A DNA stretch of 64,000 bases. It comes from Candidatus Yaniella excrementavium. Lineage in GTDB: Bacteria > Actinomycetota > Actinomycetes > Actinomycetales > Micrococcaceae. The notes beneath the pieces are model-generated. The model ran no database searches. It saw only the letters and a program-made list of their open reading frames with translations, and was not told the origin of the DNA. The translations under genes and the position numbers were made by a program. The stretch covers positions 90,057 to 154,056 of the forward strand of contig DXCT01000005.1 in the NCBI GenBank assembly GCA_019115865.1, read 5' to 3'. This document shows, in pieces, positions 1 to 64,000 of this stretch; positions within the stretch are counted from its first letter, which is position 1; every line of letters starts with the position of its first letter.

Positions 1-602
1 ATAATAAAGACTGCTGCTAATGCCACGGCCAGCAGCAACCCATCAATACCGGCAAAAGCAGCTGAGAGGTCTGCACTAAATCCGGCCGGACCGGTGACAT
101 ACACACTCAGGCCTTCCGGAACATTGGAGTCAAGTTCGTCTCCGACCTGTGTCACGACTTCGGCGATATCTGCCTCTGAGTTGATCGGCACAAATGCTTG
201 GACTGCCAAACCATCATCCGAAGGTATTGCCGGAGATACCTCATCCTCAACTCCATCGATATCTGGCAGCGTCTCAAAGATCTGAGAGATCTCATCCAAC
301 TGGTTCTCGGTGATTTCCGTGTCACCTTCGAAAACCGTAACCGCCGGGACACTATCGGAATCTGTGAATTCCCCTTGACGTTCCTGAACCTGGGTTGCAT
401 CAGCCGACTCCGGCAGAAACGTCGTAGCGTCATTCGATGAAACTTCATTGACCTTGCCAAAGTACGGTCCGCCAATGCCAGCTGCTGTGAGCCATACCAG
501 AATCAACACAGCAGGAAGAAAGACGCGTAGCCACTTTGGTGCTCCGCGTCGCGAGGCATCTTTTTGCCCAGGAGGTTTTGCCGTCGTCGATTCATGATTC
601 AT
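1..602 (-). CDS. MMPL/RND-family transporter, N-terminal part (runs off the window edge)
   Basis: Minus-strand open frame from ATG at 602: MNHESTTAKPPGQKDASRRGAPKWLRVFLPAVLILVWLTAAGIGGPYFGKVNEVSSNDATTFLPESADATQV..., typical MMPL N-terminus; divergent from a MarR gene. Confidence 0.75.
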   Translation of the reverse strand, partial: MNHESTTAKPPGQKDASRRGAPKWLRVFLPAVLILVWLTAAGIGGPYFGKVNEVSSNDATTFLPESADATQVQERQGEFTDSDSVPAVTVFEGDTEITENQLDEISQIFETLPDIDGVEDEVSPAIPSDDGLAVQAFVPINSEADIAEVVTQVGDELDSNVPEGLSVYVTGPAGFSADLSAAFAGIDGLLLAVALAAVFI

Positions 603-707
603 GATGGTGTCCAATCACAAGTATTGTGTGGTGGTTAGCAGGACGCGTGTATGACGATCGAGAGTAGACTTTTAAAGATCGCCATTATTCATAACCCAGG
701 CTATACT

Positions 708-734
708 ACTAGCCAAGCTAGCTAAATTGCTAGT
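708..734. promoter_or_regulatory. Inverted repeat ACTAGC(C)AA-N-TTGCTAGT, candidate MarR operator in the divergent promoter region
   Basis: Read directly: actagccaagctagctaaattgctagt between divergent MMPL and MarR genes; adjacent TATACT. Confidence 0.45.
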
Positions 735-759
735 ACCGTAGAAACGGGGACATTTTTGC

Positions 760-1335
760 ATGGCCGAGACGCCAAACGAATCACACCAGAAACCGTGGAA
801 CATCTATTCTCTGCATGCGTCCGATCCCGATGCCAAGCTGGTCAATCACCGCAAGTACTCAACGGAACAAGTTGGTGAGATTGACGATCTCATGGCAGCC
901 TTAGCCCAATTACGTGCGGTAGAGCAGCAGCTGTCAGAAGCTTCCCAACGCTATATGCGCCTGGGCCAAACCGATATGAAGGCTTTGCATTTTCTTATTG
1001 CCGCGAAAAATACCGGCACCATTGCAACCGCCGGGGCGCTTGCCGGACACCTCAAGATATCGACTGCTTCAACAACCAAACTGCTCGATCGACTCGAAGC
1101 AAACGGTCATATTCTTCGTTCACCGCATCCTAAAGATCGACGCGCCTTAGCTATCTCCATCACGGATAAAACACATGCCGCAGCGGTGGAAACCATTGGC
1201 CGACAACAAGCCAAACGATTCAACGCCGCTGCAAGGCTTACAAGTCAGCAACGCGATATTGTCACTCACTTCCTCCAGGATATGGCCGAGGAAATCACGC
1301 TTCGCGACGGTCAGTGGGACAGCTTAGAAGAATAG
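760..1335 (+). CDS. MarR-family transcriptional regulator
   Basis: winged-helix section ...GALAGHLKISTASTTKLLDRLEANGHILRSPHPKDRRALAISIT. Confidence 0.85.
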   Translation: MAETPNESHQKPWNIYSLHASDPDAKLVNHRKYSTEQVGEIDDLMAALAQLRAVEQQLSEASQRYMRLGQTDMKALHFLIAAKNTGTIATAGALAGHLKISTASTTKLLDRLEANGHILRSPHPKDRRALAISITDKTHAAAVETIGRQQAKRFNAAARLTSQQRDIVTHFLQDMAEEITLRDGQWDSLEE

Positions 1336-1366
1336 TCAGCAATAGACTTGAGAAATTGGAGATGAT

Positions 1367-3166
1367 CTAATCCAATTGCTCGGCTAACTCCAACCAACGT
1401 TGTTCTAGGTGTTCCACTTCTGATTCGACATCACCGAGTTCTGTCCCAAGATCCTGCAATCCTTGGTAGTCGCTTTGATCATGGGTAGCCAACTGCTGTT
1501 GCAGCTGTTCAATGAGCTGACTATGCTTTTCGAGTTTGCGTTCAATCGCTGACACTTCTTTTTGAACAGCTTTACGCGCGGCACCATTCAAGGTGTTAGC
1601 GTTCTTGGTTTTCTTTTCAGTTTTGGCGCCGGCCTGTGTTGGCTGTGTGCCGTGAGACTGGTCGTGCTGTTGGGCTAGCCGAAGATACTCATCGACTCCA
1701 CCGGGAACGTGACGAAGTTTGCCACCCAAGATGGCGTATTGCTGATCCGTGACGCGCTCGAGCAGATACCGGTCGTGCGAAACGACGATCAGAGTACCGG
1801 GCCAGGAATCGAGCAAGTCCTCCATGGCGGTTAACATGTCGGAATCCACATCATTGGTCGGCTCGTCAAGCACGATGACGTTTGGCTCGCTGAGGAGCAG
1901 TAACAATAATTGCAGTCGGCGTTTTTGACCGCCCGAAAGTTCTTGTACCTTCGCGGACAGGTGTTCTCTGCGGAAGCCAAGGCGCTCTAAGAGTTGTGCT
2001 GGTGTATGATCCTTACCATCAATAGTGAAGGTTGTTTTGGTATTTGCCAGTACTTCACGAACCCGGTCAGCGCCAATCTTGTCCAACTGGGAGAATTGCT
2101 GATCCAACATCCCGATCCGCACTGTCTTACCGTGTTTGACTCGTCCCTGCGTTGGTTCCACGTCTCCGGTTACCAACCCCAACAAAGTAGATTTGCCGGC
2201 ACCGTTAGCTCCAAGAATTCCGGTACGCTCCCCCGGCCCAAGACGCCATGTAATATCTGACAAGACCTGCCGCTGGCCGAAGCTCACGCTGACGTGTTCA
2301 ATATCAACAACGTCTTTGCCCAGGCGCGCTACGGCAAGACGTTTGAGTTCTATCGCATCCCGTACGGGGGGAACATCCGAGATCAGCTGGTTCGCGGCGT
2401 CGACACGAAATTTAGGCTTCGAGGTTCTGGCTGGCGCACCGCGTCGTAGCCAGGCCAGTTCTTTGCGCAAAATGTTTTGGCGTTTCGCTTCGCTAGCTGC
2501 CGCCATTCGATCACGTTCAACACGTTGCAGAACATATGCCGCATATCCGCCCTCAAACGGCTCTACGATGCCGTCGTGCACTTCCCACGTTTGGTTACAC
2601 ACTTCATCCAGGAACCACCGATCGTGGGTAATCACCAACAAACCACCAGCATTTTGGGCCCACCGCCGTTTCACATGCTCAGCCAACCAGGCGATGCCTT
2701 CGACGTCTAGATGGTTCGTGGGTTCGTCAAGTGCCAGAATATCCCAGTCTCCGATTAACAACTTCGCTAGCGCAACACGGCGGCGTTGACCACCGGAGAG
2801 CGAACCTACCGTAGTTTCCCAATTGAGATCCGTGACAAGCCCGCGTATCACATCCCGGATCTTCGCATCTCCGGCCCACTCATACTCAGCGAGATCACCA
2901 ACAACCGCTTGGCCCACGGATAGGTCGGGGTCAATGGTGTCGGCCTGGTCAAGCATGCCAATCGTTGTATCGCTGCGAACAGTAACTTGTCCCGAGTCAG
3001 GTTCTAAGCGACCGGTTAGCAGCTTCATCAGCGTGGATTTACCATCGCCGTTGCGTCCCACGATACCAATGCGGTCTCCTGCCGAGACACCCATCGTGAC
3101 CGACTTGAGTACTTCTTGGGTGGGGTATTCGAAATGCAGGGCCTCTGCCCCTAAAAGATGAGCCAT
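1367..3166 (-). CDS. ABC-F family ATP-binding protein (duplicated ABC ATPase)
   Basis: Two Walker A (GRNGDGKST, GANGAGKST), two LSGGQ signatures, C-terminal coiled coil, no TM. Confidence 0.93.
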   Translation of the reverse strand: MAHLLGAEALHFEYPTQEVLKSVTMGVSAGDRIGIVGRNGDGKSTLMKLLTGRLEPDSGQVTVRSDTTIGMLDQADTIDPDLSVGQAVVGDLAEYEWAGDAKIRDVIRGLVTDLNWETTVGSLSGGQRRRVALAKLLIGDWDILALDEPTNHLDVEGIAWLAEHVKRRWAQNAGGLLVITHDRWFLDEVCNQTWEVHDGIVEPFEGGYAAYVLQRVERDRMAAASEAKRQNILRKELAWLRRGAPARTSKPKFRVDAANQLISDVPPVRDAIELKRLAVARLGKDVVDIEHVSVSFGQRQVLSDITWRLGPGERTGILGANGAGKSTLLGLVTGDVEPTQGRVKHGKTVRIGMLDQQFSQLDKIGADRVREVLANTKTTFTIDGKDHTPAQLLERLGFRREHLSAKVQELSGGQKRRLQLLLLLLSEPNVIVLDEPTNDVDSDMLTAMEDLLDSWPGTLIVVSHDRYLLERVTDQQYAILGGKLRHVPGGVDEYLRLAQQHDQSHGTQPTQAGAKTEKKTKNANTLNGAARKAVQKEVSAIERKLEKHSQLIEQLQQQLATHDQSDYQGLQDLGTELGDVESEVEHLEQRWLELAEQLD

Positions 3167-3240
3167 AACGTGACCTATGATAGTTCACCTATTGCACAAC
3201 AGCGCACGCATTCGTTCACAGCACGACTCAGGATGCTCCT

Positions 3241-4209
3241 TTAGATCAAGTGAGCACCAGCGACCGGACCATATTCTGCGACAGCTGAGATTTCCATACG
3301 TTGCTCGAAACGGTCCGCCAGCTCGGTGGCTGCACTGAGGTTTGCGGCAAGAAATAGCAACGATGGTCCTTGGTCGATAGTTTGGACGGCCAGTGCACCT
3401 TCATCCATTCCTGCGGTCAGCCAGTCGTTGTGCTCTGGTAACAAACTGACCAGTGCCGGTTGGAAATCGTTGTGCATCATCAATGCTAGTTGGCTCGCGT
3501 CTCCGTGTGTTACAGCCTCGACAAGTTCTGGTTCAAAGGCAAGCACACGCCGATTCGGACCGTCGTCGTGTGCCTTCCGTAGCATACGTACCTGCTCAAA
3601 CATCTCGGTTTCATCCAGATCCGCTGCAGCTGGTACAAGTACCATGGCGACTTCTGCTTGAACTAATACCGGCGTTATGATCCCCTCGGTTGCATCAACA
3701 TGTGAGATGACGGCGCCCCCGCTGATAGCTTCAGCAACACCGGCTCCGACCCTGTGAGCAAGACGGGTCAACTCTTCACGGGCAATCGAAGCGCCCCAGA
3801 GCGCCGCCAATGCAACTAGTACAGCTGCTGCCGCTGCGCCAGTTCCACCCATATGTGTGTCAAAAGGGATGTGTTTTTGGATTGTAATGTCGAGGCCGGA
3901 AACATTCTTTGACCGACTGAGGTGCTGCCGAAGTTCATCCACGGCCCGAAATATGTAGACCAAGTCGTTATGCGGTATGTCTTCATACTCAATGAGCGTC
4001 TGGGACGCGTCTTCGAAACTGACGAGTATTTCTTTATCATCACGCATCCGAATGGAAGCCAGATCATACCGCGAGACTGCTAATTTGAAGCTGAGCACTG
4101 TTGGCTTCTGCTCACCTTCATGCTCTCCGATTTGACTCGTTACCGATACCATGGCTGGGGCCTGAGCCGTGGCAGTTGCTTGTTCATCGTATTCAAACTG
4201 TGCGCTCAT
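3241..4209 (-). CDS. IspE-like (GHMP kinase fold) protein with degenerate active-site motifs; probable pseudokinase
   Basis: Synteny rsmA-ispE-ABC-F and residual similarity (IPFDTHMGGTGAAAAAVLVALAALWG, ITPVL, FLAANLSAA). ORF track start 4341 is too long; MSAQFEYDEQ at 4209 overlaps the rsmA stop (ATGA). Confidence 0.75.
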   Translation of the reverse strand: MSAQFEYDEQATATAQAPAMVSVTSQIGEHEGEQKPTVLSFKLAVSRYDLASIRMRDDKEILVSFEDASQTLIEYEDIPHNDLVYIFRAVDELRQHLSRSKNVSGLDITIQKHIPFDTHMGGTGAAAAAVLVALAALWGASIAREELTRLAHRVGAGVAEAISGGAVISHVDATEGIITPVLVQAEVAMVLVPAAADLDETEMFEQVRMLRKAHDDGPNRRVLAFEPELVEAVTHGDASQLALMMHNDFQPALVSLLPEHNDWLTAGMDEGALAVQTIDQGPSLLFLAANLSAATELADRFEQRMEISAVAEYGPVAGAHLI

Positions 4210-5102
4210 TGTGCATCCCTGTGCTGTTTCTGCTCGGCGATCCGGGCAAAGTGTTCTATCGATAGGACCTCTCCGCGTGCTTTCGGATCGACATCGGCGG
4301 CTACTAGAATCTCCTCGGCTGCTGCACCAGAGCCAGCCCATTTACTCAAGGCTGCACGCAGAGTCTTGCGGCGCTGAGCAAACGCGGTGTCGATGACGTC
4401 GAAAACTTGCTCACGAGTGGCAGTGGTGTTAGGTGGCTGACGCGCAGTGAAATGTACAAGTCCCGAGGTAATTCGTGGCGCGGGCCAAAACACTTTCGTT
4501 CCTACATTGCCTGCTGAAGTCGCCTCGGCGTACCAAGCTATCTTCACTGACGGAACACCGTAAATTTTAGACCCCGGTGGGGCAATAATGCGTTCGGCGA
4601 CTTCCTGTTGCACCATGACCAGACCGTGTTCAATACTGGGTAGTTCCGCCAAAATGTGCAGCATAACCGGTACAGCAACGTTATACGGCAAGTTGGCCAC
4701 AAGAGCTGTCGGTGCCTCATCAGCCACCGCAGGACGTGCTTGGATAATGTCGTCATGGCTGATTCGCAAGGCATCTGCTTCGATCACTGATAGACGCTTG
4801 GCACTATCTGGACGCCATTGTTCAACGGTTGTTGCCAAGCGGCTGGCCACCGGTGGATCGATTTCGATTGCAGTGACCGCATGTGCTGCGTCCAAAATAC
4901 CCAGGGTCAGTGACCCGAGGCCCGGGCCAATTTCAAGGACATGTTCTGTCGTCTCAAGATGGGCGGCGCCAACGATTCGCCGGATTGTATTGGGATCAAT
5001 CACATAGTTTTGACCCAATGTTTTCGTTGGCCGCAGGTCCAGGATATCGGCAAGCTGGCGGATATCGGAAGCAGATAATAGCGCATGATGTTCTGAAGTC
5101 AC
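4206..5102 (-). CDS. rsmA: 16S rRNA (adenine1518-N6/adenine1519-N6)-dimethyltransferase
   Basis: TLGQNYVIDPNTIRRIV, EIGPGLGSLT, NLPYNVAVPV motifs. Confidence 0.95.
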   Translation of the reverse strand: MTSEHHALLSASDIRQLADILDLRPTKTLGQNYVIDPNTIRRIVGAAHLETTEHVLEIGPGLGSLTLGILDAAHAVTAIEIDPPVASRLATTVEQWRPDSAKRLSVIEADALRISHDDIIQARPAVADEAPTALVANLPYNVAVPVMLHILAELPSIEHGLVMVQQEVAERIIAPPGSKIYGVPSVKIAWYAEATSAGNVGTKVFWPAPRITSGLVHFTARQPPNTTATREQVFDVIDTAFAQRRKTLRAALSKWAGSGAAAEEILVAADVDPKARGEVLSIEHFARIAEQKQHRDAQ

Positions 5103-5149
5103 GTTTCCATCTTAGTCTGCCTCGAGGCCCACGAACGGGTTAAACACCT

Positions 5150-5182
5150 CGGTCCGGAATCTGTGGGTGAGATTCCGGACCG
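5150..5182 (-). terminator. 13-bp perfect hairpin downstream of rpfB
   Basis: CGGTCCGGAATCT-gtgggtg-AGATTCCGGACCG; no strong U-tract. Confidence 0.6.
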
Positions 5183-5213
5183 ATGAGATGGTGTCTATAT
5201 AACGCTGTGGTGT

Positions 5214-6263
5214 TTAGCGCAGCCCCATCGCAGAGGTGCATGCTGGCCACTGGCCCCAACCTGCTTGTGATTGCAATTTGGAAGCGATAGCGATCTGCTG
5301 TTCACGAGTTGCTTGATCTGCAGTAGGCGCGTACTGGTCGCCGCCCATGGAGGTCCATGTGGTGGGGTTGAACTGCAGCCCACCGTAGTAACCGTTGCCG
5401 GTGTTGGTGGACCAGTTTCCGCCGGATTCACATTCAGCCAGGCGGTCCCAGACTGAACCATTTGCTACCGACGGTGCTGAGCTGTCGTTACTCGATGATG
5501 AATCGGATGAGTCCGAAGAATCGGAAGTGGATGAAGAGTCTGATGAAGTAGAAGGCTCTGGTTCAGGCTCTTCTTCCTTGGTACCGCGCAAGACAACAGC
5601 GTCGGTTGGTTCTTCAGTAACTTCGCGGTTTATTTCAGTCTTGTCGACTTCTTCACCATTTTCAGTGGTGACCTCGTAAGTCACGCTAGCTACACCGTTT
5701 TCACCTTCAGTATCGGTTTTAGTTTTCCCTTTGTCGAGAGAATCATCGTTTTCGTACGTGGTTTCGTATTCGAGAGTTTCTTCTTCGGTAACTTCAGTCG
5801 TTTCGACAACGGTCACTGTAATGGCCGTGGACGCGTTGATCTTCTGATCAGGTTTTGGAGAAACTTTATCGTCTTCATCCACTGACACGTTGGCGTTGCC
5901 TAGAACATCTTGGACGGTGTCGCCAGTGGTCAAAACTTCTTTCGTGTCCTTGCCCACGGTGATTTCCATGAGCTGCGGTACCTGAATTTGATCAGCGCTG
6001 AGCGGTGTAATCGATGAAACACGCTCGATGTCGAGTGGCTGATCTTCGGTTGGTTCTTCAACGTTCTCGGCGTCGGCAGTGACTGACTTATCGGCATTGG
6101 CCTGGGTGATAACGAATGCTGCAAGGCCGCCTACGACCATAACCAGGGCTGCAACCTGTGCAACGATCTTCGTCAGTGTGCCGCTGAAAATGCTTGACAT
6201 ATAGAAAAATCCATAGGGTTCGGGGTTCCGACGCGGCACGAGACGCCTGATCGTCGAGGACAA
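5214..6263 (-). CDS. rpfB: Resuscitation-promoting factor, RpfB-like (DUF348, G5, transglycosylase-like domain)
   Basis: C-terminal VWDRLAECESGGNWSTNTGNGYYGGLQFNPTTW; upstream DUF348/G5-like segments and Ser-rich linker; true start may be an internal Met. Confidence 0.9.
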   Translation of the reverse strand: MSSTIRRLVPRRNPEPYGFFYMSSIFSGTLTKIVAQVAALVMVVGGLAAFVITQANADKSVTADAENVEEPTEDQPLDIERVSSITPLSADQIQVPQLMEITVGKDTKEVLTTGDTVQDVLGNANVSVDEDDKVSPKPDQKINASTAITVTVVETTEVTEEETLEYETTYENDDSLDKGKTKTDTEGENGVASVTYEVTTENGEEVDKTEINREVTEEPTDAVVLRGTKEEEPEPEPSTSSDSSSTSDSSDSSDSSSSNDSSAPSVANGSVWDRLAECESGGNWSTNTGNGYYGGLQFNPTTWTSMGGDQYAPTADQATREQQIAIASKLQSQAGWGQWPACTSAMGLR

Positions 6264-6362
6264 TATGCACGACTATAACGGAAAGATAACATTCATTACA
6301 AATCAATAACGCATATTTGTTGATCAAACCGCGGAGTAATCCTCACATTACTATCATCTTGG

Positions 6363-7328
6363 CTAGTCAGAAAGAAAATTTCCATATACTCGCTGGGTAT
6401 TTTCGAAGATAACGGAACCGAGATCTTCAACGCTTTGGCCACGGGTCTCTGCTAATTGATAGAGGGTGTGCGGCACAAGATAAGGAGCATTCGGACGGCC
6501 CCGATACGGATGCGGTGTAAGAAACGGAGAATCTGTTTCTACTAGAAGCAATTCTTGGCGCATTTGCTGGGCAGCAGCCCGACCTGCACTATTGTTTTTG
6601 AATGTTACTGCCCCTGAGAATGAGGCATACCACCCGTGCTCATTCAAGATTCCAGCCATTTGTGCATCACCGGAAAACGAGTGAAAAACGACGTGCTCGG
6701 GCAGCTTATCCATAGATAACAAAATGGACACAACGTCATCGTGCGCTTGTCGATCGTGAATCTGTAATGCGAGTCCAAGCTCTACCGCAAGTTCAATGTG
6801 CCGCTTGAAGGCGTATTTTTGGATGTCCCAGTTCTCTTCGCCCTGTGTCCGGTAATAGTCGAGCCCGGTCTCGCCGATACAGACAACCCCGGGATGCTCG
6901 GCCAACCGCCCGATAGTCTCTATAGCTTCATCAAGTTGATGGGTTGCCGCGAGACGCACTGTGTCATTCGGGTGGATAGCCAGCGCCCCTCGCAAGCGGG
7001 GCTCTTGTTCGACAGCGTCGAGAGTGTATCTGGCTGATTCAAGATCTGTGGCAACTTGCACAGCGCCCACGACGTTCACACTTGAGGCAGCGTCCATCGC
7101 TTCCGTGGGCGTGACTTGGACGAGTCCGTCACGAAAATCAAGGTGGGCATGATTATCAATCACAGGCACTGGTGAACGTTCAGGAACCGGTGGATACACC
7201 AGTTTACGCTTCCTACCGCTGTATTCTTCAGTTGTCGATCGAGCCTGATTACCAGCCTGGATCGGCTGGGTGCCTTTGGGCAGGTACTGTTCTGGTGTTT
7301 GGTGCTGTGATTGTTCTGTGGCGGACAT
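6363..7328 (-). CDS. TatD family metal-dependent hydrolase
   Basis: DNHAHLDF, IGETGLDYYR, ETDSPFLTPHPYRGRPN. Confidence 0.93.
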   Translation of the reverse strand: MSATEQSQHQTPEQYLPKGTQPIQAGNQARSTTEEYSGRKRKLVYPPVPERSPVPVIDNHAHLDFRDGLVQVTPTEAMDAASSVNVVGAVQVATDLESARYTLDAVEQEPRLRGALAIHPNDTVRLAATHQLDEAIETIGRLAEHPGVVCIGETGLDYYRTQGEENWDIQKYAFKRHIELAVELGLALQIHDRQAHDDVVSILLSMDKLPEHVVFHSFSGDAQMAGILNEHGWYASFSGAVTFKNNSAGRAAAQQMRQELLLVETDSPFLTPHPYRGRPNAPYLVPHTLYQLAETRGQSVEDLGSVIFENTQRVYGNFLSD

Positions 7329-7397
7329 ACTTCCAGTTTAACCAGCACTGGCCCGCCGAGCTCAACGTCTCGACGGGCCAGTCATACTTAGTAAGCG

Positions 7398-8879
7398 TTA
7401 TTTAACCTTATGCGGGTTTGGCATACCGATGTACTGAACTGAGGTGTACTCAGCAATACCTTCGGTGCCACCTTCACGACCCATGCCGGACTGTTTGACG
7501 CCACCAAATGGTGCAGCAGCGTTGGAAATCACGCCGGCGTTGAAACCAATCAAACCGAATTCGATCTGGTCGGCAACACGCAGTGCACGGTTGTGGTCGG
7601 TGGTGTACATGTAGGCGGCCAGGCCGTATTCGGAAGCGTTCGCCAGCCGAATAGCGTGGTCTTCGTCTTTGAACTGCACAACCGGTGCCACTGGACCAAA
7701 GATCTCTTGGGCCAGGATAGGGGAATCTTCCAGGACAGACAGGATGGTTGGTTCATAGAAGTAGCCGTCGCCGTCAACCTTTTTGCCACCCGTCACCACT
7801 TCAGCGCCTGCTTCAACGGCTTCGGTCACGAGGCCGTGGACGTCTTCACGAGCGTTTTCGTCGATGATTGGGCCAACGTTGACGTCGGCTTCGGTACCGC
7901 GTCCGACTTTGCGTGCACGCATGGCTTCAGCAAATTTGGTGTTGAATTCTTCGGCAACGTCTTCGTGCACCAGAATACGGTTGGCTGCGGTGCACGCTTC
8001 ACCCATATTGCGCAGTTTGGCAGCCATCGCACCCTCGACTGCAGCGTCGATGTCGGCGTCGTCGAAGACGATGAATGGTGCGTTGCCGCCCAATTCCATT
8101 GAGGTGCGCAGCACGTTTTCCGAAGCGTCGGCGAGCAGGCGACGACCAACCGGAGTGGAGCCCGTGAAGGAAATCTTGCGCAGACGGCTATCTTTCATCA
8201 GTGGACCCGAGATCTTCGAGGCTGAGGAGCCCGACACGACGTTGAGTACACCGGCTGGCAGACCGGCATCAAGCATGGTCTGGGCGAAGTACTGCGAGGT
8301 CAGCGGGGTCAGCTGTGCTGGCTTAAGCACCATGGTTGTCCCCGCGGCAACCGCCGGGGCAACTTTACGAGTGGCCATGGCCAGCGGGAAGTTCCACGGC
8401 GTGACCAGCAGTGACGGGCCAACTGGTTTGTGCCGCACGATCATGGAGAGATTACCCTCTGGGGTGGTGCCGAAGCGACCGTAGTGCCGCACGGTTTCTT
8501 CAGAGAACCAGCGGAGGAATTCGCCGCCGTAGGTGACTTCACCACGTGATTCAGCCAGTGGTTTACCCATTTCCAGGGTCATCAGCAGTGCGAAGTCTTC
8601 AGCACGTTCCTGCACGAGATCAAATGCGCGACGCAGAATCTCGGCGCGCTCGCGTGGTGCAGTCAAAGCCCATTCGGCTTGGACTTCGTCAGCGGCAGCG
8701 AGCGCTTTAAGCGCATCCTCGGAGCCACCGTCTTGCAGACGCAGGAGTTCTTTGCCGGTTGCTGGATCGTATACCGGAAAAGTATCGCCAGAGGAGGCGT
8801 CTACCCATTCACCATTGATGAGTAGGCCGGTGGGAACGCGTTCAAGCAGTTCTTTTTCTTGTTGTGCGCTGACAGTCAC
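7398..8879 (-). CDS. gabD: NAD(P)-dependent succinate-semialdehyde dehydrogenase
   Basis: ALDH motifs MELGGNAPFIVFDDAD, GEACTAANR; full length 493 aa. Confidence 0.9.
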   Translation of the reverse strand: MTVSAQQEKELLERVPTGLLINGEWVDASSGDTFPVYDPATGKELLRLQDGGSEDALKALAAADEVQAEWALTAPRERAEILRRAFDLVQERAEDFALLMTLEMGKPLAESRGEVTYGGEFLRWFSEETVRHYGRFGTTPEGNLSMIVRHKPVGPSLLVTPWNFPLAMATRKVAPAVAAGTTMVLKPAQLTPLTSQYFAQTMLDAGLPAGVLNVVSGSSASKISGPLMKDSRLRKISFTGSTPVGRRLLADASENVLRTSMELGGNAPFIVFDDADIDAAVEGAMAAKLRNMGEACTAANRILVHEDVAEEFNTKFAEAMRARKVGRGTEADVNVGPIIDENAREDVHGLVTEAVEAGAEVVTGGKKVDGDGYFYEPTILSVLEDSPILAQEIFGPVAPVVQFKDEDHAIRLANASEYGLAAYMYTTDHNRALRVADQIEFGLIGFNAGVISNAAAPFGGVKQSGMGREGGTEGIAEYTSVQYIGMPNPHKVK

Positions 8880-9131
8880 GGATACCTTCTTTCGATCTGT
8901 CGGAGAAGTTCAACTCGCCACTAAATCTTACACGCAGTTCGTGAACTAGGTGGCCCTCATACCGTGTATGAGTATAGAAGTTGGGCATGCCGGGTATTCC
9001 TGATGTGCATCACTAAGCGAGAAGCACATGTCGATACCATCATGCTCGTGTGCTCATCCGTTGAAGAAGACGAGTTATTGAGCCAGCCGCAGACACCTCA
9101 GGTTCTTTTGCATTGAAATGTAGTTTTTGAT

Positions 9132-9674
9132 TCATCGAAGCTTGAACATCCTCCGCATGAAATAGCCCATGCTGAGCATCATGAGTGCAACCGCTACCCA
9201 TGTCCAGTGCACGAAGAGAACCCCCAACCAGCTGCCGACCATGACCAGCATGATCAGAGCGCAGCTGAACGCTAGCCAGGCCATCATTTGGACAGCATTT
9301 TTATATTGGCGTTGAACGTTGTGCTCGGTCAGCATGAACGGGAAATTGTAGATTCTTGGGTAACGCGCAAGGATCACGACACCGAAGGTAGTAACTGCCA
9401 GCATGGCCAATGTTCCCACTCCCTCGCAGGCAAAACCTATGCGGGTCACGTCACCGCTGAAGTCATAGTGCATGGGAAGATTTTCATCCATGCTGAGGGA
9501 ACGAAAGAAGAAACATACGAGGAGTCCGAACGCAAGGACGCCACTGATGCCAAGTAGGCCTTTGTGCACGGGGTCCAATACGAACGTTGGCTTTGGTCTT
9601 TCTTGAAAACTGGTGTATACCACTTCCCCATCGCGATTACGGATCGGGTCTCGAGTACGTCCGCCTTCGGACAT
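9132..9674 (-). CDS. Multi-TM membrane protein, DUF1648-like
   Basis: MDENLPMHYDFSGDVTRIG segment and four predicted TM stretches. Confidence 0.55.
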   Translation of the reverse strand: MSEGGRTRDPIRNRDGEVVYTSFQERPKPTFVLDPVHKGLLGISGVLAFGLLVCFFFRSLSMDENLPMHYDFSGDVTRIGFACEGVGTLAMLAVTTFGVVILARYPRIYNFPFMLTEHNVQRQYKNAVQMMAWLAFSCALIMLVMVGSWLGVLFVHWTWVAVALMMLSMGYFMRRMFKLR

Positions 9675-9948
9675 GCGTGCTGTCTTCCTAAGATTTTAAC
9701 CTGCAACTCTACAAACCTGATGTTCCCAGGCTATTCAAGTCCTCACAAGGTCTAGCGGACCATATCCGCGAGGCATGGAGACTACAGTGAGGTTGTTCAC
9801 TACCCTCAGGCCACATCATGGTAACCGCGACCCAAATGGTCTTGGTCTGGCACCGATGACTAGACTAATGGCGGACCAAGCGGTCCGACATCATCACACA
9901 CTTGCGACACCTTGAATATTCTTATTGCCCAACTCTCAGGAGGCTCGC

Positions 9949-11184
9949 GTGACCGAATGGTCCAAACCTCATCCTTCTTCCCGCGTCGTAGTACAGGCTG
10001 GCGCTTGTGTTCCAGCCGCAACTCCGGAAGCTCAAAACGGTGATAAATGGGTCGAAGTTCCTACCGAATTCGATGCCATCATGTTGTCGTCTTATGGCGG
10101 CCCGAATGGTCAGGACGATGTACTACCGTTCCTGCGCAACGTCACCATGGGGCGCAATATCCCGGATGAGCGGCTCGAAGAAGTAGCCGTCCACTACCGC
10201 GAAGCCGGTGGTGTCAGCCCCATCAACGAACAGAACCTGGCGCTGAAAGCAGCGATCGAAGACGAACTGAAACGCCGTAACATCGATCTACCGGTATACT
10301 TCGGAAACCGCAACTGGGACCCTTACTTCACCGAAGCTCTTTCGAAGGCACATACCGAAAATAAGGTCGAAGGTCGTCCAACGAAGATCTTTGCACTCGT
10401 CACTTCTGCTTATTCGGCGTATTCTTCTGACCGTCAGTACCGTGAAGACTTCGCCGATGCGCTCGAGGCACTGGAGCTTTGGGATGACGTGCAAATCGAT
10501 GCTTCGCGCCACTTCTTTGATCACCCCGGATTCGTCAATCCGTTCATCGAAGGGACTCGAGACGCTATTGCGGAGCTCGTCAATGAAAACGCAGATCTTG
10601 ATTTGACCAAGGACGTCGAAGTCCTGTTCTCGGCGCATTCGATCCCGATCAAGGATAACGCCCTCTCCGGAGACCCGGATGAGCACGACTACGGCGAAGT
10701 CGGAGCCTATAAAGCACAGCACCTGGCATTGGGTGGCCTTGTCATGGATGCCGTCAAAGAACAATTTGGCACCGATGTGCCCTGGAAGCTGGTCTACCAG
10801 TCGGAATCCGGTCCAGCGCACATTCCGTGGCTGGAGCCTGATATCAACGATTATTTGGAAGGCATCGCTTCAACTCGTAAGGCCGTCGTCGTTGTTCCTG
10901 CCACCTTCCTCTCAGACCATATGGAAGTCTGGTGGGATCTAGATATTGAGGCCAAGGAAACTGCAGATGAGCAAGGCTTGGGATATAAGCGGGTTGCAAC
11001 TCCGGGCGTGCACCCTGAATTCGTGGCTGCGATGGTCGACCTCGTGGAAGAACGCCTGAATGGAACGCCTGCCTCCGAACGGAAAGCACTGACAAAATAC
11101 GGTCCTGGCTACGATGTTCGCCGCGCTGGCTCAAGCCAAGGTTCCGGTGCGCTACGCGCTGCCACGGGCGGTCTGTTGCCATAA
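9949..11184 (+). CDS. hemH: Ferrochelatase (coproporphyrin III type inferred from lineage)
   Basis: SYGGPNGQDDVLPFLRNVT, LFSAHSIP, YQSESGP. GTG at 9949 preceded by AGGAGG; ORF track start 9925 is upstream. Confidence 0.92.
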   Translation: MTEWSKPHPSSRVVVQAGACVPAATPEAQNGDKWVEVPTEFDAIMLSSYGGPNGQDDVLPFLRNVTMGRNIPDERLEEVAVHYREAGGVSPINEQNLALKAAIEDELKRRNIDLPVYFGNRNWDPYFTEALSKAHTENKVEGRPTKIFALVTSAYSAYSSDRQYREDFADALEALELWDDVQIDASRHFFDHPGFVNPFIEGTRDAIAELVNENADLDLTKDVEVLFSAHSIPIKDNALSGDPDEHDYGEVGAYKAQHLALGGLVMDAVKEQFGTDVPWKLVYQSESGPAHIPWLEPDINDYLEGIASTRKAVVVVPATFLSDHMEVWWDLDIEAKETADEQGLGYKRVATPGVHPEFVAAMVDLVEERLNGTPASERKALTKYGPGYDVRRAGSSQGSGALRAATGGLLP

Positions 11185-11213
11185 GGGCCACCTAAAGTAG
11201 CAGGAGTTTATGC

Positions 11214-11272
11214 AAGCTCCCCGGGACTTGGGCTGCAAAATGAGTAGCCAAGGACTGGGGAGTTCGTATTTT
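11214..11272 (+). terminator. Long imperfect hairpin downstream of hemH followed by TTTT
   Basis: AAGCTCCCC...TTGGGCT...AGCCAA...GGGGAGTT then cgtaTTTT. Confidence 0.45.
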
Positions 11273-11381
11273 CCAGCAAACTCGAATACCCCGAACCCTA
11301 TGCAGCTCCTTATCGATCCGGTTCGCCACCTGACGATGAGCCGCATGCCAAGGGCTCTGCCTACTCACCTCCTTCGTGTTT

Positions 11382-12260
11382 TCATGGCTGTGCCAAAGCA
11401 GCGTTATAAAGCTCGCGTGCCGAATGCCCCGTTCTTTGCGCCACTTCACGAGTCGCAGTTTTTAAGCGCTGTCCATCTGCAACGCTGGTCCGTACGTATC
11501 CCAGGGCCACCTCGAAGCTGACTTGCTCAGCTTCAGGAGCAGGCCCCACCACTATCACGATCTCACCCTTAAGCGTCTTGGACTGCGCCCATTCCACCAG
11601 TTCATTCAATGACCCTCGGGCGATTTCCTCATGGAATTTCGTCAATTCACGCGCCACCGCAGCGGGCCGATTCGACCCGAATGCATCGGACATCGAGTTC
11701 AAAGTGGCAGCCGTTCGATGCGGGGACTCATAGAAAATTAAACTTCGCGTCTCACTAGCAAGCGCAGCCAGCACCTTTGCTCTGTCCCCCGTCTTGCGAG
11801 GCAAGAAACCTTCAAACGCAAAACGATCGGTTGGCAATCCTGAAAGGACCAGTGCTGTGATCGCAGCTGAAGCACCCGGTGCCACAGTGACGGGGATGCC
11901 CACAGCAATCGCTTCCTGAGCGAGCCGATACCCGGGGTCAGAGATAGCTGGCATCCCAGCTTCTGGCACAAACACCACACGCTGCCCAGACTGGACAGCG
12001 TCAAGCAGTCCGGCAGCAGAATCAACTTCATTATGTTCGTGATGCGATACAACCGTCGCCTGTGTTTGCACACCCGCGGCATGCAACAGTTTGTGCAGCG
12101 TACGAGTATCCTCGGCGGCGATGATGTCTGCCTGGCGCAGTACCTCTTTAACCCTGTCTGTCAGATCCCCCAGGTTGCCAATCGGTGCTGCGGCCAGGGT
12201 CAAGGGGGCCAATTTCTGTGGGGCGGCGTCGTGATGATGATGTGTGCCAGATGCGTCCAT
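11382..12260 (-). CDS. rsmI: 16S rRNA (cytidine1402-2'-O)-methyltransferase
   Basis: LTLAAAPIGNLGDLTDRVKEVL, EDTRTLHKLL, GMPAISDPGYRL. Start at MDASGTHHHH (12260) is more likely than 12320. Confidence 0.92.
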   Translation of the reverse strand: MDASGTHHHHDAAPQKLAPLTLAAAPIGNLGDLTDRVKEVLRQADIIAAEDTRTLHKLLHAAGVQTQATVVSHHEHNEVDSAAGLLDAVQSGQRVVFVPEAGMPAISDPGYRLAQEAIAVGIPVTVAPGASAAITALVLSGLPTDRFAFEGFLPRKTGDRAKVLAALASETRSLIFYESPHRTAATLNSMSDAFGSNRPAAVARELTKFHEEIARGSLNELVEWAQSKTLKGEIVIVVGPAPEAEQVSFEVALGYVRTSVADGQRLKTATREVAQRTGHSARELYNAALAQP

Positions 12261-13935
12261 GTTCCCATTATCCGCTGACACCAGCGGTAGCATGGCTTGT
12301 GTGTCAAAGAAACTCCTCAACCAAACCCCCGATTGGTTAAGTCACCGCGACAGTGCCTTTTCGCTAACGGATCTTCGAACACGATTGGTCTATCCGAGTT
12401 TTCAGCTCGGTCGATACGGGTGGATCATTGCCGCGGTGCTCACCGTGGCTGCAGGGCTATTGCGGTTCTGGAATTTGGCACACCCGCAAGAACTCATCTT
12501 TGATGAAACCTACTATGTCAAAGATGCTTACTCGCTGTGGCATTTTGGCTACGAACGTTCCTGGAGTGATGACGCCGACGAGGCATTTGCTGCGGGGCAG
12601 GCCCAGCCCGGCGAAGATGCTGCCTACGTCGTACACCCCCCGGCAGGCAAATGGTTGATCGCCACCGGAATGGCGCTATTTGGTTTCGACAACGCCTTCG
12701 GATGGCGATTTGCCGCAGCGGCGGCAGGAACCCTGGCAGTGTTGCTGACCTTCGTGTTAGCCGCCAAGCTGTTCCGTTCGCTGTTTCTGGCGTCAGTCGC
12801 AGGGATTCTGCTCACCGTTGAGGGCCACCACATCGTCATGTCCCGCGTAGGGCTCTTGGATATCTTCTTGATGTTGTTCGTGCTAGCGGCGTTCTGTGCG
12901 CTGATTGCCGACAGAACATGGGGACGACGGCGCCTGGCCGCCGAACTGGCGACGAAGTATCACCAAATGGCATCCGGCAGTGCTTCAGACACGGCGCGGA
13001 AAAACTGGAAACAGGCCATAGCCTATGGTCCGTGGTTGGGGCTGCGACCGTGGCGCATCACCGCCGGTGTGCTGTTGGGTATTGCCGTCTCGGTCAAACT
13101 TTCTGGCTTAGCTTTTATGGCAATCTTTGGGCTCCTCACCGTGTGGTGGGACGCTAACGCTCGCAAAACCGCAGGCATCCGGCGCTGGCTTCCGGGGGCA
13201 GCTCTGCTCGATGGGCTATGGGCTTTTGTCTCGATCGTCTTCGTTGGTGCCCTTGCCTACATTGGTACCTGGGCCGGCTGGTTGGCTACTTCGGGTGGAT
13301 ACTACCGCAATTGGGGGGCTGAAAACCCAAGTATGCTACCCGACTGGTTGGCCTCATTGGTGCACTATCATGTGCAGGCCACCACGTTCCATACGGATCT
13401 AGACAGTACGCACAACTATGCTTCCGCCGCGTGGATTTGGCCGTTCGCCGGGCGCCCCGTGTCATTTTATTATCGCACCGAAGAAGATGGCATCACCTGT
13501 GCGGCTGAACAATGTTCGGCCGCGATTCTCGATCTACCGAACCCACTGATCTGGTGGGCAGGATTACTGGCCATTGTCGCGATCTTCATCCGCTGGCTTA
13601 TCGTCCGTGACTGGCGAGCCGGGGCGATCCTAGCCGTCTATGTGGCCGGTCAACTTGTGTGGATTTTATGGCCAGAACGCACCATGTTCTTCTTCTACAC
13701 GGTGGCCTACACTCCATTTCTTATCCTGGCGATCAGTTATATCGCGGGACTGTGGTTGACACGATCCACCGACACCGGTTGGCAGTTACCGTCCCGGAAC
13801 GTAGCTGTTATGGGCATCGGACTCTTTGTGCTTGCAGCCCTGGCAGTGAGCGCATACTTTTTGCCGTTGTGGACGGGTGCTCCAATGCCACATGATCAAT
13901 GGCAAAATCGCATGTGGTTCCAGTCCTGGATATAG
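12259..13935 (+). CDS. Dolichyl-phosphate-mannose--protein mannosyltransferase (GT39, protein O-mannosyltransferase)
   Basis: PQELIFDETYYVKDAYSLWHFGYE; multi-TM; divergent from rsmI. Exact start uncertain (12244, 12259 or 12292). Confidence 0.9.
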   Translation: MFPLSADTSGSMACVSKKLLNQTPDWLSHRDSAFSLTDLRTRLVYPSFQLGRYGWIIAAVLTVAAGLLRFWNLAHPQELIFDETYYVKDAYSLWHFGYERSWSDDADEAFAAGQAQPGEDAAYVVHPPAGKWLIATGMALFGFDNAFGWRFAAAAAGTLAVLLTFVLAAKLFRSLFLASVAGILLTVEGHHIVMSRVGLLDIFLMLFVLAAFCALIADRTWGRRRLAAELATKYHQMASGSASDTARKNWKQAIAYGPWLGLRPWRITAGVLLGIAVSVKLSGLAFMAIFGLLTVWWDANARKTAGIRRWLPGAALLDGLWAFVSIVFVGALAYIGTWAGWLATSGGYYRNWGAENPSMLPDWLASLVHYHVQATTFHTDLDSTHNYASAAWIWPFAGRPVSFYYRTEEDGITCAAEQCSAAILDLPNPLIWWAGLLAIVAIFIRWLIVRDWRAGAILAVYVAGQLVWILWPERTMFFFYTVAYTPFLILAISYIAGLWLTRSTDTGWQLPSRNVAVMGIGLFVLAALAVSAYFLPLWTGAPMPHDQWQNRMWFQSWI

Positions 13936-14014
13936 TGACGCAACGCATGACGGTGTGATCGTGATGACGCTAGAATAGTACGCGGCCAATGAACGTATCC
14001 CGAGAAGAGGTCCC

Positions 14015-15826
14015 GTGCACGTCGCGACACCAGAAATTGAACGGCTTGATCCAGCATCCAACCTCACAGATCTCGTAGTGAACAGACTCGGAGCCGATCC
14101 TGCGCGCACGGTGTACTCGATCCCACGCGGTGATGACCTCGCTGCGTTGTCCTGGGAGGAAGTCACCGCATTTGAATTTCTGGAACGGGTCCGCGATATT
14201 GCCAAAGGGCTCATCGCTTCGGGGGTACGACCCGGGGACATGATCGCTGTTATGTCTGCGACCAGTTACCAGTGGGCGCTGGTGGATCAGGCTATTTGGT
14301 TTGCCGGGGCAATTTCTGTGCCAATCTACGAAACTTCCTCCCCCTCCCAAGTCGCCCACATTCTGGCTGATTCCAACGCAACAACAGTTTTCGTAGCCGG
14401 TAGTTCCCCTGCACGGGCCGTAGCACGAGCCATCGAAACGCATAACCTGGGTGCTATCCATCAGTTAGAACTCACCGAGGCCGGGTTGCGCGGACTTGCC
14501 ATCAGCGGCTCCGATGTATCCGACGCCGACGTTGAAACCGCACGTAGTCTGGCCACGATGGACACCACCGCAACCGTCGTGTACACGTCCGGTACTACAG
14601 GCACCCCCAAAGGGGCAATGATTTCACACGGTAACCTTGCTGAAGGTGCCGTCAATATTGTTCCGTTTGCCGGCGACATCGTACTCAGCGATCCGAATCC
14701 ACGCCTGCTGATGTTCCTCCCGCTGGCTCATATTCTGGCCCGGGCGGTGCAATATTTTTGTTTAGTCGCAGGTATTGAGGTAGCCCACACCTCGGATACC
14801 ACCAATGTCACCAAAATCATGCAGGCCTACCACCCAACCTGGCTACTCGTGGTACCGCGCGTACTAGAAAAGGCATATAACGCCGTGCTGGCTCAGGCTG
14901 ATGAGGCCACCGGTGTGCGCAAGAATCTGCTCAGCGATGCAATCGATGTCGCTGAACAATGGTCTCGTGCACGCCAAGCCGATCAGATTCCTGTGGGGCT
15001 ACGTATCAAGCACGCTTTTTATAATCGCGTGGTCTACGCAAAAATTCGCGAAGTGTTCGGTGGCCAGGCCCGGGCAGCCATTTCCGGGGCCAGCCCGCTC
15101 AATGAGAAACTCGCGCATCTGTTTACCGGTATTGGTTTAGAAATTTATGAGGGTTATGGCTTGACCGAGTCAACCGCTCCTGCCGCAGTCAATGTGCCCC
15201 ATAATGCGCGGCTAGGCTCCGTGGGCAAGCTCGTGCCCGGCATGGAGGCTAAGCTATCGGATACCGGAGAACTGCTCTTACGTGGGGTGGTAGTCTCCCC
15301 CGGCTACTTGTCCGAGGAGGATACGGTTGATTCCTTTGACGAAGACGGTTGGTTCGCCACCGGGGATCTGGCAGAAATTGACGACGATGGTTTCCTGTAT
15401 ATCACCGGGCGCACCAAGGACCTCTTAGTCACTGCCGGTGGAAAAAATGTTTCTCCTGGACCGTTGGAAGAGACCATTTCAACGGCACCGATTATCGGGT
15501 ATGCGATCGTAGTGGGGGAAAATAAGCCATTCGTCGGGGTATTGATCTCCTTGGATACTGACGAACTCAGCGCTTGGGCGGCACGTCGCGGCAAGGTGGG
15601 GCTGACTCTGGACGAAGCCCGCACCGATCCGGATGTGCATGCGGAAATCCAAAGCTACATCGACCTGGCGAATCAGAGTGTTTCCAAAGCCGAGTCCGTG
15701 CGCAAAATGGTGATCCTACCGACCGAGCTGTCACAGCAAACCGGTCACGTCACACCGTCAGAAAAACTGCGTCGGGCCTCTGTTGTCGAAGATTTCAAAG
15801 AGGCTATGGACCAGTTGTACGGTTAG
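14015..15826 (+). CDS. Long-chain fatty-acid--CoA ligase (AMP-dependent synthetase)
   Basis: YTSGTTGTPKGAMISHGN, YGLTESTAPA, GWFATGDLAEIDDDGFLYITGRTKDLLVTAGGKNVSP. Confidence 0.93.
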   Translation: MHVATPEIERLDPASNLTDLVVNRLGADPARTVYSIPRGDDLAALSWEEVTAFEFLERVRDIAKGLIASGVRPGDMIAVMSATSYQWALVDQAIWFAGAISVPIYETSSPSQVAHILADSNATTVFVAGSSPARAVARAIETHNLGAIHQLELTEAGLRGLAISGSDVSDADVETARSLATMDTTATVVYTSGTTGTPKGAMISHGNLAEGAVNIVPFAGDIVLSDPNPRLLMFLPLAHILARAVQYFCLVAGIEVAHTSDTTNVTKIMQAYHPTWLLVVPRVLEKAYNAVLAQADEATGVRKNLLSDAIDVAEQWSRARQADQIPVGLRIKHAFYNRVVYAKIREVFGGQARAAISGASPLNEKLAHLFTGIGLEIYEGYGLTESTAPAAVNVPHNARLGSVGKLVPGMEAKLSDTGELLLRGVVVSPGYLSEEDTVDSFDEDGWFATGDLAEIDDDGFLYITGRTKDLLVTAGGKNVSPGPLEETISTAPIIGYAIVVGENKPFVGVLISLDTDELSAWAARRGKVGLTLDEARTDPDVHAEIQSYIDLANQSVSKAESVRKMVILPTELSQQTGHVTPSEKLRRASVVEDFKEAMDQLYG

Positions 15827-16937
15827 CCGCTGGATGATCGGTTCCAGGCCGTTCCACTACGACTTGTGATTCCATAAATCGCTGTGCCTGTTCGTTGCGG
15901 TGGCGACGTCGACCGGTTGGTGCGGTGCAAACCATGATGGTAACCATAATGGCCAGGGTAAGCCCTGCAATCCACGCGGCCGCGTCAACCCAAAACTGAC
16001 CTGGGTATAGACGAATCAGCGTATCGGTGGTCGAGAACGTCCAGGTACCATCTGCAAAGAAAATCTGGTGGAAACCGGCGAAGAAGGCTTCCCAGCCGAA
16101 GGCTGCCACGATAGCCAGGATGATCATCGCCACGGTAAACCACACGGCACCGGAAAACACTGAACGGGCAATGGCACCCTTGCGCATGCGGTACAACAGA
16201 ATCATCAACACGATGCACACCACTGCGGCGACCAGGCCTGCAATATTGGTGATGAACATGACCTGTTTGACATCAGCCATGTGTGAGACCTCGGCCTCGG
16301 TAAATACTGGATTGCCATTGGCAAAGGTCAGGTCGGCCAAGTAATTCTGCGGGGCAAAGTTAAAGAGGTAGTCCAGCCCGTAAGAACCATAGGTCATGCG
16401 CTGTTCGGTGTCCATACCAAACTGGTCGGCGGCAAACCCGGGACGGTGATACTGAAACCACAAGAATATCGGTGAGGCGATGAGCCGGATGACGCCAATC
16501 AGGATGACCAGCGGCGCTAAGATGGCCAGGACGACTTGCATGATGGCCGCGGCCACGGGCGAACCAACGACGGCGCGATCCCGAGCCTTGGCGCGGGCAG
16601 AAGCTTCATCTTCAAACGAGTCATGTAGCGGTGCGGTGATCAACGTGGCCTGCTGGCGCGGAGCCGCATGCGACCCTGGTAACGCTTTGGTCTGCTGTGT
16701 GTCGTTGTGGGGTTCTGCCGGTGGCTGCGAGGATGAATCCTTTGGCGTCACAGCGGGTGCATCTTCGGTGGGCTTTGGCTGCCGCGGCAGATCAGATGCG
16801 GAGTGGAGCGTGTCTCCGGCAGGGTCGATTCGACGACGCGCACGACGCGGAGCGGTCCTAGGATGTGTAGCCGGGGTTGGCTGGTCACCGGAATCCTGCT
16901 CGTCGTGTTCCGCAGATCTTTTCGACATAGACCCCAC
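15804..16937 (-). CDS. Integral membrane protein, TIGR01906/DUF1461 family
   Basis: Long polar N-terminus, then TM segments and FAADQFGMDTEQRMTYGSYGLDYLFNFAPQNYLADL. Confidence 0.7.
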   Translation of the reverse strand: MGSMSKRSAEHDEQDSGDQPTPATHPRTAPRRARRRIDPAGDTLHSASDLPRQPKPTEDAPAVTPKDSSSQPPAEPHNDTQQTKALPGSHAAPRQQATLITAPLHDSFEDEASARAKARDRAVVGSPVAAAIMQVVLAILAPLVILIGVIRLIASPIFLWFQYHRPGFAADQFGMDTEQRMTYGSYGLDYLFNFAPQNYLADLTFANGNPVFTEAEVSHMADVKQVMFITNIAGLVAAVVCIVLMILLYRMRKGAIARSVFSGAVWFTVAMIILAIVAAFGWEAFFAGFHQIFFADGTWTFSTTDTLIRLYPGQFWVDAAAWIAGLTLAIMVTIMVCTAPTGRRRHRNEQAQRFMESQVVVERPGTDHPAANRTTGP

Positions 16938-17029
16938 CTTTCAAAGCACATAACGTGGTGCTAGCCTACGACGCGCACAAACATGTTGGTTTATGGCACA
17001 CCGTAGAGCTGGAAACTTGGTGCGGTGCC

Positions 17030-18031
17030 CTAGCCGGTGATCGTTGGACGCCCGCCGTCATATTCATCGAGATCGGCGTCGACGTTGGCCTTGGCCGCAC
17101 GTGTACCAAGTACCCAGGTATACACCCAGTAGCCTGCCAAGACCAGCGCTCCGATAGTAATTTTGAGCCAGGTTGGTAATGGCGACGGCGTGACGAGTCC
17201 TTCGACCAATCCGGAGATGAGCAATACCCCTACAAGTCCTGCACCAACTAAAATCAACTGGCGTCCCCAGTAAGCCAGCGACTGCAAACGTGTCCTACGG
17301 CCGGGGGCGACCCAGGCCCAGAACACCCGGAGCCCGGCGGCTCCCGCAATGAAGATTGCCGATAGTTCCATGAGACCGTGAGGCAAGATGAAGGCAAAAA
17401 ATGTGTCGAGCTCGTCGTATTTGTGCATCAGGGCCGCCGAAATTCCCAACCCTTGCGCGTTGACGAACAACACATACGGCACAAAATACCCGGTTATTCC
17501 AAAGGCTACTTCTTGTAGCGCGATCCAGGCATTATTGACCCATACCAACGTGGTAAACGATGCAGCAGGGTTTTCCGAATAGTAATCGACGAAGTCTTCT
17601 TCAACATAGGCAAGTTGATATTGTTCGGGCATCATCGCGTCAAACATTTGCGGATTGTTGCCGTACCAGAACCCGTAGGCGACCGCGATGGCCATGAACG
17701 CTGCGCCTAAGATGATGGTTAACCAGCGGATTTGGTAGAGCGCATAGGGCAGTTTGACGGCAAAAAACGCTTTGATTCCCGCAATCTGCGAGCCGGTGGC
17801 TGATGTCAGCCGTGCTCGAGCTCTTGCCACGGTCAGAGACAGGCTATTGGCATACGCACCATCTGGATCCTGCGCTTGAACCATGGAAAGGTGCGTGGAG
17901 ACACGGCCATAGAGTTCTACCAGTTCATCAACCTCGCCAGGTTGCAGCTGCCGATGGCCTGCCAGTGTTTCGAGCCGCTGCCAATCGGGGCGATGAGTTT
18001 TTGCATACGCTTCCAGATCCACCAGGCCCAC
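17030..18031 (-). CDS. Stage II sporulation protein M-like membrane protein
   Basis: MGLVDLEAYAKTHRPDWQRLETLAGH...NNAWIALQEVAFGITG...LPHGLMELSAIFIAGAAGL. Confidence 0.85.
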   Translation of the reverse strand: MGLVDLEAYAKTHRPDWQRLETLAGHRQLQPGEVDELVELYGRVSTHLSMVQAQDPDGAYANSLSLTVARARARLTSATGSQIAGIKAFFAVKLPYALYQIRWLTIILGAAFMAIAVAYGFWYGNNPQMFDAMMPEQYQLAYVEEDFVDYYSENPAASFTTLVWVNNAWIALQEVAFGITGYFVPYVLFVNAQGLGISAALMHKYDELDTFFAFILPHGLMELSAIFIAGAAGLRVFWAWVAPGRRTRLQSLAYWGRQLILVGAGLVGVLLISGLVEGLVTPSPLPTWLKITIGALVLAGYWVYTWVLGTRAAKANVDADLDEYDGGRPTITG

Positions 18032-18121
18032 CCTACTAGGATGAGGCTACCCATACATATTCTTGACTCGCGCTAACCGTCTACACTGGGGTACAGCGAT
18101 AACGAGTTGAAAAGGTCTCCC

Positions 18122-18919
18122 ATGCAAGAGCACACGATTACCGGTGAAGCCGTTGTCTTGAATTTGCGCGCCGCAAATTTTATGCCGCGCCTCGGGGCGG
18201 CTCTGCTGGATGCTATCGTGTATCTGATTGGCTGGGGTTTTCTCATCTACGGTCTTGCTGAGTTCACGGCCGTATTCGGTATGGATGTCGCAGCCGTGCA
18301 AACGGTGATGTTGCTGGCCACCATTCTGCTCACGTTCATCATTCCCCTGCTTGTCGAAGGTTTTTCGCACGGGCGTTCCTTAGGTAAGTTGGCGTTTGGG
18401 TTGCGCGTAGTGCGTGATGATGGCGGCACCATCCGATGGCGACACGCTTTTGCACGATGTCTCACCGGTGTTTTTGAATTGTGGATGACGTTTGGGTCTA
18501 TCGCCGTGTTGGCTTCGCTATTCAATAAGCATTCCAAGCGCCTCGGCGATATGATGGCTGGCTCCTATGTCATCTTCTCGCGGGCCCCGCGGTTACCTGC
18601 TCCGATGCCCGATGTACCGCCGGCCATGCAGCAGTGGGCACAGGTCGCCGACCTCGGTCGTATCCCGGCCGGTTTAGTAGCGCAAATAAACTCACTGATC
18701 CGAAATTCGCCCACCATGCACCCAACTGCGCTAGCTTCGGTATCGCAGGACGTGTACGCGCGTTTATTGGAATACGTCACCCCCGGTCCCCCGGCTGGAG
18801 TTGATCGAATGACCTTTATGGTCGGTGTCTTAGCTGAGCGACGGAACCGAGATACTGAAGTTTTAGCGCGACAGCGTGATCGGCGCGATCGCGATGCACA
18901 ATATCTGCTGCATAGGTAA
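18122..18919 (+). CDS. RDD family membrane protein
   Basis: NFMPRLGAALLDAIVYLIGW, RSLGKLAFGLRVVRDDGGTIRWRHAFAR; Met at 18122 preferred over 18107. Confidence 0.85.
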   Translation: MQEHTITGEAVVLNLRAANFMPRLGAALLDAIVYLIGWGFLIYGLAEFTAVFGMDVAAVQTVMLLATILLTFIIPLLVEGFSHGRSLGKLAFGLRVVRDDGGTIRWRHAFARCLTGVFELWMTFGSIAVLASLFNKHSKRLGDMMAGSYVIFSRAPRLPAPMPDVPPAMQQWAQVADLGRIPAGLVAQINSLIRNSPTMHPTALASVSQDVYARLLEYVTPGPPAGVDRMTFMVGVLAERRNRDTEVLARQRDRRDRDAQYLLHR

Positions 18920-18945
18920 CCGTGACGAAGTCTGTAGGCACAGCT

Positions 18946-18982
18946 AGCGGTCCCGGTACTGATGTTTGGTACCGGGACCGCT
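18946..18982. terminator. 14-bp perfect hairpin between convergent RDD and ahcY genes
   Basis: AGCGGTCCCGGTAC-tgatgtttg-GTACCGGGACCGCT. Confidence 0.7.
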
Positions 18983-19004
18983 GTGTCATGGGTTGGTTGG
19001 TGTT

Positions 19005-20546
19005 TTAGTAGCGGTAGTGGTTTGGTTTATACGGACCAGCGACATCAACACCGAGGTACTCGGCCTGGGTCTTGGTCAGTTCTGTGAGCCCGACGCCTAG
19101 GGCATCGAGGTGCAAACGGGCTACCTGTTCATCAAGCAGTTTCGGTAAGACATGTACTCCCACCTCGTAAGTCTTGCCTGTGATCGAGCCGGTACCGCCT
19201 TCGGCGTGGAACAGCTCGATCTGTGCAATAACCTGGTTGGTGAATGAGGCAGACATCACAAAAGAAGGGTGACCGGTCGCATTGCCGAGGTTCAGTAGGC
19301 GTCCTTCAGACAGCACGATGATTGAACGTTCTGTGTCGGTGCCTTTATCAAAAACCCACTCGTGAACCTGGGGTTTAATTTCAATCTTCTCGACCCCGGG
19401 CACCTCGCCCAAACCGGCCATGTCGATCTCGTTATCGAAGTGGCCTACGTTGCCGACGATTGCTTTGTTCTTCATAGCCAACATGTGCTCAGCCATGATG
19501 ATGTCGCGGCCACCGGTTGTGGTGATGAAGATATCAGCAGAACCAACGACGTCGTCTAGACGAGCAACTTGGTAGCCGTCCATGGCTGCCTGTAGGGCGA
19601 TGATCGGATCAATCTCGGAAACGATGACACGAGCACCTTGCCCAGCGAGGGCATCAGCTGCGCCCTTTCCTACATCACCGTAACCGGCGATGACAGCGGT
19701 TTTCCCGCCGATCAGCACATCGGTGCCTCGCATAATGCCATCGGGTAGCGAGTGACGGATCCCGTATTTGTTATCGAACTTCGATTTGGTGACTGAGTCA
19801 TTGACGTTAATTGCGGGGAACAGCAGTTCGTCATTTTCAAACATTTGGTTGAGGCGCAGTACCCCGGTGGTGGTTTCTTCCGTGACGCCACGCAGGTTCT
19901 TTGCGATACGGGTCCAACGCTGGTTATCTTCTTGCAGGGAAGCACGCAGGGTAGACAGTACAACTTGGAATTCCTCGGGGTCGTCTTCAGTCGTGGCCGG
20001 TACCATCCCGACGCCTTCGAATTCGACACCCTTGTGTACCAGCATGGTGGCGTCTCCGCCGTCGTCAAGAATCATGTTGGCACCAAGTGTTGGATCTTCT
20101 GCAGCACCTGGCCACAGGAAAATCTGTTCGGCGGCCCACCAGTATTGTTCTAGAGTTTCGTTCTTCCAGGCAAAGACTGGTACACCATTTGGTTTGTCAC
20201 CGGTGCCATCGCCGACGACGATCGCCGCGGCGGCTTCGTCCTGGGTGGAGAAAATATTACAGGAAGCCCAACGAACCTGGGCGCCCAGTGCAGTAAGAGT
20301 TTCGATCAGCACTGCGGTTTGGACTGTCATGTGCAGTGAACCGGCGATACGTGCGCCTTTGAGTGGCTGTGAGTCACCATACTGCTCACGCAGGGCCATA
20401 AGGCCTGGCATTTCATGTTCGGCCAGCCGTATTTGATGTCGGCCAGCTTCGTGGGTGCTGATGTCGCGAATCGCGAAGTCAAAGTCAGCGCCGGGGACGG
20501 TGGTTTTATTCGAGAAAGCCGGGTCAACGGCAGGCGAAGTAGTCAT
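19005..20546 (-). CDS. ahcY: Adenosylhomocysteinase
   Basis: [32 protein letters not shown]-terminal KPNHYRY. Confidence 0.97.
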
Positions 20547-20620
20547 AGGTTAAGACTACTGGTTGAAAGTGTTTTCACCGATCAGAGTGCAATGCGGAGT
20601 CATACTGTATCGATCACGCA

Positions 20621-21004
20621 TTACTCTGGGCGTAGCAGGCGCAGGTTGGCCGGTTTTTCTGGCATCGGTGCCGGACGGGTTGGGGTTACTGAGCGATCCA
20701 CCGGTTGGATGGTGCCGGAAGTGGCGTCGAAAGGTTCGTCGTCTTCTTCGGGGGCATTGACCGCATTGGCAACGGCAAGTAAATCATCTGCGTCGTGGGT
20801 GAGTTCATCTGTTAGGCGCAAGAATTCCCAACCCACCGGTGCGGTGAATTGTTGGGCGTGCTTGGCGCAGAGGTCGTGTGCGTGGGGCTCAGCGCGTTGC
20901 GACATGGGACCTAACACTACGGTCGAATCTGCGTAGTTGAAGGTCAGCGTTGCCGCGGCAGTATTGGAGCAAGCAGTCTTGGTACATAGTCGTTGAGTTC
21001 CCAC
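20621..21004 (-). CDS. DUF3499 family protein
   Basis: TKTACSNTAAATLTFNYADSTVVLGPMSQRAEPHAHDLCAKHAQQFTAPVGWEFLRL; GTG at 21004 fits the family N-terminus better than 21139. Confidence 0.8.
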   Translation of the reverse strand: MGTQRLCTKTACSNTAAATLTFNYADSTVVLGPMSQRAEPHAHDLCAKHAQQFTAPVGWEFLRLTDELTHDADDLLAVANAVNAPEEDDEPFDATSGTIQPVDRSVTPTRPAPMPEKPANLRLLRPE

Positions 21005-21055
21005 AGCACGCCACTCTACAGCACCTGTGGATTTAGGGATTGCTAGGCTTGGGGT

Positions 21056-21412
21056 GTGGCTAGATTCTTTTCGCGACCGCGGCATGGACGCCGGGATGTG
21101 CGCGCAGATCGTTTCGATCAGGCACTTGGTATTGCACATCGTTGGTTTCTTGACCAGGTTGGTGAAGTGGCGACCATCCAGTACGTGACGGCTCCAGCCG
21201 ATTTGGCCTGGTGGGACCAGGATACCGGTCCCCCGTTGATCACAAGCGGCATGGATGAATCGGGCAGCGTGGCCATAACGCTATACCGAAAATTTATTGC
21301 TTTCACCGTGCCGGATAACGCGCTGCTTCCGGAAACGCTCTACGAGCTGTTGATCACTGAGTGGGCAACGCTAACCGGACAACGTGTCAGCGACGTCGAC
21401 CCGAGCCTCTAG
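21056..21412 (+). CDS. Metallopeptidase-family (zincin-like) protein without an HExxH motif
   Basis: Divergent partner of DUF3499; ITLYRKFIAF...ETLYELLITEWATLTGQRVSDVDPSL aligns to the family C-terminus. Confidence 0.65.
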   Translation: MARFFSRPRHGRRDVRADRFDQALGIAHRWFLDQVGEVATIQYVTAPADLAWWDQDTGPPLITSGMDESGSVAITLYRKFIAFTVPDNALLPETLYELLITEWATLTGQRVSDVDPSL

Positions 21413-21416
21413 GGCG

Positions 21417-23144
21417 CTAGTAGCCCAACCGCACGGGCAATCCAGATCCGGTTTCTTTGACTGTGTTGACCGGCATCGCTGAGATCCCCGCGGCAGAATT
21501 GACCAGGACACCGGCGTGGACCTCACCAGCATCGGTCTCTAAGATATAGCCCGCAGCATCTTCATCATCCATGGTCACTGCAGTTTGGTCAGAAAGCTCT
21601 TGGGAAAATTCTTCGCCGCGTCGTCCTTCGTCATCAATTGGCGTGATGGCAACGGTGGCTTCTTCAGCCGAGGTGAGGACTAATTGCGACTCCGGATCGG
21701 CCAGAGCGGGCAGCGCAACAAGAGTTTCTCCGCGGATGGGTGCAGTGCTTGGCAAGTAGGCGGTGTCAACGGCTGCCGTATTCCCGGTGGCATCTTCGTT
21801 GTCACCTGCTCGGTTGTAGGCTACTGAGTTTGCTGAGGCCACCACGTTGGCATCTGCGTCGATTTCTACCGCGTATGTTCCAGGGGCGACGTCAGACAGG
21901 TCAACGGTGGTGCTGGCTCCGGGGGCGAGTTCGATGGCGGAGGCTTCGCTTGGAATGTCAACGGGGCCGTCTGGGCCGCGCAACGTGATGGTAGCTGATA
22001 CCGCCGATCCGGTTGAGGCAACGTGCAGGGTTGGCTGCTGCCCTTCGAGGCCGGACTCTTCAGCGATCGATTCGACGTCACTGGGAATCTGCAGACCGGG
22101 CACGACGACGTTGGATCCGGTGGTTGCTGGTTGTAGGGTGTCGACACCGGCGGGCACAATACCATCGAGGCGATGTTGTTGGATATCTGCAGCAACCGGC
22201 CCGCCAGAGCTTGAGACCCGAACCGCAACGGAGTCTTCGCTCGGTGCCAGTCCAGCAACTAACAGCGATTGCGTTTGTCCAGGCGCCAAGGTGATATCTG
22301 AGATACCGGATTCTTCGATCGGGCCATCGGCACCAAATACAGCAAGGTTCACCGTGGAGTTGGTCTCCGAGGGGTTCGTAACGGTGAGGACCGAGGTGGT
22401 GCCGGTCGTGGTGGTGGCCCCGGTTAGCCAGTGCTGGTGGGCTGCTGGAGTACAGGCTGCGGTCGTCATGCCAGCGAGGTCGCCATCAGTTGCTGCGTAC
22501 TGGGTACTGCCGGCGGCTAGACCTGGTGTGCCGCCCACGGGTTCAACACGAAAAGCAACCGGTTGGCCGTCTGCTGCGGGATCAGAGAGGACTTCGAAGT
22601 GCGCGCGATTGGTAACGGTACCGTCTGTACCGGCGGTTGCCGGTGGACCTTGCTGGAGGTCGTCTGGCAGGGATTCGGTGATCTGGGTGGGCGATGGCGT
22701 ATCGTTAGGACTCGTTTCGGCCGCGAAATATGCGGTCCCGGGGAGATTGCCCGCCAGATCAGAGGCTGCGGCCATAGCTAGTGCGGAGACGGCGTCGGAG
22801 GAGTCTGCTGAAAATTGCAAGTCGGTGCCGTCATCGGAGCCTTCGGGAAGCATGGGGACGCCAGAGCACACACTCAATGTTTGGGCCGCAGGCAGCTGTG
22901 CTGGACGGGCTTCAGTGTCCATGTCAGGAGCGGTTGTCGCCCAGAGGCTACCGGCAACTGTCATGGCGGTGACTGCGGCAAGGGCGCCTATACCCAGCAC
23001 GGCAGCGGCCCGTTTTGAAGGTCCGGTTTTGTCAAGGCGACGCAGGGCGGCTTCACGGCGGCGGGCGCGTTCGGTAGTTGCTGCATCGAGTTCTTCGGCA
23101 GCTTCATTGGGCTCGTGTTCGTTAGTCATGCGCCCTCCGTGCAT
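21417..23144 (-). CDS. Secreted/membrane-anchored protein, DUF5719-like
   Basis: N-terminal TM then Ala/Thr-rich extracellular region; position directly downstream of the large GT2 gene. Confidence 0.6.
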   Translation of the reverse strand: MHGGRMTNEHEPNEAAEELDAATTERARRREAALRRLDKTGPSKRAAAVLGIGALAAVTAMTVAGSLWATTAPDMDTEARPAQLPAAQTLSVCSGVPMLPEGSDDGTDLQFSADSSDAVSALAMAAASDLAGNLPGTAYFAAETSPNDTPSPTQITESLPDDLQQGPPATAGTDGTVTNRAHFEVLSDPAADGQPVAFRVEPVGGTPGLAAGSTQYAATDGDLAGMTTAACTPAAHQHWLTGATTTTGTTSVLTVTNPSETNSTVNLAVFGADGPIEESGISDITLAPGQTQSLLVAGLAPSEDSVAVRVSSSGGPVAADIQQHRLDGIVPAGVDTLQPATTGSNVVVPGLQIPSDVESIAEESGLEGQQPTLHVASTGSAVSATITLRGPDGPVDIPSEASAIELAPGASTTVDLSDVAPGTYAVEIDADANVVASANSVAYNRAGDNEDATGNTAAVDTAYLPSTAPIRGETLVALPALADPESQLVLTSAEEATVAITPIDDEGRRGEEFSQELSDQTAVTMDDEDAAGYILETDAGEVHAGVLVNSAAGISAMPVNTVKETGSGLPVRLGY

Positions 23145-26100
23145 TCCGGGTCCGCGTGGGAATCCCCAACAATAAGGTAATCAAACCCAAAATGGCAGGA
23201 AACCACCACAACCATTTCCCCGCGGGCGGAGCGTACTCCATGGTCAAATTACCGCCGGATTCCGGTAATTCAAAGGCTTGAACCCATTCGGGATCACTCG
23301 CTGTTGCGGTGAGTTCTTCTCCGTCGAGGTGGGCACGAAAGCCTGGATTGGCCCGTTCTGCTAGCACGAGTTCTCGCGGTCCGTCAGCCTCTGGGAGCTC
23401 AACGTCAATTGACCCGTCTGGATTCGAGGCAGCAATGGCAACGGTACTGCCATCTTCGGTAATACGGGCACGGGCGGTGGCTGTACCCCGCGGCGGTGTG
23501 CCCCCTTCTTCGGTGAGGACTTCGACACCGGCCTGGGTGACGTCGTCATCTTCGGCTTCGGTGTCTTCGGGAAGCACTCGCCAGAGCCATCCAGCACTGG
23601 AATGCCCCACCGGTGCCATTCCCGGGGCTGCGTCAATACCGGCGGCAAGTGTTGTTTCGGTGCCCGATGGGTCGGTCAGGACCACATAGCCAGCACCTAA
23701 GGCATCTAATGCTTCACGTGGATCAGCATCAGCATTCGAGGTCAGCTGGGCGGCGACAGTACGCAAGGTATCGTCAGCTCCGTCAGCAGGAGCTGCTTGG
23801 GGGTTGAACAGCCCACCCGTTACGGTTCGGGAGATCCAGGTGCCTGTCATATCGTCTAGCATTGTTCCGGCGCCCGAAATCAGGTGGGTCCGGATGCCTT
23901 CAGATGTCCTGGTGATCACTAGGGTGCGAGTTTGTAATGCCGAGCCGGCAGAGTCGATCGCCGTAGCCGGTAGTGCTCGTTGTTGCACACCTGCCACGCC
24001 CAAATTGCCAGTCGGCTGCGCAAGTGTGGCATCAGGGCCAGAGGTCGCATTATCGTCGTTCGTCGTCTGCGCATTCGTGTCAGCTAAGGCAGCTGCAACG
24101 CTACGTTCTTGCTGGGCTGTGCTGCGAGCTTCCGAGAGTACTTCGTTCGACACCATTCGCGGGGTCAGCCACGTGCCGACAGAAATCATGCCGGTGACCA
24201 CCAGAACCGTGGTTACCGTCCGGGCAGGCCATCCGGCACGTAACCGCACCGTGGAAGCGCTTGTGCGCAGCTGTGATTTCCCGATGGTCAGGTAGTTCAC
24301 ACCGATGATGGCAGCTGTCAGCCAGCCCATCCACATCAGCGATACGGCCGGAGTCGTTGATAGGGCCACGGGAAGGCCGGTTTGGTCTATGGAGAAAATT
24401 ACGTTGGAGTTTGCGGTAGCGGCTGCCAGGCCGACAAAGCCCATGATGATTCCGGATCGGGCGAGGTTCCCACCGATTCCAGGAGCGATGGCCCCAACTA
24501 TCGCGACCAGTAATATCGGGGCGGCGACCAGGCCAATAAATATGCCGGTCCACGGCACGGCCGCGCTGAGCAGATCCAGCCAGGGCAATTCTGCGAGTCC
24601 GGCATCGAAGGATGTTTCGTGCGGCAAGCCCAATAACAGTTGCCACGTGGGCGCTGGATCGTAGCCGGCTGGAGCACCCGGATCCGCCAGGATGGCGCGA
24701 AGGTCCGTGCGATGGGTTACTACAGCCGGGATGAGCGTCGCCGCTGCTAAGAGCGGTGTCCACCACAGGATCTTGGCCCGTGAACGCAAGACGAGCATCA
24801 CAACCACGAGTCCGGCGGTCAAGGGGATAAACATCGATGGCGCAGCGGCAATGATGACGGCCAGCAGTATCGCAACCCATGCAGCTGCGGTCAACGACGT
24901 GGCAGCGGCGTTATGACGCGCTTTGCGGCCGAACACGACTGGACGTTCAGCAGCCTCGTGTTCGGAACGCAGGGATCGGAAGAGTTGAATGTCGTCGGCT
25001 TTATAACCAATGGCGCGCAATAATGCCAGCAGAAACCAGGGCAGCAGCAAATGTGTTAGCAGCCCCCCGAGGCGCCCTTCAGAAAGGGAAACCAATAGGA
25101 CCGGTGCAGCGGCCCACACAACGCCAGCTGCGAAACGCACATAGCGCGAAGAGGTAATGGCGCCCGCCAGCGTCCACGCGCCAAAACCTGACAGCGGGAG
25201 GGCCAGGATCCATATCCAAACCAAAGTCATGGAGGCATTACTGGTCAGACCAAATAGGGCAAGCAGCCAACCGAATGGGCCGTCGTAGCCGGGAGCACCA
25301 GCTCCTGCAAAAGCCCAACCGCTAGCTGCTTTGGAAAACAATGTCGAAAGTTCGGTCGTCACCGGCAGAAGGTTCCCCCCGGCTAGAGCCGGTACCCCCA
25401 GTAAATGCCGTAGGCCAAGCAATGCAATCGCGCCAAACACAACGGCTAGCACGACGGCACCTATGCCAACCCAGTTGCGCTCCGGGGTGGCTAATTCTTC
25501 AAAATCATCGTGCCCACCCGTGGCCTGCTGTGGCGTGAGTGAGCTGCCCGTGCCGTCACCAATCACACGATCGGGTTCCGAAACTTCTAGTACCGAACGA
25601 CGGTGATCACGGACCCGTGCACGTGATGGGCGTAGCTCATCGACGGCATCATAGGGGCGGGTGCGACTTCTACTGGCCTTTTTGCGGGACTGAGCCAGTG
25701 CGACCGGGCTGGTCAAAGTACGAAGGATACCGCGAGCTTGGGCAACCCCCGTACCAGGGTCTTTCACAAAAAGTCCGACGAGCAACGCACCAAGCGTTGC
25801 CAGCCAGCCCCATATCCAGCCGCCAAGAAAACCGAAAAAGCCGGTGTGCTTCAGGCGTAGCCACCGAGATGTCTCCCATGCGGTGGTGATTTCCGGCTCG
25901 AAGGACGCGGTTTGGTGCTGCACTTCGGCTGCTGGCACCACTGCAACGCGATGCCCTGCAAGTCGGGCCCGCCAGCAGATATCCACAGTTTGAGCCCACA
26001 AAGGCGTCAAGGGGTCAAAACCCTGTAGGTCTATCCACACCTGAGTTTTCATGAGCATGCCTGGCAAAGACACCGCAAAGGTGTCGGTGCGGTGATCGTA

Positions 26101-26592
26101 TTGTCCCTGGTCGAGTTCACCGGGTTCGATCATCGACAGCACATCGCCGTTGTGGGCCACGGTCAGCCCCACATTGATCAGATGACGATCTGAAAGTTGT
26201 TTGGCACCGGCTACAGCCACGGACGGAGAAATCTCTACGGCTTCAAGTTGATTGGCCAGGGTTGTTTCGGTGACCACACCGTCGTCGGCGATGAACCACA
26301 GCCATGATTCAGCTTCCGCCTTACAGGCGGATTCTTGGGAGGTGGCTACCACATCAGCCAGCCCTGCTGCCAGGCTCTGGTCTTGGTCACATACAACGTG
26401 TTGGTAGTCGACCCCCGCTTCTTCAAATAACCGATCGAGTTTCTCCATTACTGGTGACTCGAGCTTGGAAGCGGTGACTACCACCGCGGTATCTACCCCG
26501 GCCTGACCGTGCAGGGCGGAGGTAAATGCCTCGGTGGTAGCTTCGCTGGGATTCGTTACAACGAAAATCCCGGTGATGTGGTATTTAGCCAA
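23122..26592 (-). CDS. Large membrane glycosyltransferase, family 2 with C-terminal multi-TM region
   Basis: TGIFVVTNPSEATTEAF..., VVAVPAAEVQH, many TM segments. Start set at TTG 26592, 4 nt after the whiB stop; ORF-track start 26682 would overlap whiB. Confidence 0.8.
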   Translation of the reverse strand: MAKYHITGIFVVTNPSEATTEAFTSALHGQAGVDTAVVVTASKLESPVMEKLDRLFEEAGVDYQHVVCDQDQSLAAGLADVVATSQESACKAEAESWLWFIADDGVVTETTLANQLEAVEISPSVAVAGAKQLSDRHLINVGLTVAHNGDVLSMIEPGELDQGQYDHRTDTFAVSLPGMLMKTQVWIDLQGFDPLTPLWAQTVDICWRARLAGHRVAVVPAAEVQHQTASFEPEITTAWETSRWLRLKHTGFFGFLGGWIWGWLATLGALLVGLFVKDPGTGVAQARGILRTLTSPVALAQSRKKASRSRTRPYDAVDELRPSRARVRDHRRSVLEVSEPDRVIGDGTGSSLTPQQATGGHDDFEELATPERNWVGIGAVVLAVVFGAIALLGLRHLLGVPALAGGNLLPVTTELSTLFSKAASGWAFAGAGAPGYDGPFGWLLALFGLTSNASMTLVWIWILALPLSGFGAWTLAGAITSSRYVRFAAGVVWAAAPVLLVSLSEGRLGGLLTHLLLPWFLLALLRAIGYKADDIQLFRSLRSEHEAAERPVVFGRKARHNAAATSLTAAAWVAILLAVIIAAAPSMFIPLTAGLVVVMLVLRSRAKILWWTPLLAAATLIPAVVTHRTDLRAILADPGAPAGYDPAPTWQLLLGLPHETSFDAGLAELPWLDLLSAAVPWTGIFIGLVAAPILLVAIVGAIAPGIGGNLARSGIIMGFVGLAAATANSNVIFSIDQTGLPVALSTTPAVSLMWMGWLTAAIIGVNYLTIGKSQLRTSASTVRLRAGWPARTVTTVLVVTGMISVGTWLTPRMVSNEVLSEARSTAQQERSVAAALADTNAQTTNDDNATSGPDATLAQPTGNLGVAGVQQRALPATAIDSAGSALQTRTLVITRTSEGIRTHLISGAGTMLDDMTGTWISRTVTGGLFNPQAAPADGADDTLRTVAAQLTSNADADPREALDALGAGYVVLTDPSGTETTLAAGIDAAPGMAPVGHSSAGWLWRVLPEDTEAEDDDVTQAGVEVLTEEGGTPPRGTATARARITEDGSTVAIAASNPDGSIDVELPEADGPRELVLAERANPGFRAHLDGEELTATASDPEWVQAFELPESGGNLTMEYAPPAGKWLWWFPAILGLITLLLGIPTRTRNARRAHD

Positions 26593-26596
26593 GGAG

Positions 26597-27172
26597 TTAG
26601 GAGGATTTCTTGCGTAGGCGACGGCGCTCACGTTCGGACATGCCGCCCCAAATGCCAAAGCGTTCGTCATTGGCCAGTGCATATTCCAGGCACTGCTCTT
26701 GCACTAAACAGGCTCCACAGACCTTTTTAGCGTCGCGTGTCGACCCGCCTTTTTCCGGGAAGAATGCTTCCGGGTCAGTCTGGGCACACAGTGCATCTGC
26801 CTGCCAAGCAAGCTGACCGTCGTCTGCGGTGTCCCCAAAGCCAGGAAGCGCTTCCCACAGGTCGGTGGTTGACGGCGCTTCTGGCTCAGCTTGCACACCC
26901 GGGTGCAGCGCCGTCACAGTCGCTTCTGGGGTCTCATCTGTAGCGATATCGACCATCGCGTCGTGAGCCGCCAGGTAGGCGGTGGCACGATCATCCATCG
27001 TAGTGAGGTCTTGTCCAGCACTGGGGTCTGCCGGATCCACAAACCAGTCAATAGGAACTTCTCGTCCGTTACGAGTTACGGATTGGCCCTCGCGGCCGGA
27101 ACGTTCCGCCCGTTGTGCATTGTCCATAGGTTCCTTTCCTGAGCTCCCATCGGGCACATAGCCCGGCATCAC
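26597..27172 (-). CDS. whiB2: WhiB-family Fe-S transcriptional regulator, WhiB2-like
   Basis: DALCAQTDPEAFFPEKGGSTRDAKKVCGACLVQEQCLEYALANDERFGIWGGMSERERRRLRK; four Cys conserved. Start uncertain. Confidence 0.88.
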   Translation of the reverse strand: MMPGYVPDGSSGKEPMDNAQRAERSGREGQSVTRNGREVPIDWFVDPADPSAGQDLTTMDDRATAYLAAHDAMVDIATDETPEATVTALHPGVQAEPEAPSTTDLWEALPGFGDTADDGQLAWQADALCAQTDPEAFFPEKGGSTRDAKKVCGACLVQEQCLEYALANDERFGIWGGMSERERRRLRKKSS

Positions 27173-27406
27173 GTAGAATGCTTTCAGCGCGCCTACTCGA
27201 TGCGGTAAGTAATCTATTGTACTGCTTCCTAATTACACCGTTGTAACTTGCAGTAAGTCAAGCTGAGATCCAGACAAACATGCGGCCTGCCAGGCAATTC
27301 ACAGCCAATTTTCAGTCCAAGGTCATAGTCGCTTCGAGTTCTCACCTGCGGTGATACTCAGAAGTAGCTAGCCTAAGAAGCAACACTGTTGCCGTCAAAG
27401 GACATC

Positions 27407-28069
27407 ATGATCTCGCTGAATCCAACGCCCTCAAATCAACCACTTGAACCTGGCACTAACCTGATCGCCCACTTAACGGCATCGCCAAGGCCGGCCATTA
27501 TTCACTATGCCCAAGACGGCCGCACCGAGCTTTCAGGCCGCGTCGCTACCAACTGGGCCACCAAAATGACCCACCTCCTCGACTCCTACGGCATTGAGAC
27601 ACCCGACCAAGTGCTGGTTGACCTGCCGATCACCTGGCGATCACTCGCTTTGACCTTAGGCGTTGCATGGACAACTACCGCCTGCACAACCGATCCAAAC
27701 GAAGCTGCAGCCATTTTGACCGATCAGCCCGAGCATCATCTCAGCGCTGCTGCAGAGCTCTTTGTCACACACCGTGACGACATTGATGCGGCACTCATCA
27801 ATGTCGACGACGAAGTGCTGTCACACGCAGACCAGGCACTGCTACCAGTCCCAGACATTATTGGCAGCGCACAGACCACCCAGCAATCCTCTGAACATGT
27901 GGAAACTCATCCATCCGGTGTGGTGATTCGGGCCGGGGAACAACGACTCGACGCAGCAACCTGGTGGGCCATCATTGATGCATGGCGCAGAACGCAACCG
28001 GTCGTTCTCGTTGAAGACTTTGACGATGCCCAACTAACACGCATCATTACCACTGAACGGCTCGGCTAA
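27407..28069 (+). CDS. TIGR03089 family protein
   Basis: About 220 aa truncated AMP-binding-like protein; adjacent to LCP/GtrA/purK cluster. Confidence 0.7.
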   Translation: MISLNPTPSNQPLEPGTNLIAHLTASPRPAIIHYAQDGRTELSGRVATNWATKMTHLLDSYGIETPDQVLVDLPITWRSLALTLGVAWTTTACTTDPNEAAAILTDQPEHHLSAAAELFVTHRDDIDAALINVDDEVLSHADQALLPVPDIIGSAQTTQQSSEHVETHPSGVVIRAGEQRLDAATWWAIIDAWRRTQPVVLVEDFDDAQLTRIITTERLG

Positions 28070-28620
28070 CGGCCGGTTGGGGGATCTTCGTCACCAGTTT
28101 TTTCTGACTGCGATGCGATCTGCGGTATTGAACCGGTCAGTATCTGGTAATCCTGCCCGGTTTTTGGGTCGGCCTCCATGGCTTCAGTGAACACCCACAA
28201 CCGGTAAGCGATAAATCGGAAAATAGTCGCAAACCCAAGACCAATGATGTTGCCAAAAAGCACCATGCCGCCAGCAGAGGTCACCCCCAAGAAGTATTTG
28301 GCAATGAATACGAAGGCTGCTTGAATGCCGGCACCTACAGCGTTCATGACTAAGAAAAGCACTAACTCGCGCATCACGTTGGACTGCCGGCGATTCCTAA
28401 ACGTCCAATAGCGATTAGCTACCCACGAGAATATCGTAGCGACCCCGGTAGCAATCACTTTGGCTTTGACTGCTGAGTCTTCCATGGGACCGGTGATCAA
28501 CCATAAAAATATGCCAGTATCGATAAAGAAGCCGATACCGCCAACTACCCCAAACTTCGCCACTTCACGCCATAGCAGTTGCACCAGTGCCACGATACGT
28601 TCCCGCACTCTGTGCAACAT
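28066..28620 (-). CDS. GtrA-family membrane protein
   Basis: FGVVGGIGFFIDTGIFLWL, ATIFSWVANRYWTFR, FRFIAYRLWVF. Confidence 0.88.
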   Translation of the reverse strand: MLHRVRERIVALVQLLWREVAKFGVVGGIGFFIDTGIFLWLITGPMEDSAVKAKVIATGVATIFSWVANRYWTFRNRRQSNVMRELVLFLVMNAVGAGIQAAFVFIAKYFLGVTSAGGMVLFGNIIGLGFATIFRFIAYRLWVFTEAMEADPKTGQDYQILTGSIPQIASQSEKTGDEDPPTGR

Positions 28621-28794
28621 TGGTCCTCCTTGAGCCGCGGTGGGGTCGTAGATACTCTAGCCTGCTCCACTAAAATACTGTTGAATTCAACCGGTCCAGA
28701 AAATCTTTGCACGCTGGTGCCCATCAGACACCGGGTCCGTGTCGCATGCCACCCACCCAACACGCCACGAGTGAAAGCACGCTAGTGTGGAGGC

Positions 28795-29961
28795 GTGACT
28801 TTTCCAACAATAGGTGTAGTAGGCGGCGGCCAGTTAGCTCGTATGATGGCTCCGGTCGCGATCAATCTTGGCGTGAAATTGCATGTCCTTGCCGAAGCTG
28901 AGGATGTTTCAGCCACCACGGCGGCCACGTTCACCGTCGGTGACTACAAGGACTACGACACGCTGGCAGCCTTTGCCAGCGGCGTCGATGTGGTGACCTT
29001 CGATCACGAACACGTCCCCACAGAACATCTGCAGCGCTTGCAAGACGCCGGGGTACAGCTTGCTCCCGGCCCTGGCGCGCTAGTGTATGCCCAAGACAAG
29101 TTGCTCATGCGCTCCAAGATGGCTGAGCTGGGTCTACCGCAACCAGCATGGCGTGCTGTCACTTGCGTTGATGAACTGCTCAGCGCAGGCGAAGATATCG
29201 GATTCCCGATTGTACTGAAAACACCGCGTGGTGGTTATGACGGTAAGGGTGTCTGGGTACTGGACTCTGCTGACGAAGCCCGTCAGACCCAGGACTGGTT
29301 TAACGGTTCGCACCCTGCGCTGTTGGTCGAGGCAAAAGTCGAGTTCCGCAGTGAACTCTCAGCCCAGATCGCACGCTCCACCACCGGTGAGACCGTCACC
29401 TACCCCGTTGTTGAGACGATCCAGACGGATGGCGTGGCCGACATCGTGAAAGCTCCGGCACCACAATTGGCGGCTTCGACTGACCACGCAGCACGCACTG
29501 CAGCTGAGACGATAGCCAAGAGCGTGGGCGTCACCGGCATGCTGGCCGTTGAACTGTTCCACACACCAGATACCAATGCCGGATTCATGATCAATGAGCT
29601 AGCCATGCGCCCACACAATACCGGCCACTGGACTCAAGACGGCGCTGTGACCAGTCAATTTGAGCAACATTTACGCGCAGTCCTCGGTCTTCCCCTGGGC
29701 GCGACAGATCCCGTGGCACCCTACACTGTGATGAAAAACTATTTGGGGGCGGAAAACCAGGATCTCTACGGGGCATTTCCCCTGGCAATGCAAAAATATC
29801 CGGCGGCCAAAATTCATGCTTATGGCAAATCGGTACGTCCCGGACGTAAAATCGGACATGTGAATGTGCTCGCCGTCGATGGTGACCTCAACGCTGCCCT
29901 ATCAGCAGCCATCGATGCAGCAGAAATTATCCGGCACGGCCGAACCGACTACACTGGCTAA
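28795..29961 (+). CDS. purK: 5-(carboxyamino)imidazole ribonucleotide synthase
   Basis: [49 protein letters not shown]. Confidence 0.96.
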
Positions 29962-29987
29962 AACCGTTATCCCCCAAGGAGTTTCGT

Positions 29988-30524
29988 GTGACCAATACGC
30001 CCAGTAGCCCTCGCGTTGCAGTTGTCATGGGATCAGATTCTGATTGGCCCGTCATGCAAGGCGCTTCAGAAGCGCTTGCCGAATTCGGTATCGAGTATGA
30101 GGTCGACGTCGTCTCAGCCCACCGTATGCCGCATGAAATGATCGAGTTCGGCACAACTGCTGAACAACGCGGTCTTTCCGTCATCATTGCTGGCGCTGGC
30201 GGCGCTGCACACCTGCCAGGCATGCTCGCCTCCACGACTTCACTGCCAGTTATCGGCGTGCCCGTCCAACTCAAAACCCTCGATGGTATGGATTCGCTTC
30301 TGTCGATAGTCCAGATGCCCTCCGGCGTTCCGGTGGCTACTGTGTCAATCAACGGAGCACGAAACGCCGGACTCTTGGCCGTCAAAATATTGGCTGCTAA
30401 CACCGGAGACGACGCTCAGCAACTCCGCAAGCAACTCACCGATTTTTCCACCAATCTGAAAGAACAAGCGCAAGCAAAAGGCGCAAAACTGAACGCACAA
30501 CTGGCTCAACGCGACAATCGCTAA
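29988..30524 (+). CDS. purE: 5-(carboxyamino)imidazole ribonucleotide mutase
   Basis: [35 protein letters not shown]. Confidence 0.97.
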
Positions 30525-30575
30525 ACTGTCTCATTCGGTTTCACCACAAACTTCCCCAACCCTAATCGAGTAACA

Positions 30576-32216
30576 GTGACGAACACCTCCACACGAACTA
30601 CCGCAGGCAAAACTGAGCGCCGAATTCGGCGCGAACTCAACGACCGCCTGCGCCGGCTGGAATACGGCGCTGCCAAACACGATCCGCTCAAAAATCCTGC
30701 AGAAGCCACCTTTGGCCAGCGGGCCAAACGTGCCATCATTTTGATCATCCTGACCGCGCTGATTCCTGGTAGCGCCCAATCTGTGACCGGCCACCACCGA
30801 CTCGGCCGCATCGCACTGACCGTTACCCTCCTGAACTGGGGCATCATTATTCTGACAGGTTTGGGACTGCTGCTGGCACGCGGCTTCACCATGTCCTTGG
30901 CGTTCAATCAGTATGTCCAAAGTATCGGCATCTTCTATTTAGCTGCGCTCGCCGCCGGTTGGCTCATTCTCTGGTTAGATACCGCCCGAATCATCAAATT
31001 CGTCAAACTTAAGCCCACCGCGCGGCCGATTCTTGGGTTTTTGCTAGTGGCACTTATGGTGGTCACTTCCGGAGGCGCAGCCTATGGCGCCTACTTACTC
31101 AACGCCTCAACATCGTCACTGGGCGCAATTTTCGGTTCGGGTCCAGCAGTGGATGAATCCGATGGCCGATACAATATTTTGATTCTGGGCGCCGACGCCG
31201 GTGAAGGTCGTACCGGTCTGCGTCCCGACTCGATCTCTGTTGCCTCGATCAACGCCGATACCGGCAAGATTGTGTTGTTCTCGATCCCCAGGAACTTCCA
31301 GAACGCTCGTTTCGCGTCCGATTCACCGCTCTGGGAGGTGTATCCAGACGGCTACAGCTGTGGTGACTCGTGTATCATCAATGCGTTGTATACCGATGTC
31401 GCCAATAACTACAGCGACCTCTACCCCACCTCGGAAGATCCGGGCGCAGAAGCCATGATGGATGCAGCATCGGGTATCTTGAATCTTGATGTGAGCGGCT
31501 ACGTCATGATTGACATGGACGGATTCTCCGAACTGATCGATGCCATGGGTGGCGTCGAAGTGACAACCGGCGGCTATACGCCATATCGTGGGACGCGGCC
31601 TGATGGTGAATGGGGCAACGCGTGGTGGGGACCTGACACCCACACCTTCGACGGCGAGGAAGCTCTCGGTTTTGCACGTTCAAGGAACTGGTCTACCGAC
31701 TACTCTCGCATCCAACGCCAGCAATGCGTCCAACAGGCTATGCTCAGCCAATTTGATGTACCCACCTTGGTTACGAGATTCGAGGGGATCCTCGGGGCCG
31801 GAGAGCAGATGGTCGAAACGTCTATTCCACAGTCCCAAGTGGGCAGCTTCTTGAATCTCGGAGTTAAATCCCAGCGACAAGATATGGAACGACTCACCAT
31901 CGGAGCACCAGATTTCGGTGACCAAGGAGAACAGTTTTCTACCTACCCGGACTTCGATGAGATCCACCAGCGCGTCGACGAGATACTCAGTGAGGACGGT
32001 ACACCACCCTCGGGAGCTCACCTGATGCAACCTACCATCGGCATGTACTTCGCGCAGGCTGATACCGACGATCCAACCGCGAACTGGGATCCCGTCCCCA
32101 CCCAACCCGACGGTAGTGAAATCACCGAAGAATATCTGATGTGGGCCGAGGACACCGGTCAAGAAAATTTGCTGAGTGACGCCGCCGAAACCAACCACCA
32201 GTGCCATCCCGGCTAA
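30576..32216 (+). CDS. LCP (LytR-CpsA-Psr) family protein
   Basis: N-terminal TM bundle; NILILGADAGEGRTGLRPDSISVASI, SIPRN, ALGFARSRNWSTDYSRIQRQQ. Confidence 0.92.
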   Translation: MTNTSTRTTAGKTERRIRRELNDRLRRLEYGAAKHDPLKNPAEATFGQRAKRAIILIILTALIPGSAQSVTGHHRLGRIALTVTLLNWGIIILTGLGLLLARGFTMSLAFNQYVQSIGIFYLAALAAGWLILWLDTARIIKFVKLKPTARPILGFLLVALMVVTSGGAAYGAYLLNASTSSLGAIFGSGPAVDESDGRYNILILGADAGEGRTGLRPDSISVASINADTGKIVLFSIPRNFQNARFASDSPLWEVYPDGYSCGDSCIINALYTDVANNYSDLYPTSEDPGAEAMMDAASGILNLDVSGYVMIDMDGFSELIDAMGGVEVTTGGYTPYRGTRPDGEWGNAWWGPDTHTFDGEEALGFARSRNWSTDYSRIQRQQCVQQAMLSQFDVPTLVTRFEGILGAGEQMVETSIPQSQVGSFLNLGVKSQRQDMERLTIGAPDFGDQGEQFSTYPDFDEIHQRVDEILSEDGTPPSGAHLMQPTIGMYFAQADTDDPTANWDPVPTQPDGSEITEEYLMWAEDTGQENLLSDAAETNHQCHPG

Positions 32217-32246
32217 ACTCATCACGAGAAAGAAAGGCCAATCCAT

Positions 32247-33509
32247 TTGACCAATCGTGTTCCGTCCGGTCAGCAACCCGCGTTGTATCGGCTCACGGCT
32301 CCCGTGAAAGATTATGCCTGGGGTTCTACCACTCTCTTAGCTGATCTCACAAACACCAACCACTCGTCGACCCCGCAGGCAGAACTGTGGTTCGGGACCC
32401 ATCCCACCACCCAGACCACTTTACCTGACGGTCGCGCACTGGCCGATCTGATCGATCTCCCCTACTTGGTCAAGCTGCTAGCAGCCGAGCAGCCACTGTC
32501 GATCCAGGCCCACCCAACCATCGTTCAAGCCGAAGCTGGCTTCGCGGCTGAAAATGCCGCCGGCCTTGCGATCGATGATCCACAACGCACTTACCGAGAT
32601 CCCAACCACAAGCCTGAAATGCTCGTGGCACTCACCGATTTCACCGCGCTTGCCGGCTTCCGTGATCCCACCGCATCCGCCAAAACCTTTGGCACACTTG
32701 CACAGCTCGTCGAGCTGCCCGAACTTGGAGTCGTCTTAGCCAATATGGCCACCCAGCTAGCCGAGGGCAAAATCAAAGAGGTCTTTGGCCAACTCGTCGA
32801 CACAGAATCACCATTTTGGCAGCCTGATGGGTGGACCAAGACGATCTTCCATACGGTCGAACACGCAAATATCGATGACGACACCCTGGCAAATGCATTG
32901 GCTGTGTCAAAGATTCACCCCGATGATCCAGGTGCTCTTGTCACACTGTTGATGAACCTGATCCACCTCTGCCCCGGCGAATCGATATTCATTCCAGATG
33001 GCACCATTCATGCTTATGTGTCTGGACTTGGCGTGGAAATCATGGCCACTTCAGATAACGTGATTCGTGGCGGACTGACCATCAAACATATCGATGTCAA
33101 AGAGCTCGACAAAGTGGTGCGGTATCAACCAGATCCGCCACCCCTGCTGGATCCCCGCGTTGACCACTCTGCAACTATGACGGTTACACATTTCGAACCA
33201 CCCGTCGACGACTTTGCCCTCACCCGCTATGACTTAGGCGCCGACCAACGAATGTCCGTGGTGCCCGATAGGCCCCGAATTGCTATATGTACCGGTGGCA
33301 CGGGGCAGTTGGTAAGCCAAGACGACACCGCTGAAGTAACACCCGGAACCGGTATCTACCTTCCTGGCAATGGCCAATCTGTAGAACTGACCGCGGGACC
33401 CACCGGTGTGACTATGTTCATAGCCTTCCAACCGCAAACTTCTGCCAAAGACTCAACAAAACGACAAACCGCGGTGGCCAACGGCAAGTCGTCGGCAACC
33501 GCGGTCTAG
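32247..33509 (+). CDS. manA: Mannose-6-phosphate isomerase, class I
   Basis: KDYAWGSTTLLADL, LSIQAHPT, DPNHKPEML, FIPDGTIHAYVSGLGVEIMATSDNVIRGGLT. Confidence 0.95.
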   Translation: MTNRVPSGQQPALYRLTAPVKDYAWGSTTLLADLTNTNHSSTPQAELWFGTHPTTQTTLPDGRALADLIDLPYLVKLLAAEQPLSIQAHPTIVQAEAGFAAENAAGLAIDDPQRTYRDPNHKPEMLVALTDFTALAGFRDPTASAKTFGTLAQLVELPELGVVLANMATQLAEGKIKEVFGQLVDTESPFWQPDGWTKTIFHTVEHANIDDDTLANALAVSKIHPDDPGALVTLLMNLIHLCPGESIFIPDGTIHAYVSGLGVEIMATSDNVIRGGLTIKHIDVKELDKVVRYQPDPPPLLDPRVDHSATMTVTHFEPPVDDFALTRYDLGADQRMSVVPDRPRIAICTGGTGQLVSQDDTAEVTPGTGIYLPGNGQSVELTAGPTGVTMFIAFQPQTSAKDSTKRQTAVANGKSSATAV

Positions 33510-33526
33510 CGTCAAAGCACGCTCTG

Positions 33527-34531
33527 TTAGTTAGCTTTTTTCCATTTTGCCGGCCGGTGTTCAGCTTCAATGATCCGAACGGTACCGGTCTGGCCACGCA
33601 TCACAATCGACTGGGTCTCGACCCGGTTGGAGAAATATCGAGTACCCCGTAACAGGTCGCCATCAGTAATACCGGTTGCGGCAAAGTAGCAATTCTCGGT
33701 AGAAACCAAATCATTGGTGGTCAAAATAGCGTCTACATCTAGTCCGGCGTCAATGGCCTTCTGGCGCTCTTCATCATCAGCCGGGGCCAGACGACCCTGA
33801 ATCATGCCACCGGTTGCTTTGATTGCGCACGCAGTAATGATGCCTTCGGGTGTGCCACCGGTGCCCAACAGCATATCGACATCAGTATTGTGACGTGCTG
33901 CAGCAATCCCTCCGGCAACGTCTCCGTCCATAATGAACTTTACCCGTGCCCCAGCTTCACGAATTTCACGAACCAGATTTTCGTGCCGTGGCCGATCTAG
34001 CACACAAACGTTGAGCTGCGAGACTTTTTTGTCCAACGCTTTCGAGAGTAACTGCAAATTCTGTTTGACCGGCAAACGCAAGTCCACAATATCCGCGGCT
34101 TCCGGGCCAACAACCATCTTGTCCATGTAAAACACGCTGGAAGCATCATACATCGACCCACGTTCAGCAACCGCCATAACAGACAGCGCATTGTTGTAGC
34201 CCATAGCGGTCAGCATCGTGCCATCAATCGGATCCACGGCGACGTCGACCTTCGGGCCCAGACCATCGCCCACAGATTCACCGTTGTATAGCATCGGGGC
34301 TTCATCTTTTTCACCTTCGCCAATAACCACGGTTCCGTCCATGTGCACTGTGTGCAGAAACGCTCGCATGGCATCAACGGCAGCACCATCCGCAATGTTT
34401 TTCTCACCAAAGCCGACCCATTCGGAAGCACCGATGGCCGCAGCTTCGGTGACTCGGACGAGTTCCATTGCGAGGTTGCGGTCTTGGGTACCCGCACCTT
34501 CAAATTGTTGTGCCGAAGACTTATTCGTCAT
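33527..34531 (-). CDS. glpX: Class II fructose-1,6-bisphosphatase
   Basis: [81 protein letters not shown]. Confidence 0.97.
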
Positions 34532-34665
34532 GTAGCTACTCCAAAAAACAGACTGTGCGGAGGAAAATTACTTCCCTATTCTAGCGCGAATATGGTCGCC
34601 GATGAGTTTGGTGGCACAATAGAGTCGTAGAGTAAAAAATCTGGTGTTGTTGCAAAGGAAAAACC

Positions 34666-35298
34666 ATCACTACCGAACACGATGAGGCTGCTGCCAAGCC
34701 AAAACTCACCAAATCGCAGAGTAACCGGATGAGCCAGACAGCTAAGGCGATGACCTATTCGGTGCTAGCAACATTAGCGATTGTTTTAGGCTGGATGGCC
34801 CTCAACCCCCAGGCGAACAACGAGTTTGACCCCGGTGTGGATGTTGCAGTTGCCGAACAAGAGGTTGTTAAAGTTGCGCCTTTTGTTCCAGCCACTCTTG
34901 ATGCCCCAGATACCTGGCGGGCAAACTACGCGCGCTGGGATGCCGGTGCCCAAACTGATATTCCTTCTTGGGAGGTGGGCTATTTGACCGAGGAAGAAGA
35001 GTTCTTTGGCATCTCACAAACGTCCAATGCGACCGCAGGATGGGTCGATGATAAAATCAATCCGGTAGGCGAAGCAACAGAAACCACCGTGGCGAATCAC
35101 GAGGTCACCCGTTGGATCGGCGAAGATGAGCATATTTATTTTGTTGCTGAATTGGACCAGCAAGCCAACTCTAACGAAAATGCCCAAACAGAACATAGAG
35201 TCGAGCCCTCGGACACCATGACGGTAATGCTGTCCGGCTCTATGGATGAAGAAACACTACGCCAGTTGGCCGCTGAGGTTCTGAACCAATATCAGTAA
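34666..35298 (+). CDS. DUF4245-like membrane-anchored protein; probable start at ATC 34666, conservative ATG start 34729
   Basis: SQTAKAMTYSVLATLAIVLGWMALNP TM anchor and DTWRANYARWD; upstream codons open in frame, AAAGGA 6 nt before ATC. Confidence 0.65.
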   Translation: MTTEHDEAAAKPKLTKSQSNRMSQTAKAMTYSVLATLAIVLGWMALNPQANNEFDPGVDVAVAEQEVVKVAPFVPATLDAPDTWRANYARWDAGAQTDIPSWEVGYLTEEEEFFGISQTSNATAGWVDDKINPVGEATETTVANHEVTRWIGEDEHIYFVAELDQQANSNENAQTEHRVEPSDTMTVMLSGSMDEETLRQLAAEVLNQYQ

Positions 35299-35343
35299 TC
35301 GCTTTTCGGCCTCGAATCAACGAACCCTACCAAAGGATACAAG

Positions 35344-35964
35344 ATGCCCTCATCGTTATCACCGCAAGAAGCCTGGGGGCTACTCCAAGCCGGCAACGAT
35401 CGATTCGTAGAAGGCTCCGTCGATCATCCCCACCAAGATGCTGGCTGGCGTGCGGCACTGGCTGAGTCGCAGAGTCCACACGCGGTGATTTTTGGTTGCG
35501 CCGACTCTCGGCTCGCAGCAGAGATTATCTTCGATGTTGGCCTTGGTGATGTATTCGTTATTCGTACCGCGGGCCAGGTTATCGATGATGCCGTGCTGGG
35601 ATCCCTGCAGTTTGCGATTGAGGAAATCGATGTCCCGCTCATCATTATTCTTGGACACGATAACTGCGGTGCTGTCACCGCCGCTGTGGAATCGATGGAA
35701 ACTTCTGTCATGCCTAAGGGCTTCATGCGTTCATTGGTCGAACGCATCATGCCCTCGGTCATGGCAGCTCGTTCCAAGGGCATCACAGATGTCAATGGGA
35801 CCGTCAAGGAACACACCGACCAAACAGTCCACCGCGTCGTCGATACATCCGGCGCCGTGGCACAAGCAGTGGCTGAGGGAAAGACTGCGGTTATGGGTAT
35901 AACCTATTCCCTGTCCAACGGCACCGTCCAAATTGGCGATATTTTGGGTCCTGTCGAAGCATAA
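35344..35964 (+). CDS. Beta-class carbonic anhydrase
   Basis: FGCADSRLAAEIIFDVGLGDVFVIRTAGQ, LGHDNCGAVTAA. Confidence 0.95.
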   Translation: MPSSLSPQEAWGLLQAGNDRFVEGSVDHPHQDAGWRAALAESQSPHAVIFGCADSRLAAEIIFDVGLGDVFVIRTAGQVIDDAVLGSLQFAIEEIDVPLIIILGHDNCGAVTAAVESMETSVMPKGFMRSLVERIMPSVMAARSKGITDVNGTVKEHTDQTVHRVVDTSGAVAQAVAEGKTAVMGITYSLSNGTVQIGDILGPVEA

Positions 35965-36033
35965 ATACCTACAGATTTGACCGAAGCAGAAATAAGCATC
36001 AACAAGGGTAGTTCCCAATCTAGGATAAGGATT

Positions 36034-37455
36034 ATGACAACGAAGTCTGATAATCAACAATTCCGTATTGAACACGACACCATGGGCGAAGTGCGAGTAC
36101 CGGTAAACGCCCTGTACTCCGCACAAACCCAGCGTGCAGTAGAAAATTTCCCGATCTCGGGCCAGGGTCTTGAGCCCGCCCACATCCACGCGCTAAGTCT
36201 CGTCAAGAAAGCGTGCGCGGTTGCTAATAATGAATTGGGTGTTATTAGCGATGATCAGGCACAGGCCATCAAATCCGCCGCAGATCAGGTGATCGCCGGT
36301 GAACACGATGACCAGTTCCCGATCGATATTTTCCAGACCGGTTCTGGCACCTCTTCGAACATGAACACCAATGAGGTATTAGCCAACCTAGCGAACCAAG
36401 CGTTGAAAGCAGCGGGTTCAGCAGCCAGCGTCCACCCGAATGACCACGTTAATGCCTCTCAATCGTCCAACGACGTTTTCCCAACATCGGTCCACGTTGC
36501 GGTGACGAACGCGCTGATTAATAACCTCAAACCAGCGCTTGTTCATCTTGCCGAATCACTAGAACGCAAGGCCAAAGAATTTCAAACCGTCGTCAAAGCC
36601 GGCCGTACCCACCTCATGGACGCCACCCCGGTCACCATGGGCCAAGAATTTGGCGGCTACGCCGCGCAGGTTCGATACGGCATTGAACGCATCGATTCTG
36701 CACTACCTCGCGTTGCAGAAGTCCCACTGGGCGGTACCGCCGTTGGAACGGGTATCAATACACCGCTCGGCTTCGCCGAGCGTGTCATTGAGATCCTGGC
36801 CGAGGAATCAGGATTGCCGATCACTGAAGCTCGCAATCACTTCGAAGCCCAAGCAAACCGTGACGGGTTGGTCGAAGCGTCGGGACAATTACGCAACATT
36901 GCTTACTCACTGCTGAAGATCAATAACGATCTCCGCTGGATGGGATCCGGCCCGAACACCGGCCTAGGCGAACTTGCTATTCCGGATCTTCAGCCTGGTT
37001 CATCCATTATGCCGGGGAAAGTCAACCCGGTCATTGTTGAAGCCGTCTCGATGGTTTGTGCTCAGGTAATCGGCAACGACACCACCGTCTCCTTGTCTTC
37101 AACCAACGGTGCATTCGAACTCAACGTCGGCATTCCGGTTATGGCCTCCAACCTCTTAGAGTCCATACGCCTGTTGACGAACTCATCACACGTGATGGCC
37201 GATAAGATGATTGACGGACTTGAAGCAAACGTCGAACGTGCTGCATTCCTGGCGGGTGCATCGCCGTCAATTGTGACCCCGCTGAATAAGATCATCGGTT
37301 ATGAAGCTGCGGCTGAAATCGCGAAATACTCGGTAGCAGAGAAAGTTACCGTTCGCGAAGCAACAATCGCGCTAGGTTACGTTGAACGCGGGGATATTAG
37401 TGAAGAGCAGCTTGATAAGGCGCTCGACCCAATGTCGATGACCCGTCCAAGCTAA
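36034..37455 (+). CDS. fumC: Class II fumarate hydratase
   Basis: [45 protein letters not shown]; Met at 36034 preferred. Confidence 0.97.
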
Positions 37456-37469
37456 TCCAACACGTTTTC

Positions 37470-37502
37470 AGTGATCCTCGCACACAGTGTGCGAGGATCA
37501 CT
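37470..37502. terminator. Perfect 15-bp stem, 3-nt loop hairpin between convergent fumC and FAD monooxygenase
   Basis: AGTGATCCTCGCACA-CAG-TGTGCGAGGATCACT. Confidence 0.7.
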
Positions 37503-37505
37503 AAG

Positions 37506-38654
37506 TTAATGCCATGGATTGCTGTAGCTTGGTGGCTTCCACGATTGCAGTTGTTGAGACGCCAACCCGGCGATACTTCCCGGTGTTAGACGCATGCCGA
37601 GATCACGTATCCCCGCGGTCAACGGCCCCGATGCTTGTGCAACCTTGCCCATCCAGCGGGACTGGCGCCATAGCGTCGTAGTGCGTTGACGTCGCAGCCT
37701 GTTATAGCGTTTAAGTACTCCATCAAGATCATCGCCGTGGCTGCCGCGTAACAGCATTATCAGGGTAACCGCGTCTTCGATGCCTTGACCGGCGCCCTGG
37801 CCAAGATTCGGCCTCATGGCGTGAGCAGCATCGCCTAGGAGCACCGTACGGTCCACTGTGAAGCTCGCCAACGGTTTGGTGAGCTCATAAACATCATGGC
37901 GGATAATGTTTTCAGAAGGCGTTGCTGCCAGGCAGTCAGGAATGGGATCATGCCACGCCCCAAAAATCTCGTGGAGTGCTTGCCGCTCATCTGCAAACTC
38001 CCGACCTGGTTGGGTCGTCAGTGTCCCAAACCAGTAGAGCCGGTTGTCCGGCAAGGGCACAATCCCGAAAATGCGTCCGCGCCCCCACGTCTCTGACGCC
38101 GCGTTGTCTATCTCAACCGGTCTATCGGTGACGCCCCGCCAGGCGGTATAGCCCGAATACAACAGCCCGGTCTCTAGGCCCAAACGCTGTCGGTTTTCAC
38201 TGCGTAGTCCGTCAGCTGCAATAACGAGATCATATACTTCACTCGCTCCCTGCACCGTGATAGTCGGCGCACCGTTGGTCGCGACCAATGCTCTAGCGCC
38301 GAAACGCAGTGAATCAGCGGCTAGCTGTGCGACCAGGGCATCTTGCAGGGTCACCCGGTGCACGCTGCGCAGGCTAGCAACCGCGGCTTTGGGTAATGTA
38401 AGCAACCAATCCCCATCGGGTGTGCGTTGCCCGGCCCGCATCGTGGCAATTTCCCCGCTCGAAACACTTTGGACGAGCTCAGACAAACCCACGGTAGCTA
38501 ACGCATCGAACGCGTTACCAAACAGCGTAAGTCCTGCGCCATCATCCCCGGGGTGGTCACGCTGTTCATACACTGTGACTTCATGACCGTCACGCTCTAG
38601 CCCACAAGCCGCTACAAGACCGGCGATGCCGGCACCAATCACCGCAATTCGCAC
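37506..38654 (-). CDS. FAD-dependent monooxygenase (aromatic-ring hydroxylase-like)
   Basis: VIGAGIAGLVAACGLERDGHEVTVYEQR, LLGDAAHAMRPNLGQGAGQGIEDAVTL. Confidence 0.92.
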   Translation of the reverse strand: MRIAVIGAGIAGLVAACGLERDGHEVTVYEQRDHPGDDGAGLTLFGNAFDALATVGLSELVQSVSSGEIATMRAGQRTPDGDWLLTLPKAAVASLRSVHRVTLQDALVAQLAADSLRFGARALVATNGAPTITVQGASEVYDLVIAADGLRSENRQRLGLETGLLYSGYTAWRGVTDRPVEIDNAASETWGRGRIFGIVPLPDNRLYWFGTLTTQPGREFADERQALHEIFGAWHDPIPDCLAATPSENIIRHDVYELTKPLASFTVDRTVLLGDAAHAMRPNLGQGAGQGIEDAVTLIMLLRGSHGDDLDGVLKRYNRLRRQRTTTLWRQSRWMGKVAQASGPLTAGIRDLGMRLTPGSIAGLASQQLQSWKPPSYSNPWH

Positions 38655-38693
38655 TGACGCTAGCCTTTCTGACGTTTACTGCGAGTCTATGCG

Positions 38694-39224
38694 CTACATC
38701 AGCAGGGTCAGCAAACCACCTACGAGCATGGCTGGTCCAAACGCGATACGGGTGTTCTTTCTTGCTCCTTTGAATACCACCAGGTAGACGGCTTGGAGCC
38801 CTCCGGCCAGGAACGCTAGGACGAAACCGGCGATGACGGCTTCCCACCCGAGGAATCCGGTATATAACCCGATCCCAGCAGCTAGTTTTACGTCGCCCAT
38901 GCCAAGACCCGCACGCGTCAGTATATGTAGTACAAACATTGCCACCAAGTACCCGACGGAACCACCCAGGGTCATAATCCAACGATCCGAAAATATGGAA
39001 TCAGCTGGGGCTGTCAAGGTAGTAGTAAGTAAGAGGCACGCTCCGCCCAGAAAGAACAGACCGGTCCATCGGTTAGGCAACCGATGTTCACGAATATCAA
39101 TGATCCATAAGACGACTGAACACATCAGAAACCAGAGCAGCGCACAACTCAACAGCATCACGGTCAATGGCGAGGCATTAGCGGAGGAGAAGTGTTCGGT
39201 TAGCAGCAGAGTCACGAATGACAC
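38694..39224 (-). CDS. Prepilin peptidase (A24 family)
   Basis: WIIDIREHRLPNRWT and GLGMGDVKLAAGIGLYTGFLGW aspartate motifs. Confidence 0.88.
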   Translation of the reverse strand: MSFVTLLLTEHFSSANASPLTVMLLSCALLWFLMCSVVLWIIDIREHRLPNRWTGLFFLGGACLLLTTTLTAPADSIFSDRWIMTLGGSVGYLVAMFVLHILTRAGLGMGDVKLAAGIGLYTGFLGWEAVIAGFVLAFLAGGLQAVYLVVFKGARKNTRIAFGPAMLVGGLLTLLM

Positions 39225-39285
39225 ATTAGCTAATCATGCATCCTGGCACGCTATGTGTCGCAGGGCCTGTGGAGAGCGCTACTCG

Positions 39286-40083
39286 TCAGGATCCGTAGCG
39301 TCGATTCCGAGTGGCGTAATCACGCAGCGCACGAATGAAGTCCACCCGGCGGAATGCGGGCCACAGCGCTTCGCAAAAATAAAACTCGGAGTAGGCAGAT
39401 TGCCACATCAAAAATCCAGATAGTCGCTGTTCACCTGAAGTACGGATCACAAGATCAGGATCTGGCTGGCCACGAGTGTAGAGGCGATCTGATATGGCTT
39501 CGACATCGAGCGTTTCGATGGCCTGATCTAAGGTGTAGCCCAGCTCGGAGGTATCGGTGAGGAACGATTTTGCAGCATCAACAATTTCTTCACGGCCCCC
39601 ATAGCCAATCGCTACGTTTACATGAAGGCCGGTGTTACCACGTGTAGTTGCTGCGGTTTCGTTCAGCAGATCAGCCAGTGGTTGCGGAAGAATACGCTGG
39701 TCCCCCACAGGATGGACTTTCAGTTGAGTTCCGTCATCCAGTCCAGAGCTCAGCTGGCGTAAGGTCTGCGCAATAATTTTGATCAGGGGCTCGAGTTCGG
39801 CTTTATCCCGGTTGAGGTTTTGGGTCGACAACATATAGAGGGTGACCACCGGAATCTTAAATTCTGCCACCCAGTGTAAGAACTCGTGGATTTTTTCGGC
39901 CCCCACTTGATGACCGTATGCGGTGGAAGCGCCCGTTTGTTTTGCCCAGCGACGATTACCATCCAGCACCACACCGATATGACCAGGTAGTTGGGCTTTC
40001 GTCAGGCTGCGCGCCAGCCGACGTTCATAATACCGATAGACGACGTCTGGGACTCGCAGTGCACCGAATACAGATGTGGCCAT
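39286..40083 (-). CDS. uppS: Isoprenyl transferase (cis-prenyltransferase)
   Basis: HIGVVLDGNRRWAKQTG, AIGYGGREEIVDA, DLVIRTSGEQRLSGFLMWQSAYSEFYF. Confidence 0.95.
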   Translation of the reverse strand: MATSVFGALRVPDVVYRYYERRLARSLTKAQLPGHIGVVLDGNRRWAKQTGASTAYGHQVGAEKIHEFLHWVAEFKIPVVTLYMLSTQNLNRDKAELEPLIKIIAQTLRQLSSGLDDGTQLKVHPVGDQRILPQPLADLLNETAATTRGNTGLHVNVAIGYGGREEIVDAAKSFLTDTSELGYTLDQAIETLDVEAISDRLYTRGQPDPDLVIRTSGEQRLSGFLMWQSAYSEFYFCEALWPAFRRVDFIRALRDYATRNRRYGS

Positions 40084-40095
40084 GCGCTACCGTAC

Positions 40096-40467
40096 CTAGT
40101 CGTTGCGTCCGGAATCGGGCTCTTTGGCTTCCAAGGTGGGCATATCCAGGTAACCCGGGTACTTCTTGCGTAGAAGTTCTGTCTGGCTTTCGGCCAGGTC
40201 ATCAATCTCAGAACGCTCACGATCCTTGTGGTCCAGGTGCGGTTGGTTGCGTTCTACAAGCATGTCTTCGGCAGTTGTGGAACGCAGTTTGACGCGACGA
40301 ATCTGCCGGATCATAATGCGGAACACCACGATCGCTGCCAGCACGAATGCAAACGTTGCCAGGAACCCTAAAATACCTGGGGTGACGTCTTCGTCGCGGA
40401 GTCCCTCGCGTAGCTGGGGATCTTGGACACCGGTTATGACCGCAGTGGATAAAATCGTGTAGAGCAT
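40096..40467 (-). CDS. Small membrane protein of unknown function
   Basis: 123 aa, one strong TM segment, between uppS and mca. Confidence 0.65.
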   Translation of the reverse strand: MLYTILSTAVITGVQDPQLREGLRDEDVTPGILGFLATFAFVLAAIVVFRIMIRQIRRVKLRSTTAEDMLVERNQPHLDHKDRERSEIDDLAESQTELLRKKYPGYLDMPTLEAKEPDSGRND

Positions 40468-40474
40468 GGTGACC

Positions 40475-41452
40475 TTAGTCTAGCGGTGTGTCTCGCAGCC
40501 CGGCGAATAAATCGTCTTCAGGCGTGCTTGTTTGAACTTTGGAATCAATTAGCACGTAGTCTTCCCAAGGCCAATGTTTGCGCAATAACTCATTTGGCGT
40601 AAAGAAAAAACCGCCGTGGGTATCCACCTGGGAGCGGTGAGCTCGCAGAGCTGCGTCACGATACTCCAGAAACGCATCTGTCTTGACCTGGGTGGTGACT
40701 TCGTGATGAGTTAGTCGCCATGCGTCCGGGTCGTCTTCCCCCGCTGCAACACGATCGTACCAATCCAAGCGGTCAGCATATGGCGAATCCATGTCGCTTT
40801 CCAACATCGCGTTGTGGACGGCACGGATCTTTTCCGGATTGAAGGCTCGATCATAGTAGAGCTTGGATATTTCCCATGGCTCACCTGTTCCCGGATAGGC
40901 ATTGGGATCGCCCGACTTCTCATAGGCTTCTATCGAGATGGCATGAGTACGAAGGTGATCAGGGTGAGGGTAACCACCGATTTCATCGTAAGTCACCATG
41001 ACGTGGGGTTTGAACTCGCGAATCACACGGATCAATGGGGCCGTAGCGTCTTCCAAGGGCAAAGAGGCAAATGATCCGGGGGCTAGTAAATCCATGGGGT
41101 CCCCTGAGGGGAACCCTGAATCGCGGAAGCCCAACCAGCGATGTTCGATGTTCAGAATACGTGCTGCTTCCGCCATTTCGTGGAACCGGACGGCAGTAAT
41201 GTCTCGTGCTACTCGTACCGAATCACCGTAATACGGGTTGTTCAGGTCTCCCATTGCACCGTCGGTCGCCGTAGCCACCATGACCCGTGCCCCTGCGTGA
41301 ACATATGCCGCCATGGTCGCTGCGCCTTTTGAAGCCTCATCATCAGGATGGGCATGGACTGCCAATAACCGCAGCCCCGTAGAATGAGGTAGACCTGAGT
41401 CGGTGACAGCTGGCAGCTGTGGATCGGACGACATGACGTGGACTCCTTGCAT
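40475..41452 (-). CDS. mca: Mycothiol S-conjugate amidase
   Basis: LLAVHAHPDDEASKGAATMAAYV, EIGGYPHPDHLRTH. Confidence 0.93.
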   Translation of the reverse strand: MQGVHVMSSDPQLPAVTDSGLPHSTGLRLLAVHAHPDDEASKGAATMAAYVHAGARVMVATATDGAMGDLNNPYYGDSVRVARDITAVRFHEMAEAARILNIEHRWLGFRDSGFPSGDPMDLLAPGSFASLPLEDATAPLIRVIREFKPHVMVTYDEIGGYPHPDHLRTHAISIEAYEKSGDPNAYPGTGEPWEISKLYYDRAFNPEKIRAVHNAMLESDMDSPYADRLDWYDRVAAGEDDPDAWRLTHHEVTTQVKTDAFLEYRDAALRAHRSQVDTHGGFFFTPNELLRKHWPWEDYVLIDSKVQTSTPEDDLFAGLRDTPLD

Positions 41453-41523
41453 GACAAAATACTGTGGCTTAGGGCGTACAGAATTCGGACGACGATACGT
41501 ACTGTATTAGGCTATAACTTGAT

Positions 41524-42009
41524 ATGAATGCCAACCTGAATCAGGCAGCCTCTGCCGACAACAGTGTAGCTACCCGATATGGTGGCACCAAAAAGTCTCG
41601 CGTCTCGAAAAAAACTGGGCGCATCCTTGCTATTATCGCCCTTCTGGCAGCTGTGGTGGTGACATTTTGGTTTGCTTTTTCTGGCAGCTCAAGTATGTTG
41701 GCGTATAAGAGCGTTGGCTACCAGATTCATGATGACACGTCAGCCTGGGTTGAGTTTGAAGTCACGAAAGAACCAGAAGAAACTGTGGCATGTGCCATTC
41801 GTGTTTTGTCTGATAATGCAGCGGTTGCAGGATATCGAACCGTTGTCATCGGCCCCGAAGAGGACACCGACCAGGCTGGTAAAGAGTTAACCAAGTACTA
41901 TGACGCCGATATCCGTACCGACCAATTGGGCTCCTCCGGTGAAGTGGAAAACTGCTGGTACGTCGAAGAAGACGGAGCTCCAAACCTGACAAACCTACGG
42001 GACTACTAG
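41524..42009 (+). CDS. DUF4307 family membrane protein
   Basis: TM then KSVGYQIHDDTSAWVEFEVTKEPEETVACAIRVLSDNAAVAGY. Confidence 0.8.
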   Translation: MNANLNQAASADNSVATRYGGTKKSRVSKKTGRILAIIALLAAVVVTFWFAFSGSSSMLAYKSVGYQIHDDTSAWVEFEVTKEPEETVACAIRVLSDNAAVAGYRTVVIGPEEDTDQAGKELTKYYDADIRTDQLGSSGEVENCWYVEEDGAPNLTNLRDY

Positions 42010-42040
42010 CCGCTGAGCGTATGGTGCTGAGTTTGAACCC

Positions 42041-42071
42041 TTGCTATTGGTAATCTGTTCGGTGCTATGAT
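42041..42071 (+). promoter_or_regulatory. Candidate promoter TTGCTA-N19-TATGAT for a greA leader transcript
   Basis: Sequence read only; spacing 19 nt is long. Confidence 0.3.
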
Positions 42072-42097
42072 GTACACCGGTATATTCCAGAACTGTC

Positions 42098-42133
42098 GCC
42101 CCGTTTGCACATATTTGGTGCCACGGGGCTTTT
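42098..42133 (+). terminator. Intrinsic terminator/attenuator in the DUF4307-greA intergenic region
   Basis: GCCCCGT-tt-GCAC-atatttg-GTGC-c-ACGGGGC followed by TTTTAGTTT. Confidence 0.75.
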
Positions 42134-42165
42134 AGTTTGATGAATGAGAAAGTAAGGAGGCCGGA

Positions 42166-42654
42166 ATGGCCACAACCAACGGCACACCATGGCTGACGCA
42201 AGCCGCCTATGACCGGTTGAAAAATGAGCTCGACGAAATTTCCGGTCCGTACCGTCAAGAAATCGTGGACCGCATCGAAGCCGCTCGTGACGAAGGTGAT
42301 CTGCGTGAAAACGCTGGGTACCACGCGGCTCGTGAAGAGCAGTCTAAAAATGAAGGTCGTATCCAAGAGCTTAAGGCCTTGCTGGAAAACGCTGAAGTTG
42401 GCGAAGCAGCAGCCGATGACGGCATCGTCAAACCTGGCATGCTCATTGAATGCAAGCTTGCGGGCAACGCTATGAAGTTCATTCTAGGATCCCGCGAAAT
42501 TGCCGGTGATGGCAACACCGAAGTCTACTCGGTTGCATCACCATTGGGCGCAGCCATCGAAGGCCATAAGGCCGGCGATACGGTGAGCTACACGGCACCA
42601 AATGGTAAAGACATTCAAGTAGAACTGGTGTCGGTCACTCCATACGACGGCTAA
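42166..42654 (+). CDS. greA: Transcription elongation factor GreA
   Basis: LTQAAYDRLKNELDEISG...EARDEGDLRENAGYHAAREEQSKNEGRI; AAGGAGG RBS. Confidence 0.97.
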   Translation: MATTNGTPWLTQAAYDRLKNELDEISGPYRQEIVDRIEAARDEGDLRENAGYHAAREEQSKNEGRIQELKALLENAEVGEAAADDGIVKPGMLIECKLAGNAMKFILGSREIAGDGNTEVYSVASPLGAAIEGHKAGDTVSYTAPNGKDIQVELVSVTPYDG

Positions 42655-42695
42655 TTTTCCGTTGCCCTCGTAACAACACGTCGATCGGACAACCT

Positions 42696-42738
42696 CGCTG
42701 AAGGTGGTTTTTCCTAACTGGAAAGACCACCTTCAGCG
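42696..42738 (+). terminator. 13-bp hairpin downstream of greA
   Basis: CGCTGAAGGTGGT...ACCACCTTCAGCG. Confidence 0.6.
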
Positions 42739-42772
42739 GCTTAAAAGACTGTTTTGGTGTTAGCCTGGTGTT

Positions 42773-43438
42773 GTGTTGAACATCGAAAAATTTATGCTGC
42801 TCACCGTCCCCTACCGTTCAGATTTGAGCGGGGTTGAGTCGTTGTTCGTCAAAGCACGGACGGCACTGACCCTCTTGGAATTTGAACGCTCCCAGAGCCT
42901 CTCCTTTGCACCGGCAGATGCCACTAAGGCTTGGGATTATGAAAATCCTCTGATCAAAGTCGATGAAGCGCATACTCCAGACGCTGTAGGACTCAATGGC
43001 GCTTTCAAGAAGCTCGGCAAATTTCATGACAAGCGGGTCTCAACCGCGCTCGGCAATAAAAAATTAGACCCTGTAGACGGCGTGCTCGAGGAATTCGCTC
43101 GTCAGGGTATTCTCACCAAAGAAACCAAGGAATACCAGCTAGTCGCAACCGACGCGCTCGAGACCGTTCTTGATGATCTCGGCCTAGCCTTGCGCGGGCA
43201 ACGTCCTGTTGAAAAACCAGACCGTGTCCTACTGGAAGTCATCGAAGCAATCAACGCTACAAAACTCTTACTGGGTTCTGCACAACCAAAGTGGTCGATG
43301 CAACAGTTCAGTGAACAGATCCACCAAACACCATCAGGCCATCCTGTGGTGGCACAGCTGGTGCGTGACACCTCGTCGATGACGGGGCTGATGGAACAGT
43401 CCAAGTTGGTTGCAGTAGCTGAGAAATCTCCGGCCTAA
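42773..43438 (+). CDS. GPP34 (GOLPH3-like) family phosphoprotein
   Basis: LNIEKFMLLTVPYRSD..., LEEFARQGILTKET; 221 aa. Confidence 0.65.
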   Translation: MLNIEKFMLLTVPYRSDLSGVESLFVKARTALTLLEFERSQSLSFAPADATKAWDYENPLIKVDEAHTPDAVGLNGAFKKLGKFHDKRVSTALGNKKLDPVDGVLEEFARQGILTKETKEYQLVATDALETVLDDLGLALRGQRPVEKPDRVLLEVIEAINATKLLLGSAQPKWSMQQFSEQIHQTPSGHPVVAQLVRDTSSMTGLMEQSKLVAVAEKSPA

Positions 43439-44691
43439 AACTGGACTGAGGGCTCGTAGCCGGCTTCGCGCAGTGCATCAAGCACCTGCTCGGAGTGGCT
43501 TTTCCCGCGGATTTCCATGTCGATGGTGATGTGCACGCCCCCCATGGTGAGCCCAGCCCCGACGCGTGAGTGATCCACACGCGTTACATTTGCATCATTT
43601 TCTGCGATGATACGTGAAATATTCTGTAGCTCACCTGGCCGATCGCGCAGTGCGATCTTGACGGTGAGGAACCTACCTGCGGAGCTCAATCCAACCTGGA
43701 TGACCTTCAGCATAAGCATCGGGTCAATATTTCCACCCGATAGGACGGCAACGGTGGAGTCCGACTTGATGCCAAGTTCCTTCAACTTCCCGGTCATGAT
43801 TGCTGCAACAGGGGCTGCGCCCGCTGGTTCAACCACCATCTTTGACCGCTCCAGTAAGAACACGATGGCTGCTGCAATCTCGTCGTCGGTTACCGTTACA
43901 ACCTCGTCACAGTACTCCTGGATGATGTCAAAGGGGACTTCGCCGGGTCGACCGACCGCGATACCATCGGCAATGGTTGCCACATTGTCGAGCGAGACTG
44001 GCTTGCCTGCCACCAACGAGGGCGGATACGCCGCAGCTTTTTCTGCCTGCACCCCGATCACGTTGATATGACGTCCGTGCTGGCGCGCGTATTCTTTGAT
44101 AGCGATAGCTGTTCCGGCCAGCAGGCCCCCACCACCGATACTCAGCAGCACGGTATCGACGTCTGGTTGTTGCTCAACGATTTCTAACCCGACTGTTCCC
44201 TGACCGGCTACGATCTGAGGGTTATCGAAGGGGTGAATAAACGTGGCACCGGTTTCTTCAGCGTATCGTGCGGCCAACTCTAAAGCCTCGTCCACGTTGT
44301 TGCCAGCCAGAACTACAGTTGCACCGTGATCTCGGGTTGCCTGAACTTTTGGCAGTGCTGCGCCTAACGGCATGTAAATTCGCGCTTCGATACCCAGCTT
44401 AGAGGCTGCCAGAGCGACGCCCTGGGCATGGTTTCCAGCAGATGCCGCGACCACACCCTTGGCTTTTTGTTCATCGCTCAACGACGACATATGTACATAG
44501 GCACCACGGACTTTGAACGATCCGGCACGCTGGAGGTTTTCACATTTGAGGTGAACCGTTGACTTAGCAATTCTGCCCAGCGCACGCGAATGGTCCATTG
44601 AGGTTGCTCGGATGACATCTTTGAGGGTTTCGCGGGCTGCTTCGATATCTTGATATCGAACGTTCGGGATTGCGGTTTCACGAGTTTGCAA
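43435..44691 (-). CDS. ilvA: Threonine ammonia-lyase with ACT-like C-terminus
   Basis: LKCENLQRAGSFKVRGAY, ASAGNHAQGVALAA, SIGGGGLLAGTA, VLSGGNIDPMLM. Confidence 0.95.
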   Translation of the reverse strand: MQTRETAIPNVRYQDIEAARETLKDVIRATSMDHSRALGRIAKSTVHLKCENLQRAGSFKVRGAYVHMSSLSDEQKAKGVVAASAGNHAQGVALAASKLGIEARIYMPLGAALPKVQATRDHGATVVLAGNNVDEALELAARYAEETGATFIHPFDNPQIVAGQGTVGLEIVEQQPDVDTVLLSIGGGGLLAGTAIAIKEYARQHGRHINVIGVQAEKAAAYPPSLVAGKPVSLDNVATIADGIAVGRPGEVPFDIIQEYCDEVVTVTDDEIAAAIVFLLERSKMVVEPAGAAPVAAIMTGKLKELGIKSDSTVAVLSGGNIDPMLMLKVIQVGLSSAGRFLTVKIALRDRPGELQNISRIIAENDANVTRVDHSRVGAGLTMGGVHITIDMEIRGKSHSEQVLDALREAGYEPSVQF

Positions 44692-44767
44692 TTATTTCTC
44701 CTGCACAACAATATTCGTCTAAGATCACGCTACCGGTCGACTAGTGATCGGGATTGCTTTATGGCAA

Positions 44768-45952
44768 CTATGTCGTCGTTGGATCACGCAGAACGCCTGT
44801 GCCGGGATCGGGGTCCTTGAGCCATGGTTTCCGGGATAGGTACTTCACGAACTCATTGATAAACGCCATAACGGGAACCGCAAAGACCGCACCGATAAGT
44901 CCCATGGTGGCAGTACCTGCAGCAACGGCTAAGAAGACGGCAAGCGGGTGTAGATTGACCGCTTTGCCCATGATCAACGGTTGCAGAACGTTGGACTCTA
45001 GCTGCTGTACGCCAAGAACGACAGCCAGCATAAGCAATGCATTCGCCCAGTCATTAGCTACCAGAGCCAACAGCACCGCTACCGCACCGGTCAGGACGGC
45101 GCCAACAATAGGAATAAAAGACCCAAGAAAAACAAGTACCCCCAGTGGCATAGCTAAGGGCACGCCGAGTAACCAGGCGCCCAGACCAATACCTAAGGCA
45201 TCGACAAATGCCACGAATATCTGCACGCGTACATAGGAACCCAGTGCTCCCCACCCGGCGTAGCCTGCGCCATCGACAGCTCTGCGGTGATGTTTTGGCA
45301 CAAAGTTGAGTAAGAAGCCCCAGATTCTTGAGCCGTCTTTGAGGAAGAAGATCAACGAGAACACCGCCATCGCAAAGCCAGCAAGGATGTTTGTCGCTGT
45401 AGACCCAAAATCTAGAGCACCCGAAACGATGGCACCAGAATTTTCCTGCAGCGTCTGCCCTAGATCCGACAGCAATTCTTGGTAGTCCAATGTTTCAAAT
45501 GACAGGCCCCAAGATTCAATGAGCGCGATAAAATCACGAACTCCCGCGGCGACTGAAACTTGCATCGTGGCAAAACCGACGGCCAGTTGCTGCCCTGCCA
45601 ACGTCAATAAAGCCGCCACTACCAGTATCAAAACGGCTGTAAGGAGTAACGAAGATACCACGGCTGGAACCTTCAGCTTCAAAAAGAACCGGTGCGCCGG
45701 TTGCAACAGGGTAGCCAATAATGCGGCCACGAGCACCGGGATAATCAGTAGCGAAATATGTGACAGCAACCAGATCGCCACCGCACTCATGATGATGATG
45801 AGCAACATCCGCCAGGACCACGCAGCAGCGACGACGACCCCGTAGGGCAAATCGGCAGCGAGTTTTTCTTGAATGCGTGATGACAGTGACGTCTTGGGCT
45901 TTGTAGCGTCCGACCGTGGCTGGTCGCCCGATGACGTTGGTGGGGTGGTCAA
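44768..45952 (-). CDS. AI-2E family transporter
   Basis: Multi-TM, VFLGSFIPIVGAVLTGAVAVLLAL, LQPLIMGKAVNLHPLAVFLAVAAG. Confidence 0.92.
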   Translation of the reverse strand: MTTPPTSSGDQPRSDATKPKTSLSSRIQEKLAADLPYGVVVAAAWSWRMLLIIIMSAVAIWLLSHISLLIIPVLVAALLATLLQPAHRFFLKLKVPAVVSSLLLTAVLILVVAALLTLAGQQLAVGFATMQVSVAAGVRDFIALIESWGLSFETLDYQELLSDLGQTLQENSGAIVSGALDFGSTATNILAGFAMAVFSLIFFLKDGSRIWGFLLNFVPKHHRRAVDGAGYAGWGALGSYVRVQIFVAFVDALGIGLGAWLLGVPLAMPLGVLVFLGSFIPIVGAVLTGAVAVLLALVANDWANALLMLAVVLGVQQLESNVLQPLIMGKAVNLHPLAVFLAVAAGTATMGLIGAVFAVPVMAFINEFVKYLSRKPWLKDPDPGTGVLRDPTTT

Positions 45953-46092
45953 GCAATCTCCTTATATCCAGCTGCTGTCGAGAGGCAACCTCGAGCTCGC
46001 GACGAATAGCCATATTCCCCAGAATACAACGGTGGCCGGTCCTCATGGGAACCGGCCACCGTTATCAGCTAGAACTTGGCAAACGCGAGGTC

Positions 46093-46980
46093 TTAATCTT
46101 GGTTGAAGATTGCCAAAATACGCAGGATCTCGATGTACAACCAGATCATGGTGGCGGCTAGACCGAAGGCGGCAGTCCAGGAGTAGCGTTCTGGCACACC
46201 GGCACGAACACCTTCTTCAATAGAAGTGAAGTCCATGACCAGCGAGTACGAAGCCATCACGACGGCTAGCAGACCAATCACAATGCCCAGCCAACCAGAA
46301 CGCAGACCGAACATGCCGTCAATAGCACCGGTGATCATCAGCACAAAGTTCAGAAGGCTAAAGACCAGGTAGGAAACCATAGCGATCATAAAGATGCGGT
46401 TCATTTTCGGAGTAGCGCGCACCTTGCCTGAACGGAACAGGGCCAGTACTACGGCGAATACCGAAAGCGTGGCAAGAACCGCCTGGAAAACGATACCTGG
46501 CCACTGCAGTTCAAACAGCGCAGAAATCCCACCGAGGAAGATGCCCTGTGCGACTGCATAGATCGAGATCATCACTGGTGAAGGCTCGCGCTTGAATGCA
46601 TTGATCAGTCCGAAGATGAAGCCAACCGCGAGCGCGAGGAAGTAGATCCCAGCGTTATTGACTGGATTCGCAAATGTCCAGCCGAAGACTGCACCGGCCA
46701 CAATCATCAAGAATACGAGACTTGTGCGGTTGATGACCGACCCGAAGGTCATACGACCCGTATCGGCTGCCGTAGCCGAGGGCTGCTGGTACATCCGGGA
46801 TAGCTGGTCCGAACTCATGGTGGAACCAGTCTGTGGAGGGAAACCAGCGGCTGGTTGACCTGCACCACCGGATGGTTGCTGTTGGTAGCCTTGTGCCTGC
46901 TGATAGCCGGCGTGCTGCTCTTGTTTAGCCTGCTGAACGGGGCCTTGAAAAGCCTTTGAACGGAATACGGGGTTGGGCAT
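46093..46980 (-). CDS. Bax inhibitor-1/YccA family membrane protein
   Basis: MPNPVFRSKAFQ, seven TM segments, YSLVMDFTSIEEGVRAGVPERYSWTAAFGLAATMIWLYIEILRIL. Confidence 0.92.
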   Translation of the reverse strand: MPNPVFRSKAFQGPVQQAKQEQHAGYQQAQGYQQQPSGGAGQPAAGFPPQTGSTMSSDQLSRMYQQPSATAADTGRMTFGSVINRTSLVFLMIVAGAVFGWTFANPVNNAGIYFLALAVGFIFGLINAFKREPSPVMISIYAVAQGIFLGGISALFELQWPGIVFQAVLATLSVFAVVLALFRSGKVRATPKMNRIFMIAMVSYLVFSLLNFVLMITGAIDGMFGLRSGWLGIVIGLLAVVMASYSLVMDFTSIEEGVRAGVPERYSWTAAFGLAATMIWLYIEILRILAIFNQD

Positions 46981-47247
46981 GCCCATCCTTTCTCGACAAT
47001 CCCACCGACTCAATGTTCAGCGGGCATATCACAATCTTCCTCTAGCCTACTGGGCCATCCCGGGTATTGCACACCAATCGCGCATATTTTGCAAAGAATT
47101 CACCCTGTGAGTCGTTGTTTAGCGCATGCTGGAAACACGTAAGCTGGAGGCCTGATTGTTCGTCTCGCCGCGTGCGGGCTTGTGAACCTCTATACCGCCA
47201 CCCCGCACAGCAGATTTGCCGTATAAGTATCATTTCAAAGGATTACG

Positions 47248-47415
47248 ATGTCACAACAGCCCAAAGACCCGAAGCACAAGTCAAAAGTCCCACAGTACCT
47301 TGGACCGATCATCATTTTGGTCCTAGCAATCGCTGGCGCAGTCTTCGGCGTTTTGTGGTCGCAATCTTATAACCAACCCGACTGTTGCCCAGTCCCAGAA
47401 GCATCCCCAGAATAA
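47248..47415 (+). CDS. 55-aa single-TM small protein (not in the ORF track)
   Basis: MSQQPKDPKHKSKVPQYLGPIIILVLAIAGAVFGVLWSQSYNQPDCCPVPEASPE*; followed by a hairpin. Confidence 0.55.
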   Translation: MSQQPKDPKHKSKVPQYLGPIIILVLAIAGAVFGVLWSQSYNQPDCCPVPEASPE

Positions 47416-47434
47416 ATAGGTGTCAACAAACTAA

Positions 47435-47472
47435 CAGGGCCCCATACCGGTGCACCACCGATATGGGCCCTG
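47435..47472. terminator. Hairpin between convergent small ORF and hydroxyacyl-CoA dehydrogenase gene
   Basis: CAGGGCCCcATAcCGGTG-cac-CACCGaTATGGGCCCTG. Confidence 0.7.
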
Positions 47473-47496
47473 CTGAGTGTTCACGATCATTGGTAA

Positions 47497-48360
47497 CTAC
47501 TTACTGTAGTCGTAGAAGCCCTTACCGCTCTTTCGACCAAGATTGCCTTCCTCCACAAGCTTGGACAAGACAGGACTGACTTCTTTAACCAACTCGTCAT
47601 CTGGTTCGGCTGCAGCAAGCGATTGGATGCCGTGGTTAATGTCGACACCCACCAAATCCATCAGCGTAAATGGCCCCATGGGGTGGCTCAGGCCTTCCTT
47701 CACGGCCGTATCGATGTCTTCAATTGATGCGTAGCCTTGTTCATACAGATGCAGTGCCTCACCCACAATGGCCATCAGAATACGGTTCACGATGAACCCA
47801 AAGATTTCTTTTTCAACAACCACCGGAGTTTTCCCGAGGGCTTTGGTCAATTCCAAAGAGCGGTTCATCGCGTCTTTACTCGTATGTTCTCCCCCGACAA
47901 CCTCAACCAACGACATCTGTAGCACCGGGTTGAAGAAGTGCACATTGCACACGCGTTCAGGATGTTTCAGACCCTGTGCCAGTTTCGACGAAACAATGGA
48001 CGAAGAGTTCGAAGCCAACACGGTCTCTGGGGCAGCAAGTGCATCAAGTTCAGCAAATAGTTGCTGCTTAATCTCAAGGTTTTCAACGATTGCTTCTACT
48101 ACAAAAGACGAGTTCTGCACGGCACGATCACGGTCGGTAGTGAACTCGAGATTCTGAAATCCGGCTTCGACGGCTTCTTCGCTCATGCGCTGGCGCTCAG
48201 TCAAACGGGTAGTGGACTTCTGCAGCTGGTCACGTGCGGTGTCGAGAACACGTTCTTCAACGTCGACCAGGTATGTGTGGAAACCACTCATCGCTGTAAC
48301 GAAGGCTATCTCACGGCCCATTGTGCCGCCGCCGATAACTGTGATTGCAGATTCTTTCAT
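47497..48360 (-). CDS. 3-hydroxybutyryl-CoA / 3-hydroxyacyl-CoA dehydrogenase
   Basis: VIGGGTMGREIAFVTAMSGF, HFFNPVLQMSLVEVV, VVVEKEIFGFIVNRIL. Confidence 0.93.
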   Translation of the reverse strand: MKESAITVIGGGTMGREIAFVTAMSGFHTYLVDVEERVLDTARDQLQKSTTRLTERQRMSEEAVEAGFQNLEFTTDRDRAVQNSSFVVEAIVENLEIKQQLFAELDALAAPETVLASNSSSIVSSKLAQGLKHPERVCNVHFFNPVLQMSLVEVVGGEHTSKDAMNRSLELTKALGKTPVVVEKEIFGFIVNRILMAIVGEALHLYEQGYASIEDIDTAVKEGLSHPMGPFTLMDLVGVDINHGIQSLAAAEPDDELVKEVSPVLSKLVEEGNLGRKSGKGFYDYSK

Positions 48361-48460
48361 ATGGCTTTTCCTTCTTTCGCTATCATTTCAAGCATCATTC
48401 TACGAACCGAGTCTGGATACAGCATTTCAAAAGCTGGGCAGTAACAGAACACAGAAGATG

Positions 48461-48856
48461 CTATCCACCCCGAGTTTTGTGCTGATTCAGAACGACTTTT
48501 CCGTCTTCAGGAATCGGCGCAGGCCGACCATCTGGTCCAACGAAGATATAGACGACTTGCGACTCTGCGCTGAGTTCGCCCGATTGGTAGGCGAACTCGT
48601 GCAACGTGAATGAAGTGTTCCCGATGCGCTCAACCTCGATGCTGACTTCCACATCAGGTGTCAACGTGAGCTCCCGGTGAAACGTGACGGTGTATTCCTT
48701 GATGAGCAGAGGTGGTAGCTCACCTGTCTGAGGGGCATAAAATGCATCGAGCAATTCTTGCCTAGCCTGTTGAAACCAGGCTGGTAATACAGTGTTGTGA
48801 ATGTGTCCGACGGGCCCAAGATCGTCGAGTCTTGGCCGGATAGTTGCCGTGTGCAA
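48461..48856 (-). CDS. Acyl-CoA thioesterase (4HBT hotdog fold)
   Basis: 131 aa; DDLGPVGHIHNTVLPAWFQQARQELLDAF...IKEYTVTFHRELTLTPDVEVSIEVERIGNTSFTLHE. Confidence 0.8.
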   Translation of the reverse strand: MHTATIRPRLDDLGPVGHIHNTVLPAWFQQARQELLDAFYAPQTGELPPLLIKEYTVTFHRELTLTPDVEVSIEVERIGNTSFTLHEFAYQSGELSAESQVVYIFVGPDGRPAPIPEDGKVVLNQHKTRGG

Positions 48857-49046
48857 AGAGGCTCCTTTTGTGGGTAGTCAGTGACCTATGAAACCAACTA
48901 CAGTCCAAAAATGCTAGTCATCATCCTCGAATGCTTTGGTTTCCAAGATTCCACTACGCTTTGAACGTTCTGCAGTCTTATCATCAACCTGACTCGAGGC
49001 TCTACTAGGGTAGATATCGCACCACCGTCTGACGGAAGAGGTATGT

Positions 49047-50147
49047 GTGGCATCGAGAGTAGCTGGGGCTAACACTGCTCGGGTAGAAATTTCACAAAAG
49101 CTGCGTACGTGGACTGCAGACAATGCTCAGCTCATTGACTCCGGGGCCATCAGTGCACGTGAGGCACTCCCCCGGCTTGCAGACGAGTCACTTGTCGATA
49201 TGGGAGCTCCCCTCAACAACAATGGCGACCTCGTACATCAAGCTGCGGTCTTAGAGTCTTTGGCGCGGTACTCGCTGAGTGTCCCCTTTAGCCTGTGGGG
49301 TCATCGCATGGTGATCGAATTCCTCAAACTGTCTGGCGGCGGCTACGCTCAATCTGTACTTCCCGGATTACAAGCTGGTACTACACCGGGTGCCTCGGCA
49401 ATGGCACCTGGTTATAAGTCCCTTGCCGGCGCCGGCGATCTGGATCTACGACTCTCCAAACATCATGATGGGACGCTGCGTTTATCAGGTGACATCCATT
49501 GGGCTTCAAATCTCTATGATGATGCCATTGCCGTTGCGCCTGCCTACGGTCCAGAAACCACACATCACACCGGTGTGCGGGGCGGTGTCATCGTGGCCTT
49601 TCCCCTGAAGGCATCCGGTGTCGAGATCGGTCCAGACCTAGAGATTCTGGCGATGCGAGGCACCGCGTCTAATTCTGCGGCACTTCGTGATGTCGAGATC
49701 CGACCAGAACAGATCCTGACCCGGGATTTCTCCACGTTCCTACAACGCACCCGTCCAACACTGAGCGTATTGCAAGCCAGCTTATGTTTAGGTTTGGCCA
49801 GCGCAGCATATGAACAGGCTGTGCTCAATGCAACAGGTTTTCACGCCGTCTTACTCGGTGAGATACATGAACATGGTGAACAACTAGGCACAGCGAGACA
49901 ACAGCTGATCCAGCTTGCCTCGCACGTTGGGACCGACCACCCGCCAAATCCACAGGATGTCTTAGCACTACGGCTCCAGGCCGGCCAGCTTGCTGGGGCA
50001 CTAGCAACGTTGGAGTTGAAGACCGCTGGCGGGCAGGGTTTCATCACGACCTCGGATACGAATCGCCGTTATCGCGAAGCAACATTCATCCCGTTACAGG
50101 CACCCTCCGAAACGCAGCTTCGCTGGGAATTGGGCCAGACAGACTAA
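49047..50147 (+). CDS. Acyl-CoA dehydrogenase-like protein
   Basis: 366 aa, C-terminal LATLELKTAGGQGFITTSDTNRRYREATFIPLQAPSETQLRWEL; overall ACAD-like layout. Confidence 0.7.
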   Translation: MASRVAGANTARVEISQKLRTWTADNAQLIDSGAISAREALPRLADESLVDMGAPLNNNGDLVHQAAVLESLARYSLSVPFSLWGHRMVIEFLKLSGGGYAQSVLPGLQAGTTPGASAMAPGYKSLAGAGDLDLRLSKHHDGTLRLSGDIHWASNLYDDAIAVAPAYGPETTHHTGVRGGVIVAFPLKASGVEIGPDLEILAMRGTASNSAALRDVEIRPEQILTRDFSTFLQRTRPTLSVLQASLCLGLASAAYEQAVLNATGFHAVLLGEIHEHGEQLGTARQQLIQLASHVGTDHPPNPQDVLALRLQAGQLAGALATLELKTAGGQGFITTSDTNRRYREATFIPLQAPSETQLRWELGQTD

Positions 50148-50184
50148 AAGCCCCTTCGCCACAAAAATTGCAGCAAAGGGGCTT
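50148..50184. terminator. Bidirectional hairpin between ACAD-like gene and tRNA; U-tract on minus strand
   Basis: AAGCCCCTT...AAGGGGCTT; minus-strand reads GGGGCTTTTAGT. Confidence 0.7.
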
Positions 50185-50193
50185 GGACCTTAG

Positions 50194-50267
50194 TGCCTCC
50201 GATGGGACTCGAACCCATAACACAGCGATTTTAAGTCGCTTGCCTCTACCTATTGGGCCACGGAGGC
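50194..50267 (-). tRNA. tRNA with anticodon UAA (nominal Leu), short class I variable loop
   Basis: GCCTCCG TG GCCCAATAGGTAGAGGC A AGCGA CTTAAAA TCGCT GTGTT ATGGG TTCGAGT CCCAT CGGAGGC A; full cloverleaf, no encoded CCA. Confidence 0.88.
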
Positions 50268-50341
50268 TGAATTGACCATTTCGAGTGTAGCGCATTTCCT
50301 AACGTTGAGCACAAAATGCGATACATTCACTCCGAACACGC

Positions 50342-50375
50342 ATCGCGGTCCACCAGATCGTGTGTGGACCGCGAT
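50342..50375 (-). terminator. 12-bp perfect hairpin downstream of ndh
   Basis: ATCGCGGTCCAC-cagatcgtgt-GTGGACCGCGAT. Confidence 0.6.
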
Positions 50376-50393
50376 ATTGGTGTCGGCTAGTAG

Positions 50394-51809
50394 CTACACA
50401 TTTTGCGATGCTTTAGCTTCTAGACTGCCTGGAATGCGCTCGAGACCTGCTGCTTCCCGGAAAGCATTATGCGGGGTTTCAAGTTCTTTCAGCTGGGTAG
50501 TATCTTTGCCCCAAATGAGTTCGTTGAGCCAGCCGCCCAGAACACGTGAGCTGCGTTCAAAGGTTGGCAGTGCATAGTTGTGGTAAGCGCGGTGCCCAAG
50601 CCAAGCAGCAACCCCGGAGAGTTCAATGCCCAGTGGGTTACCCACGCCTTTACCAACTCCCATGCCCGCGACGGTACCGAGAGACTTGTGGTAGTACTCT
50701 TCAACTGCGCCTTCACCAAAGCGTACAGCCATGAGGTTGTCTGCCAAACGGGTTGCCTGACGACCGGCATGCTGCGCATTGGGTACGCAGAATCCTCCTG
50801 GACCGTCACCGGTCAGGTCAGGAACGGCTGCAACGTCGCCACAAGCCCATGCACCTTCAGCTACGCCACCTTCACCGTCAGATACCTGCAGCGTCGGGGT
50901 GACTTCAATGCGGCCACGGTCCTCGACTGGGAAGTCAGTAGAACGGGCCAGCTTGTTCGCTGCAACACCGGCGGTCCATACCAGAGTGTCAGCATAGAAG
51001 GAGCCGGCATCGGACTGGTCTGACATATTGACCAGTTTCATATGATTATCGACGGCTGAGGACAGCGAAGTATTCAGCAGGACTTCGATGCCGCGTGACC
51101 GGAACTCTTCGACCACCGATTCGGCCTGTTCTTCGGTGACCTCGGGCATGATGCGTCCCATAGCCTCGATCAACACAATGCGGGCATCTGATTGTGCAAG
51201 GCGTGGGTTTTTAGCAATCGCGGTGCGCACAAGATCTTCGATTTCGCCGATGAGTTCGGCACCTGCGAAACCACCGCCCACTACAACGAAGGTCAGTGCC
51301 CGGCGGCGCTGGTCAGCGTCGGTCATCAGGGCTGCTGATTCGATGCGTTCCAGGATTTGGTTGCGCAAGTAGACCGCTTCTTCGATCCGCTTGAGACCAA
51401 TACCGGCTTCGCCGAGGCCTTCGATAGGAAAGACGCGTGAATCGGCACCTGCGGTGACGACAACATCCTGATACGGCAATTCGAACGTAGCGCCTTCTGG
51501 GCCCTCAATGATCGCTGTCTTTTGAGCGTGCTGAATTTCAACAACTTTGCCCTGCACAACTTCGGACTGGCGCAGATGACTGCGCAGGTCAACAACTGCA
51601 TGACGGCCCTCGATGGAGCCACCCACGACTTCTGGAAGGAAGGGCTGATAGGTCAAATAAGAGTTTGGGTCCACGACGGTGACGATGCCGCCGCGGTCGC
51701 GAATCTTCTTCTGGAGGCGCTTAGCGACGTTGTATCCGCCGTAACCACCGCCAACGACGAGGACGCGAGGTTTTGGAGAAAGATGTGGAGTAATAGCCAT
51801 AGACCCCAC
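50394..51809 (-). CDS. ndh: NAD(P)/FAD-dependent oxidoreductase, type II NADH dehydrogenase
   Basis: RVLVVGGGYGGYNVAKRLQKK, VVGGGFAGAELIGEI, WACGDVAAVPDLTGDGPGGFCVPNAQHAGRQ. Confidence 0.92.
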   Translation of the reverse strand: MGSMAITPHLSPKPRVLVVGGGYGGYNVAKRLQKKIRDRGGIVTVVDPNSYLTYQPFLPEVVGGSIEGRHAVVDLRSHLRQSEVVQGKVVEIQHAQKTAIIEGPEGATFELPYQDVVVTAGADSRVFPIEGLGEAGIGLKRIEEAVYLRNQILERIESAALMTDADQRRRALTFVVVGGGFAGAELIGEIEDLVRTAIAKNPRLAQSDARIVLIEAMGRIMPEVTEEQAESVVEEFRSRGIEVLLNTSLSSAVDNHMKLVNMSDQSDAGSFYADTLVWTAGVAANKLARSTDFPVEDRGRIEVTPTLQVSDGEGGVAEGAWACGDVAAVPDLTGDGPGGFCVPNAQHAGRQATRLADNLMAVRFGEGAVEEYYHKSLGTVAGMGVGKGVGNPLGIELSGVAAWLGHRAYHNYALPTFERSSRVLGGWLNELIWGKDTTQLKELETPHNAFREAAGLERIPGSLEAKASQNV

Positions 51810-51850
51810 CTTAGTAGGGTCGGATCAAGTTTGTGAAGTTTTTACCAAAG

Positions 51851-53191
51851 TCACGAGTCGGTCTGTTGACCAGTGTGTTTTTTGCGCAGGAATATGGCGG
51901 TCACAACGGCCGCTAGCAATAACACGCCAAAACCAATCACTACGATGGGTTGGACGAGATGGGTTTCTTCTGGTTGATCTGCTGCGACCGGAGGTTCGCT
52001 TGGATATTCAACCGGACCCGCCACTTCTCGGTCGTCGTCGCTGCCGCTAGTATCCTCAATCTCACCGCGACGGTGCATGGTGATCCACTCTTGGATAGAG
52101 CCCATGGGATTGGCATTGGTCTGTTCAACATCAGCCGTCAATGCCGCGTGGGCATCGACAATGCCACGTCCATAGAGTTTGTCTTGCCCTGCATCACCGG
52201 TATCTTCGGCGGTGGCCAGGATGCGATTGATCACTTGGTGAGCCGGCATATCGGGATTATCGGAACGGATAAGTGCAGCCAAACCGGAGACTAGAGGAGC
52301 CGCCCCCGAGGTCCCCGACCATTCAGCGTATTCATCACCTGGAACAGCACCGATCAACGGATCTGCAGGCGCTGCAACCCCGATGGTAATTCCCTGCGTC
52401 GAAGCGTCCCAGGACGCGGTACCATCTTCCTCAAGGCCTGCCACGGTCAACACCCCAGGAATGGTCGCCGGTGCACCGACAACATCCGAGCCAGAAGCAC
52501 GATTCCCGGCCGCGACTACCACCACAACATCGTTTTGCTCAGCATGCAGAAAAGCATCGTCCCAGGATTCTGGCCAGTCTTGCTCGGTGGAGGCCAAGGA
52601 AATATTAATGACGTCGACGCCTTGATCCACGAGCCAAGTCACCCCATCGGCAATTTGTTCATCGACCGAGGGAATACCTTCCACTGTGTCGTCTAACAGC
52701 ACCGAAACAGATAGCAGTTCAACTTCTGGTGCGGTGCCTAGAATCCCATCGGTGCCGTATTCGTCTATGGGAGCCGGTTCCTCTGGTTCCTCGGAGGCTT
52801 CATCATCGGTTTCCGCGTCGGTGTCGTCTTCAGAATCTTCGTCGTCTTGACTTTCTGGTGGATCACCGTGGCCGTGTCCAGCAATCAGCGAGGCAACCAT
52901 CGTGCCGTGATTGGGGTCCGGTCCCATGGACGTCGTGCCATCTGTTTCTCCGGTGCCGGATGCATCATAACCTCCGGCAACCTGTCCGGTCAGATCCTGA
53001 TGGGAATCGTCGATACCGGTATCAATGACACCTACGGTTACGTCTTCACCACGCGAAGTCTCCCACGCTGTGGTAAATCCATAGTCTTCTAACCAGTACT
53101 GTTCGTCTCGCCAGGAGTCGGCTACAGCGGGGGTGGCAAGTAGCGCGGTCAGCGCAACACCGGTTAATCCGGCAAGTGCCTTTTTGTACAT
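51851..53191 (-). CDS. S8 family serine peptidase (mycosin-like; signal peptide and C-terminal TM)
   Basis: GVIDTGIDDSHQDL, DPNHGTMVASLIAGHG, EWSGTSGAAPLVSGLAALI, C-terminal VVIGFGVLLLAAVVTAIFLRKK. Confidence 0.92.
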   Translation of the reverse strand: MYKKALAGLTGVALTALLATPAVADSWRDEQYWLEDYGFTTAWETSRGEDVTVGVIDTGIDDSHQDLTGQVAGGYDASGTGETDGTTSMGPDPNHGTMVASLIAGHGHGDPPESQDDEDSEDDTDAETDDEASEEPEEPAPIDEYGTDGILGTAPEVELLSVSVLLDDTVEGIPSVDEQIADGVTWLVDQGVDVINISLASTEQDWPESWDDAFLHAEQNDVVVVVAAGNRASGSDVVGAPATIPGVLTVAGLEEDGTASWDASTQGITIGVAAPADPLIGAVPGDEYAEWSGTSGAAPLVSGLAALIRSDNPDMPAHQVINRILATAEDTGDAGQDKLYGRGIVDAHAALTADVEQTNANPMGSIQEWITMHRRGEIEDTSGSDDDREVAGPVEYPSEPPVAADQPEETHLVQPIVVIGFGVLLLAAVVTAIFLRKKHTGQQTDS

Positions 53192-53193
53192 CG

Positions 53194-54786
53194 TTACCTC
53201 AGCAGTGACAGCGCAATGCCGTCCAGAATGTCTTTTTCACTGGTGATTGCTGTCGTCACAGTATTGTTTGTGGCTGTGCGAATATGGTTCAGCAGCTGGG
53301 CCCAGATGACGGCGCCTGCACCGATGACATCGATGCGGCCTTCATGCATGAAGCCATACTGGCTGCGTTCGGTGGTGGTTTCACCGATGAGTTGCTGAGC
53401 AGTCTCGGCCAGCTGATCGATCTCGATTTCTGCACCGTGAATTGCTTCGGGATCATAGCTTTCCAGGCCCAGTGCTGCCGCGGTAATCGTGGTGATCGTA
53501 CCTGCCACGCCGACCACGGCATCAAGGTTGGTGAAATCGAACACGTCCGGATCCAGTTCGGCTAATCGCTGTGCCAGATCGTGCTGGGCGGAGGCAACCT
53601 GTTGTGGGCTTGGCGGAGCATCAAATTGATAGCGTTCGTGGAAGCGGACACAGCCAACGTCCAGGGAGGTTTGCGCGGTAATTTCTGCGGTGCCGTCACT
53701 CGGATCAATGGTACCCAGGACGATTTCTGTGGAGCCACCACCAAGGTCTACCACCGCAACTCGGATGGGTCGGTCCCAGCGCGAGGTGTCCAGCGCCGAT
53801 GCCGCACCCGAAAAGGTCAGTTTGGCTTCATCTTCACCGCTGACGACTTCGGGAGTAGCGTGAAGGCGTTGACGGATGCCAGAGACAAACTCGTCCCGGT
53901 TTGAAACATCCCGGGATGCCGACGTTGCAATAAAGCGTGTGGGGTGAGCACCGTGCCGGGTAATTTCGCGGGCGTAATCATCGACCGCCGCAAATGTGCG
54001 TTGTAGAGCTTCCGGCGCAAATTCACCGGTTTCATCGACCCCTTGGCCAAGACGTACGATACGCATATCCCGATGGAGTTCGTCAACACCATCTTCGGTT
54101 TCGCGTGCGATCAGCAGTCGAACCGAATTTGTGCCGGCGTCAATGGCGGCGACCGGGCCGGTGCCCGCGTCGTCATACTGTATCGGGTTGGTTTTCCCTG
54201 CTCGACGCAACCGGCGTGTGTGGCGTGAGAGGTCTTTCTGTGGGGCGTCACCTTCGGTATCCCAGGCCCCTTCGCAACGGCAGACCATCGGGTCAAACTC
54301 ATCTCGCATCATGGCCAGAGCTTCGTCGCCCAAGGGATTAGCTCCTGGTCCCTCGGCCAGTGCATGACCAACAAGTACGTGCACGCATTTCACGCGTTCC
54401 GGCATTCCACCAGCCGTGATGCCGGCAATCTCTGGGACGGGTCCGACACCGGCGGCTTCGCCGACCCTGGCCCGTGCGGATAGGTACTGTTCATGGGCGC
54501 CACGATAAGCTTCTGCCAGTTCTTTGTCGTGAGCTAACCGTTGGGTCATATCGTCCATCACCCCGGCATTTTCCAGCCGAGATGCAGCCGCAGTGGCATG
54601 CGGGTGGGACAAATAAAACGTGGTCGGAAATGGTATTCCGTTACTCAACCTGGGGGCTGTAGTGGCTACCAACGGGTTCCCGCAGGTACAGCGGGCACCG
54701 ATTTCTGCGACGTCACGGACTGGACGCCCGAGTTGTCTCGATAAGGTGTCAAGATCTTGGACGGTTGGTTGTTTTTGGTTGGTCAC
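53194..54786 (-). CDS. DUF501 - Ppx/GppA phosphatase fusion protein
   Basis: N-terminal DUF501-like (GRPVRDVAEIGARCTCGNPLVATTAPRLSNGIPFPTTFYLSHP) and C-terminal Ppx/GppA (AAIDAGTNSVRLLIA, ATSASRDVSNRDEF, DLGGGSTEIVLG) in a single 530-aa frame. Confidence 0.88.
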   Translation of the reverse strand: MTNQKQPTVQDLDTLSRQLGRPVRDVAEIGARCTCGNPLVATTAPRLSNGIPFPTTFYLSHPHATAAASRLENAGVMDDMTQRLAHDKELAEAYRGAHEQYLSARARVGEAAGVGPVPEIAGITAGGMPERVKCVHVLVGHALAEGPGANPLGDEALAMMRDEFDPMVCRCEGAWDTEGDAPQKDLSRHTRRLRRAGKTNPIQYDDAGTGPVAAIDAGTNSVRLLIARETEDGVDELHRDMRIVRLGQGVDETGEFAPEALQRTFAAVDDYAREITRHGAHPTRFIATSASRDVSNRDEFVSGIRQRLHATPEVVSGEDEAKLTFSGAASALDTSRWDRPIRVAVVDLGGGSTEIVLGTIDPSDGTAEITAQTSLDVGCVRFHERYQFDAPPSPQQVASAQHDLAQRLAELDPDVFDFTNLDAVVGVAGTITTITAAALGLESYDPEAIHGAEIEIDQLAETAQQLIGETTTERSQYGFMHEGRIDVIGAGAVIWAQLLNHIRTATNNTVTTAITSEKDILDGIALSLLR

Positions 54787-54795
54787 GTGCTTCCT

Positions 54796-55530
54796 TTAGT
54801 TCTGACCGGAGGACAGGACTGAACCCCAGAGTCGGTCCGCCCAGCCCATTTCAACGTCTTCATCCAGCGGTGCAATCCCCGGTTCAGATTCAACTAGTCT
54901 CTCTTCTTGTTCATCATCAAGCACCAGGTACTGCCGCTCCCCTGGCATCACCATGTTGAACCGTTCTCTGGCCTGCTGTTGCACAAACGCCGGATCATCC
55001 CAACGTTTCAACTCAGTCTCGAGCTCTTGCTGACGTTGGGTCTCTTGTTTCAACTGTTGTTGAGCGTTTGTGATGTCGGCTTGCTGTTCTAACAACAGTT
55101 GGAGCGGTTGTGCCATAATTAACGCGGCAATGAACAGGACCGCCAGAAGTGCCACAGCACGGCCGGAAAATTGTCGGGCTGGTTCGGGACGATCATCAAA
55201 TGATTCGGCACGATCTGCTCGGTCCCAGATGTCGTCATCGATGCGTTTTGACTTGCGCTGCTTTGATTTGCTTTTCGTGACTTTCGACGAGGCTAGCAGT
55301 CGTTCGCGCATTGTAGAGCGGGGCGCCGGTGGTACTTCTTCTTCCGTGTCAGGTGCTGCGGTGTGTTCCTGTTTCCCGGACTTCTTGTTCGTGTCTCGCC
55401 CGGCGCGGATTTTGGTGACCGACGCGGGTTTATCAATGATGACTGCCTCATCCGCGGTGTCTTCTTCTGGCGGGTGTTCCGTTGGTTTTTCCGGCGGCAC
55501 ATTTTTTGGCATGCGCGGTTTCTTCGGCAC
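54796..55530 (-). CDS. Septum formation initiator (FtsB/DivIC) family protein
   Basis: Long polar N-terminus, one TM, coiled coil, WDDPAFVQQQARERFNMVMPGERQYLVLDD. Confidence 0.88.
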   Translation of the reverse strand: MPKKPRMPKNVPPEKPTEHPPEEDTADEAVIIDKPASVTKIRAGRDTNKKSGKQEHTAAPDTEEEVPPAPRSTMRERLLASSKVTKSKSKQRKSKRIDDDIWDRADRAESFDDRPEPARQFSGRAVALLAVLFIAALIMAQPLQLLLEQQADITNAQQQLKQETQRQQELETELKRWDDPAFVQQQARERFNMVMPGERQYLVLDDEQEERLVESEPGIAPLDEDVEMGWADRLWGSVLSSGQN

Positions 55531-55665
55531 CGTATCGTCACCTCCCAGCAGCTTGTTGCAGTCTCATTAGTGTAGTCGCCAACAGGGTGATTCGGCTGGC
55601 TCCAACACCGTATGTGCCAGGTATTCTCAGTCAGCGTTCAGAATTGCCAAGTGTTCTTAACAGAC

Positions 55666-55702
55666 CGACACCGCGACTGGAGAACTTCCAGTCGCGGTGT
55701 CG
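55666..55702 (-). terminator. 15-bp perfect hairpin downstream of eno
   Basis: CGACACCGCGACTGG-agaactt-CCAGTCGCGGTGTCG. Confidence 0.65.
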
Positions 55703-55715
55703 TGGTCTGGAAGTC

Positions 55716-57053
<1,338 letters not shown>

Positions 57054-57140
57054 TCAAGCCCTAGTGTAACGACTGCCGACAAGCTTGCTGAGATTTTATG
57101 TCGATGTGGCAAGTATTTCTGCTCACCTCGCGCTATGGAG

Positions 57141-57860
57141 CTATACTGGAGGCCGCGTTTGTCGAGATGCTTCACCGTTATGCTGGCGCAGCTCTGCTTC
57201 CAAGTCAACGCCATGGGCACGAGCTACCCTGACGAGTTCAAAGAGTTGAGACCCAATATCGTCTTGCGTCACGTTGATTGTCAACGTTGTGTTCTGAGGG
57301 CTTTCGCCAAGTGGGTTCTGGGGTTGACGTCCAGCTCGGTCCACAATTTTCGCGGCTGCTGCAAGCGCCGGTAATCCTGCTGGTAGATCGTAAATAGAGG
57401 CTGAGGCCGCAACTGCGGGTTCGTTTGCTTTCTCAGCCTGTTTGATCTGTTCCCAGTTCTTCTCAACCTGCTCTACCGTGATCTCCCCACGCTGGGCAGC
57501 AGAAAGTAATGTGCCGTCCGCGGCAAAGACGTGTGGATTGCGCCGAATCATTTTCTCACTGATCGCGTCGGCGACGTCATGAACATCGAAGGCCCCGGTT
57601 TCTGCTGCAATGGCAGAATGCAGGGTCACTTGAAACAGGACATCGCCGAGTTCTTTGCGAAATTCTTCATACGTCCCCGCTTGCTTCGCATTCCCAGCCC
57701 CGCTGTAAGCTGGCAGGCGTTCAATGGCTTCAACGGCTTCATAGGCTTCTTCGATGAGATATTCGGTCAGTTGGTGATGGGTCAGGTCTTGGGTCCAAGG
57801 ACAGTGCTCACGCAGTTGGCCGGTGATCCATATGAGGCGTTGTAGTCCGATTTCGGGCAA
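57141..57860 (-). CDS. mazG: MazG-family nucleoside triphosphate pyrophosphohydrolase
   Basis: LREHCPWTQDLTHHQLTEYLIEEAYEAVEAIE, ELGDVLFQVTLHS. Confidence 0.9.
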   Translation of the reverse strand: MPEIGLQRLIWITGQLREHCPWTQDLTHHQLTEYLIEEAYEAVEAIERLPAYSGAGNAKQAGTYEEFRKELGDVLFQVTLHSAIAAETGAFDVHDVADAISEKMIRRNPHVFAADGTLLSAAQRGEITVEQVEKNWEQIKQAEKANEPAVAASASIYDLPAGLPALAAAAKIVDRAGRQPQNPLGESPQNTTLTINVTQDDIGSQLFELVRVARAHGVDLEAELRQHNGEASRQTRPPV

Positions 57861-57862
57861 AC

Positions 57863-59098
57863 TTATTCCTGGTCCTCGTCGTCTTCAAATTCTACGAACA
57901 GCACCGGTGCATCGGGATCGTGTTCATCGTGGACACCGGCAATCACGTCCATCCAGGAAAACTCGATAAACTCACGCAGCTGGTCGCGCGCGTATTCGGT
58001 TTGGAATGCGCCTTTGACGGCGTTGAGTTGGAATTCAAGGAGATCGATCATGGTGTAGCCATACACCGCTGCCAGTGTGTACAGCTCGTCAGTCAGCGAG
58101 ACGCCCGAGATCAGCCGGTTGTCGGGATTCACGGTGACCGCAAAACCAGAACGATACAGCAGGTCGAACGGGTGGTTGTCCAGCGGCGCGTCTTCCGGTC
58201 CCATTTCCACGGCTGCTGTTTGCAGGTTGGAGGTTGGGCACAGTTCGAGCACAGTGTTGTTATAGAGCGTGCGGTTTGCAATGTCTCCCCACACCAAGAT
58301 GTCTTGTTCATCGTCTAACTCGACCGTGGAGAGATCCTGAATCATATTGACTCCGTGGCCGATGCGCAGTGCTCGTCCAGCCGTGAGTGCGCTACCAATC
58401 GAGTCCACGCCGTCGGCTTCGCCAGCGTGAATCGTGATGGGCACAAAACGGTCATCGAGCCAGGCAAAGACCTCAGCAAAATTGCTGACGGGGAATCCGA
58501 GTTCTGGACCGGCAATATCAAAGGCCACGACTGAACCATGCGGACGATGACGGTGGGTGAGTTCAGCGATTTCTTGAGCGTTTTCGGCGGAGTTTTGCCG
58601 CATGGCGCACAGGATTTGGTGTACTTGTAATCCCCCGTCGAGTTCTTGCATCGCGCGCTCGAGACCGGCTGTGACAGCCTTGACGGTTTCATCCAGGCTC
58701 AAGCCTTGTTTTGTATGCTGTTCTGGAGCCCAGCGGACTTCGCCGTAGACGACGCCGTCTGCAACGAGATCCATGGCAAATTCATAGGCGATGCGCTCTA
58801 ACGCGTCGGCAGTTTGCATAACGGCCAGAGTGTGGTCGAACATTTCGAGATATTTTGGCAGTGAACCGGCGTTTGCCGCCTCAGAGAACCAGGTGGCGAG
58901 ATCCTGTTCGTTGTCTGCGGGAAGCTGGTGGCCGACTTCGGCCGCAAGTTCCACAATGGTTGCTGGGCGCAGTCCACCATCGAGGTGATCGTGCAGCGAT
59001 ACTTTGGGCAGTGTTGCCAAATCAAGGGCAAACGGGTCCAAGTGGAGTTCGTCTTCTGGGGCGGTGGCTTCGGCGTCTGTGGCTTCCTGATTCATCAC
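57863..59098 (-). CDS. add: Adenosine deaminase
   Basis: KVSLHDHLDGGLRPATI, ITIHAGEADG, RIGHGVNMI, LELCPTSNLQT. Confidence 0.95.
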   Translation of the reverse strand: MMNQEATDAEATAPEDELHLDPFALDLATLPKVSLHDHLDGGLRPATIVELAAEVGHQLPADNEQDLATWFSEAANAGSLPKYLEMFDHTLAVMQTADALERIAYEFAMDLVADGVVYGEVRWAPEQHTKQGLSLDETVKAVTAGLERAMQELDGGLQVHQILCAMRQNSAENAQEIAELTHRHRPHGSVVAFDIAGPELGFPVSNFAEVFAWLDDRFVPITIHAGEADGVDSIGSALTAGRALRIGHGVNMIQDLSTVELDDEQDILVWGDIANRTLYNNTVLELCPTSNLQTAAVEMGPEDAPLDNHPFDLLYRSGFAVTVNPDNRLISGVSLTDELYTLAAVYGYTMIDLLEFQLNAVKGAFQTEYARDQLREFIEFSWMDVIAGVHDEHDPDAPVLFVEFEDDEDQE

Positions 59099-59751
59099 GA
59101 GTCCGAGTCTAGGCCAGTTTGGTCTTCATCGGCATCTTGTGCATTGGTTTTGTCTATTCGGGACCAGATGAACTTCTTGATTCCGCGATCTATCAACCAT
59201 CCAAGGCCAGCCGCCAGTACCAGTGCCAACGCAATCTGGAGCAATGTATTATCCAGCCACCCAGATGTGAGCTGACCGATGGCAATGGAATAGGCCGCCC
59301 AGATAGCCGCAGAAACAAAGTCCAGACTCATGAATTTCGCAACATGCATTCGGGTGGCACCGGCGATAAAGTTCACGGCTACCCGCCCACCAGGTATATG
59401 GCGTGCAGTAATGATCACCAGCGCACCGGAGTGCTTTAAGGTTGTCTTGACACCACCAATAACACGAACCACGGATCGAGTACGCATCCATCGGAACCGT
59501 CGTGCGCCGATAGTTCGTCCAAGCCAGTAGGCAATTTGATCGCCGATAAAGGCGCCGAACCAGCCCATGAAAAAGATGGTCGTCAGACTAATCCCGTTCC
59601 GTACCCCCGAGATCGACGCTAGTGCAATGAGTACCGATTCGGAGGGGACCACTGGAAAGAAACCGTCAATCAGGCTCAGCAAAAAGACGGCAAGCGGCAT
59701 CCACCATGCCTCTGCGGCATCAAGGATGAGCTCTTCTATAAAGTCCAGCAA
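59095..59751 (-). CDS. DedA family membrane protein
   Basis: LLSLIDGFFPVVPSESVLIA, GAFIGDQIAYWLGRTIG, TARHIPGGRVAVNFIAGATRM. Confidence 0.92.
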   Translation of the reverse strand: MLDFIEELILDAAEAWWMPLAVFLLSLIDGFFPVVPSESVLIALASISGVRNGISLTTIFFMGWFGAFIGDQIAYWLGRTIGARRFRWMRTRSVVRVIGGVKTTLKHSGALVIITARHIPGGRVAVNFIAGATRMHVAKFMSLDFVSAAIWAAYSIAIGQLTSGWLDNTLLQIALALVLAAGLGWLIDRGIKKFIWSRIDKTNAQDADEDQTGLDSDS

Positions 59752-59773
59752 GCGGGTGGTTCCTTATTATGAG

Positions 59774-61042
59774 TTAGCGAATGACGTCGACAATGAGTTC
59801 AGGCGGACGAAAGGTCTCTGCGGTTTGGACAGCATTGTGCAGTATCTCTTCTGCTGCTGCAAAACGTTCTGGCGTTTCCGTTGCCAGACTAAATAGGGGT
59901 TCACCTGCAATTACCGCGTCACCGGGTTTTGCGTGCAACCGAATTCCCGCCGTGGCTTGGACCGCTTGACCTTGATACTGCCGTCCAGCTCCCAAATGCC
60001 AGGCCGCTTGTCCAACAGCACGTGCGTCTAGCTTCGAGATGATACCGGATACCGGGGCTAATACCATGTGCTCGTGGGAGGGTGCGGGCAATGGTGCATC
60101 GGGGTCACCGTATTGGGCGGTCACCATGGCACGCCATGCATCCATGGCCTTGCCATTGGTCAGATGTTCGGCTGGATCGGCGTCAATCCCTGCGCCTTGG
60201 AGCATATGGCGAGCTAACGTGAGCGTCAGTTCCACGACATCATCGGGTCCGCCGCCGGCTAGTACCTCAAGTGTTTCGGCAACTTCGATCGCGTTACCGA
60301 CCGTATATCCCAGCGGTGAGTCCATTCTGGTAAGCACAGCTGTGGTGTTGACGCCGAACTGTTTGCCAAGTCCAACCATGGTTGCGGCTAGTTGCCGCGC
60401 GTCGTCTTCATCCTGCATGAACGCCCCTGAACCGGTTTTGACATCGAGCACCAGCGTGTCGGTGCCTTCAGCTAGTTTCTTGGACATGATGGACGCGGCG
60501 ATCAGCGGAAGACTGTCGACGGTGGCGGTGACGTCGCGTAGCGCATAGATTTTCTTATCAGCGGGCGCTAATGCACCGGTGGGTGCGCAAATGACTCCAC
60601 TGCAGGCGACTAGTTGGTTTCGAATATGCGCTTCACTCAGGTCCACTTGAAATCCCGGGATGGCTTCGAGTTTGTCCAGCGTGCCGCCGGTATGGCCCAG
60701 GCCGCGGCCTGACAGTTGCGGCACGGCAACCCCGTAGGATGCCACGAGCGGAGTCAACGGCAGAGTTATTTTGTCCCCGACTCCCCCGGTGGAATGTTTA
60801 TCGGCCGTTGGTTTACCGAGATCCGAAAAATTCAGCGTCGTACCGGAATTGAGCATAGCAGTGGTCAGGGCCAGCAGTTCGTCGTCGTTGAGTCCGCGGA
60901 AGTAGATAGCCATGGCAAGTGCTGCGAATTGCTCATCTGAAACATCGCCAGCGGTGTAGGCGTTCACCATCCAGATGATCTGCTCTGCCGATAGGGCGCT
61001 CGCATTGCGTTTCGCGGTGATAATTTCTACGGCGTTGTACAT
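59774..61042 (-). CDS. deoA: Thymidine phosphorylase
   Basis: DKHSTGGVGDKITLPLTPLVASYG, SGRGLGHTGGTLDKLEAIPGF, DVKTGSGAFM. Confidence 0.96.
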   Translation of the reverse strand: MYNAVEIITAKRNASALSAEQIIWMVNAYTAGDVSDEQFAALAMAIYFRGLNDDELLALTTAMLNSGTTLNFSDLGKPTADKHSTGGVGDKITLPLTPLVASYGVAVPQLSGRGLGHTGGTLDKLEAIPGFQVDLSEAHIRNQLVACSGVICAPTGALAPADKKIYALRDVTATVDSLPLIAASIMSKKLAEGTDTLVLDVKTGSGAFMQDEDDARQLAATMVGLGKQFGVNTTAVLTRMDSPLGYTVGNAIEVAETLEVLAGGGPDDVVELTLTLARHMLQGAGIDADPAEHLTNGKAMDAWRAMVTAQYGDPDAPLPAPSHEHMVLAPVSGIISKLDARAVGQAAWHLGAGRQYQGQAVQATAGIRLHAKPGDAVIAGEPLFSLATETPERFAAAEEILHNAVQTAETFRPPELIVDVIR

Positions 61043-61051
61043 GGCTTAGTC

Positions 61052-61435
61052 CTACAGGCTTTCCGGTCCGAATGCTACGGGAAGCAAATCTTCCAGCGTG
61101 ATCGGACCGTGTTGGGTGGCAATCGACAACGTCTTCGGCGCGTGCTCAATGAGCACCTGGCGGCAACGTCCACACGGTGTGATGTATTGTCTTGCGGCGT
61201 TGAGACACACCAGGTGGGTTAGCTCAGTTCCAGCGTTGAGACGCCAAGAGGAAATGAGTGAGCATTCAGCACACAGGGTGACCCCGTAGGAGGCGTTTTC
61301 GATATTCACGCCGGTGTGAATGACACCGGCGGTGTCCAATGCGGCCGCGGCGACTGGGTAGTTCGAGTAGGGCGCATAGGCTCGCGAAAGGACCTTGCTC
61401 GCAGCAGCATGCAGTTGGGTATGCGAGTCCATCAC
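61052..61435 (-). CDS. cdd: Cytidine deaminase
   Basis: AYAPYSNYPVAAA, HTGVNIENASYGVTLCAE, TPCGRCRQVL. Confidence 0.96.
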   Translation of the reverse strand: MMDSHTQLHAAASKVLSRAYAPYSNYPVAAAALDTAGVIHTGVNIENASYGVTLCAECSLISSWRLNAGTELTHLVCLNAARQYITPCGRCRQVLIEHAPKTLSIATQHGPITLEDLLPVAFGPESL

Positions 61436-62691
61436 GCTGCTCCGGTGAGCGATCGTAGGGCAGCCTGGGAGAAAATTTGCACACCAACACCGATGGCACG
61501 TTCGTCCGGGTTGTAGTCGCCCTGGTGCAGATCATAGGTTGGCCCGCCGGGTGTCCGGGTGCCAAGGCGCAGCATAGAACCTGGAATTTTCTGAGTCATC
61601 CAAGCAAAATCTTCGCCGCCCATGGATTGCTCTGCCAGCTCGATGGTTCGTGAACCCAGTTCAAATCGGGTGGCGTCTTCGATCAGATCGGTTTCGGCTT
61701 CGTTATTCACCACAGGCGGCACACCGCGCACGTGTTGCAACTCCACTTTCACCCCGTAGGGTGCAGCCACCTGGCTAATAATTTCATCGAGCAGTTGTCC
61801 GGCCGTTTCCCACGCTTCAGCGTCTAACGTTCGAAACGTTCCCGACAATTGACCGGTGGAAGGAATAGCATTCGGCGCATGGCCTGCTTGAATATGACCC
61901 CACGTCAGTTGAGCTCCGGAGCGCACATCAATGCGGCGCGACAGGATAGCTGGTACCTGGGTGGCAATTTGCGACAGTGCGAAAACGATGTCCTGAGTCT
62001 GTTGCGGTCGGGATGTGTGGCCACCCTTACCGGTCAACGTGACACGCAGCGTATCGGTGGCAGAAGTAATAGCCCCGATACGGGTGGCAATTAGACCGAC
62101 ATCGAATCCTGGGTCCGCGTGCAGCGCGATGATACGCGGGACATCATCCAAGATCCCTTGCCGGATGACTTCCAGCGATCCACCCGGGATGGTTTCTTCC
62201 GCCGGTTGGAAAATGATGCGCACACGGCCAGTCAGTTCAAGGTCACCCAGCGAGACTGTGCTGTGACCGGTCAAGAGGCGCTGCAACGTGATAGCGGTTC
62301 CTAGGGCCACGGCGGTGTGGATATCATGACCGCAGGCGTGTGCAATCCCGTCATGGATCGACGCATACGACAACCCTGTGGACTCTTGAACGGGCAACGC
62401 ATCAATATCGGCGCGAATCCCCAGCACCACCGGTCCCGACCCGACATCCACCCACACACCTGTTGGATCCAGTCGGTTTGGCTTGAGGCCGTACCGCTGC
62501 AGCGTGGCAATAATTCGGTCAGTCGTGCGATGCTCCCGAAAGGACAGTTCGGGGTGCTGGTGCATGTCACGACGAAACTCGATCGCGCTATCCAAGATTT
62601 CTCGAACGGCACCGGCAATACGAGGCAGCCCGGGATCATCCCGGACAGGATACTGTTGGCAATGCGCGAGGTTTTGTGGTTTATCGGTCAC
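61432..62691 (-). CDS. M20 family amidohydrolase
   Basis: RRDMHQHPELSFREHRT, IAHACGHDIHTAVALG, FQPAEETIPGGSLEVI. Confidence 0.94.
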   Translation of the reverse strand: MTDKPQNLAHCQQYPVRDDPGLPRIAGAVREILDSAIEFRRDMHQHPELSFREHRTTDRIIATLQRYGLKPNRLDPTGVWVDVGSGPVVLGIRADIDALPVQESTGLSYASIHDGIAHACGHDIHTAVALGTAITLQRLLTGHSTVSLGDLELTGRVRIIFQPAEETIPGGSLEVIRQGILDDVPRIIALHADPGFDVGLIATRIGAITSATDTLRVTLTGKGGHTSRPQQTQDIVFALSQIATQVPAILSRRIDVRSGAQLTWGHIQAGHAPNAIPSTGQLSGTFRTLDAEAWETAGQLLDEIISQVAAPYGVKVELQHVRGVPPVVNNEAETDLIEDATRFELGSRTIELAEQSMGGEDFAWMTQKIPGSMLRLGTRTPGGPTYDLHQGDYNPDERAIGVGVQIFSQAALRSLTGAA

Positions 62692-63854
62692 AGCACATCA
62701 TCGTCCCCATGGGCTTTGATTGATTCCACGGCTGCTTTGACTGACTGAGCATGCTCGGTAGTTGTGACCAACAGGGCGTCACCGGTATCAACCACCACAA
62801 TATTTTCAACACCGATCAGTGCAATCACGCGTGAAGTATCCGTCACAACAACACCACTGGCGTCATCAGCGTAGACTCGCGGTGTTTCCCCAATCACAGT
62901 CACACCGGACTCGTCAGCAGCAGGGTTCAGCCTGGCAATGGCTGCAAAGTCGCCGACGTCGTCCCAGATAAAGTCACCTGGAATCACCGCCACATCACCG
63001 GCTTCGGCCGCAGGTTCTGCTACCGCATAATCAATCGAAGTTTTCGGCAACGTCGGCCATATCTCAGCCATGGCATCATGCATGTCCCCGGCCGCTCGAG
63101 CTTTGGCAATCGCGGTTACACCCTCAAAAAGCTCCGGTTCATTTGCTTCAAGGTGCTGCAGTAGTAACCGCACAGGGGCAACGAACATCCCGGCGTTCCA
63201 AAGATGTTGGCCAGAATCAACGTAGCGCTGCGCCACATCAGACTGAGGCTTCTCAACAAACTTATCGACTTCGAATGCCGAAGGCGCCCCTTCAACCGCG
63301 AGTGATTCACCCTTCTGGATGTACCCAAAGCCTGTGGATGGATAAGTCGGTTTAATCCCGATGGTTACAATCTTCTGAGTTGTTGCGGTGGCAATGGCTT
63401 CCGCCACGGCCGTCTGAAACACCTCATCTGGGCCAATCACCTGGTCCGCAGCAAACGATCCCATGATGGCATCGGGGTCTTGCTCGAATAGCACAGCGGC
63501 TGCCAACCCGATCGCAGCAGCGGAGTCTTTTGGCTCGGGTTCTAGGATGAAATGCTCTTCGGCAACCCCGGACAGCTGATCACACACGGCATCGCGGTGA
63601 GCTTGTCCAGTGACAACCAGAATGTTGCGACCCGCCAACGGATGCAGTCGATCATAAGTGGCTCGAATCAGCGTCTGGCCTGAGCCGGTAAGGTCATGGA
63701 GAAACTTTGGTGCCGCAGCACGTGATAATGGCCACAGTCGAGTTCCGACGCCTCCGGCCGGGATAACGGCCCAGAAACGGTCAAGCCCCGGAATATGAGA
63801 TGATGAAAACTGCTGTTGGTTCACCCAAACTACTGTATTGCAGAACTGTGACAA
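62688..63854 (-). CDS. manC: Mannose-1-phosphate guanylyltransferase
   Basis: VIPAGGVGTRLWPLSRAAAPKFLHDL, FVEKP, LWNAGMFV, FIWDDVGDFAAI. Confidence 0.94.
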   Translation of the reverse strand: MSQFCNTVVWVNQQQFSSSHIPGLDRFWAVIPAGGVGTRLWPLSRAAAPKFLHDLTGSGQTLIRATYDRLHPLAGRNILVVTGQAHRDAVCDQLSGVAEEHFILEPEPKDSAAAIGLAAAVLFEQDPDAIMGSFAADQVIGPDEVFQTAVAEAIATATTQKIVTIGIKPTYPSTGFGYIQKGESLAVEGAPSAFEVDKFVEKPQSDVAQRYVDSGQHLWNAGMFVAPVRLLLQHLEANEPELFEGVTAIAKARAAGDMHDAMAEIWPTLPKTSIDYAVAEPAAEAGDVAVIPGDFIWDDVGDFAAIARLNPAADESGVTVIGETPRVYADDASGVVVTDTSRVIALIGVENIVVVDTGDALLVTTTEHAQSVKAAVESIKAHGDDDVL

Positions 63855-64000
63855 CTAGGTCAGGTTACCCGCAGCACCGGCTAAAATGTCGTAATCAAGA
63901 ATTGTTGACCGGTTAGTATTAGCCTAGAGCTAAGGACGCATCTCGCACCGGCGCTGAACGTGTGACTGATCATCAGTCTAGGCGCCACTTGCGTACTTTT

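Follow-up and report, generated by a model that had tools for sequence, protein, structure and literature searches.

A degenerate IspE homologue, a candidate pseudokinase, maintained in mevalonate-using Yaniella and Enteractinococcus

The ispE locus of Candidatus Yaniella excrementavium encodes an intact protein of IspE descent that is held under purifying selection and has lost the catalytic residues of its family. We consider it likely that this protein, encoded in the 64,000-nucleotide stretch of DNA that we analysed ('the window'), is an IspE that was repurposed after a swap of isoprenoid pathways, most likely for a non-catalytic binding or regulatory role. A non-catalytic role is favoured because the catalytic groups are lost, the pathway that supplies the substrate is absent, and the C-terminal lobe is constrained; that the role is one of binding is what we infer from this combination. 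An earlier note on this DNA had proposed degeneration, a selected frame and probable repurposing, and both the sequence and the values of omega support that proposal; its further claim, that CDP-ME is no longer phosphorylated, is one that we, too, infer from the sequence.

The gene, its fold and its active site

The frame and its setting are as the earlier note read them: an intact open reading frame, an ATGA overlap with rsmA, and the order rsmA-ispE-ABC-F (Table 1). The mechanical open reading frame extends upstream to 4341; we set the start at 4209 because homology and the rsmA overlap favour that position. The protein scores below the curated cut-offs of the IspE profiles (NF002870, 145.7 versus 286 bits; TIGR00154, 73.9 versus 138.7 bits) and is a member of the GHMP superfamily (PF00288, 49.3 versus 22.3 bits). 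A search of its own genome for a second, canonical ispE, a gene for which the note had left room, returned none: the sole IspE match is the protein at 3241-4209 (73.5 bits; cut-off 138.7). The genome encodes five GHMP proteins, namely mvk, mvaD, pmk, the IspE homologue and a 326-aa protein that is taken, from its length and context, to be a putative homoserine kinase. The predicted structure is of moderate quality (pLDDT 75, pTM 0.78, built on 8 sequences); its best Foldseek matches are mycobacterial IspE (TM 0.75-0.84), and on this model the GHMP fold is retained.

Table 1. Features of the ispE locus, with positions numbered from the first letter of the window
Feature	Position	Strand	Basis
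Degenerate IspE homologue (proposed IspE pseudokinase), 322 aa; ATG 4209, stop 3243-3241	3241..4209	-	ORF, profile matches, 7 orthologues in the genus
ATGA overlap of rsmA stop and ispE start (translational coupling)	4206..4209	-	Overlap kept in relatives (GTGA in L089)
rsmA (ksgA), 16S rRNA dimethyltransferase, upstream operon partner	4206..5102	-	
ABC-F ATPase (named uup here), downstream of the IspE homologue	1367..3166	-	Same strand as the IspE homologue
N-terminal substrate/catalytic motif QAPAMVSV...EQKP, residues 16-36; M20 for Lys10, P36 for His26	4102..4164	-	Alignment
Broken ATP loop HMGGTGAAAAA (canonical GMGGGSADAAA), residues 119-129	3823..3855	-	Alignment
VGAGVAEAIS, residues 154-163; G157 for catalytic Asp141	3721..3750	-	Alignment
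DLDETEMFEQ, residues 197-206, where GLSTPxVYxxL is expected; varies inside the genus	3592..3621	-	Alignment
DQGPS, residues 279-283, where GSGPT is expected	3361..3375	-	Alignment
Most constrained part, residues 241-322 (MMHNDFQPALV.LLPEHNDWLTAGMDEGALA...), candidate interaction surface	3244..3489	-	47/83 alignment columns invariant, omega 0.04-0.07

We aligned the window protein with E. coli IspE, 20 MEP-using relatives and the eight IspE-bearing genomes of Yaniella/Enteractinococcus (hereafter 'the genus'), and all five motifs that the note had described as broken proved to be so. In E. coli IspE, Asp141, Lys10 and His26 contact CDP-ME (PMC11541488). The position of Lys10 is Lys in 20/20 MEP users, Met in 8/8 genomes of the genus, and Arg in both Auritidibacter and a further genus, G009; that of Asp141 is Asp in 20/20 MEP users, Gly in 8/8 of the genus, Gln in Auritidibacter and Asp in G009. 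M20 and G157 are thus invariant across the genus, and the alignment reveals no substitute conserved Lys or Asp near the lost catalytic positions. The ATP/Mg loop, GGxGGGS[AS][DN]A in canonical enzymes, reads T[HY]xGG[RT] in the genus, with neither the Ser nor the Asp/Asn: in 8/8 genomes Gly102, Gly103, Gly107, Ser108 and Asp/Asn110 are gone, while Gly105 and Gly106 are retained. In all, 37/88 near-invariant IspE columns are lost in 8/8 genomes, and 39 residues are newly invariant in the genus.

We also observed that Auritidibacter (L010/L090) and G009 (L011) are mevalonate-only genomes in which the site of the IspE homologue is partly preserved and its rate of evolution near normal. Both have lost Gly107 and Ser108 from the loop in addition to the Lys, and both keep the equivalent of His26; the Asp is present in G009 only. 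Residual or altered activity of these two homologues is possible.

Constraint on the frame and rates of change

Orthologues in the seven other IspE-bearing genomes of the genus are 59-80% identical to the window protein; the named records in the genus comprise Yaniella halotolerans, Yaniella sp., Enteractinococcus coprophilus, E. helveticum and two MAGs. A ninth genome (G007, 71% complete) contains no IspE match. Pairwise omega within the genus is 0.08-0.13 (NG86) or 0.10-0.22 (YN00), compared with 0.065-0.093 (NG86) for rsmA, and there is no stop codon in any of the eight genomes, which supports the earlier view that the frame is maintained. The synonymous divergence of the gene resembles that of its neighbours, and the constraint therefore acts on the protein. 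When neutral evolution is simulated with as many changes as were observed, ~5 stops and ~60% amino acid identity are expected, against none and 80% in the data; the probability of finding no stop is ~0.004 per pair. We therefore reject a pseudogene: the frame is not disrupted, omega is far from neutral, and the simulation does not reproduce the data. With its fold kept under selection and its catalytic residues gone, the protein has the sequence and structural properties expected of a pseudoenzyme.

Within the C-terminal lobe, the invariant residues that are new to the genus include F249, H260, N261 and W263. Residues 246-268 (window 3406-3474) form a near-invariant stretch, HNDFQPALVxxxPEHNDWLTAGM, several residues of which are new to the genus.

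The IspE homologue is inherited vertically: it is orthologous both by locus (the rsmA overlap) and by its place inside the family's IspE tree. In that tree G009 and Auritidibacter fall together with the genus (98/96); a concatenated tree of three genes also recovers this clade, though weakly supported (75/65), and RsmA alone places G009 with G011. We estimated the rate of ispE relative to three neighbouring genes on a fixed topology. The relative rate is 1.4x in MEP users and in Auritidibacter, 2.1x in G009, 4.7x on the stem of the genus and 2.0x within the genus (crown). This burst along the stem followed by slowing, together with the 39 newly invariant residues, is more consistent with a change of function than with steady decay; the crown value lies somewhat over baseline, and to that extent some relaxation persists. 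The sequences of Auritidibacter and G009 have the appearance of intermediate stages.

Exchange of isoprenoid pathways

The MEP enzymes that we looked for were Dxr, IspD, IspF and IspH. Dxr, IspF and IspH, which MEP-using relatives possess, are found in no genome of the genus, nor in the sister genera G009 and G024 (Auritidibacter ignavus); the distribution of HMG-CoA reductase is the opposite of this pattern. Genuine IspD is likewise lacking from the window's genome, where we found just weak partial matches (~45 bits, in a 493-aa frame, versus 165-201 bits in MEP users), and we rejected IspD as a constituent of the mevalonate lineages, in which the weak partial matches fall in frames of ~490 aa that are probably GlmU. 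One such weak PF01128 (IspD) match, at G000:C130:73441-73845, lies ~16 kb outside the window, within the 493-aa frame. A pipeline that scores presence and absence could miscall a GlmU-like frame of this kind as IspD.

The mevalonate operon of the window's genome is complete, in the order mvk-mvaD-pmk-idi2-mvaA-mvaS: all genes except mvaA exceed their NCBIfam cut-offs, and mvaA exceeds the Pfam cut-off for HMG-CoA reductase. The operon is located outside the window, at L091:2994-13000 (G000:C125), where a Snf2-type helicase gene adjoins mvaS. The earlier note had reasoned that the essential MEP step would need another enzyme; the genome it asked about instead has a full mevalonate operon and lacks Dxr, IspF, IspH and a true IspD, so that expectation falls away. 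With no MEP pathway and a complete mevalonate operon, the IPP/DMAPP that uppS needs are supplied by mevalonate, and IspE has no CDP-ME to act on.

The genus, G009 and Auritidibacter share one operon order and have the Snf2-type helicase gene next to the operon, a pattern that points to a single acquisition of the mevalonate genes. That pathways were swapped independently several times within the clade is less likely, considering the common order, the Snf2 neighbour and the grouping in the concatenated tree. Across the family, HMG-CoA reductase is present in 20/395 genomes, and mevalonate genes have apparently been gained several separate times, in some cases with loss of the MEP pathway and in others with both pathways present. 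Two genomes (G204, G266) contain HMG-CoA reductase and IspF together and keep a canonical IspE. On the other hand, HMG-CoA reductase is present, IspF absent and ispE lost in g25 (2 genomes: G032, G081) and in g3 (six genomes: G108, G143, G216, G226, G254, G308); the mevalonate genes of these two groups are less similar, and in g25 the ABC-F gene directly follows rsmA. Because ispE has been lost in g25 and g3, rsmA has no general need of it. Among the 395 genomes, an orphan IspE is kept only in the clade of Yaniella/Enteractinococcus, Auritidibacter and G009.

Alternative explanations, related systems and significance

We consider the following course of events likely. An ancestor of the clade gained the mevalonate operon and lost its MEP genes, leaving IspE without a pathway. 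Released from CDP-ME kinase chemistry, IspE retained the GHMP fold but gave up its catalytic Lys and Asp, together with the cytidine-binding His and the Mg/ATP loop, and it later came under new purifying selection. The C-terminal lobe (residues 241-322) is the likely contact surface, and the ATGA overlap may cause the homologue to be made in step with RsmA. That coupling suggests RsmA as the first place to look for a partner, although we regard RsmA or the ribosome as a rather doubtful candidate.

Several other explanations bear on the same observations. Bearing in mind that the genome is a draft of 133 contigs, 88.8% complete, miscalled bases or a misassembly might have been suspected, as the earlier note allowed; this explanation is refuted by the occurrence of the same residues, independently, in seven other assemblies, including those of Yaniella halotolerans DSM 15476 and Enteractinococcus coprophilus DSM 24083. 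A working CDP-ME kinase with non-standard motifs would account for the overall IspE homology (the NF002870 score), but is scarcely credible for a protein that falls under the curated cut-offs, has lost its catalytic residues, and belongs to a genome from which the preceding and following enzymes of the pathway are absent.

The idea of a slowly decaying relic, retained fortuitously or because it sits in the rsmA operon, draws on the loss of the pathway and on a gene that evolves faster than its neighbours (crown 2.0x versus 1.4x). It is largely refuted, and we judge it very improbable: omega is ~0.1, eight genomes without a stop are hard to reconcile with neutrality, 39 residues have been newly fixed, and two other genera that swapped pathways have discarded ispE altogether. 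An enzyme of changed chemistry, whose GHMP fold would still hold a nucleotide or some new substrate and which would act through other residues, is also unlikely, if less so. The fold and parts of the loop are retained (Gly105-Gly106 and the preceding Pro and Lys), and the homologues of Auritidibacter and G009 retain much of the site at a near-normal rate; against this, both catalytic residues are gone throughout the genus with no conserved Lys or Asp nearby, as are the Ser and Asp/Asn of the loop.

A repurposed, probably non-catalytic IspE can be set beside several known systems. IspE of M. tuberculosis (3PYD-3PYG), M. abscessus (4DXL) and E. coli (1OJ4) resembles the window protein in descent, in the rsmA-ispE-uup locus and in a full-length GHMP fold. 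The window protein differs from these canonical enzymes in having no catalytic Lys and Asp, no substrate His and no Mg/ATP loop, and in belonging to a genome without the pathway. Yeast Gal3p, a co-inducer, and C. elegans XOL-1, which acts in sex determination, are GHMP proteins with no kinase activity; there, too, the fold is reused for regulation, but these proteins are eukaryotic and belong to other GHMP branches. The IspE of S. aureus has its catalytic motifs intact. S. aureus is a mevalonate user with orphan IspD and IspE (PMC5040788); such staphylococci are alike in keeping an MEP enzyme, but there IspD is kept as well, whereas here IspE survives alone, its site destroyed. Listeria and Enterococcus (PMC13001223) have partial MEP pathways that yield no isoprenoids and are proposed to stop at MEcDP, which would serve as a stress signal; both systems keep MEP genes that make no isoprenoids, but here we found no enzymes that would make the substrate. 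We found no report in the open-access literature of an IspE-derived pseudokinase, or of mevalonate use in these genera.

We tentatively propose, as something possible rather than probable, an IspE-derived bacterial pseudokinase that was born of the displacement of the MEP pathway by mevalonate and now serves in regulation or as a scaffold (perhaps by helping RsmA in the maturation of ribosomes, or by sensing isoprenoid precursors), with Auritidibacter and G009 as intermediate stages. For annotation, 'ispE present' by homology alone is a false sign of the MEP pathway. For the family, the locus offers a natural series from essential enzyme to pseudoenzyme: it runs from canonical IspE in MEP users, through partial degradation in two sister genera, to full degradation under constraint in Yaniella/Enteractinococcus, and two further genera with exchanged pathways have lost the gene outright.
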